From IMG/VR virus record IMGVR_UViG_3300010368_003853, positions 1 to 34,525 of that record: DNA of 34,525 nucleotides; one strand, given 5' to 3'. A program made the translations under genes and the position numbers. The notes below the pieces were generated by a model that worked only from the letters and a program-made list of their open reading frames with translations, ran no database searches and was not told where the DNA came from. This DNA comes from a virus. Positions 1 through 34,525 of this stretch are shown here, piece by piece (the first letter of the stretch is position 1; the number at the start of each line of letters is the position of its first letter).

Positions 1-2
1 AT

Positions 3-242
3 ATGACAGCTACAACCCCACAATACGACAAGTCCCATGGCTCACCATACGATCGAGGAGCAGCAGATAGCTATTACGATCGCTCCTTTGACCCGCACTG
101 CTATATGTATGGCTCAGGCTCATATAACTCCCCTCGTGTAGATATGGTTGATATGTCCGCCGAGCAGATCACAGCTTACACTAAAGGATACAACACTAAT
201 GAAGAAGAAGGACATAAGAAGTCTGCAATGCTAGATGCATAG
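3..242 (+). CDS. Small RMF-like protein, function unknown
   Basis: A 79-residue acidic, Tyr- and Asp-rich soluble protein. The middle part (about residues 16-36, RGAADSYYDRSFDPHCY) followed by a C-terminal ITAYTKGY segment resembles the layout of ribosome modulation factor (RGY.AG..GR....CPY, then W..GW). Such short GAADSYY/PH.Y proteins are, to my knowledge, common in marine myoviruses. The likeness to RMF is my inference from motif order only; a ribosome role is not shown. The start lies two bases from the window edge, so its upstream signals cannot be judged, and a longer N-terminus is possible. It is followed directly by the promoter cassette of the next gene. Confidence 0.6.
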   Translation: MTATTPQYDKSHGSPYDRGAADSYYDRSFDPHCYMYGSGSYNSPRVDMVDMSAEQITAYTKGYNTNEEEGHKKSAMLDA

Positions 243-257
243 GAACTCCGATATAAT
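242..257 (+). promoter_or_regulatory. Promoter cassette copy 1 (GGAACTCCGA-TATAAT)
   Basis: TATAAT at 252-257 is followed by exactly 6 nt and the ATG at 264. The upstream GGAACTCCGA is shared with copies at 1313-1328 and 1955-1970, each with the same 6-nt gap to an ATG. The A of ATG falls where a sigma70-type -10 box would place the transcript start. No classical -35 box is obvious. Confidence 0.6.
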
Positions 258-263
258 ATTAAT

Positions 264-611
264 ATGAACACGAACAGTATACTAAACCAACGTCACGTAA
301 AAGCAGCTCTCGAATCACTCGGGATCCATTTCGACGGAAACATCTACAACGATAAGAGAGTAGGTCACAATCGCATCAAGCTCTTTGGAGCCAAACTAGC
401 TCACGACAATCCAGAACTAGCAGATGAGCTCAAGCAATCACTCCAAGATCGATTCCCTAATCACACTATCGACATCAAGCCCTGGACATCAGATGGCCGC
501 TCCTTACGCACTTCCGAAAGTGGCATCAAGTCAACCGTGATCAATTACATCGCCGATACTATCGATTGGAAGACAGAAGAGTCGGATGTAATCGAATGGT
601 CACCAGTTTAA
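264..611 (+). CDS. Hypothetical protein, 115 aa
   Basis: A charged soluble protein without membrane segments or a motif I recognise. It begins MNTNSILNQRHVKAALESLG and has a basic first half and an acidic C-terminus. The first codons (MNTN) are duplicated in the 12-codon leader at 1335-1373, so promoter and gene start were copied as one unit. The start is set by the TATAAT box 6 nt upstream; there is no Shine-Dalgarno motif. A structured region and a rho-independent terminator follow. Function unknown. Confidence 0.65.
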   Translation: MNTNSILNQRHVKAALESLGIHFDGNIYNDKRVGHNRIKLFGAKLAHDNPELADELKQSLQDRFPNHTIDIKPWTSDGRSLRTSESGIKSTVINYIADTIDWKTEESDVIEWSPV

Positions 612-618
612 TATCAAT

Positions 619-748
619 CAGCTGCGACGCTGTATGATAGCAAGAGGAGGCTCCTTAAAACAGACTACAACTAATAATATAACTTACAGTCTACCTCTTG
701 CTTTAATTTGTTGTTGTGGGCCTAGTTCGAGAGAGCTAGGCCCTTTTT
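619..748 (+). ncRNA. Candidate structured RNA or 3' UTR ending in a terminator
   Basis: Directly after the 115-aa gene lie a small hairpin (CAGC/GCTG, 619-632), then a perfect 9-bp stem pairing 639-647 (AGCAAGAGG) with 694-702 (CCTCTTGCT), with a possible inner 5-bp stem 662-666/689-693. A strong terminator ends the region. The open frame 634-837 crosses these stems and is not credible. This could be a stable 3' UTR or an independent small RNA. No RNA family is recognised. Confidence 0.3.
718..748 (+). terminator. Rho-independent terminator
   Basis: Stem GGGCCTAG (718-725) pairs with CTAGGCCC (736-743). The stem can extend by U-G, U-A and C-G pairs to close a GAGA (GNRA-type) tetraloop, and TTTTT follows at 744-748. 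It ends the transcript of the 115-aa gene. Confidence 0.85.
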
Positions 749-1312
749 CTATACCACCGCCGCGTTCTCAGAATACAAAGCTTGTCAGAGAGAGACCCGC
801 TCTGAGAGAGCACGCCACTGGAAAGGTATATATATAGAGCAGAGGAATCAGAACTAGTATAGTCCCATGCCATAAAAAATTTTTGTGCGCGCTCGCCTGC
901 CTCTTATATAGCCCCGTTTTCTCTCGCCTCTTATAGCCTCCGCTTGCTCCGATCCTTCCGAGAGTATCGATCGTATCAGACATATGAATGGCCCCTGTCT
1001 CCTTAGGTTGTCCGTGTCGGGACGGCGTCTATATACAGTACCCTTCTAGTCACCCCAAAGGGGTATAAGAGAATATAACATTCCTAAGTACCTTTCCTAT
1101 CTTCTAAGTTAGCGGGATTCCCGCCTCTATAGTATGAGGGCGTCTCCGGATACTCCTATCAGATATCAGAGTTCTATATACCGTGGGCATGGTGCATATG
1201 TGAGCGGCGGGCGGCTCAGTACTGCGGAGAGATTTTTTTGCGCGCCTGCGGCGCGTCTGTGGGCGGCCTGCGGCGGGTGGCTTTCTTCCGGAAGAAGTAA
1301 GATGCCCTTATA
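749..1312. other. GC-rich non-coding gap with many short dyads
   Basis: No convincing gene on either strand. The stretch is much richer in G+C than the rest (57 of the 80 bases in 1201-1280) and full of short inverted repeats: CCCC-AAA-GGGG near 1055, GCGGG-ATT-CCCGC near 1113, CGCGC-CTGCG-GCGCG at 1241-1253. CCTGCGGCG is directly repeated at 1245-1253 and 1267-1275, and GCCTCTTATA recurs near 898 and 927. A T-tract followed by GCGCGC and CCTGC occurs near 880 and near 1233. It might hold a replication origin, small RNAs or foreign DNA; I cannot choose among these. Confidence 0.5.
1283..1296. repeat. 14-bp perfect palindrome
   Basis: TTCTTCCGGAAGAA is self-complementary with no loop. It lies 16 bp upstream of promoter cassette copy 2, a position that would suit an operator or dimeric-protein site, or one half of a mobile stem-loop/promoter cassette. 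Not followed by a T-run, so not a typical terminator. Confidence 0.5.
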
Positions 1313-1328
1313 GGAACTCCGATATAAT
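1313..1328 (+). promoter_or_regulatory. Promoter cassette copy 2 (GGAACTCCGA-TATAAT)
   Basis: Identical over 16 bp to copy 1 at 242-257, with TATAAT at 1323-1328 and a 6-nt gap to the ATG at 1335. Homology runs on past the start codon (ATGAAtACGAAt versus ATGAAcACGAAc), indicating duplication of promoter plus gene start. Confidence 0.6.
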
Positions 1329-1334
1329 ATTATT

Positions 1335-1373
1335 ATGAATACGAATAAAAAAAGATTAGCTATCCTAGTATAA
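1335..1373 (+). CDS. Candidate 12-codon leader peptide
   Basis: ATG at 1335 opens a 12-codon frame reading MNTNKKRLAILV, ending in TAA at 1371-1373. This stop overlaps the ATG of the next gene as TAATG. The first four residues match the start of the 115-aa protein. It may be a translated leader coupling initiation of the downstream gene, or just the remnant of a copied promoter/start cassette. Translation is unproven. Confidence 0.35.
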   Translation: MNTNKKRLAILV

Positions 1374-1918
1374 TGAAAATTGAACTACTATTCAGCTGGC
1401 ACTTCTGGTATGACCTACGATATAAGGTCAAATGCTTCTTCCATCCAAAGCAGGAATGGTTGACTAATGTTATACCTGATACATATTGTGATAAGGTTGA
1501 ACTTATTCCGCGGATGTTATTTAAGTGCCTTGAGCATCATGTAGAGGTTGAACGCAAAGTTAACTGGGTACACGACATTGGTTATGATTGGGCTGAAGAA
1601 GTTAAGCTTAAGTTTGTAAGTCAGGCCTATGCTGATGAGCAGATGGAGGTTGACAAAGAGCTAATGAAGGCTTATAACTGGATTAAGACTGGTCGTAATG
1701 ATATAGATGAGAAGATAGATGCTGCATACCCACCACGGGAGCCACTTGAGACACTATTCAGCAAGAGTGAAACCGTTGATGGACATTATGAGATAACCGT
1801 TTCGCCTGAGCAAACAGCGTGTTATAAAGAGGTAGGTAGACTTGAAGCTATAAAACTTAAGAAGGATAAGGATTGTATGAGAGCTATTATTAAGCACCAT
1901 CATAGACTATGGACATAG
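1373..1918 (+). CDS. Hypothetical phage protein, 181 aa
   Basis: A soluble protein rich in aromatic and charged residues; its N-terminus has WHFWYDLRY and CFFHPKQEW, and it ends HHHRLWT. I recall proteins of this look in other large phages but know no function. It starts at an ATG that overlaps the stop of the 12-codon leader, so translation is probably coupled to it, and transcription would come from the cassette at 1313-1328. The C-terminal His run is suggestive of metal binding but weak evidence. Confidence 0.65.
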   Translation: MKIELLFSWHFWYDLRYKVKCFFHPKQEWLTNVIPDTYCDKVELIPRMLFKCLEHHVEVERKVNWVHDIGYDWAEEVKLKFVSQAYADEQMEVDKELMKAYNWIKTGRNDIDEKIDAAYPPREPLETLFSKSETVDGHYEITVSPEQTACYKEVGRLEAIKLKKDKDCMRAIIKHHHRLWT

Positions 1919-1954
1919 AGAAAGACAAAGTACCTAGTCCGGAAATCGCATAAG

Positions 1955-1970
1955 GGAACACCGATATAAT
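1955..1970 (+). promoter_or_regulatory. Promoter cassette copy 3 (GGAACACCGA-TATAAT)
   Basis: One base differs from copies 1 and 2. TATAAT at 1965-1970 is followed by 6 nt and the ATG at 1977. Here the homology stops before the start codon. Confidence 0.6.
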
Positions 1971-1976
1971 AATGGT

Positions 1977-2420
1977 ATGATCGATATTAAGTTTAAATGT
2001 GATAAGGCTATTAATAAGAAGCTTCGCTTGTTTGATGTAGATAAGCGTAAGCTGGAATTGTTTCTTAACTACCTTGCTAATAGTCTAGTACCTACTCGTA
2101 AATATTGGTCGTACGATGTTAAGATCAAGGGTATTAACTCTCCGAGCTCTTCATACTTCTGGGGCGAAGATGAAATTGAGGTGGGTCTGATAGCTTATGC
2201 TTGCGATACTAAGCAGAAGAAGAGAGAGTATTTCTTATCGTCTATTGCTCATGAGTTTCGTCATTGGGTGCAGGCCGTGCTGCAGAAGGTACCAGAGAAG
2301 AAGATTGCCTACTCACTTAAAGATCTTGCAGCTATGAATGATAACTACCTCAAGAACCCATGTGAGCTCGAATGTCATGAATGGGAGAGGCTAATGATTA
2401 AATTCGATGAGATGGTATAA
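1977..2420 (+). CDS. Putative zincin-like metallopeptidase, 147 aa
   Basis: Residues 92-96 form HEFRH, the HExxH zinc-binding motif, inside a helix-like SSIAHEFRHWVQ. About 35 residues later NPCELECHEWE (128-136) offers several Glu/His candidates for a third ligand, as in gluzincin-type short peptidases. The N-terminal half is basic and of mixed sheet/helix character. No signal peptide or membrane segment, so it would act in the cytoplasm. Phage proteins of this layout are usually annotated as uncharacterised peptidases; the substrate is unknown. Transcription would start at the ATG from promoter cassette 3. Its stop codon overlaps the late promoter of the following gene. Confidence 0.6.
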   Translation: MIDIKFKCDKAINKKLRLFDVDKRKLELFLNYLANSLVPTRKYWSYDVKIKGINSPSSSYFWGEDEIEVGLIAYACDTKQKKREYFLSSIAHEFRHWVQAVLQKVPEKKIAYSLKDLAAMNDNYLKNPCELECHEWERLMIKFDEMV

Positions 2421-2423
2421 ATA
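2416..2423 (+). promoter_or_regulatory. T4-type late promoter TATAAATA
   Basis: A perfect match to the T4 late promoter, overlapping the stop codon (2418-2420) of the upstream gene and followed by 5 nt and the ATG at 2429. It marks the switch from early-type to virion-type genes. Confidence 0.75.
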
Positions 2424-2428
2424 ATATT

Positions 2429-2929
2429 ATGCGAGAAGAAGATAGAAACATCGTTGAATCATACCTTAACCAATCTGCTATTGGGACGATGCAGCAGCGT
2501 AACTCTAATAATGACAAATATCGACCGGGTGATGATCTACAGAATTCAAACCTTGATCAATTTTCTGGCTTAACCGGTAGAGGTAAAGCTAATGCAGGTG
2601 GTATAATGTCTTCTGTTGATCTCGCTTCTGATAATGAAGGCAAGGTATATGGCTATATTGACCTTAAGCATGAAGATACTCTCGCTACTCCTTCTAATCC
2701 ATCGATACTTATAACAGGGTATGGTAGAGTTAATCTAACTACATTAACAGATAATATACGTAGAGATCTTGCTGACCTATCAAAGGCACCTATCCTCGCT
2801 ATCAATGCTAAGATTGGTGACCCAGATTCAGTACTAGTCCATAAGGTAAAAGCGCTTAATCAAGTCATGCAACAAATGGCTTCGCCTCAATATAAGCGTA
2901 AGATAACTCTTGCATCACGACGAGCATAG
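2429..2929 (+). CDS. Hypothetical late protein, 166 aa
   Basis: Not recognised. The first 60 residues are polar and Asn/Gln/Asp-rich, probably flexible. Residues 70-150 look folded (KVYGYIDLKHED, then SILITGYGRVN and a helical C-terminus ending in basic residues KRKITLASRRA). The perfect late box and the position just upstream of the tail/neck genes suggest a virion or assembly protein; this is inference from context. No Shine-Dalgarno motif precedes the start. Confidence 0.55.
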   Translation: MREEDRNIVESYLNQSAIGTMQQRNSNNDKYRPGDDLQNSNLDQFSGLTGRGKANAGGIMSSVDLASDNEGKVYGYIDLKHEDTLATPSNPSILITGYGRVNLTTLTDNIRRDLADLSKAPILAINAKIGDPDSVLVHKVKALNQVMQQMASPQYKRKITLASRRA

Positions 2930-2931
2930 GT

Positions 2932-2937
2932 TATAAT
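2932..2937 (+). promoter_or_regulatory. TATAAT box, 5 nt before ATG
   Basis: TATAAT straight after the stop of the 166-aa gene, 5 nt before the ATG at 2943. It fits the TATAAT-ATG series with one base less, and without the GGAAC element. Confidence 0.45.
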
Positions 2938-2942
2938 AGTGT

Positions 2943-3386
2943 ATGCACGACTATGAAGGTAAGGTCCACATCGAGTGGAAAGACATTGATCAATCTATAG
3001 AAGGTATTTTAAAAGAGCTACCTATGGAGAAGTTTGATACTATTCTCGGTTTAGCTCGCGGAGGTATGATACCTGCTACTATTTTAGCTTACAAAACTAA
3101 GTGTCATAATCTACAGCAGCTCGGAGTACGTACCCGTGATGTAGATAATATTCAATACTATGGCGCACCTCAACTAGCAGGTAATGTTCTTATCGTTGAT
3201 GATATTAATGACTCGGGTCTTACCTTCTCATCCGTAAAGGATTACATTCAACATCATTTTGATCATGATGAAATTAAAACAATAACATACGCATCTCTCA
3301 TCAGGCGATCAAGTACTTCATTCAATGAGGACATTACTGGTCTCGTTGCTGATAATGATTCATGGTATGTCTTCCCTTGGGATTAA
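2943..3386 (+). CDS. Phosphoribosyltransferase (purine salvage type)
   Basis: A type I phosphoribosyltransferase. Residues 82-94 carry the PRPP-binding signature VLIVDDINDSGLT, preceded by the LGLARGGMIPA loop (35-45). The ending SWYVFPWD resembles xanthine/hypoxanthine-guanine enzymes such as Gpt. Such enzymes join a free base to PRPP to give a nucleoside monophosphate, which would recycle purines from degraded host nucleic acid. The 147-aa length is typical for a minimal Gpt-like enzyme. It has its own TATAAT box although it lies among virion genes. Base specificity cannot be read from the sequence; a role with the 7-deazaguanine base pathway of this phage is possible but unsupported. Confidence 0.8.
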   Translation: MHDYEGKVHIEWKDIDQSIEGILKELPMEKFDTILGLARGGMIPATILAYKTKCHNLQQLGVRTRDVDNIQYYGAPQLAGNVLIVDDINDSGLTFSSVKDYIQHHFDHDEIKTITYASLIRRSSTSFNEDITGLVADNDSWYVFPWD

Positions 3387-3389
3387 ATA
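3382..3389 (+). promoter_or_regulatory. Late-type box ATTAAATA
   Basis: Seven-of-eight variant of TATAAATA, overlapping the end of the phosphoribosyltransferase gene; 5 nt separate it from the GTG at 3395. Confidence 0.5.
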
Positions 3390-3394
3390 ATTAA

Positions 3395-4546
3395 GTGAAA
3401 GCTCGTCCGTACTATTTTGAGATTAAAGACATGGTCGCGCAGTTTGTAGCTGCGTTTGACGATATTGTTATAGGCAGATTTAATAAAAATCGTGAAGAAG
3501 AGGACCGTATTAACGTTAGGTACTTGTATGCACCTAAGCAGCGTGTAATGCATGATATTGTTAACTTAAATAAAACAATCACTATACCTGCAGTTGCTGT
3601 TTCGGTATCCAGTATATCTAGAGACCCAACACGCGTATTTAACAAGTTAGATGGCTTCTATTATAGCGCTAACTCAGAGGGTCAAAAAGCAGGTGATCTA
3701 TATTCACGTCATATCAAGACACCTATACCTATTAATCTAGAGCTTAACGTATCTATTCTCGCACGGTATCAAACTGATATAGATCAGATATTGTCTAACT
3801 TCGTACCTTTCTGTAACCCTTATGTTATTATATCTTGGTACCTGCCTAAAGAGTTTAATACAGATATAGATCAGGAGATTAGATCTGAAGTACTATGGGG
3901 CGGTAATGTGGCAATGAGTTACCCTATCGAACTAACAGGCGCTCAAAAAGCACGTGTTACAGCAGATACAACATTTACTATTAAGGGGTGGTTATTCAAA
4001 GATGAGGACCAGCCAGCTGGTAATATATTTTATATTGATCAGAACTTTGTAGCAGAGAGCCATATTACAGAGTATGAGTCAATGACTGGCGCTGACTTAT
4101 CAGGTTATACAACTGAGTCATTTGAGACATCTGCTTCTCCGTATGTTACAGGTCTATTCGTTAACGGTGTCAGATTACAAGAACCTATCGTATATGACAC
4201 TCTACCTTCAGATGATCTTGAGATTAGTCTAGAGGGTATGAGGTTTAACTTACTTGACGGGCTAATATTATCAGCATCAAATACCAACTCATTAACTAGC
4301 GTCGATGTATTCGACCAGTTCACTAGACAAGGAGCTATAACTGGGCAGCAAATAGATTATACTGTCAATAGTGAGAATTCTATATCTCTAACACTACCTA
4401 CATCAGATGATCTAGAAGGTACCTTTGCATTTGTACCATATAATAGTGCCGGTTGGGATACATCAGTTAACTCGTATCTCTCTGCTACGGCACCAGAAGG
4501 CGAGGATGGTAAAGGTAATAAGCCAATATATATAGAATTCCTTTAA
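3395..4546 (+). CDS. gp15: Tail sheath stabiliser/terminator, gp15-like
   Basis: The N-terminal 210 residues match T4 gp15 in pattern: an early Tyr/Phe-rich segment, a VRYLYAPKQRVMHDIVN strand region, a core (INLELNVSILARYQTDIDQI) followed by VPFCNPYVIISWY, and a TFTIKGWLFK end. gp15 caps the proximal end of the contractile sheath and tube and joins the tail to the head neck. At 383 residues it is about 110 longer than T4 gp15, the extra part being a Ser/Thr-rich beta domain (about 235-370). It starts with GTG, supported by the late box 5 nt upstream. The neighbouring portal gene agrees with the assignment. Confidence 0.75.
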   Translation: MKARPYYFEIKDMVAQFVAAFDDIVIGRFNKNREEEDRINVRYLYAPKQRVMHDIVNLNKTITIPAVAVSVSSISRDPTRVFNKLDGFYYSANSEGQKAGDLYSRHIKTPIPINLELNVSILARYQTDIDQILSNFVPFCNPYVIISWYLPKEFNTDIDQEIRSEVLWGGNVAMSYPIELTGAQKARVTADTTFTIKGWLFKDEDQPAGNIFYIDQNFVAESHITEYESMTGADLSGYTTESFETSASPYVTGLFVNGVRLQEPIVYDTLPSDDLEISLEGMRFNLLDGLILSASNTNSLTSVDVFDQFTRQGAITGQQIDYTVNSENSISLTLPTSDDLEGTFAFVPYNSAGWDTSVNSYLSATAPEGEDGKGNKPIYIEFL

Positions 4547-4573
4547 TAGACGCTTTATAATCGCAAAAACAAT

Positions 4574-4581
4574 ATTAAATA
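4574..4581 (+). promoter_or_regulatory. Late-type box ATTAAATA before portal gene
   Basis: Same octamer as before gp15, here 9 nt from the ATG at 4591, leaving a predicted leader of only about 4 nt and no Shine-Dalgarno motif. Confidence 0.45.
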
Positions 4582-4590
4582 ATTAAGACT

Positions 4591-6360
4591 ATGGCGGACA
4601 ACGAAAAGAAATCATTTTTTAACTCTAACTTCATGAAGAGTGTAGCTAGTAGATTACCTTATCAGACGCCTAATGCGGATGATCTTATTGGTAATCTGAA
4701 CCCGAAGTATCAAGAGTTTCAAACTACAGGAGTAAGAAGGTCTGAGGCGCTAGCTAATCAGTCTGTATTCTACCAGAATGACTACAATACTGTTGCTGCT
4801 GGTCAGGTCAGTAAGGAAGGTCAATATGCAGAACTAGTATATGCTAATATTGAAGAGAATAAGTCAGGTAGATTACGTGACTATCGAATAATGGCATCCT
4901 TCGCTGAAATCTCTGATGCACTTGATGAGATCTGCGATCAAGTTATTAACATAGACGATAGCGGTAATATTGTTAAACTAAAATTCCGCAATACAGATCT
5001 AAAGGAAGAAGATCAGCTTCTTGTCGAAAAGGAGTTTGAAAAGTATATCGACTACTTTGCTCTAGAGAGGAAAGGCTTCGAGTACTTTAGACAGATGCTA
5101 TGTGAAGGTGAAGTATTCTTCGAGCATATTATTCATAAAGAGTATACTAAAGAAGGTATACTAGGTATCGTACAGTTACCGTCAGATCTTATTGACTCAG
5201 TATATGATAATATCCAGAATATGCTCATCAAGGGGTATATTTTACGAAAGCCAATCTTCGATCCTAACAAGCCCGATAAGGTTGAAAAGATGGAGTATAT
5301 ACCGATGGATAATAATCAGGTAACATATTGTCATTCCGGCATATGGAATCAGGATAAGACATTCCGACTACCATTTATTGAGAACTCTAGAAGAGCTTAT
5401 AGACAATTATCACTTGTTGAAGATAGTATCGTAATTTACCGCTTAGTAAGAGCACCTGAGAGACTTGTATTCAACGTTGACGTAGGTAACATGGCACCTC
5501 CTAAAGCAGAAGCATATCTCAGAAAGCTTATTCAGCAATATTGGTCAAAGAAAACATTTGATGTTAATCAGGAAGGCGCAGTTCAGAAGTTTAACCCACA
5601 GTCAATGCTCGATTCATTCTGGTTCGCTAAGAGAGCTGGTTCGGACGGGACTTCTGTTACACAGCTACAGGGTGGTGCTAACTTAGGTGAGTTAGCGGAC
5701 CTAATGTACTTTGTTAATAAGCTTTATAAATCATTAAAGGTACCGGTGAACAGGCTTAATCCGGATGAAAAGGCAGCAGATGGTAGTGAGATACTACGCG
5801 ACGAACTTAAGTTCGCTAAGTTTATTATTAGATTACAGCAGCAATTTGCAGCTGGTCTTAAGAACGGCTTCTTAACACATATCGAGCTTAAAGGTATTAA
5901 AGAGAAGTATGGTATTAAAGAGCAGAATTTACATCTCGAATTTAATGTACCTACAAACTTCTTTGAATTAAGAGAGAATCAGAAGCTTGAGCTGAAAGCT
6001 ACTAACTACAATAACTTAGCAGCTAACGAATTTATCTCTGCTACCTACGGTCAGAAGAAGTATCTTGGTTGGAATGAGAATGATATTAAAACTAATAGAG
6101 AGCTATTACGGAAGGACGCTGAGTTTCAGTGGGAGCTGCAGCAGATAGCTGGTGGTGGTCCAAACTGGAAGGATGAGCTACAGGCTGCTCCTGGTATGGG
6201 TGATGAAGTATCAGGATTGCAGAGCGGCGTACCATCTGGTGTAGCACCTGATTTTGGCGGATCACCAGCTGATACTGGTGGTGAAGCTGATACTGGTGTA
6301 GAAGCCGAAGTTGCAGCTGAGGGCGGTGATGAAGCCGGTCCAGCAGAACCTGCTGTCTAA
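4591..6360 (+). CDS. gp20: Portal vertex protein, gp20-like
   Basis: A 589-residue homologue of T4 gp20 (524 aa), which forms the dodecameric ring at one capsid vertex through which DNA is packaged and to which the neck attaches. Recognisable parts are the SGRLRDYRIMASFAEISDAL segment (about 92-111), the APERLVFNVDVGNMAPPKAE region with the following YLRKLIQQYW helix, and VNKLYKSLKVPVNRLNPDE, all strongly conserved in T4-type portals. The last 50 residues are a low-complexity Gly/Ala/Glu/Pro tail, absent from T4 gp20. It stands in the T4 order before the protease and capsid genes. Confidence 0.95.
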   Translation: MADNEKKSFFNSNFMKSVASRLPYQTPNADDLIGNLNPKYQEFQTTGVRRSEALANQSVFYQNDYNTVAAGQVSKEGQYAELVYANIEENKSGRLRDYRIMASFAEISDALDEICDQVINIDDSGNIVKLKFRNTDLKEEDQLLVEKEFEKYIDYFALERKGFEYFRQMLCEGEVFFEHIIHKEYTKEGILGIVQLPSDLIDSVYDNIQNMLIKGYILRKPIFDPNKPDKVEKMEYIPMDNNQVTYCHSGIWNQDKTFRLPFIENSRRAYRQLSLVEDSIVIYRLVRAPERLVFNVDVGNMAPPKAEAYLRKLIQQYWSKKTFDVNQEGAVQKFNPQSMLDSFWFAKRAGSDGTSVTQLQGGANLGELADLMYFVNKLYKSLKVPVNRLNPDEKAADGSEILRDELKFAKFIIRLQQQFAAGLKNGFLTHIELKGIKEKYGIKEQNLHLEFNVPTNFFELRENQKLELKATNYNNLAANEFISATYGQKKYLGWNENDIKTNRELLRKDAEFQWELQQIAGGGPNWKDELQAAPGMGDEVSGLQSGVPSGVAPDFGGSPADTGGEADTGVEAEVAAEGGDEAGPAEPAV

Positions 6361-6430
6361 ATAAGGCTAAGCGTATATTTCCTACTGCCATATATTTATC
6401 CACGTAACTCGGGTAATGGTTGTGTATATA

Positions 6431-6438
6431 ACTAAATA
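6431..6438 (+). promoter_or_regulatory. Late-type box ACTAAATA
   Basis: TAAATA core, 6 nt before the ATG at 6445, in the 84-nt gap after the portal gene. Confidence 0.45.
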
Positions 6439-6444
6439 TTATTA

Positions 6445-7629
6445 ATGGCAAAGTGTGATATAAAACCAGTCTCGGCATTTCAAAGTACAAATCTTAGTAG
6501 TAAGATCAATACTTTTAATGAGCTGAGTGATAGAATTCTTAATACATTAGGTTATCCTTTTATTAATATAGAGATTCATCGTGATAGCCTCTATACTAAT
6601 ATTCAGATTGCTGTTGAGATGTTTACTAAGTTTGCTGGGTATACACAAGAGTATCTTTTATTTGATAGTGATTTGTATGTCTTAAACCAAGGCATCAAAT
6701 TAGATCACCTATTTACAATTAATACAAAAGGTACATTTGGTCAAGAGTATCTAGACGGTGTAAAGTCTCCAGATTTTACTAATAGAATTGAAAATAAAGC
6801 AACTAATGCTACATATATAGTTACATCAGCTATACCGTCAACAGCATTTACTACTAGTAGTGCCCTTTCAACCGTCTTTACTAGCGGTAATAACTTATCC
6901 GCAAATGATATTGTTGATGGTACAATATATGATAAGGTTATAGAAGACCTACCAGCACTCAGCAGTTCATTTATAGCACAACCTGTTAAGTCCTTTAGTA
7001 TATTAGGCTCTGCATCAGGAGCCGATTCTCCTAATGTTGATACATCATACTTCAATAGCTATGATTATGATGTAATGGATTACAGAAAGGTTATAGCTGT
7101 CCAGGATTTCGAGGAGGGTACATCATCAGGTGTTAATCAGCTATTTACTATTGAGCAGACAATGGCTCAGCAAACATACTTCAGTTATGCTATGGGTAGC
7201 TATGGATTTGATTTGATTAGTTGGTACGTTCTTAAGGATTGGATGGAGATGCGAGAGAAGCTCCTAGCTACTAGACGTAGTTATACATTCGATGACCGCA
7301 CTCAGATGTTGAGAATGTATCCTCAGCCGAGATCTGGTGGTGGTTCAGCTAGTAGATTCTACGGTGTTGTAATGTGCTCTGTTGAACGCCCTGTAAGAGA
7401 TGTGATTAAAGAGCACTGGGTATACCAATACTCATTAGCGCTAACTAAAATCACAGTTGCAAATATTCGAGGTAAGTATGGTGCAGTGACCTTATTCGGT
7501 GGCGGTAGTTTAAACTCTTCTGATCTTATGACACAAGGCTTAGCTGAGAAGGCTAGTTTAGAATCTATGCTATACGAAGGTGCACCTGGCCTAGGCGACG
7601 CTGAACCACCTTTGTTCTTTGTAGGTTAA
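6445..7629 (+). CDS. Putative neck/connector protein (gp13-like)
   Basis: A 394-residue protein between portal and head-completion genes. Its start (NELSDRILNTLGYPFINIEI, followed by a helix typified by AVEMFTKFAGY) resembles the N-terminus of neck proteins of marine T4-like phages (L..LG.P.INIE...D.I...I..A.E...). A Ser/Thr-rich insertion fills 120-190, and the C-terminal half (RPVRDVIKEHWVYQYSLALTK and IRGKYGAVTLFGG) also fits that family. In T4 the neck proteins gp13 and gp14 seal the portal and bind the tail. Assignment to gp13 is by pattern and context and is not certain. Its stop overlaps the start of the capsid-like small gene (TAATG). Confidence 0.55.
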   Translation: MAKCDIKPVSAFQSTNLSSKINTFNELSDRILNTLGYPFINIEIHRDSLYTNIQIAVEMFTKFAGYTQEYLLFDSDLYVLNQGIKLDHLFTINTKGTFGQEYLDGVKSPDFTNRIENKATNATYIVTSAIPSTAFTTSSALSTVFTSGNNLSANDIVDGTIYDKVIEDLPALSSSFIAQPVKSFSILGSASGADSPNVDTSYFNSYDYDVMDYRKVIAVQDFEEGTSSGVNQLFTIEQTMAQQTYFSYAMGSYGFDLISWYVLKDWMEMREKLLATRRSYTFDDRTQMLRMYPQPRSGGGSASRFYGVVMCSVERPVRDVIKEHWVYQYSLALTKITVANIRGKYGAVTLFGGGSLNSSDLMTQGLAEKASLESMLYEGAPGLGDAEPPLFFVG

Positions 7630-7802
7630 TGAGCAACGAAGCTGGTTATAACTATCTGGATACCTCTTATACAGGTACAAGTGCAGCTTATCTATCCGGT
7701 ATCGGTAATAATGATCCCTATAATGTCTTTAGAATTATCGGCGACAGTGATAGAGGCGTTGCTAATTCTACTGCAGTAGGTGAGCAAGGGCCGTTTGTTT
7801 AA
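7629..7802 (+). CDS. Capsid-fragment-like microprotein, 57 aa
   Basis: An ATG at 7629 overlaps the previous stop (TAATG) and opens a 57-residue frame ending at TAA 7800-7802. Residues 4-26 match residues 178-200 of this phage's own major capsid protein at 20 of 23 positions (EAGYNYL.T.YTGTSAAYLSG.G). The likeness continues, with one gap, through YNV...I...D.GVA. The two DNA segments differ at most third codon positions, so the protein, not the DNA, has been conserved, which argues for function. The matching capsid segment lies in the region corresponding to the inserted (I) domain of T4 gp23. It could compete with or decorate capsomer contacts, or be an immunity or regulatory decoy. It is too short for default gene finders. 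Confidence 0.75.
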   Translation: MSNEAGYNYLDTSYTGTSAAYLSGIGNNDPYNVFRIIGDSDRGVANSTAVGEQGPFV

Positions 7803-7805
7803 GGA

Positions 7806-8258
7806 ATGAAGAAGAAGAAAAAATATAGGCAAGGTATATACAAGCCTATTAATAGAAAGAAGTATGCAGGTGGTTCGGACCCTGTTTATAGATCTAGCTG
7901 GGAGTTAAAGTTCTTTAAATGGGCTGATTCTAACAGTAGAGTGCTTAAATGGGGTAGTGAGAGTATCATTGTACCTTATGTGAGCCCATTAGATGGTAGG
8001 GTGCATAGGTATTTTGTTGATAACTTTATAGTGTTTCTTAATAGAGATAATAAGCCTTTGAAGTATCTTATTGAAATAAAACCTAGCGGGTCTGTATCTA
8101 AACCAACAACAACAAGCTCAAAAAAGAAAACTACGTTGATATACGAGCAACGAACTTGGGTGGTGAATCAGGCAAAATGGGAGGCAGCTAAGCGATGGGC
8201 TGATCAGAAAGGTTATGAATTCCTTATTTTAACCGAAAAAGAATTAGGTATACGTTAA
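7806..8258 (+). CDS. gp4: Head completion protein, gp4-like (PD-(D/E)xK-like fold)
   Basis: A basic 150-aa protein with the pattern of T4 gp4 (gp50): a Lys-rich start, SSWELKFFKWAD (about 29-40), KWGSESIIVPYVSPLDGRVH, a RYFVDNF strand, YLIEIKP (about 92-98), and the helical VVNQAKWEAAKRWADQKG near the end. The WE...D...EIK residues match the TnsA-type nuclease fold reported for this family. gp4 acts late on filled heads, making them competent for tail joining. It follows the capsid-like small gene by 3 nt and probably shares its message; AAGGA abuts the ATG, too close for a good ribosome site. Confidence 0.85.
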   Translation: MKKKKKYRQGIYKPINRKKYAGGSDPVYRSSWELKFFKWADSNSRVLKWGSESIIVPYVSPLDGRVHRYFVDNFIVFLNRDNKPLKYLIEIKPSGSVSKPTTTSSKKKTTLIYEQRTWVVNQAKWEAAKRWADQKGYEFLILTEKELGIR

Positions 8259-8304
8259 GTTTAGTAGAAATTTTACTTTTAGTGTAGAAAAAAGGTGGTT
8301 GGCC

Positions 8305-8312
8305 TATAAATA
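8305..8312 (+). promoter_or_regulatory. T4-type late promoter TATAAATA
   Basis: A perfect octamer in the 64-nt gap between gp4 and gp21, 10 nt before the ATG at 8323. It would give a transcript with a leader of about five bases. Confidence 0.75.
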
Positions 8313-8322
8313 ATTTGTATAT

Positions 8323-8991
8323 ATGGGATTAAATCTAATAGTCGAAACACCAGCACCTCGCGAGTCCTTCGAATATGTTCTTGAAGAGGGCTCTACCAAA
8401 GGTAAGCAGAGCCTCTATATTAAAGGCCCTTATATGATGGCTGAAGATGTTAACCGTAATAAGCGTATCTACTCTCTTAATGAGATGAGAGACGAAGTAT
8501 CTCGGTACGAAGAAGAAATGGTCAAGCCTGGTAGGGCGATGGGAGAGCTTAATCACCCTTCAACTGCTGACGTAGATTTAGAAAGAGCTTGTCATATTGT
8601 AACTGAGATGTCTCAGGACGGTAATGTATTCTATGGTAAGAGTAAAGTATTATCAACACCAACCGGCTTAATTGTAAGAAGTCTTATTAATGATGGTGTA
8701 AGAGTTGGTATGAGCTCTAGAGCGTTAGGCCAACTAATCCCTGAAAGTAACCGCGACGGTGTTAACCGCGTAAAAGATTTTAAACTGGTAGCAATCGACT
8801 GTGTGGCTGATCCGTCCTTTCCAAAAGCCTTTGTTAATGGTATCCTTGAAAGCAAGCAATACGTACTCAACCAGTATGGGCAGTTTGAAGAAGCATATGA
8901 TAGCTTTGAAAAGACTATCGCAAATATGCCCCTTAAGAACGTAGATGCGTTTTTGAGAGAAAATATGTTAAAATTCATTAAAGGTCTATAA
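8323..8991 (+). CDS. gp21: Prohead core protease, gp21-like
   Basis: The serine protease of the prohead core (T4 gp21 family, a herpesvirus-assemblin-like fold). GELNHP (about 74-79) supplies the conserved His and GMSSRALG (about 128-135) the Ser. The VADPSFP segment (about 161-167) is also typical. It cleaves scaffold and capsid proteins after (I/L)xE-type sites during head maturation and then digests itself. At 222 residues it matches T4 gp21 (212). It lies directly upstream of the core and scaffold genes it processes, under a perfect late promoter. Confidence 0.92.
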   Translation: MGLNLIVETPAPRESFEYVLEEGSTKGKQSLYIKGPYMMAEDVNRNKRIYSLNEMRDEVSRYEEEMVKPGRAMGELNHPSTADVDLERACHIVTEMSQDGNVFYGKSKVLSTPTGLIVRSLINDGVRVGMSSRALGQLIPESNRDGVNRVKDFKLVAIDCVADPSFPKAFVNGILESKQYVLNQYGQFEEAYDSFEKTIANMPLKNVDAFLRENMLKFIKGL

Positions 8992-8997
8992 ACTATT

Positions 8998-9147
8998 ATG
9001 AGTCAACAAAATATTAAGAAGGAAATCGTTAAATTTATTGATAAGGTCATTAATAAGGAATATAAAGACGCTAATTCTCATTTAAATAAGGCAATAAGCG
9101 GGAAAATTAAGACTAAAATCATAAATAATAATACAACAATCTTTTAA
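8998..9147 (+). CDS. Small basic prohead core protein (gp67-like position)
   Basis: A 49-residue frame begins with MSQQNIKKEIVKFIDKVINK, rich in Lys, Asn and Ile, mostly helical. It fills the gap between protease and scaffold. Small basic core proteins occupy this place in T4 relatives (T4 gp67/gp68), and I recall marine relatives with similar 'I..FI..V....Y..A...L' helices. Product assignment is from position and composition, not strong homology. TATAAACTATT directly before the ATG resembles a degenerate late promoter. The A-rich codon use matches neighbouring genes. Confidence 0.55.
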   Translation: MSQQNIKKEIVKFIDKVINKEYKDANSHLNKAISGKIKTKIINNNTTIF

Positions 9148-9150
9148 CCT

Positions 9151-10008
9151 ATGCAAAACATTTCCGACATTTTAAGAGAAGCAACAAACGGGCAAGTCGA
9201 CGAGGTCGTCTTAACCGATATTGAAAATGCATTCAATTCTCGCTTACAAGAAAAAGCTAAGCTCCACGTTGATAAAGCCTTGCTTGAGCAAGATGAGCTT
9301 TACTCAGCTAAACTTGAGCAGCTCTTAGAAGCCATTGACGCAGATCATTCTGCTAAATTAGAAAAAGTTGTTAAAGCTATCGATAAAGATAGAGTAGCAA
9401 AGCTTAAGGCTGTTGTTACTAAGTATGAAAATACTTTAAACGAAGATGCCGAAGTATTTAAAGCTGATTTGGTTGAGTCCATTTCCGAATACCTCGATGC
9501 ATTTTTAGAAGAATCTGTACCAACTGCTGAAATTAAAGAAGCAGTTAAAAACAAGAAAGCAATTACTGTACTAGAGGGCTTACGTAAGCACTTAGCAGTA
9601 GATAGCGCTCTTGAGAAGAAGAGCATCAAAGATGCTGTTTCTGATGGTAAGAACCAAATTAATGAAGCCACTGTACGGCTTGAGTCTGCACTTCAAGAGA
9701 AAGATGCTGTAATAGAAGAACTTAATAGTATTAAGTCTAATCTTCTTATTGAACAGAAAACATCTAGGCTCGACGAAAGAACAAGTAAGTTTGTTAAGAA
9801 GATGCTCAATGGTAAGTCTTATGACTATATCGCTGAGAACTTTGACTACACACTGAAGCTATTCGGTAAAAAAGAAGAAAGCAGGCTTGAGAGCCTAAAA
9901 ACAGAAGCTTTGAAGGATACTTCCAAGTCAGACGTACTCCAGGAGCAAGTAGTTGTTGAATCAGCTGCTGCTGCTAGCCCGTACATGTCTGAGCTTAGTA
10001 AGTACTAA
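9151..10008 (+). CDS. gp22: Prohead core scaffold protein, gp22-like
   Basis: A 285-aa, highly charged, almost wholly helical protein (T4 gp22: 269 aa) that builds the internal core on which the capsid assembles; it is later degraded by gp21. Heptad-rich repeats fill 30-100 (YSAKLEQLLEAID, HSAKLEKVVKAID, RVAKLKAVVTKYE are three similar units of about 13 residues) and 165-215. The conserved-looking C-terminal part has SRLDERTSKFVKKML and YDYIAENFDYTLKLF. It starts 3 nt after the small core gene with no Shine-Dalgarno motif. Position between gp21 and gp23 settles the identity. Confidence 0.88.
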   Translation: MQNISDILREATNGQVDEVVLTDIENAFNSRLQEKAKLHVDKALLEQDELYSAKLEQLLEAIDADHSAKLEKVVKAIDKDRVAKLKAVVTKYENTLNEDAEVFKADLVESISEYLDAFLEESVPTAEIKEAVKNKKAITVLEGLRKHLAVDSALEKKSIKDAVSDGKNQINEATVRLESALQEKDAVIEELNSIKSNLLIEQKTSRLDERTSKFVKKMLNGKSYDYIAENFDYTLKLFGKKEESRLESLKTEALKDTSKSDVLQEQVVVESAAAASPYMSELSKY

Positions 10009-10043
10009 TTCTTTCTCCTGTAGATGTATCTCATGAGTTACCT

Positions 10044-10070
10044 GGCATGTATGTTTTATAAATGCATGCC
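10044..10070 (+). promoter_or_regulatory. Hairpin in gp22-gp23 gap
   Basis: GGCATGTAT (10044-10052) pairs with ATGCATGCC (10062-10070) through 9 bp including one G-U, with a 9-nt loop that contains part of the late-box-like TATAAATG (10057-10064). No T-run follows, so it is more likely an mRNA processing, stability or regulatory element than a terminator. Confidence 0.4.
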
Positions 10071-10091
10071 TTGGGGTCGAAACAAAAAACT

Positions 10092-10113
10092 TTATATACA
10101 TTATGTATATAAT
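10092..10113 (+). promoter_or_regulatory. Palindromic promoter region of the capsid gene
   Basis: TTATATACA (10092-10100) and TGTATATAA (10104-10112) form a perfect 9-bp inverted repeat around TTA. The right arm contains TATAAT (10108-10113), which would start transcription near 10120. Unlike most starts here this leaves a leader of about 19 nt with AAAGGA, though that motif is 13-14 nt from the ATG. The palindrome over the -10 box could be an operator. Confidence 0.5.
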
Positions 10114-10138
10114 TTAACGAAAGGAAATTAAAACTATT

Positions 10139-11617
10139 ATGAATTCAATCCGCCCATCACAGGCTTATATTGACGAATCTAGAGCAGCTTCCCTCTTAGA
10201 AAAATGGGCTCCAGTATTGGACTATTCTTCTAAGTCAGTTGCACCCATCGAAGACAGTCACACTCGACTGAACACAGCAATGCTTCTTGAAAATCAAGAG
10301 CAATGGTGTATTCAGGAGAATGGACCTAACTACACACCAACCAACGGTAACGTTGCTGGCGCAGGTGGTTCCATCGGAACCGGACAGACCACTGGTCGTT
10401 CTGCGTTTGGTACCCCTGGTACCGACGAGTACGCTCAAGGTGACTTCCGTCTCCCGAAGATCTTGATTCCAATGATTAGACGAACTTTCCCCGAGTTAAT
10501 CACTAACGAGATTGTTGGTGTGCAGCCAATGGCAGGTCCAGTCGGACTTGCTTTTGCTCTTCGTTATCGCTATTCTGGGGAAACCCTTGGTACTGGTATC
10601 GACGGCAAAACAGGTGCTGGTAACACTCCTTCTGGTCAAAGCGGTATCCTCGCGGATGCAGCCGGCCAAGAGGCAGGTTACAACTACTTGCAAACTGCAT
10701 ACACTGGTACATCCGCTGCTTATCTCTCTGGTACAGGCGACACTGCGTATAACGTAAATAACCTAATCAGTGAGAGAGACAAGGGTGTAGCTGCTATTCT
10801 CAAAAACTTCGAAGTAACTGGAAACATTCCATCCTTTGAAGTATCATTTGAGAAGACAGCAGTAGAAGCTGGAACTAGACGCCTAGGCGCGCGCTGGTCA
10901 GTTGAACTTGAACAGGACCTTAAAAACATGAATGGTATCGATATCGATACTGAATTAACGAACGCTATGTCGTACGAAATTCAGGCCGAGATCGACCGTG
11001 AAATGTTGGTCCGTATGATTCAGGTTTCACTGGACGCGGGCGAGGGTGCTGGTTACTCCATCTGGAGTCCTGCTTCCGCCGACGGTCGTTGGTTAGTAGA
11101 ACGTAATCGTGATTTCTATCAAAGATTAATCATCGAAGCGAACCGCATTGCTGTACGTAACCGTCGTGGCGCTGCAAACTTTATTGTTGCAACACCACGC
11201 GTATGCGCCATCCTTGAGATGCTCCCTGAATTCCAGTGGGCACCTGTACAAGGTAACGTAAACACACAGCCTGTCGGAGTAGCTAAGATCGGTAATCTTG
11301 GTGGACGTTTCAATGTATACCGTGATACTAGAACAGATGGTAACAACATCGATGCATTAAATGCAGAGAAGCCTGAGTACGCCCTATTGGGTTACAAGGG
11401 ACCTGAGTTCTATGACACTGGTATTATCTATTGTCCGTACATCCCGGTTATGGTTCAGCGCACCATTGGTCCTAATGACTTCGCACCACGTGTAGGCTTG
11501 CTTACACGTTACGGCGTAGTTGATAATATCTTTGGAGCTAACCTCTACTACCACACTATTCTCGTTACTGGACTTGGGGTCTCATTTACACCTGCTTCAA
11601 ACAGCGTGTACTTCTAA
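10139..11617 (+). CDS. gp23: Major capsid protein, gp23-like
   Basis: A 492-residue T4-type major head protein. Diagnostic stretches are the N-terminal LLENQEQWC (49-57), the LPKILIPMIRRTFPELI block (105-121) followed by VGVQPMAGPVGLAFALRYRY, ARWSVELEQDLKNMNGID and the C-terminal RTIGPNDFAPRVGLLTRYG. (I/L)xE sites at 49-51 and 58-60 are candidate gp21 cleavage points that would remove the propeptide. The inserted region (about 150-215) contains the EAGYNYL/YTGTSAAYLSG segment copied in the small gene at 7629. Codon use differs from neighbours, with many CGT/CGC Arg and C-ending codons, as expected for the most highly expressed gene. A strong terminator follows. Confidence 0.97.
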   Translation: MNSIRPSQAYIDESRAASLLEKWAPVLDYSSKSVAPIEDSHTRLNTAMLLENQEQWCIQENGPNYTPTNGNVAGAGGSIGTGQTTGRSAFGTPGTDEYAQGDFRLPKILIPMIRRTFPELITNEIVGVQPMAGPVGLAFALRYRYSGETLGTGIDGKTGAGNTPSGQSGILADAAGQEAGYNYLQTAYTGTSAAYLSGTGDTAYNVNNLISERDKGVAAILKNFEVTGNIPSFEVSFEKTAVEAGTRRLGARWSVELEQDLKNMNGIDIDTELTNAMSYEIQAEIDREMLVRMIQVSLDAGEGAGYSIWSPASADGRWLVERNRDFYQRLIIEANRIAVRNRRGAANFIVATPRVCAILEMLPEFQWAPVQGNVNTQPVGVAKIGNLGGRFNVYRDTRTDGNNIDALNAEKPEYALLGYKGPEFYDTGIIYCPYIPVMVQRTIGPNDFAPRVGLLTRYGVVDNIFGANLYYHTILVTGLGVSFTPASNSVYF

Positions 11618-11646
11618 GACTTAGACAGTATAAGATAAACAAACTT

Positions 11647-11679
11647 AAGGGTATCGGCTTTCGCCGATACCCTTTTTTT
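11647..11679 (+). terminator. Strong rho-independent terminator after gp23
   Basis: GGGTATCGGC (11649-11658) and GCCGATACCC (11663-11672) form a perfect 10-bp stem with a TTTC loop, then seven T residues. A-T pairs extend it at both ends. It separates the capsid gene from the converging queF gene. Confidence 0.92.
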
Positions 11680-11701
11680 ATGTTAATATGTATTATTAAG
11701 C

Positions 11702-12637
11702 TTACTGCTTAGACGTTTTAATATGCACCAACCGTGGATCGATCAAAGTACCAGCTACGTGATTTAATACGACCTCGTCTGACGCTCTAACAGGGTTAAT
11801 ATCAATACCACCTCTACGTGCATATAGACACATCACACCCAACTCAGTAGGTTCAAACGCCTTCATTAAACGCTGATAAATGCATTCACAAATCTCTTCA
11901 TGGAAGTGACACTCATCTCTAAATGAGATAATATACTTCAATAATGCAGCTTTATCAACCGTATGCTTAGACTTCATATGAATCATTACATCACCCCAAT
12001 CAGGCTGAGACGTTACTCGGCAGTTACTCTTAAGTAGCGCTGAGTGATACTTAACTTCAACGTCTGTATCTCCTGATACTTTACCTTCTTCAAGTAGCTC
12101 AGGCGTCTCGTTATATACAGTATATACAGTATCTTCATCACATACCTGATCTTCAAGTGTATTATACTCAGCTAGCTGCCATTCTTGATGAGCACATACA
12201 TCGTACTGATCAATCGCTCCCGGATCAAAGAAGTTAACAGCTACATCAGTCTCGAGTAGCTGACTAAGATCTTCACTAACTTTAGATTCGAACTGCGCTA
12301 CTGCTCCATCTTGACTACCTTCAAACTGCGTCATATTAAAGGAGTTAAGGTATAGTTTAATACTCTTACTCTCGACGATATATGTGCTATTGCAATCATA
12401 TACAATCTTTACAACACCGGTTACAGGTCGTCCGTTACTCAGAAGAAAGGAACACTCATATGCATTCCACGTATCATAACCGACGAAGGGTAAATCACCC
12501 TCTACAATACCTAGGTATCCTCTATTATTTGATCTAGGCTCCTTAACAAGCAATTCAGGGTCATATTGACTCTTATACTGCGATGTCTGTCCTAAGTGCT
12601 TACTAATTCTGCTATTATCTAGTTCTTTATTTGCCAT
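11702..12637 (-). CDS. queF: QueF, 7-cyano-7-deazaguanine (preQ0) reductase
   Basis: A 311-aa long-form (bimodular) QueF, close in layout to E. coli QueF (282 aa). It reduces the nitrile of preQ0 to the aminomethyl of preQ1 with NADPH. The first half has the QueF motif ESKSIKLYLNSFN (89-101). The second half has LLKSNCRVTSQPDWGD (201-216), with the catalytic Cys206 and Asp213, then SFRDECHFHEE (His/Glu 246-248), and RRGGIDINPVR near the end. In a phage next to dpdA it should yield preQ1 for insertion into DNA. Its start overlaps the kinase stop by 11 nt, so the genes are coupled. No folE, queD, queE or queC is in the window, so preQ0 must come from the host or genes elsewhere. Confidence 0.95.
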   Translation of the reverse strand: MANKELDNSRISKHLGQTSQYKSQYDPELLVKEPRSNNRGYLGIVEGDLPFVGYDTWNAYECSFLLSNGRPVTGVVKIVYDCNSTYIVESKSIKLYLNSFNMTQFEGSQDGAVAQFESKVSEDLSQLLETDVAVNFFDPGAIDQYDVCAHQEWQLAEYNTLEDQVCDEDTVYTVYNETPELLEEGKVSGDTDVEVKYHSALLKSNCRVTSQPDWGDVMIHMKSKHTVDKAALLKYIISFRDECHFHEEICECIYQRLMKAFEPTELGVMCLYARRGGIDINPVRASDEVVLNHVAGTLIDPRLVHIKTSKQ

Positions 12638-13181
12638 AATTTTCTATCTCATTATATATTACCTTCATACGATTTTCAACTGATCCTTTCAATCTAACTA
12701 ACTTAGTTGAAGCTGCAGCTGAATCTAAAACCTCTTCAAATATATCTACAATATCCTTTCTAAACCCTACGTTAACGCTTCTCTCCCCGTCGTCAACCAA
12801 TGGGATATCAGGTTCGGTATAGAGTATAATATCTATCTTATCTACAAGCGTACGGTACAGATACGACGCGTAATCCAGTACATCCACGCTTACCTTACCA
12901 CTATTATACAGGTACTGCGTATACACAAGGCCATCTAATATACATCTATCTAAGACAACATCTTTATCTTTATACGTAAGGTAATTATGCATATGTCGAT
13001 TTAGAATAGCTAACTGAGTAAACTCATCACCATCCTCATTAATAGATAGACCATACGTTTTCTTAACCCACCTAGTTACCTCAGGTTCAAAATCATATGA
13101 TAAAAACTTTTCATCATCTCTACATCTCTCTAGAAGAGTAGACTTACCCGTGCTTTGTGCTCCTGTAAAACTAACTATCAT
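12627..13181 (-). CDS. P-loop kinase/ATPase of the deazaguanine cassette
   Basis: A 184-aa P-loop NTPase. Walker A is GAQSTGKST (7-15); VVLDRCILDGLVYTQYLY (about 75-92) is the strand-plus-DRC segment found in NadR-like and deoxynucleotide-kinase-like AAA proteins. Such enzymes phosphorylate nucleotides or nucleosides. It lies between dpdA (1 nt gap) and queF (11-nt overlap), so it belongs to that operon. It might phosphorylate a modified nucleotide or NMN, but the substrate is unknown. It resembles the second kinase at 32576-33397 in both motifs (VIMDRCPIDNLVYSLW there), so the two are probably paralogues. Confidence 0.7.
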   Translation of the reverse strand: MIVSFTGAQSTGKSTLLERCRDDEKFLSYDFEPEVTRWVKKTYGLSINEDGDEFTQLAILNRHMHNYLTYKDKDVVLDRCILDGLVYTQYLYNSGKVSVDVLDYASYLYRTLVDKIDIILYTEPDIPLVDDGERSVNVGFRKDIVDIFEEVLDSAAASTKLVRLKGSVENRMKVIYNEIENYGK

Positions 13182-13182
13182 A

Positions 13183-13971
13183 TTATTGTACGATGGACTT
13201 AAATTTCATAACGTTATAGTAGATAATCTCCTTCTGAGTATCAGTTACTTCATGATCGATAAGATCAGCTAACTTAATAGAAGGTTTATCCTTTAACCCT
13301 AGATTACCATTATATGGTAGTTCCTTAATACCAGCTACGACAGGATTAGAAGTATCAATCGTTCTAATATTCTTAATATCACTATAATGCCCGAACTCTG
13401 AAGCTAATGAACACCCGAGCAGGTGATGAGGCTTCTGCCAATTCCAAATACCGTCATTGATAAGGTCTCTAATAAACTTCTGCCTACCAGTAGACCAACG
13501 CTCTAATTCCGTACCACCTCTACCTGTCGCGATATAGTAGCTATAATCAAAACTAATCGCGATATAGTCAGCGTGCCTAGACATATACTGATAGCACTCA
13601 ACCAGCTCATCGTATGTACGCCCTTGAACTGCACCTATTTTCAAACCAGGTAAGTCAGTATGCTCTTTATTAAACTTAGAGAAATTTACAATCGTCTGAT
13701 ACCCATCCTCTAATACGTCAGGTACAATATAATATGTTGGTCGTAGCTCTTTCACATACTTAGCAAATTTAACGCTATCGAATGCTTCGCCTAATTCGAA
13801 TATACTATTATCTAGTAGAACCTCTCTACCACATGCCAGAGAGCGTTTAAAGAACTTTAGATAATCTGGATGAGTTTCAAATAAATGTACTAGAGCATAA
13901 TCGTAATCATTGTATGTAATCGATTCCTCTAGCATAGATAGAGGAGTTTCGTGTGATATCATTTTCGTCAT
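13183..13971 (-). CDS. dpdA: DpdA-like 7-deazaguanine DNA transglycosylase
   Basis: A TGT-like (beta/alpha)8 protein of the phage DpdA type, which swaps guanine in DNA for a 7-deazaguanine base. Visible landmarks from Met10 of the longest frame: LLDNSIFELG (Asp54 of this start, the likely counterpart of the TDSGGFQ Asp in tRNA enzymes), YYIVPDVLEDG, KIGAVQG, HHLLG, and IDTSNP (Asp206, position of the second TGT Asp). The Cys/His zinc site of tRNA-guanine transglycosylase is absent, as in DpdA. I chose Met10 (262 aa) over the longer start at 13998 because TATAAT (13983-13978) is 6 nt upstream, matching other genes; the longer frame reads through that box. With queF it predicts preQ1-type DNA modification against restriction. 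Confidence 0.85.
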   Translation of the reverse strand: MTKMISHETPLSMLEESITYNDYDYALVHLFETHPDYLKFFKRSLACGREVLLDNSIFELGEAFDSVKFAKYVKELRPTYYIVPDVLEDGYQTIVNFSKFNKEHTDLPGLKIGAVQGRTYDELVECYQYMSRHADYIAISFDYSYYIATGRGGTELERWSTGRQKFIRDLINDGIWNWQKPHHLLGCSLASEFGHYSDIKNIRTIDTSNPVVAGIKELPYNGNLGLKDKPSIKLADLIDHEVTDTQKEIIYYNVMKFKSIVQ

Positions 13972-13977
13972 ATACCT

Positions 13978-13983
13978 ATTATA
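13978..13983 (-). promoter_or_regulatory. TATAAT box of the dpdA operon
   Basis: On the minus strand, 6 nt before the ATG at 13971. The adjacent GCGG-CTAAA-CCGC dyad (13984-13996) lies between this box and the divergent late promoter at 14005 and might be a shared control site. Confidence 0.55.
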
Positions 13984-14004
13984 GCGGCTAAACCGCATAT
14001 ATCC

Positions 14005-14012
14005 AGTAAATA
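14005..14012 (+). promoter_or_regulatory. Late-type box AGTAAATA
   Basis: Divergent from the dpdA promoter, followed by 5 nt and the ATG at 14018. Confidence 0.5.
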
Positions 14013-14017
14013 ATTAT

Positions 14018-15505
14018 ATGGCATTTAGTATACCCGATATCCCAATTCCAGAAATTCCGGATCTTTGCAACGCGTTACCGATCGACGATATAGCTTCAAA
14101 ACTTACTGGAGCTCTACCTTCACAGATAAGTGGGCTAGCCCCTGATGTTAAAGATTTTAAGGTTGATGAGGTTATAGCGTCTGTGACACCGGATATGGCA
14201 GCGCTTGTAAGTAGTACTGTTGATAATTATAGAGATAAGTTAACTGGATTATTACCTGAAATACCTGATTTCAGCGAGATTCAAAGTGCTGCAACAAATG
14301 TCCTCAATGGTGAGATTCCGGATCTAGGTGCAATAAAGGCGTTAGCTGCAGCAGCAATTTTTGATAAACTACCAGATATAGCAAAAGACGCGTTAGGTGC
14401 AGTAAATAATCTAAAAGACCAGAAGTTAAATGTAAGAATTGCAGCTACTGATTTCCTGAAACAGCAAAAAGACTGTGTAACGGCTGATTTAACTAAGGTA
14501 GGTGAAACAGCTTCATCATTCGGAAATATGCTTGGAGATGTCACTACTAGTGTTAGTGAGCTCGCAAATACAGATTTACGTAATTTTAGTGTAGATGCTT
14601 CCGCACTAGGCGATGCAAAAAGTTTAATAACCGGTGACGTACTCGGAAAAGCAGCTGCAGCATTAAAGGCAGGGGTGACAATCGCTGAGCGAGGAGAGGT
14701 CACATCTTCAGTTCTACTAAATACACTAGGCAGGGTGCCTAGTAAAGGTATTGGAGGATCCGCTACAGGTTCTTTACCTGGTGTAACGACTACAGGTGCC
14801 CCGGCCGCGGGTACCTTTACAGGACCTATACCTGGCGTGACGACCACGGGTACTTCGCCTACACCACTCTTAAGTGAAAAGGCGTATAAATTAATACTAG
14901 ACTTTGAGGTAGGTGGCGGCGCTAATTATTATAATAGATTCCTCAGCCGGCCTTCCTGGCCTGGTGTACAATCTGGTGTTACAATCGGCGTCGGTTATGA
15001 CTTAGGCTATTATAATAAGAGTCAATCCGCTGCAGACTGGAAAGGCCGGAAAGATTCCGGTGATTATGCTCGGTTAGAGAAAACTGTAGGTCTCACTAAA
15101 TCTGCTGCGAAAAATGCTATAGGTTCAGTAAAAGATATAGTTATACCATGGAGCGTAGCAGAACAGGTATATATTAATAGGACTATACCTGTACAGGTTG
15201 CGAGGACTAAACGTACATTCCCACGTTCAATTCAAAGCGGCGGTAAGTCCGGTAGATTAAATGCTGATGCTTTTGGTGCACTGGTTTCATTAGTATTTAA
15301 CCGCGGAGGTTCGCTAAGTAGTTCAAGCAGTAGACTAGAGATGAGAAACATTCATGAAGCTCTTTTAGGTAATATACCTGTAACCGATATATACACTTAT
15401 ATTTCTGAGGAGCTTTCAAAGATGAAGAGAATATGGCCTTCAGTACCAGGTTTGCAGCGGAGAAGAGATGCAGAAGCAGCTCTCGTACTTGCAGCCAAAC
15501 CATAA
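14018..15505 (+). CDS. Tail-associated lysozyme with long N-terminal domain
   Basis: A 495-aa two-part protein. Residues 1-245 are Ala/Asp/Leu-rich with Pro-rich start (IPDIPIPEIPDL), probably a helical structural domain. A linker (about 250-282) has two copies of PGVTTTG. Residues 285-495 are a GH24-like lysozyme domain: ILDFEVGG (Glu297), then SGVTIGVGYDLGYY (319-332) with Thr322 and Asp328, and LVFNRGG (425-431). It would cleave peptidoglycan as the tail enters the cell. T4 keeps this activity inside spike protein gp5; here the spike-like gene follows 37 nt downstream and lacks lysozyme, so the two probably act as one complex. No signal peptide is present, which fits a virion enzyme. Confidence 0.75.
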   Translation: MAFSIPDIPIPEIPDLCNALPIDDIASKLTGALPSQISGLAPDVKDFKVDEVIASVTPDMAALVSSTVDNYRDKLTGLLPEIPDFSEIQSAATNVLNGEIPDLGAIKALAAAAIFDKLPDIAKDALGAVNNLKDQKLNVRIAATDFLKQQKDCVTADLTKVGETASSFGNMLGDVTTSVSELANTDLRNFSVDASALGDAKSLITGDVLGKAAAALKAGVTIAERGEVTSSVLLNTLGRVPSKGIGGSATGSLPGVTTTGAPAAGTFTGPIPGVTTTGTSPTPLLSEKAYKLILDFEVGGGANYYNRFLSRPSWPGVQSGVTIGVGYDLGYYNKSQSAADWKGRKDSGDYARLEKTVGLTKSAAKNAIGSVKDIVIPWSVAEQVYINRTIPVQVARTKRTFPRSIQSGGKSGRLNADAFGALVSLVFNRGGSLSSSSSRLEMRNIHEALLGNIPVTDIYTYISEELSKMKRIWPSVPGLQRRRDAEAALVLAAKP

Positions 15506-15529
15506 ACCATAGCAATGTAACTACTTTCT

Positions 15530-15537
15530 TTTAAATA
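15530..15537 (+). promoter_or_regulatory. Late-type box TTTAAATA
   Basis: Followed by 5 nt and the ATG at 15543. Confidence 0.5.
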
Positions 15538-15542
15538 TTAAC

Positions 15543-17726
15543 ATGGAGGAAAAAAAGCATTTCGGGAACTACCTAGGGGTCGTTATACAGAATAATGACC
15601 CAGATCAATATGGTAGAGTTAAGGTCTTCATACCGCACCTTACACCTCTTTCAGACTCTTCATGGCTCGATGGTCAATCAGATAAAAGCATCGATAGTAT
15701 CTTAGGTGATAATGTAAATGGTGATACCGGTCCTATATTAAATGAACTAAAGCAAATCCTACCATGGGCAGAATATGCTGGGCCATTAGTAGGTGAGAGT
15801 GCTACAGGTAGATTCAATAACTATAATGAAACAGGTACAAAGTCGTATTCTAATTTTTTAAGCACCATAACGGAAGGTACCTCTGGTGCTGATGGTAATG
15901 CTCCGCATTCTCTCTACGACGAAGAAGTCACCTTCAACGACGCTTTCGACACTGCAGAGTTTTACGCAAATAGACCTAATCCGCTAACATACAATTATAC
16001 CCCTAATGCATATAATAATGCTGCTAGAGGTTCATTCTCTATACCTGCTGTAGGTGCACATGTATGGGTATTCTTCAGAGAAGGTAATATACAATTCCCT
16101 GTATATTTCGCTAGCAGTTATGGTCAGGAAGACTGGGCAGGTATCTTTGGTGAGAAGGGTGTGAATGATTACCCAGGTACATATGAAAATAGATCTGCTG
16201 GTACTACGGATGATAATGCAGATGCGAATACATATAGAAATAAATATGTAATCAATCAAAAAGGCGGGCAACTAGAGTTTGTAAATACAGACTTAGGTGA
16301 GAAGGTTGTACTAGGTCAATATTCAGGCTCACATTTTGAGATGAATAATCAAGCTACAATCGAGCTAGCAACAGCGAATAAAAACACTCTCGTACAAAAT
16401 GATTATTACGAGACTGTAAATGGATTTAGAAACGAGTTTACACAGAAGGATTTTGACGAAATCGTCTTAAGAGACAAATATAAGAAAATTGGTAACCTAG
16501 ATAGAGGTGCGTTTCAGGAGTGGAAAGATATTGTTGGCCCCATTCAGGAGTTTAAGCAGCTCTTCGAAATAAAAAGAACAGGTAATAACGATATTGTTAG
16601 CCCAGATGGTTTTGTAACGGTAAACCGTAATAGTGATCTACAAGAACAGTCTGGTACATTCGGAGCTAACCCGGCAGGTACAGAGGTAATTCCTACATTA
16701 GCTGGTCAGTCAAGCTCCGCTCCAGGCGATCTAGGTACATATGTTGGCGAGAATGAGGTAGTGCTGACAGGTACTGCATCTGGCCCCTCAGGCACATCTC
16801 CTTCTGTATCTGAACCGAGCCCGTCCACTGAAGGTGGTGCGTGGGAGATAGACGAGAGGAAAGATCAATTAAAGGAGATTCTTGATGCTAATTTAGAAGA
16901 ATTAACTACCATCGAACAAGGATTAGGCATTGGTGGTAGTGAAATTATTAATATCTCGAAGAATAAGGTAGAGACTATTGGCCTTGAAATGAACGATTTC
17001 GGTAGTATTAGATATGATCCTATTGGTAAATTTACAAGTAGTGAAATAAAGTCATCCGGTGGTACTGTTTATGTGGATGGCGAAGGTACTCCCCTTGTTG
17101 AATACGTGCATGTACAAGACCTACCAGGTGGTACGTCAACTCTTAACGTTTCAAATAGATATAATGTCATTGTAGGTGCAGGTGGCTTAAACCTAAAATC
17201 TTACGGACCTACTAACGTTGTAGGTACTATTACAAACGTAACCGGTGAACAAGTGAATGTCGGTTCTTCTAATGAAGTTAATATCGACGGTAAGGTAGTT
17301 AATATTTCAGCTGATATACTTAGATTAAGAAATAAGAGACAGCGACAGATTTTAGTCGATGGTAGTTTAGGTGTATCCAAAAACGTTCTTATAGGTGGTG
17401 GTATGCTCGTTGAGGGTGAAACGTACCTACAACATGTAACTGCTCCTAGGGAGTATCAAGTAACAGAGTCTACCCAAGTCAGATTAACACCAGGCGCCAC
17501 ATACGGTGCATCGTTTACCGGTACCATTAATGGCAACTCTGGTAACTGGAATGGTACTATTACGATAAGCACTAATGATATAATTATTGAAAATCATAAC
17601 CATGCTTTTGCTAATCTACCTCTAACGCTTAAAGATACGAATAATGCTGTCAGGGAAGCTGCTACATCGCTAAATGGCGGCGCGGGTCGATCAGCTGCCT
17701 CTCCGAGATCGAATGGTCAAAAATAG
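15543..17726 (+). CDS. Baseplate hub/tail spike, gp5-like without lysozyme
   Basis: A 727-aa virion protein. Residues 6-33 (GNYLGVVIQNNDPDQYGRVK, then VFIPHL) are the OB-fold start typical of gp5/VgrG hub proteins, continued by SIPAVGAHVWVFFREGNIQF (about 166-186). A Ser/Pro/Gly-rich linker covers about 385-440. From 470 to 620 come short beta repeats rich in Val, Asn and Gly (VVGTITNVTGEQVNVGS; NEVNIDGKVVNIS) as in trimeric beta-helix needles. The C-terminal NHNHAF motif is of the kind that can bind metal at a spike tip. It should form the membrane-piercing device under the baseplate. The enzyme part present in T4 gp5 is on the upstream gene. Confidence 0.8.
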   Translation: MEEKKHFGNYLGVVIQNNDPDQYGRVKVFIPHLTPLSDSSWLDGQSDKSIDSILGDNVNGDTGPILNELKQILPWAEYAGPLVGESATGRFNNYNETGTKSYSNFLSTITEGTSGADGNAPHSLYDEEVTFNDAFDTAEFYANRPNPLTYNYTPNAYNNAARGSFSIPAVGAHVWVFFREGNIQFPVYFASSYGQEDWAGIFGEKGVNDYPGTYENRSAGTTDDNADANTYRNKYVINQKGGQLEFVNTDLGEKVVLGQYSGSHFEMNNQATIELATANKNTLVQNDYYETVNGFRNEFTQKDFDEIVLRDKYKKIGNLDRGAFQEWKDIVGPIQEFKQLFEIKRTGNNDIVSPDGFVTVNRNSDLQEQSGTFGANPAGTEVIPTLAGQSSSAPGDLGTYVGENEVVLTGTASGPSGTSPSVSEPSPSTEGGAWEIDERKDQLKEILDANLEELTTIEQGLGIGGSEIINISKNKVETIGLEMNDFGSIRYDPIGKFTSSEIKSSGGTVYVDGEGTPLVEYVHVQDLPGGTSTLNVSNRYNVIVGAGGLNLKSYGPTNVVGTITNVTGEQVNVGSSNEVNIDGKVVNISADILRLRNKRQRQILVDGSLGVSKNVLIGGGMLVEGETYLQHVTAPREYQVTESTQVRLTPGATYGASFTGTINGNSGNWNGTITISTNDIIIENHNHAFANLPLTLKDTNNAVREAATSLNGGAGRSAASPRSNGQK

Positions 17727-17777
17727 TAAGTTTTTTAAAAAAACTATTTTATTTACCAGCTAATTAAACTGCTATTA

Positions 17778-17785
17778 ATTAAATA
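17778..17785 (+). promoter_or_regulatory. Late-type box ATTAAATA
   Basis: Followed by 5 nt and the ATG at 17791. Confidence 0.5.
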
Positions 17786-17790
17786 TTGGT

Positions 17791-18174
17791 ATGTCTCTTA
17801 CAAGTAGGACAATAAAAAATTTTATTGGTAACATTCACTTTTCCACATTCATCATCGCTCTAACTGCGGCAACTGCTGCTCTATGGCTTAATAGCAAATA
17901 TGTCGCTCTGGATACATATGAAAAGGATAAACAAATATTGATGCTAAAGGTTGAAAATCTCGAAATGGAGACCAAGTCAATACGATTTCTAATAAGCACT
18001 AATCAAGCAGAACTCTCAGGTTTAACAATTGTACTCGTTAAAATTGAACGGCTCATATCTAAACTCATTGATGATGACGGTAATATCATACACTCTGCAG
18101 AGTATAGAAAGCTGGAGATTGGTATTGCGGAGATAAAGAAAGATATTAGCTATATAAGAGATTCAAAGAAGTAA
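17791..18174 (+). CDS. Membrane-anchored coiled-coil protein, possibly i-spanin-like
   Basis: A 127-aa protein with one N-terminal membrane segment (about 18-33, STFIIALTAATAALWL) after a short basic start, then a charged helical region (40-125) with heptad-like leucines and isoleucines. N-in anchor plus periplasmic coiled coil is the layout of inner-membrane spanins, which fuse inner and outer membranes at lysis; the late promoter and nearby lysozyme-bearing gene are compatible. No o-spanin lipoprotein gene is seen nested or adjacent, and a tail or superinfection role is also possible. Function is therefore inferred only from architecture. Confidence 0.5.
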   Translation: MSLTSRTIKNFIGNIHFSTFIIALTAATAALWLNSKYVALDTYEKDKQILMLKVENLEMETKSIRFLISTNQAELSGLTIVLVKIERLISKLIDDDGNIIHSAEYRKLEIGIAEIKKDISYIRDSKK

Positions 18175-18201
18175 TTACTTTATACAGTATATTTTTTACA
18201 A

Positions 18202-18235
18202 AAAAATGCCCCTCTCCGTAGAAAGGGGCATTTTT
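18202..18235. terminator. Bidirectional terminator
   Basis: AAAAATGCCCCT (18202-18213) pairs with AGGGGCATTTTT (18224-18235). A-run and T-run flank the GC stem on both sides, so it can end the + transcript from the membrane protein and the - transcript of the barrel gene, which converge here. Confidence 0.9.
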
Positions 18236-18253
18236 GGGTTAGGTTAGGTTAGA
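18236..18253. repeat. Short GGTTA tandem repeat
   Basis: GGTTA occurs three times in a row just after the terminator and running into the 3' end of the barrel gene. It is telomere-like in appearance but only about three units long. Confidence 0.5.
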
Positions 18254-18977
18254 AATTAAACGAAACGCCTGCCTGAATAGATGAATCGAAGTTTTCACTA
18301 GAGGCGAATGTGGTTGAATCATATACTACATCATCATTATCGAGCCAGTTAAACTGCACGTAGACATGAGCTTTATCATTAATGATAGTTTCTACTCTAG
18401 TATATAGTTGAATGTATTGAAAGCTGTCCTCGAGACCATAACTCTTACCAATCTCACCACCAAGTACTAGATCAAAGTATGAAGATGTAAACGTCTTAGA
18501 GATGTTTAGAGCAGGTGTATAAATCGTCTGAGTTGAATAGTCAATTGTATTACTTCCATTCTCCAAGCTTAGAGAGAAGTTAGCATCAACGAAGTCAAAA
18601 GGAGATACCTTATATTGACCCTCGAGTTCAAAGGTGAAATCTGAACCTTCAGTTTTATGTGCGATTAGGCGCGTATCGATATCACCAATTGGTGTACTGA
18701 GTACCGTGCCTAAGGAGGCATGAAGTTGATCCCTACTGTTATCTTCTACGAGCTCGACACTACCAACAATACTAAGATTACGAAGTGTACCAACCTCAGA
18801 TGACGCTTTAACGTAAGATGCATCTGTAGCGTCAACCTGTCCTCTGTAGATACGTTGCTCGTAATAACCGAACTCGACTACATTCTTATCTTTAGTATTC
18901 TGTACGCCTTGACCATTTACAACAGTAGCTGCAAGCAGTAAAAGGATAGTGGTTTTAATTGTATTTTTCATATTCAT
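18249..18977 (-). CDS. Outer-membrane beta-barrel-like protein with signal peptide
   Basis: A 242-aa protein with a clear Sec signal peptide (residues 1-23: Lys near the start, ILLLLAATVV core, cleavage probably near VNG-Q). The mature part shows alternating polar/aromatic strands and ends in SFNF; a C-terminal Phe is the usual signal for BAM-dependent insertion of Gram-negative outer-membrane proteins. The early EFGYYEQRIYRGQ segment resembles the start of bacterial TIGR02001-like barrels (S.Y.FRG..Q). It probably inserts in the host outer membrane during infection, perhaps to mask receptors or change permeability. An ATG six codons... more exactly at codon 3 (18971) is an alternative start. 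It lies downstream of nrdAB on the same strand. Confidence 0.7.
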   Translation of the reverse strand: MNMKNTIKTTILLLLAATVVNGQGVQNTKDKNVVEFGYYEQRIYRGQVDATDASYVKASSEVGTLRNLSIVGSVELVEDNSRDQLHASLGTVLSTPIGDIDTRLIAHKTEGSDFTFELEGQYKVSPFDFVDANFSLSLENGSNTIDYSTQTIYTPALNISKTFTSSYFDLVLGGEIGKSYGLEDSFQYIQLYTRVETIINDKAHVYVQFNWLDNDDVVYDSTTFASSENFDSSIQAGVSFNF

Positions 18978-19019
18978 ATACAGTCATTTTAACGTATAGA
19001 TACAATAAATCAACTCCTT

Positions 19020-20081
19020 TTATAGTTCAAACTCATCAAAATCAGATGAATCAATCTCAGTATCTCTTGCACCGATCTTATAAGAACTAATTTCAGTCTC
19101 CTGAGGAGCAACCTGTACTTTTGAACTATCCGTAAAACTGTTTAACCAGCCTCCAATAGGGTTAGTAGGAGCATCAAATATCTTGTCATACCCAAGAGAC
19201 TTGAGTCTATTGTTAGCTAACCATTCAATGTAACCACCTAACATGTCAGCGTTTAATCCTAGGAGAGACCCTTTAGAGAAGAGGTATTCAGCCCATTTTT
19301 TCTCGTTCGCGACAGCGAGACGATACATATCATAGACCTTCTGCTCGTTGTCTTTAACAATATCCTGGAAACCTTCATCCGGATTATCGCGCCAGTTTTT
19401 CATAATATTCTGTGTAATAGCAGTATGTAGATTCTCATCACGTGCAATTAGACCAACGATCTTTGACGTACCTTCCATCTTACCTTTATAGCCGAAGAAG
19501 AACGAACATGCGAAAGAAGTATAAAAAGCCAATCCTTCAGTAATCTGAGTGCTTAGTACGGAATTAAAAATTCGTTGCTTCATGCAACCACCATCATCAC
19601 CAAGTAGAGTATTATACGCGCTACTAATTTCATTTGCTCTTTTAACAATCTCCTTATCTTCAAGAATAGAATCAAAGAACTTTGTAGCATCTTTTGCGAT
19701 ATTTTGCAGTACGTATGTGTATGAGTAGCTATGAATAGTCTCGAATCTCGCCCAAGAGGTCATACAGATTTCAAGCTCTGGGTTAGATACATAGTTCTTA
19801 ATATTATGAATACTTCTAGAGAGCATACTATCAGTCATGGTCTGCCATTTAAGATTACTATTAAAGATAAATCTCTCTGTATCCGTTAGATTTTCATAAT
19901 CACTACGATCCTTCGTCAAAGATACCTCTTCTGGTAGCCAGTGAAATTCTTCCTGCTTTCTCCATAGCTCAAAGAACTTTGGATATTTAAACCTATCATA
20001 CCTCTGCAGAGATAGATCTTCGCCTAGAAACATAGGCTCTTTTGTCGTATCGATATTTTTTGTATTTAGAACAGTCTTCAT
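19020..20081 (-). CDS. nrdB: Ribonucleotide reductase class Ia, small subunit
   Basis: A 353-aa NrdB. All E. coli-type ligands are visible: Asp84 (QTMTDS), Glu114 and His117 with radical Tyr121 in FETIHSYSYTY, Glu182 in TEGLAFY, and Glu216/His219 in LIARDENLH. It holds the di-iron tyrosyl radical needed by NrdA to make deoxynucleotides. The C-terminal tail ends DFDEFEL, the acidic/hydrophobic peptide that docks to the large subunit. The start at 20081 has TATAAT 6 nt upstream, so it can be transcribed apart from nrdA, which ends 32 nt upstream. Confidence 0.96.
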   Translation of the reverse strand: MKTVLNTKNIDTTKEPMFLGEDLSLQRYDRFKYPKFFELWRKQEEFHWLPEEVSLTKDRSDYENLTDTERFIFNSNLKWQTMTDSMLSRSIHNIKNYVSNPELEICMTSWARFETIHSYSYTYVLQNIAKDATKFFDSILEDKEIVKRANEISSAYNTLLGDDGGCMKQRIFNSVLSTQITEGLAFYTSFACSFFFGYKGKMEGTSKIVGLIARDENLHTAITQNIMKNWRDNPDEGFQDIVKDNEQKVYDMYRLAVANEKKWAEYLFSKGSLLGLNADMLGGYIEWLANNRLKSLGYDKIFDAPTNPIGGWLNSFTDSSKVQVAPQETEISSYKIGARDTEIDSSDFDEFEL

Positions 20082-20087
20082 GTTTTA

Positions 20088-20093
20088 ATTATA
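20088..20093 (-). promoter_or_regulatory. TATAAT box of nrdB
   Basis: On the minus strand, exactly 6 nt before the nrdB ATG (20081). A second overlapping TATAAT lies 5 nt further upstream. Confidence 0.5.
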
Positions 20094-20112
20094 TTATATT
20101 GGTGTTACTTAT

Positions 20113-22368
20113 TTATATTGCACAAGCTCCAGATTCGCAACCGTCATCGACTGCATCTTCACCTGAGCTTTGCTTATCTCCATCATCAGTATTCAGGTAA
20201 TAGCCAGTCCGCCAACCTAGTTTATAAGCTAGTAGTAACTCCTTGATTACCTTAGAATCCGGTAGTGCTCCGCCTTCGTAATGAGCATAGTTATAATATA
20301 CATTAGCACTAATACTCATATCAACCCACTTCTGCAACGCACCTACGATCTTAATAAGACCTTCATTACTCTTCATATCATATGCTAGAGTATACTTACT
20401 CTTATACGATGAGTAATTAGGTACAATAACGGGTAACGTTCTTGCTTTGGATTTCTTATATGTAATAAAGGATCTAACAGGCTCAATGCCATTAGTAGAG
20501 CATTGAATAACTGAAGAACTCTCACAAGGCATAATAGCAGATACTGTACTATGTCTTAATCCAAACTCCTTAATTCTTGCTCTAAGAGCCTCCCAGTCCA
20601 TGGAATTCTCTCTCGTCACATACTCGTCGATTTCTTTCTTATATGTATCAATTGGCAACCAACCCTTAGAGTACTTAGTCTCATTAAACTTAGGACATGC
20701 ACCCTGCTCTTCTGCGAGCTTACATGATGCACTGAGTAGACTATACTGTACTTTCTCCATCAGCTCATCGGCAACGTTTGGAGCTTCAGCATCTTCATAA
20801 CCTACTCCCTTCTTAGCAAGATAAGCAGCGAAGTTCGTAATACCAATACCAAGAGATCTTCTATTCTTAGTAAAGTTTTCAGCTGCAGGTAAGAAGTAGT
20901 CTTGGTAATCGATAAGCTGGTCTAGAATACGAATAATAATATCACATACTTTTTCCATCTCAGCATCAGATTGAATCTCTAGCACATTAATAGCTGAGAG
21001 AATACAAATACCAATTTCAGCATCAGTATCAGAGGTATCTTGTAGAGGCTTCGTAGGGTGTAATACTTCAACGCATAGGTTAGTCATCTTAATATCTGTA
21101 TCCCACGCAGAACGCTGATTACAGTGATCGATATTCATGAAGTAAATCCGACCTGTCTCAACACGCTCTTTAACGAAGAGGGACATTAAGGAACGAGCCG
21201 GTATAGTCTTCTTAAACTTTAATGAAGTCTTACGTTCGTACTGCTCGTACAGTTCATCGAAGTTTTCATGGCCGAATGCATCATATAAATCTTTCGCTTC
21301 ATTTGGAGAGAATAGAGTAATGTCTTCATTCCTAAGAAACCTCTTATAGAACAGCTCACTGAATTGAATGCAGTAGTCAAGTTTTCTAACACGGTTATCA
21401 TCAGTACCAGAGTTATTCTTAAGCACTAACATATCTTCAGCCTCATAGTGCCAGAAGGGAAAGTTAACTGTAGCAGAACCACCTCTAATACCATTCTGAT
21501 GGCAAGACTTAACGGTAGATTCCATTAACTTAAGGAACGGGATAACGCCTGTATGCAAGACCTCACCATTTCTAATAGGAGAGTTAATTGGTCTCACACG
21601 GCCAATGTTTAAACCAATACCATATCTTGAACCTGTAGCGAAACCAGCTGCTGCGGAGGACGAGAAGATAGAAGGTAGTGTATCATCGATATCAATCAAA
21701 CAACAAGATGCATACTGTCTTATCTTAGTACGTACACCAGCCATTAGCGGTGTAGGTATGTTGATCTTAAACTTGGAGAAGTAATCGTACGCTTTCTTTA
21801 TATAAGCAATACGTTCATCACCTGTATACTGGCCAAAGCATACCATGGCAATAATCATATAAGCAAATTGAGGAGTCTCGTAAAGTCTTCCAGTAGATCT
21901 GTCTTGTATAAGATACTTATCGCATAGTTGCCTCATACCCGCATACGTGAAGTTTTCATCACGGCTGTGGTCGATATATTCATCGAGTTTATTAATCTCT
22001 GTCTTATCATACATCATCAAGATATCTTCATCATATACATCATTCTCATGCACATTCTCGTTAATGAAGTCAACAAGCTTAGGTGGATTCTTACCGCCCC
22101 ATACCTCTTTACGTAGATGATATGATAGTAAGCGCGCTGCAACATATTGATAATTCGGCGAACTAAGGCTGATCAGATTTGCAGCTGAATCAACTAAGAC
22201 ATCGTGAATTTCAACTGTTGTCATACCTTCCTTCTTCTGCAGATCGGCATTAATTTCAATGTCAGACGCTGTTACGCCTTTAATGCCTTCTACGGCCCAT
22301 TCAATAACTCGGTGAATTTTTTCCACGTTATAGGGTACTGATTCCCCGTTTCTTTTCACGATGTTCAT
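20113..22368 (-). CDS. nrdA: Ribonucleotide reductase class Ia, large subunit
   Basis: A 751-aa NrdA with an N-terminal ATP-cone-like domain (1-90, KRNGESVPYNVEKI), which suggests allosteric activity control. Active-site elements are SCCLID (first redox Cys), TNLCVEVLHP (Asn, Cys, Glu of the catalytic site), the second redox Cys in EIGICILSAINVL, PCESSSVIQCSTNGIEP, and the GYYL tyrosine pair. The C-terminus CESGACAI carries the two shuttle cysteines that take electrons from thioredoxin or glutaredoxin. It reduces ribonucleoside diphosphates for phage DNA synthesis. A late-like AGTAAATA lies 9 nt upstream of the start. Confidence 0.97.
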   Translation of the reverse strand: MNIVKRNGESVPYNVEKIHRVIEWAVEGIKGVTASDIEINADLQKKEGMTTVEIHDVLVDSAANLISLSSPNYQYVAARLLSYHLRKEVWGGKNPPKLVDFINENVHENDVYDEDILMMYDKTEINKLDEYIDHSRDENFTYAGMRQLCDKYLIQDRSTGRLYETPQFAYMIIAMVCFGQYTGDERIAYIKKAYDYFSKFKINIPTPLMAGVRTKIRQYASCCLIDIDDTLPSIFSSSAAAGFATGSRYGIGLNIGRVRPINSPIRNGEVLHTGVIPFLKLMESTVKSCHQNGIRGGSATVNFPFWHYEAEDMLVLKNNSGTDDNRVRKLDYCIQFSELFYKRFLRNEDITLFSPNEAKDLYDAFGHENFDELYEQYERKTSLKFKKTIPARSLMSLFVKERVETGRIYFMNIDHCNQRSAWDTDIKMTNLCVEVLHPTKPLQDTSDTDAEIGICILSAINVLEIQSDAEMEKVCDIIIRILDQLIDYQDYFLPAAENFTKNRRSLGIGITNFAAYLAKKGVGYEDAEAPNVADELMEKVQYSLLSASCKLAEEQGACPKFNETKYSKGWLPIDTYKKEIDEYVTRENSMDWEALRARIKEFGLRHSTVSAIMPCESSSVIQCSTNGIEPVRSFITYKKSKARTLPVIVPNYSSYKSKYTLAYDMKSNEGLIKIVGALQKWVDMSISANVYYNYAHYEGGALPDSKVIKELLLAYKLGWRTGYYLNTDDGDKQSSGEDAVDDGCESGACAI

Positions 22369-22377
22369 ATATGAGTT

Positions 22378-22385
22378 TATTTACT
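22378..22385 (-). promoter_or_regulatory. Late-like box AGTAAATA before nrdA
   Basis: Minus strand, 9 nt before the nrdA ATG. The octamer equals that at 14005-14012, but a late promoter for an early enzyme would be unexpected, so it may be fortuitous. Confidence 0.3.
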
Positions 22386-22901
22386 TTATTTTGTTAGGAT
22401 TAATAGTTTAAATGCCCCAAATCTTTGAAAATTAAATTCACTTTCATTTAATTTGAGCAAGTGCTGAAGAATCTTCTTATCATCGATAATAGGATCATCT
22501 GTTAGGTGTGTAAATGCTTTAAAGTCGACAGGAAAGATGCGTTTATTAAGGTACGAGTATGCATCATGACATGTCATATTGTACTCATCTAGTATCTGCT
22601 CGTATGTTACAATATCTACTGTGTTTTCTTTTTGCTGTTTTAGTAGAGTATCAGCTAACTCTTTACCAGTCTTATTCAACTCTAAAAAGATACCATATAA
22701 TGGTAATATAGCGTAACTATCTGGTTCTTTCTCAAACGCTATTAATACCTTTTTTGGATTATATCTTTTATTAATAGAAAGACGTTTGTGATCATACTCA
22801 TTTTTAATAGCGAATCCCAGAAATAGGGTAGGCAGATCATCGTCAAATGATTCAAACTTATCGATATCGACAGGTTCCTCGACTAATCTTATATCAACCA
22901 T
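22386..22901 (-). CDS. Hypothetical protein, 171 aa
   Basis: Soluble, acidic at the start (DKFESFDDDLP) and Lys/Leu-rich in the second half; no motif recognised. It shares one base with the stop of the 72-aa gene (translationally coupled) and precedes nrdA by 17 nt, so it belongs to the same minus-strand unit. No function proposed. Confidence 0.6.
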   Translation of the reverse strand: MVDIRLVEEPVDIDKFESFDDDLPTLFLGFAIKNEYDHKRLSINKRYNPKKVLIAFEKEPDSYAILPLYGIFLELNKTGKELADTLLKQQKENTVDIVTYEQILDEYNMTCHDAYSYLNKRIFPVDFKAFTHLTDDPIIDDKKILQHLLKLNESEFNFQRFGAFKLLILTK

Positions 22902-23119
22902 TACATTGAGATTTCACTGATCATTGCGCCTGTCTTAAGATCAATGGTTCTAATCTTATCTCCTGTATAGGGGGTCTTGATAGTCACAGAAACCATATTA
23001 CCGGAGATAGTAGGTCCACTATATTCACCAGGTGGTAGGCTGTGTGATGCGTGGATACCACCAGTTTGTGCATCAAAGATTTCCACCTTATCGTTATTAA
23101 TTCGAGCAGTTAAGTTCAT
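22901..23119 (-). CDS. Hypothetical small beta-rich protein, 72 aa
   Basis: A compact protein predicted from its pattern to be all-beta: alternating hydrophobics with Gly/Thr turns, VEIFDAQTGG, ISGNMVSVTIKTPYTGD, IRTIDLKTGAMI. The DxxTG repeats recall a WD/PQQ-like blade, but one unit cannot form a propeller. It overlaps both neighbours by 1-4 nt, so it is part of a coupled trio. Function unknown. Confidence 0.6.
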   Translation of the reverse strand: MNLTARINNDKVEIFDAQTGGIHASHSLPPGEYSGPTISGNMVSVTIKTPYTGDKIRTIDLKTGAMISEISM

Positions 23120-23484
23120 ACCTTGATTATATACTCTTTTATGAATTGTTCAACGTCAGAATCAGTTTTATTATAGGTAAATCCTGTTAACGCGTTATTA
23201 AAGCTAGGGTGATCTTTTAGGATACTTTTCTTACCGAACTTCTCTTGTATAAATGTTATAACGTCTTCAGAAGGATATAATACAGTGTCACATACATTTA
23301 ATACTTTTCGTATATCCTCACACTTATAACCCTTTTTAAGAAAGGCTTTAGCTTCTCTGCAAATATAGTATTTTATGAGATTAGCCTCATCACCGTATTC
23401 GTCTATCTTCTTTTGGAGGAAGTCACCAGAGTAAACGGTAGGTTTACCTGTGACGACGCAATTAATCTTTTGAGTGCTTGGCAT
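23116..23484 (-). CDS. Hypothetical protein, 122 aa
   Basis: A Lys-rich helical protein with an N-terminal INCVVTGKPTVYSGDFLQKK segment and a middle IKYYICREAKAFLKKGY; four Cys in total but no clear zinc-finger spacing. I recall comparable short 'CREAK..LKKGY' proteins in other T4-like phages but no function. Two Mets open the frame; the second (23484) is preferred because TATAAT (23496-23491) is then exactly 6 nt upstream. It heads the trio leading to nrdA. Confidence 0.6.
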   Translation of the reverse strand: MPSTQKINCVVTGKPTVYSGDFLQKKIDEYGDEANLIKYYICREAKAFLKKGYKCEDIRKVLNVCDTVLYPSEDVITFIQEKFGKKSILKDHPSFNNALTGFTYNKTDSDVEQFIKEYIIKV

Positions 23485-23490
23485 CATATA

Positions 23491-23496
23491 ATTATA
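23491..23496 (-). promoter_or_regulatory. TATAAT box of the 122-aa gene
   Basis: Minus strand; 6 nt from the ATG at 23484 (3 nt from the alternative ATG at 23487). Confidence 0.45.
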
Positions 23497-23526
23497 TGGT
23501 ATATTGTGGGATTTTCAACTTTAAAC

Positions 23527-23534
23527 TCTAAATA
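23527..23534 (+). promoter_or_regulatory. Late-type box TCTAAATA
   Basis: TAAATA core followed by 5 nt and the ATG at 23540. Confidence 0.45.
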
Positions 23535-23539
23535 GTAGT

Positions 23540-23779
23540 ATGACCTTTAACGATCTGTATAATCAACTTCTTGAGGACTTTACTGCTCCTACTGATACTA
23601 AGAGACCGGCTAAGGTTAGGCCTAGTGGTAAGTATGGTACTATCAATCCTCAAATGAATGAGCCACATAGTACTAAAGCTATTTCAGGATTTAAAGGGCA
23701 GCCGGGTGGTAAAATGAAGACGATGTTTGTTACTCTACCGGTAAGGAAGAAAAAAAAGAAAGTTAAAACTGACTCTTAA
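23540..23779 (+). CDS. Small basic late protein, 79 aa
   Basis: A lone plus-strand gene between minus-strand blocks. The first 14 residues are acidic/helical (FNDLYNQLLEDF), the rest is Pro/Gly/Lys-rich and probably disordered, ending in a strongly basic RKKKKKVK. The late box 5 nt upstream suggests a small virion or DNA-binding assembly protein. Its last 17 nt overlap the 3' end of the converging endolysin gene. Function unknown. Confidence 0.55.
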   Translation: MTFNDLYNQLLEDFTAPTDTKRPAKVRPSGKYGTINPQMNEPHSTKAISGFKGQPGGKMKTMFVTLPVRKKKKKVKTDS

Positions 23780-24422
23780 TAAAGCGGAGAGTTCTTTCAT
23801 TTCTATCTTGTATTGGATGTACTACACCCTTATCATCCCGGTACTTTCTTTCATATTCCTTAAGCATACCTGCTTTATCCTTGTTGAGTACATGACGTGT
23901 AAACTTAGGGAATTTAGTAGTGACATTACCTATGTTGAAGGTGAAGTCGAGAAGTATTTGTTTTTGGTTGAGATATAGTTGATCATAGTCTACATTAAAT
24001 CTCTCTCTTAGATGCCGTCTCAATCTGTCCTCCGAGACGCGGAGATCTTTTAAAAGTAGCGCTGTAGCCCCTGCTTCGGTTAACCCGGGCGAAAACTTAC
24101 CGGATCTAACCTCACTACCGGTGAGCTTATGGCCGTAGCCTATAGTATCTGTACCACCTTCAGCGCTCGAGTAAGGGTAGAATTTATTATTTCTCCAACC
24201 AGCCATCACTGAGTTTTCAGCAGACTTTACTTCTTGTATAAAGCCAGGGTTATAGATAGGAGATGGTGATATTTTAGAAGCGACTTTAGAAGGAGAGTCA
24301 AACGTAATGCCGGCATCGGCTGTTGTTGTACCTCCAGCGAGTGAAGCTAAGCCTAATGCGCCTGCTGCGATCGCACTCTTAAAATTTTCATCAATGTAGT
24401 AATATTGTTCAAACGTTCCCAT
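23763..24422 (-). CDS. Endolysin, GH24-type lysozyme with N-terminal export segment
   Basis: A 219-aa lysozyme from the start chosen here. Catalytic region: VKSAENS (Glu69) and YPYSSAEGGTDTIGYGHKL (82-100), the classic TIGYGH motif; LLDFTFNIG (157-165) is the usual second helix. Residues 16-38 (SAIAAGALGLASLAGG, then TTTADAG) form a hydrophobic segment with a plausible signal-peptidase site after TADA, so it may be exported by Sec rather than by a holin. A longer frame starts at 24509 inside the helicase gene, but a perfect late promoter (24437-24430) lies 7 nt before this ATG and decides the start. It cleaves peptidoglycan for host lysis. Confidence 0.85.
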   Translation of the reverse strand: MGTFEQYYYIDENFKSAIAAGALGLASLAGGTTTADAGITFDSPSKVASKISPSPIYNPGFIQEVKSAENSVMAGWRNNKFYPYSSAEGGTDTIGYGHKLTGSEVRSGKFSPGLTEAGATALLLKDLRVSEDRLRRHLRERFNVDYDQLYLNQKQILLDFTFNIGNVTTKFPKFTRHVLNKDKAGMLKEYERKYRDDKGVVHPIQDRNERTLRFIKSQF

Positions 24423-24429
24423 CGATAAA

Positions 24430-24437
24430 TATTTATA
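24430..24437 (-). promoter_or_regulatory. T4-type late promoter TATAAATA of the endolysin
   Basis: Perfect octamer on the minus strand between the helicase stop (24451) and the endolysin ATG (24422), 7 nt from the latter. It gives the lysis gene late timing although it sits downstream of early-type genes. Confidence 0.8.
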
Positions 24438-24450
24438 CAAATAAGGTTGT

Positions 24451-26073
24451 TTAAATGAACCGGTCGAGGAAGTACTTAGGTAATTTTGACTTATTGCGTA
24501 TAATCGCATCGTATATATTAGCGTCTAGAACGTACGTGACACAATGATCATCCTGACTACGTATACCCCTACCACATTGTTGTATAAAGTTTGAGAGCAT
24601 CTTATTAGCGTACCATTGCTTATCCTGCTCAAACATCTTTTTTACTCTATCATCTCCGAGTGGTAGGTACGCAGCTTTAATAATAATCTGAAAACGTGCT
24701 AGGTCTCCCTTAAGGTCAACCCCCAATCCTAAGGACGGACTTACTAATACGGTTGGTTGATCTGACGCTGTATGTTCTTCTAAGATTTCTTCATTACGGG
24801 TCATACCATCTCGATAAAGAAACCTCGAATCACTTAAACCTCTTTGGAGGTATCCGGTAATGTAATTTGTATGTGTATGTATAATACCTTTATCACCGCT
24901 ATGGTTCTTACAAATCTCCTTTATCTGCTCTACAATCGATGGTAGAGCTTTTTGTAGGTTAGCATGATTGAGCCGATTAGATCTAGATATGTATATAGGT
25001 GCTTTAGCTGGGTCGAATGAGCTACCAGACTCGACATATTTATATTCCTTAATACCTAGAGTCTTAGCTAAGTTCTTATGATCAATAACTGTAGCTGACA
25101 TCAATAAAACTTTCTCAGCATACTTGAAGATATAGCTCGAGAGGGTATCGACCTTGAGCGGAGTAAGTCTGATATTAAACTTATCCTCCACCTGTACAAT
25201 ATACTCACACTGCTGCCAGGTATCACTAATCAATACTAAAGTACTATGCAAGCTCCTAAGATATTTTAACTTAGATAACTCGTTATTTGAGAGGCCTAAT
25301 TTAATCCCATCAGTCAATATGTTAATATGCTCAATAATGGTTGACTGTACTTCATTTAACCACTTTTTAACAGCAGTATTTTTAGTAGATGCGAGCGGGA
25401 AGATCTTAACTTTAAGTTTCTGCAATCTTTGAATATCAATCGCTACAGAAAATTGCTTGATGATTTCATCTTCTAACTCAGATGCCTCGTCACATATAAT
25501 GTAGTTCTTATACTTGACATGATCGGGCAACGCTAAGAACATCTTATAGTTTAAAGCCGTGAACTTACTAGTAAGAGCAGCATTACGGTCATTATGATAG
25601 TCACATTTATTAGCCTGTCTATGAGCATCTAGAATCTTCTTCGGCATTACTACAGACTCTTGCTCGACATCAATATTCTCGTCAATAGTACTTCTATAGT
25701 TCGCCTTACCTTTCAGTACAGCTGTATCTTCGAATAAATCCTGGTATTGGTCTTGCAGAGCCTTTGTAATAGTTAATGCAAACGCCCCGGCCGGCAGGTC
25801 ATTTTTGCATTCGCTCGCATGCGCATAATTACCGTTAGAGTCCATCTTAAAGGCTGCATATGTATTAACCAACTCAGTAAAGTTATCAGTAAAGGGAGTT
25901 GAAGCATTCGCGAGAGTTTTTGATATAAAACTCTTACCACTTCCGGTAGGCGCGCAACATATAACGAATTTATTTCCAGAGCTAAATGCTCCGTCAATTT
26001 TTCTAATTATCTTATCTTGTTGACTACTCGGGGTATATCCCTGAGGAAAGTTATTTAAAAGTTTACCTACCAT
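24451..26073 (-). CDS. DinG/XPD-like superfamily 2 helicase
   Basis: A 540-aa helicase. Walker A is APTGSGKS (41-48); motif II is DEAS (195-198) after YKNYIIC; VLLMSATV is motif III; LVSPSLGLGVDLKGD and QCGRGIRSQDDHCVTYVLD are motifs V-VI of the Rad3/XPD/DinG family. These helicases unwind DNA 5' to 3'. The family normally has four Cys for an iron-sulphur cluster between motifs I and II; here that interval (50-194) has only Cys89, Cys157 and Cys194-type scattered residues without the usual spacing, so the cluster is probably lost. It has a TATAAT box 6 nt before its ATG. A role in replication or recombination is likely. Confidence 0.85.
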   Translation of the reverse strand: MVGKLLNNFPQGYTPSSQQDKIIRKIDGAFSSGNKFVICCAPTGSGKSFISKTLANASTPFTDNFTELVNTYAAFKMDSNGNYAHASECKNDLPAGAFALTITKALQDQYQDLFEDTAVLKGKANYRSTIDENIDVEQESVVMPKKILDAHRQANKCDYHNDRNAALTSKFTALNYKMFLALPDHVKYKNYIICDEASELEDEIIKQFSVAIDIQRLQKLKVKIFPLASTKNTAVKKWLNEVQSTIIEHINILTDGIKLGLSNNELSKLKYLRSLHSTLVLISDTWQQCEYIVQVEDKFNIRLTPLKVDTLSSYIFKYAEKVLLMSATVIDHKNLAKTLGIKEYKYVESGSSFDPAKAPIYISRSNRLNHANLQKALPSIVEQIKEICKNHSGDKGIIHTHTNYITGYLQRGLSDSRFLYRDGMTRNEEILEEHTASDQPTVLVSPSLGLGVDLKGDLARFQIIIKAAYLPLGDDRVKKMFEQDKQWYANKMLSNFIQQCGRGIRSQDDHCVTYVLDANIYDAIIRNKSKLPKYFLDRFI

Positions 26074-26079
26074 GTAACC

Positions 26080-26085
26080 ATTATA
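26080..26085 (-). promoter_or_regulatory. TATAAT box of the helicase gene
   Basis: Minus strand, exactly 6 nt before the ATG at 26073, in the 14-nt gap after the upstream gene. Confidence 0.55.
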
Positions 26086-26087
26086 GG

Positions 26088-26435
26088 CTACACTACAGAT
26101 AAAACAAGGCTTGAATCATAAAACTTATTACAATTCGATTTGTCGAGTAATTTTACACGGTAAAGAAGAGTCTTACTCGTACCGGCAAGGTCTTTAAGCT
26201 CGTAGGAAAACTTTAAATTGCCAGCGTCATGCCGTTCCCAACTATACGGGTAAGGTATTTCATAAACTCGTGTTTCATCTTTATGATTCCTTAACGTGAA
26301 TACAAAGTGAAATTCCTTAAACTTAAATAAAATTAATTTACCTTTTTTAAGAGTTTTACCATTACTCAAGAGAAATACTACATCTCTCAACAAGAAGTCA
26401 TTCAATTGCGTTTCTATAGCTGCTACTTGTCTCAT
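26088..26435 (-). CDS. Hypothetical protein, 115 aa
   Basis: Beta-rich and basic: LRDVVFLLSNGKTLKKGKLI, LFKFKEFHFVFTLRN, YEIPYPYSWERH. The pattern suggests a small barrel domain. It overlaps the upstream gene by 4 nt (ATGA type), so it is in the run of small genes 28173 to 26088. I recall similar 'L.NGK..KKGK..LFK.K' proteins in marine phages without function. Confidence 0.6.
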   Translation of the reverse strand: MRQVAAIETQLNDFLLRDVVFLLSNGKTLKKGKLILFKFKEFHFVFTLRNHKDETRVYEIPYPYSWERHDAGNLKFSYELKDLAGTSKTLLYRVKLLDKSNCNKFYDSSLVLSVV

Positions 26436-26797
26436 TTACCCATAAATTGTTGTTTCTGTTCGGTCGTCATAGTATAAACACTAGTGTTAAAATATTCCCA
26501 GAATTCGTCTCGTGGTATACTCTTAATGAGATTGCAATTATCCATACTAATCATTCGCCAATCTTGCATGAAAATATCCCAAGTTAATACTAAGTTTTTT
26601 GGACCAGGTGCATACTCAGGTAATCTAGAAGGCGGCTTGTAGTTTAAAGTTGTTCTACCATTTACACTATTTAAAATAGTCTGGTCGTTCGTACAGAGCA
26701 TTGTACGTACTTCACCTGTAGTACGTTTGATAAATGTTATTTCACAGACATTTCTATCTAATAACTGCAATAAGCTCTGGCGGTTAACTTTAAGCAT
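26432..26797 (-). CDS. Hypothetical protein, DUF2693-like, 121 aa
   Basis: The N-terminal half (LLQLLDRNVCEITFIKRTTG, then EVRTMLCT) and the later LVLTWDIFMQDWRMISMD match the look of short phage proteins of the DUF2693 type: a strand pair with 'F.K..G..R.M.CT' and a 'V.D....WR....D' ending. Their function is unknown to me. It overlaps its neighbours on both sides, so is co-translated with the GroES-like gene. Confidence 0.55.
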   Translation of the reverse strand: MLKVNRQSLLQLLDRNVCEITFIKRTTGEVRTMLCTNDQTILNSVNGRTTLNYKPPSRLPEYAPGPKNLVLTWDIFMQDWRMISMDNCNLIKSIPRDEFWEYFNTSVYTMTTEQKQQFMGK

Positions 26798-27218
26798 TAT
26801 CGTCTTTTATATCTTCCCGTCTTTTACAAATACCGAACAATCTTTGCTCATTTAAAAACATGCCTTTACTCATTGTACCGTAATCAGCGATTTGAATATT
26901 TGCGACGGATGCACCTTTATCATTTGGAAACATAACGATGTCACCAGCTTTTGTATATTTACATTCTGGTCCAGCTAGGACAACCTTAGCTTTGCGCCAT
27001 GTTTTTGTGAGAGTATTTGTAGGTATATAAATACCATCTCTCATAATATTATCACCCGAAGCATCCGGAGCTTCATCAATATACTCTACTAAAATAATAT
27101 CGTCATATACAAACGATAAAATAAATTCTTTGCTTAGATCGAAGTCTCCATCGCTATGGGAACTCAAATCAATTAAGCTTCTTTTTGTTGCTAGGTTGTC
27201 AATAGATGCTTCAGCCAT
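26790..27218 (-). CDS. GroES/gp31-like co-chaperonin (putative)
   Basis: A 142-aa protein whose core reads like a GroES subunit: DDIILVEYIDEAP (39-51), a mobile-loop-like stretch with GIYIPTNTL (62-70), then KAKVVLAGPECKYTKAGDIV (77-96) and MFPNDKGA. This 'vLv...GIyiP...gkVvlaG......GD.V.fp' order is the GroES/gp31 pattern. T4 gp31 replaces GroES so that GroEL can fold the capsid protein gp23; a similar use is plausible here. N- and C-terminal extensions have no GroES counterpart. Homology is by pattern, so moderate. Confidence 0.6.
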   Translation of the reverse strand: MAEASIDNLATKRSLIDLSSHSDGDFDLSKEFILSFVYDDIILVEYIDEAPDASGDNIMRDGIYIPTNTLTKTWRKAKVVLAGPECKYTKAGDIVMFPNDKGASVANIQIADYGTMSKGMFLNEQRLFGICKRREDIKDDNA

Positions 27219-27223
27219 ATAGA

Positions 27224-27586
27224 CTACTTATAAAGCATTTTTTGTAAATCAACATTACGCTTATACTCTCTCTTAGAGATAAACTCAGGTAAGATCGGCT
27301 CTTCTTCTTTTTTCACCTTATCCTTTTTAGTTTTCTTGAGGTAACTAATCTTCTTAAACCTCAAGCGAGGCAGTAGGTTGTATAGATAGTTATATTGATT
27401 TTGCTTGTCATCAAACAGGCTCCAATATTTATTACTCGACTCGTTAATATAATTAGCCATCTCCGGCGAATACATACTAGTCCACCGATTGATCATAAAC
27501 AGGTTGAACTGCGACTCATCATCGCAGTTCATATCTATTACCTTCTTACTATAAAGTAAGCTATTTAGATACTGAAAAATAGTCAT
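27224..27586 (-). CDS. Sliding-clamp loader small subunit, gp62-like (putative)
   Basis: A 120-aa basic protein. The order of features resembles T4 and cyanophage gp62: an N-terminal short helix (FQYLNSLLYSK), FNLFMINRWTSMYSPEMANY (28-47), matching the '.FM.N..LS.......Y.N.' segment, then QNQYNYLYNLLPRLRFKKIS (62-81), matching '.F.YL....R..KR..KW'. gp62 together with gp44 loads the clamp gp45 on DNA. It is short, as in cyanophage versions. Its ATG overlaps the stop of the DUF366-like gene by one base. The gp44 partner would have to be outside the window. Confidence 0.6.
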   Translation of the reverse strand: MTIFQYLNSLLYSKKVIDMNCDDESQFNLFMINRWTSMYSPEMANYINESSNKYWSLFDDKQNQYNYLYNLLPRLRFKKISYLKKTKKDKVKKEEEPILPEFISKREYKRNVDLQKMLYK

Positions 27587-28173
27587 TATAGATTAATCTT
27601 AGTAGTAGCGATAAAGATATCATCCACCATACCGTAAAAGGTATCAATAACCCTAGTCATAAACTCTTGAGTCTGCTCTTCATCAAGTTTAGTACTATAA
27701 GCAAATGCAGGAGCTTTACTACCAGCATTAATATTAATACCTGTATGCCCGATAGCTACATTATCTTTTGAGTACGTAATACTCACACTACACTTACCAA
27801 CAGCTTGTAACTTACCGTCATTACCTTCAAATTCATCATGAACCATTAGGTCATCACCATCTACCTCAATCGGCTTATTAGTTAACCCAGCTAGTATACT
27901 AGCAATCTGAGTGTTAAGCAAGCGCTGAAACGCTACGGCGCCGAACTTATCTAGGCTAGGAATCTCCCAGCAGAAGTTAACTGCATCATCACTATAGATA
28001 TAATCGCCCTGCAGTACATCCTCTTGATCAATCATCCCGTCAATACTCACATCCATTGGACATCTAAACGCGATAATATTACCAGTAGGTAATACTTTAT
28101 TACGGAAATAATCGTATGCGAATCTCTTATGAATAAGCGGGCCGTCGTAAACTTGAATATCTTTTATAATCAT
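27586..28173 (-). CDS. DUF366-like protein, 195 aa
   Basis: The pattern fits DUF366, known mainly from archaea: YDGPLIHKRFAYDYF (9-23), an IIAFRCPMDVSIDGMIDQED block (33-52), a DYIYSDDAVNFCWEIP strand, GDDLMVHDEF, KCSVSITYSKDNVAIGHTGI (about 128-147) followed by NINAG, and a C-terminal helix. Conserved Asp, His and Glu suggest an enzyme, but I know of no established reaction. It has a TATAAT box 8 nt upstream and overlaps the gp62-like gene, so it heads the replication-associated unit. Confidence 0.6.
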   Translation of the reverse strand: MIIKDIQVYDGPLIHKRFAYDYFRNKVLPTGNIIAFRCPMDVSIDGMIDQEDVLQGDYIYSDDAVNFCWEIPSLDKFGAVAFQRLLNTQIASILAGLTNKPIEVDGDDLMVHDEFEGNDGKLQAVGKCSVSITYSKDNVAIGHTGININAGSKAPAFAYSTKLDEEQTQEFMTRVIDTFYGMVDDIFIATTKINL

Positions 28174-28181
28174 ATATCTGT

Positions 28182-28187
28182 ATTATA
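28182..28187 (-). promoter_or_regulatory. TATAAT box, 8 nt before ATG
   Basis: Minus strand, upstream of the DUF366-like gene at 28173. Spacing is 2 nt longer than in the main series. Confidence 0.4.
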
Positions 28188-28234
28188 GATTATAAAAGAT
28201 AGGTTATCAACTATAAAGTTGATGTTGTAGGTGA

Positions 28235-28771
28235 TTATAGTTGAAATATCCAACTAGTATCTGAGAAGGTCTCAATAGGCTCTCCTAAGCAATCCTTTAC
28301 TGCATTTAATACCTCAGGCATATAGCTATCATGCCCTGCAATATATCCGCCTTGCTTAATTTTACTTTTCCAAGTATTAATGTCTTCCACTACTGCGCTA
28401 TAAGTATGATCTGCATCAATATATACAAAGTCGAGAGAATGGTCCTCATACGACTTAGCAGCCTCTGTACCTGGTAACTTGACCTTTGTAATATTCGGGT
28501 AATCGACTAAGATTTTATCAAACATTTTTTCAGCTTCCTTTACTGCTGCCCATGACCAGGGGTCAACGCAATCTAACTTCTCACAGTGAAGAGCGATTAC
28601 TCTACTACTCACTCCTGAAAAACTCCCATGCTCTACGCCATGATCACTCTTCTTAATATACTTTTTGCATAGATCTATGAGACCAGCAACATTGTTTGAA
28701 ATGGCGTCTAATTCCATCCAGTATATTCTAGGTGTTTCAAGCAACTGGTCTATTTTTGTCTTATAACTCAT
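28235..28771 (-). CDS. SAM-dependent methyltransferase (Methyltransf_24-like)
   Basis: A 178-aa class I methyltransferase. VEHGSFSGVSSRVIAL (46-61) is a motif I in slightly altered form; CVDPWSW (68-74) follows; DFVYIDADHTYSAVVEDI (114-131), followed by KQGGYIAGHDSY, is the acidic motif plus post-motif typical of Methyltransf_24 proteins in sugar and antigen clusters. It probably methylates a sugar or small acceptor. It overlaps the adjacent glycosyltransferase by 4 nt, so it ends the glycan operon and may cap the product. Confidence 0.75.
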   Translation of the reverse strand: MSYKTKIDQLLETPRIYWMELDAISNNVAGLIDLCKKYIKKSDHGVEHGSFSGVSSRVIALHCEKLDCVDPWSWAAVKEAEKMFDKILVDYPNITKVKLPGTEAAKSYEDHSLDFVYIDADHTYSAVVEDINTWKSKIKQGGYIAGHDSYMPEVLNAVKDCLGEPIETFSDTSWIFQL

Positions 28772-29310
28772 CGTAAGTAATTATACGTTGAAAGGTATTT
28801 ATCAACACTTTGTTGACTGGTTGATTTGGTAAATACCTCTACAGCGTAGAGACCATCCGCACCATATACCCCAACACTCCATTGTGTATCGCCAATTACA
28901 GGTCGCTTAACCATAAAGGAGCCACTATCAATATGGTTGAGTGCAAATTTACCAGCATCAAGCCGGTGAGTACCATCTTTATTATCTTGCTTCCAACAAA
29001 TAATATCAGACGTATATCCCTTTACACTTGACCAGAGATCTGAATGTAAGGTTGTATCATCATCAAGCATCATAACATACCCGTCATTTATTAATGCAAG
29101 AGCGTAGTTGCGCTGCGCATTTCCAGAAATACTTTCATCTTGTTGATGAGCATATAATTCTGCATTATTAGGTAATTCTATATCGGGCAATGTAGGTGCA
29201 TCGAAGACTACAATCCAGCGATAATTTTCCGACGGTATATTAATACTTTTAGCTATGGCAGCTAGATTTTCAGGCCTAGAGCAGGGTGTTACTAGATTAA
29301 TTAACATCAC
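28768..29310 (-). CDS. Glycosyltransferase, GT-A fold, 180 aa
   Basis: A short GT-A type transferase: LINLVTPCSRPENLAAIAKS (3-22), a WIVVFDAP strand, SGNAQRNYALAL (62-73) and the metal-binding MLDDDTT (81-87). The SRPENL start and QRN.AL segment recall GT43-like and cyanophage 'glycosyltransferase family' proteins. Donor and acceptor unknown. The frame opens with GTG followed by ATG (29307); a TATAAT at 29316-29311 is only 3 nt before that ATG, so the true start is uncertain. It is separated by 31 nt from the upstream fucosyltransferase-like gene. Confidence 0.75.
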   Translation of the reverse strand: MMLINLVTPCSRPENLAAIAKSINIPSENYRWIVVFDAPTLPDIELPNNAELYAHQQDESISGNAQRNYALALINDGYVMMLDDDTTLHSDLWSSVKGYTSDIICWKQDNKDGTHRLDAGKFALNHIDSGSFMVKRPVIGDTQWSVGVYGADGLYAVEVFTKSTSQQSVDKYLSTYNYLR

Positions 29311-29341
29311 ATTATATACTTAGTATTACTTTATAAGCAGA

Positions 29342-30157
29342 TCAATGTAGTAAGTGTTTGTAGTTTTTCTCAATGTAAAGTTCTGGTATATGGTAGTCGT
29401 CAATCTTATTAAAGTTATCTTCAATTGCTCCGAGTTTACTATTATATACATCTTCACTGAGGTAGTTAATTACACTTTCAATACTCTCAAAATCGTCTAT
29501 AAAGATAATACCATCATTATTAAAGAATTCTCCGACCGAGCGAGAACCCCAATACACTGGGATGGTCTTCGTTGCAAAACAATCGAGTATCTTCTCAGTA
29601 AAATATCCATCTTGTATACAGTTTTCGACAGCAAAAGAAAATCTAAAATCACTCAAGCCTACATCTTTACTAACTAAACGGCTACCGGTGATAGTACCGA
29701 ATGTATTTATACAGTTGCTGAAGTGGTTATATATTGAATGTCTAATCTTATGACCAATGGCTTCTTTTTTACAAGATGCAATCATAGAGACTGAGCTGCT
29801 CTTTACTGGGCTATCTTTCTCAACCCAATATGTACCGTACGGCTGAAATAACCCGTTATTAATTTGAGATATAATCTCTCTATCGAACGTCAATACATTA
29901 TTGAATTTATGATAGTTCTCTAAAATCCAATCATATATGCCCGGGTCTATACCTTTAGGTTCGAGTAGCCATGCGACCTTCTTAACGTTATTATACTGGC
30001 TCCTATCTACATCACGTAATTTATTATCAGTAAAAAAGACATGCTCACTTACTATAGCATCATCCGTACACCAGGAAAAATTAACCCCTGGCATATTTTG
30101 AATATCTCTACCACCAAAATTATTATCCCGTAATGTTATTTTATTTTCTATTTCCAT
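29342..30157 (-). CDS. GT10-type (alpha-1,3-fucosyltransferase-like) glycosyltransferase
   Basis: A 271-aa GT-B type protein. Residues 171-204 hold the GT10 donor-site motif: FRFSFAVENCIQDGYFTEKI, followed by LDCF, then IPVYWGS. This is the 'F.fENs...dY.TEKi..a...gtiPVy.G' signature of alpha-1,3-fucosyltransferases that use GDP-fucose. The N-terminal half carries HVFFTDN and KKVAWLLEP. Other GDP-sugars are possible. It overlaps the gene before it by 10 nt. Confidence 0.82.
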   Translation of the reverse strand: MEIENKITLRDNNFGGRDIQNMPGVNFSWCTDDAIVSEHVFFTDNKLRDVDRSQYNNVKKVAWLLEPKGIDPGIYDWILENYHKFNNVLTFDREIISQINNGLFQPYGTYWVEKDSPVKSSSVSMIASCKKEAIGHKIRHSIYNHFSNCINTFGTITGSRLVSKDVGLSDFRFSFAVENCIQDGYFTEKILDCFATKTIPVYWGSRSVGEFFNNDGIIFIDDFESIESVINYLSEDVYNSKLGAIEDNFNKIDDYHIPELYIEKNYKHLLH

Positions 30158-30816
30158 TTTTCGTCAAAGACTTTCGATAACCCATGGGTTTGTTTTTGTC
30201 TATCTTCTTCGCTGAATAATTCATGGCTCTGCCCACAATCGTGCCATACTGACACATCACCAATTAAAGCGTGTGTTAAGTTATTACTTTCTAGTAGTTT
30301 AGAATAATCATCGTCCTGAAACCAGAAGGAAAATCTTTCATCAAACTTACCGCCAATTTTATCTATAGTGCTTTTCTTTGTTACAATACACCAACCGGTT
30401 ACAAACATCCTAGTAGAGTAGCCTACATGTATTCCTTTGGTTTGGTGAAAGCGCCAGGTCGAGTTATCGTCCCATGGACTAACAGAATCATACTCATTTA
30501 AATGTTTAACTAAAGTATATAACACATCTATATTATAATACACATCATTATTTGATATACATAGGTAATCGTGCTTACAAAAAGTGAGACCGTAATTTAA
30601 AAACTTATTATAATTAAACTCTGCATCCTCCGGAATATAGAATGTATCGATTGGTAGTTTTATATCTTTACCTCTCAATTTTTTATTTGTCTCAATAACA
30701 ATAATATTGGTTTCAATATTACTATTTGATTTTAAAGATTTAACACACTTTTCAAGTTTACGGTAGTATTCTAAATTAGCTGTATTTGAAAGTATAATTA
30801 CATCTACAGTTTCCAT
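30148..30816 (-). CDS. GT2-like glycosyltransferase, 222 aa
   Basis: DVIILSNT at the start, then a long nucleotide-sugar domain with the acidic CISNNDVYY motif (87-95) in place of the usual DxD, and a C-terminal FDERFSFWFQDDDYSKLLE segment (the 'ED' acceptor loop of GT2). KYDYL-type beta-alpha pattern matches GT-A folds. It overlaps neighbouring frames by 10 and 13 nt and so is translationally coupled in the glycan operon. Substrates unknown. Confidence 0.8.
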   Translation of the reverse strand: METVDVIILSNTANLEYYRKLEKCVKSLKSNSNIETNIIVIETNKKLRGKDIKLPIDTFYIPEDAEFNYNKFLNYGLTFCKHDYLCISNNDVYYNIDVLYTLVKHLNEYDSVSPWDDNSTWRFHQTKGIHVGYSTRMFVTGWCIVTKKSTIDKIGGKFDERFSFWFQDDDYSKLLESNNLTHALIGDVSVWHDCGQSHELFSEEDRQKQTHGLSKVFDEKWK

Positions 30817-31529
30817 GTCTTTATATACTCCTGTAAATCGTTATAGTTCATCTCACATATCTTCCTGTACTCTAGCTGATTACTATTGTAATAGTCGTGT
30901 ATACTCTTATCCTCATCAACATCATGATGAGGTAAATGAAATAGGTACGGGCATTTTGTATTAGCTAAAATAACATTCTTTTTAAGTTTATGACACCTAG
31001 TTACAATTTCATTATCTTCATATCCCCAGTTAATAAAATTAGGATTAAACCCGTTAACATCTTTAAAGCAGTCTTTAGACATTACCAAGCAGCCACCGAC
31101 TGCTTTAAGATTGCCTACCTCAAACAGCTCATTTTTCTCCAATCGAGACGGTACGTAATTTAACGGGAGCATCTCCAACATATTCTGATATGTCAAATCA
31201 CAAGTTAACATGCGTTTAGATTTATATGATAGGTATATAGCAACTCCATTATAACCTATAATGACATTATCCGTATCTGCCAATTCAATAGATTTCTGAA
31301 TAGAGTATTTTGAGACAAATACATCACTATCTAAAAAACATAAAACATCGTGATTAGCCTCTAATGCTCCTTTGTTATATAACTCACACTTATTAAAGTT
31401 ATTATCAGATGATTCTTTAATTAGAATCTCACAACCAGGTACAAGTCGTTGATAGTACTGCTTACAGTATTCTAAATTTACTGCCCTTTCTTTTGTATCT
31501 TGCTTATAGGCTACAATAAAAGATATCAT
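30804..31529 (-). CDS. GT2/GT27-like glycosyltransferase, 241 aa
   Basis: ISFIVAYKQDTKERAVNLEY opens the GT-A domain; VLCFLDSDVF (62-71) has the DxD metal site; a C-terminal INWGYEDNEIVTRCHKL (166-182) is the WGxED motif of polypeptide-GalNAc-transferase-like and chondroitin-polymerase-like enzymes. This motif often accompanies transfer of HexNAc or glucuronic acid. The start overlaps the upstream gene by 4 nt. Confidence 0.82.
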   Translation of the reverse strand: MISFIVAYKQDTKERAVNLEYCKQYYQRLVPGCEILIKESSDNNFNKCELYNKGALEANHDVLCFLDSDVFVSKYSIQKSIELADTDNVIIGYNGVAIYLSYKSKRMLTCDLTYQNMLEMLPLNYVPSRLEKNELFEVGNLKAVGGCLVMSKDCFKDVNGFNPNFINWGYEDNEIVTRCHKLKKNVILANTKCPYLFHLPHHDVDEDKSIHDYYNSNQLEYRKICEMNYNDLQEYIKTWKL

Positions 31530-32320
31530 TTTCTCATGCTCTTTAAAATATTAATAACATCAGCTAATGGAGTATCAGGTACTGCATTTTGCCAAGCTGG
31601 CATATAACCATGCTTCTTCTGAAATAAGTATGCACTGTCAATTATTTTTTGCTGCCAATCATCACCTCTTCTTATCGATGAGGATTCTTCACTACAAGCT
31701 TGTTCTTCAATAAAATCGCAACTATTAGCGAGATCGGCCCACCACCAATAAGGTGTACTGTAACCGGCTTTAGCGAGACTGTATGAATGCTCCACGTGTT
31801 CAAAATTATTTTTATCAAACTCTTCATCAAATATACCTACACTATCTAATGCTTCCTTGGTATAAAAACATACAGCACCAACTGAGTGCTGATTTAGTGC
31901 AATTTTTACGTCACCGTAATCAATTACCTTTCTCGGCTTAGGTTTACCTTTACTAATATTACCCTTATTGGCCGGCCCGTGGTATGCAAACGACATATGT
32001 TGTATACCAGTAATCTTACTTGCTCTAATATATTCTTCAAACGCATTACCTTTAAACACCATATCATCCTCTACGAGAAAAATATACTCACAGCCTTTTG
32101 ATAATAGGTGTGTAAGCGCTTTATTTTTACTCTTACAAACACCTAAATTCCTCCCGTTGTTAATAATATGACGATGAGGAGCGTCTGTAGTTGCTATAGG
32201 CTCATCACCGTCATTAATGGTAACAATCTCATCGAACCAGTCGGATTTAATGCTATTAATACACTTAATATAAAAATCATTCCTATTACACGTTATTATA
32301 CCTACACCAATCTTTGACAT
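31526..32320 (-). CDS. GT2 glycosyltransferase, 264 aa
   Basis: A GT-A protein beginning KIGVGIITCNRNDFYIKCIN, with NNGRNLGVCKSKNKAL (54-69) and the metal-binding FLVEDDMVF (81-89); a later VGIFDEEFDKNNFEHVEHSY (about 168-187) is the acceptor-side loop. The pattern fits GT2 enzymes acting on surface polysaccharide. It is the first gene of the five-transferase operon; the AT-rich ATAAAATATATATA run just before the ATG may be a degenerate promoter. Confidence 0.82.
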   Translation of the reverse strand: MSKIGVGIITCNRNDFYIKCINSIKSDWFDEIVTINDGDEPIATTDAPHRHIINNGRNLGVCKSKNKALTHLLSKGCEYIFLVEDDMVFKGNAFEEYIRASKITGIQHMSFAYHGPANKGNISKGKPKPRKVIDYGDVKIALNQHSVGAVCFYTKEALDSVGIFDEEFDKNNFEHVEHSYSLAKAGYSTPYWWWADLANSCDFIEEQACSEESSSIRRGDDWQQKIIDSAYLFQKKHGYMPAWQNAVPDTPLADVINILKSMRK

Positions 32321-32334
32321 TATATATATTTTAT

Positions 32335-32342
32335 GATAAATA
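32335..32342 (+). promoter_or_regulatory. Late-type box GATAAATA
   Basis: Followed by 6 nt and the ATG at 32349; it is divergent from the glycosyltransferase operon. Confidence 0.5.
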
Positions 32343-32348
32343 ATTTAT

Positions 32349-32555
32349 ATGGCAAGCACAGACGTTAGTATCAATCAGTTACCAGAAACCAATCAAGTTA
32401 GTAATGGAGACTTTATAATTATCCAGACACCTAATGCGACTAATAGGTTAAATTTTAGTAACTTCGTTGTAGGTTTAGAAAATACTACATTCAAAAGTAC
32501 CATCGAGTTACACACAACTCAGATTGCAGAGCTTTCCGCAGCGTTAAATCCGTAA
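32349..32555 (+). CDS. Small virion-like protein, 68 aa
   Basis: ISINQLPE-type start (SINQLPETNQVSNGDFIIIQ) followed by TNRLNFSNFVVGL matches the short N-terminal module seen in many phage fibre and decoration proteins ('.I..LP.......D.i.i......kv.f.nf..'). Here the module stands alone, ending in a short helix. A late box lies 6 nt upstream. It may be a small fibre or head-decoration protein; exact role unknown. Confidence 0.6.
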   Translation: MASTDVSINQLPETNQVSNGDFIIIQTPNATNRLNFSNFVVGLENTTFKSTIELHTTQIAELSAALNP

Positions 32556-32575
32556 AATTAATTTAGGCTGACAGC

Positions 32576-33397
32576 TTAGCCTCTAGGATTGTATAAGCTG
32601 TCAATTTCGTCGATTTCCTTATCGCCTAGAGTATCTTTGATTAGCTGTTTCTGATGCGCCAGGTCCTTCTCAAACTCTTTAGTATTTTGCTGATCCTCGA
32701 GTAATGCTTTCATAGCATTTGCTTCTTCGTTAACAGACTGGTTATTAGTATCGACAATATCAGGCTCTGGTGTAACTTCCCACCCGCCGACAAGGTCTCC
32801 GGTTTCATCTAGATATTGCTTAATCATGGCTATTCTAATAGGCCTATCTCCGAACACTTCAATCCAGCCCGGAGCGTCTTCTTTAGGAAAGAATGGATTA
32901 AGACCGTTGTTTTCAATATGTTGTGCTCCAATCATTTTGAATAGGTTGTCAATTTCTTTAATGTAGGTAGGATCTACTTCACGTACACCATCCGCAACCG
33001 GAGTAATAGGAGCTGCTTTAGTAATAGGTGTAAAGAATATAATATCCAACTGCTTTAAACTCTCACAGACAAGAGGTATACATTTATCGATAAATTCCTT
33101 ATCAATATCACCTACACCTTTCTCAAAACACCAAAGAGAGTAAACCAAGTTATCAATAGGGCATCTATCCATAATAACATTATCGCCAGGTTCGAAGGTC
33201 TGCATCTCGTCAATCATATGATTGAGAATCCTCCATTGAGTATCTTTAGTAGCTTCTTTACTATGAGGTAACTTCTCGCTAGTAATCACATCACGGTATG
33301 TCTGGCTCTCAGCTTTATACATTGGCCATTCTTCTCGGAAGTCCTTAATTAATGTTGATTTACCTTGACAACCTGTACCGCTAATAGCTAACCTCAT
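32576..33397 (-). CDS. P-loop kinase-like NTPase with C-terminal extension
   Basis: A 273-aa protein. Walker A is GTGCQGKST (7-15) and VIMDRCPIDNLVYSLW (about 74-89) is the same lid/strand segment as in the kinase at 12627-13181. Residues 1-195 form the NTPase domain (deoxynucleotide-kinase or NadR-like). Residues 200-273 are an acidic, Gln/Asn-rich helical tail missing from the smaller paralogue. Likely a nucleotide or nucleoside kinase; substrate unknown. Confidence 0.7.
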   Translation of the reverse strand: MRLAISGTGCQGKSTLIKDFREEWPMYKAESQTYRDVITSEKLPHSKEATKDTQWRILNHMIDEMQTFEPGDNVIMDRCPIDNLVYSLWCFEKGVGDIDKEFIDKCIPLVCESLKQLDIIFFTPITKAAPITPVADGVREVDPTYIKEIDNLFKMIGAQHIENNGLNPFFPKEDAPGWIEVFGDRPIRIAMIKQYLDETGDLVGGWEVTPEPDIVDTNNQSVNEEANAMKALLEDQQNTKEFEKDLAHQKQLIKDTLGDKEIDEIDSLYNPRG

Positions 33398-33441
33398 ACG
33401 TATATTTTATAATAAGAATTTGCATTTTCAAGGTCTTATGT

Positions 33442-33447
33442 TATAAT
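33442..33447 (+). promoter_or_regulatory. TATAAT box of the nuclease gene
   Basis: Exactly 6 nt before the ATG at 33454, with no Shine-Dalgarno motif. Confidence 0.55.
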
Positions 33448-33453
33448 AATATT

Positions 33454-34143
33454 ATGATACATTTTGATGAGGCATCTCATACGTATACAGATACGGAAAC
33501 CGGTAAACAGTTAATATCAGTAACAACTCTGCTCGGTAAATACAAACCTAAGTTTGATGCAATAGGTAACGCAACTCGAATTGCTAAACGCGAAGGCGTT
33601 CATGTCGATTTTATTCTCGAGCAATGGGAAGCGGTTAAAAATAAAGCATGTGATTACGGTACCCATATACACAAAGTAATGGAAGATTTTCTCGTAGATG
33701 ATAAACGAGAAGACCAATATAAAGATCTTTATAAATCGTACAAGTCACATGAAGATGTATTTAAAGGTTACCCTAAGCTGCGCGCTGAGGAAAAGCTATA
33801 TGATACAGTTAATGGAATTGCAGGTACAGGTGATTTAATTTATGAAAATGCAAAGAGCTTTAAGGTAGGGGATTTTAAAACTAACAAGCGCTTCAGGTAT
33901 ACCAATGAGTATGGTGAGTATATGAATGGCCCGGTAAGTCACCTAACTGTATGTGAATTTAATTCATACGCCTTGCAGCTATCTTTATATGCTCATATGT
34001 ATGAAGCAATCTCAGGTAAGAAGTGTGACGGCCTAGTTATATTTTATAAAACTCTCGATAAACACGAGTGGTCAAAAATACATGTCAACTACCTTAAAGA
34101 AGAAGTTAAAGCGATAGTAGCTGATTACAATAATCCCAATTAA
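33454..34143 (+). CDS. RecB/Cas4-like PD-(D/E)xK nuclease
   Basis: A 229-aa nuclease of the PDDEXK_1 type. Catalytic pattern: GTHIHKVMEDF (69-79, motif with His71), LRAEEKLY (Glu112/113), GTGDLIYE (Asp127), VGDFKTNK (Asp140, Lys142), and LQLSLYAHMYE (174-184, motif IV). Such domains cut DNA in recombination or DNA processing. No helicase or Fe-S Cys cluster is present, so it is a stand-alone nuclease. Its last 38 nt overlap the 3' end of the converging superoxide dismutase gene. Confidence 0.82.
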   Translation: MIHFDEASHTYTDTETGKQLISVTTLLGKYKPKFDAIGNATRIAKREGVHVDFILEQWEAVKNKACDYGTHIHKVMEDFLVDDKREDQYKDLYKSYKSHEDVFKGYPKLRAEEKLYDTVNGIAGTGDLIYENAKSFKVGDFKTNKRFRYTNEYGEYMNGPVSHLTVCEFNSYALQLSLYAHMYEAISGKKCDGLVIFYKTLDKHEWSKIHVNYLKEEVKAIVADYNNPN

Positions 34144-34525
34144 CAACTTTTAAGAAGTTTTTAATATACTTCTCTCTATCTGGACCATACTTCTTATAAT
34201 AAGCATGCTCCCAGACGTCAATACCTAGTATTGGCGTTCCTTGGTTAAACATAAGAGGGTTATCCTGATTATCTGTTTGTACAATTTTTAGGGTGTTACC
34301 TTTCTTGACGAGCCACACCCAACCAGAGCCAAAATGTGATTTAGCTTGTTCAGTAAATTCACTGTAAAACTCCTCAACGGAACCAAACTTCTTTTCAATC
34401 GCATCTCTTAATATACCCCTACATGGGTGAGTATGAGGGGTCATCATATTCCAGAAAAGCTGGTGATTGTATGCACCCCCGGCGTTGTTACGTATTGCAG
34501 CTTTTCTGTTAGCAGCTTTTTTGAC
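34106..34525 (-). CDS. Superoxide dismutase, Mn/Fe type, partial (5' end cut)
   Basis: The visible 139 residues are the larger part of an Fe/Mn superoxide dismutase. The frame is open to the window edge (VKKAANRK...), so about 60 N-terminal residues and the first metal His are missing. Seen: NNAGGAYNHQLFWN (second ligand His), FGSGWVWLV, TDNQDNPLM, and GIDVWEHAYYKKYG (ligands Asp and His), ending VVNW. The GG pair and Gln in NQDNPL match Mn-type or cambialistic enzymes more than Fe-type, which carry Gln near the first NN. It converts superoxide to peroxide and oxygen in the cytoplasm. A naive start at Met 34447 would give a false 113-aa protein. Confidence 0.9.
   Translation of the reverse strand, partial: VKKAANRKAAIRNNAGGAYNHQLFWNMMTPHTHPCRGILRDAIEKKFGSVEEFYSEFTEQAKSHFGSGWVWLVKKGNTLKIVQTDNQDNPLMFNQGTPILGIDVWEHAYYKKYGPDREKYIKNFLKVVNWDYCNQLLSL

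Follow-up and report, generated by a model that had tools for sequence, protein, structure and literature searches.

The 34,525-nt stretch of viral DNA analysed here (the window), which belongs to a T4-like phage, carries an intact gene for a 57-residue protein homologous to one internal segment of the major capsid protein (MCP) encoded further downstream (Table 1). The gene recurs in related phages, where it is accessory and its protein is under purifying selection. We tentatively propose that it encodes a free insertion-domain (I-domain) mini-protein acting in trans on the MCP.

Table 1. Features of the peptide gene, its locus and the MCP in the window, and types of free peptide in other lineages
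Feature	Position	Strand	Size	Evidence or remarks
Free-standing MCP insertion-domain mini-protein (peptide gene)	7629..7802	+	57 aa	ORF, homology, conservation in relatives
Conserved core of the peptide, residues 4-24	within ORF 7629..7802			EAGYNYLDTSYTGTSAAYLSG
Second conserved patch of the peptide, residues 36-45				II, then D, then G.A
TAATG, neck stop and peptide start, one base in common	7627..7631	+
Neck / head-tail adaptor protein, immediately upstream of the peptide gene	6445..7629	+		phrog_211
gp4-like head-closure protein, immediately downstream of the peptide gene	7806..8258	+		phrog_218, PF08722 TnsA-like
MCP, gp23 type	10139..11617	+	492 aa	PF07068 E 1e-89, phrog_138
MCP segment matching the peptide, predicted insertion domain, MCP residues 178-218	10670..10792	+
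L187-type peptide			60 aa
L200/L214/L215-type peptide	80 kb from MCP in 226-kb contig		59 aa
L193/L198/L199-type peptide			47 aa	N-terminal core only, then Cys-rich tail
L170-type peptide			52 aa

The first-pass annotation had described an intact gene whose start overlaps the neck gene stop and which precedes gp4 in the head operon, and this description holds. The frame runs undamaged over 57 codons from ATG to TAA, its start is fused to the neck stop in TAATG, and gp4 begins three bases past its end. The sequence upstream of the start pairs weakly with an E. coli-type anti-Shine-Dalgarno (dG -3.1), and the peptide would be translated by coupling or reinitiation at the neck stop. Because the gene is placed among head genes in the window and in its relatives, the peptide is probably synthesised late and not before the MCP. 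With regard to promoters, the late-promoter motif TATAAATA occurs in the window at a frequency no higher than chance. Of the 39 window ORFs that reach 100 aa or more, 11 have the hexamer TAAATA in the 30 nt preceding the start codon, compared with 1.7% among random 30-mers; the hexamer may serve as a late-promoter element or belong to an A/T-rich leader of the kind usual in the host group. A tblastn search of 50,697 phage records (E up to 1e-5) found no match to the neck protein, which nonetheless fits a PHROG neck profile. The T4-like clade of the window appears to be without a cultured representative.

Realignment recovered the identity originally reported, with peptide residues 4-26 equal to MCP residues 178-200 at 20 of 23 positions, and blastp extends the match to MCP residues 178-218 with 28/42 identical positions (E 1e-14). 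The likeness had been said to continue for about 25 residues beyond the first stretch; it does continue, to peptide residue 45 and MCP residue 218, but only about 19 of these residues are clear and a weak tail follows. The alignment score of 138 compares with a maximum of 62 in 2000 shuffles, and these shuffles, together with the conservation in relatives, reject chance similarity. Two copies only of the capsid segment exist in the window, namely, the peptide ORF and the MCP. Their nucleotide identity is 67% over 26 codons, different codons are used at 13 of the 20 shared residues, and no common run exceeds 8 nt. Both a recent duplication and a DNA cassette by which the capsid domain could be exchanged are rejected on the nucleotide identity and the absence of longer shared runs. 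The original view that the protein has been held by selection, rather than copied recently, is supported by these values and by the low dN/dS reported below.

The window MCP can be aligned to the solved T4 gp23 in two blocks, residues 16-153 with T4 6-139 and residues 217-466 with T4 232-485. Since the segment matching the peptide lies in the unaligned gap between them (T4 140-231), it corresponds, as judged from the alignment, to the insertion domain located in the E-loop. The placement in the inserted domain made by the first-pass annotation thus stands, but not the accompanying statement that this domain contacts neighbouring capsomers in T4, where it bridges molecules inside one capsomer (PMC3185693). 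AlphaFold models reached a mean pLDDT of 38.6 for the MCP and 51.3 for the peptide, too low for a structural reading. The peptide is homologous to the T4 gp23 insertion domain (PF07068), and differs from gp23 in being a separate gene of 57 aa, against 492 aa, devoid of the HK97 fold, both E-loop strands and the N-arm. Pfam returned no PF07068 match for it, nor any other significant one, the sole match being to GH92 with an insignificant E of 0.024; none of the 11 sequences compared with PHROGs, free peptides or segments, matched a family there.

A search for the small frame between the neck gene and gp4 in related phages, as had been suggested, located it immediately behind the neck gene in some two dozen IMG/VR contigs. 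A close set comprises 11 of these (L001-L011), the ORF of L008 extending past the contig end, and a second set comprises L039, L040 and L048-L057, with neck proteins 64-66% identical, plus L114/L208. In every carrier found (36 IMG/VR contigs, among them a few near-identical ones), the ORF is undamaged. Within the window clade, the dN/dS of the peptide is 0.06-0.14, and between the window and the second set it is mostly 0.12-0.19, with one distant pair at 0.29; these are pairwise values on few codons each, which agree across many pairs, a few of them with saturated dS. Among five window-clade sequences compared, core residues 4-24 show zero replacements at a pS of 0.45; L006/L007, also of the window clade, have one core replacement, Y9H. 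Purifying selection on the protein is thus confirmed. Absence or disruption in all close relatives, or a dN/dS near 1, had been named beforehand as what would speak against the original proposal; intact copies in relatives and a dN/dS mostly of 0.06-0.19 are what we found. A chance or non-coding leftover, that is, a decaying partial MCP duplicate, would agree with the shortness of the ORF and its clean absence from some relatives. This explanation is largely refuted by the dN/dS, well below 1; the lack of any disrupted copy, the fixed start and length, and transfer or retention across divergent phages also oppose it, and we regard it as very improbable.

Presence of the gene at this locus is patchy. 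On the neck-protein tree, at least three to four changes between presence and absence, by mobility or loss, have to be placed. Compared with contig L035, which is 84-88% identical in DNA, the window shows a clean insertion of about 171 bp equal to the peptide ORF, and the peptide is missing at the locus in L034-L036. Relative to L041 (94-96%), L039 has a clean insertion of 696 bp right behind the neck stop, with the peptide and an antisense ORF in it. The MCPs of L039, with the peptide, and L041, without it, are identical over 504/504 residues, L041 being a 13.8-kb fragment of a genome that may hold a copy elsewhere; one and the same capsid protein therefore occurs either way. Among 23 whole records searched, those without a neck-junction copy contained at most the MCP match, records of 116-221 kb included. 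On these contigs, which are partial, the peptide gene is accessory and dispensable at the neck-gp4 site. Furthermore, the peptide tree (68 columns) joins L039 with L054, whereas the neck tree joins it with L038/L041, and this discordance suggests transfer of the peptide gene between phages.

In other respects, the neck-gp4 junction is an insertion hot-spot (window 7629-7806; L009-L011, L039, L047, L058-L063, L075-L078, L208). Other cargo found there includes an antisense ORF of 174-177 aa, a desaturase-like ORF of 367 aa, a fibre-like ORF of 302 aa, an 85-aa ORF and a 339-aa ORF that is HNH-like by eye.

The residues that the peptide retains are largely those shared by all MCPs. Six positions are invariant in 37 MCPs (E178, G180, L184, T189, G190 and G216), and their counterparts E4, G6, L10, T15, G16 and G43 are invariant in 19 free peptides, making up 6/8 of the peptide-invariant positions when the Met is excluded. 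The identity of the invariant residues in the two suggests that one contact constraint acts on both the free peptide and the MCP segment. Co-evolution with the phage's own capsid was tested among the neck-gp4 copies and not found, as these peptides fit their own MCP no better than those of other phages (permutation p = 0.78). The same test over all peptides gave a p of 0.009, due to L215 and L198 alone, and in L048, L051, L052, L054 and L057 the own MCP ranks with the weaker matches to the peptide. The initial description of a mimic of the phage's own capsid protein is therefore kept in part: the peptide derives from an MCP insertion domain, but it is not tuned to its own MCP and is optional beside identical ones.

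A role unrelated to the MCP, in which an old sequence is maintained by a new partner, would account for the loss of the hydrophobic, helix-like stretch that follows GVA in the MCP (AILKNF), absent from the peptides and replaced by polar T/S-rich sequence in the window type, as well as for tails that are variable and in one case Cys-rich. We consider such a role quite improbable, since most of the invariant residues are the MCP-invariant ones and the fragment recurs in several lineages.

Beyond the lineage of the window, no fewer than four T4-like lineages contain free mini-ORFs of the same capsid segment, placed in different genomic surroundings (Table 1). They start no more than three codons before the same Glu, so that the left edge recurs (L170, L187, L200/L215, L193/L198). 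A degenerate pattern for free copies (Met, two residues, Glu, then the core) retrieved 35 contigs, of which 12 were newly examined and all proved on translation to be free short ORFs, the others being already known. Moving the Met one residue closer to the Glu retrieved zero contigs; with the Met two residues closer, the pattern matched L170 and, at an internal Met, two full-length MCPs. The L215 peptide aligns over its full length to the insertion domain of its own phage's MCP. The 47-aa peptide (L193 9082-9225 and L198 788-931, both reversed) consists of the core motif, an acidic tail and a Cys-rich end, ECCNSRCGC; TATAAATA lies shortly upstream of its start. Small proteins beside the peptide (L215 4724-5250, L207 1944-2682 and L170 4645-5156, oriented) have N-termini that resemble, by eye, the capsid-targeting sequences of T4, for example MRNKDQILLEEAYSKVISES and MKDKDTQFLYESYQESLTE.

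The peptide belongs by sequence homology with gp23-type MCPs, and in a maximum-likelihood tree built without the core-only L193/L198 peptide, the ten neck-junction peptides form one clade (100/98) nested among window-type MCPs. The L170/L187/L215 peptides group with another set of MCPs, and this topology needs two origins; the AU test does not reject a single one (p = 0.49). Independent origins of the free I-domain peptide are likely on the basis of this tree. Cultured phages yielded no window-type peptide, and the segment of the window MCP type was likewise not found there at the sensitivity used. Each of 421 cyanophage records contained exactly one insertion-domain place and no free copy, a pattern search for cyanophage-type free peptides returned known loci only, and the bacterial genome contigs searched contained no peptide.

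The explanation that we prefer, with rather less than even confidence, is an accessory, trans-acting I-domain mini-protein that acts via the I-domain contact surface on the MCP. A gp23 fragment whose ends coincide with the borders of the E-loop insertion domain would have been duplicated long ago into its own gene and kept as an optional late protein. Taking the position of an I-domain, the mini-protein would attach to adjacent MCP subunits or to a partner of the MCP, and might thereby cap or cement sites on the shell, for instance round a vertex, or tune MCP assembly. That the universal core is conserved while the variable parts of the own MCP are not tracked agrees with a docking site that is itself conserved; it agrees equally with a decoy for a host sensor of that core. 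T4 Soc and Hoc are accessory, dispensable and patchily distributed capsid proteins, which attach to the outer surface of the shell and have no relation to gp23. The peptide gene resembles them, and decoration or cement proteins in general, as a dispensable accessory (absent from L034-L036 and L041), and its patchy presence beside identical MCPs would suit an optional capsid protein of this sort; the peptide is instead derived from gp23. Shell-wide decoration is less easily accommodated, since coupling to the low-copy neck gene would yield far fewer copies than there are of the MCP. Two further observations run against the mini-protein acting as a stand-in I-domain: L193/L198 keep the N-terminal core only, so the whole domain is not always needed, and the neck-gp4 peptides do not co-vary with their own MCP. 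The vertex protein gp24 of T4 is, like the peptide, a gp23 paralogue in a separate gene, and is a probable duplication of gp23 (PMC3185693). It keeps the entire fold and forms pentamers, whereas the peptide is one small domain, dispensable at its locus, and is not gp24-like.

The peptide might instead serve in counter-defence, as a decoy that occupies a host sensor of the I-domain motif of newly made capsid protein without triggering it, and we consider this unlikely. We know of no sensor of this motif. MCPs as such are proven triggers of bacterial immunity, as exemplified by CapRel (PMC9712102), Thoeris ThsB (PMC11312562) and Lit/Gol (PMC3014915). An accessory gene that is patchy among near-identical phages, possibly transferred, and located at a junction taking other cargo would agree with a decoy, as would retention of the MCP-wide motif, and not of the own MCP's variable parts, which is what a broad sensor would call for. 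Conversely, a peptide coupled to the neck gene would be outnumbered by the MCP and make a poor decoy, and its probable late synthesis, no earlier than that of the MCP, is a further difficulty. The Gol peptide of T4, acting with the Lit protease, is likewise a short gp23 peptide active in the infected cell, but it is another part of gp23 without a separate gene, and acts on EF-Tu, triggering host defence; the Gol region that activates Lit lies within gp23's first quarter (PMC3014915). Because the segment matched by the peptide is the gap at T4 140-231 and not the conserved block before it, a decoy directed at Gol/Lit, the one known sensor of gp23, is unlikely.

Another possibility, which we regard as improbable, is an interference factor, a capsid-derived fragment that would poison or slow the assembly of co-infecting phages or satellites sharing the MCP interface. 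The peptide is a fragment of a structural protein bearing only the subunit-contact domain, and its fit to MCPs from elsewhere in the clade equals or exceeds that to its own MCP, although the mismatch of L048-type MCPs can be explained by MCP replacement. The own MCP has the motif too, so self-poisoning would have to be avoided, and no resistance mechanism is visible. A precedent exists in p22/p18 of yeast Ty1 (PMC4599808, PMC8458377), which is, like the peptide, a capsid-protein (Gag) fragment without any other domain. p22/p18 acts in trans on its parent protein, and horizontal transfer and recombination take part in its spread (PMC4599808, PMC8458377, PMC7055915). It is translated from an alternative transcript of the gene for the parent protein and its inhibition of assembly has been demonstrated, whereas the peptide, with no sequence relation to it, is a separate, diverged gene.

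Capsid-derived fragments acting in trans are thus a kind already known from retroelements, and we found none in phages. Literature searches, mostly without subscription papers and hence weak evidence, gave no precedent for a free capsid-domain gene, and there is a substantial chance that the function of the peptide is new. In a broader and rather unlikely scenario, several lineages would have repeatedly split off a mobile I-domain mini-gene that shields new capsid protein from a widespread host sensor of the conserved motif or blocks the capsid assembly of rivals; such peptides would make up a new class of counter-defence or interference factors derived from capsids. Should the decoy explanation be true, the peptide would point to an undiscovered host immune sensor and name the motif that it reads. 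If the peptide binds the capsid, it would offer a naturally occurring inhibitor or cement for gp23-family proteins, from which many abundant aquatic phages build their capsids.
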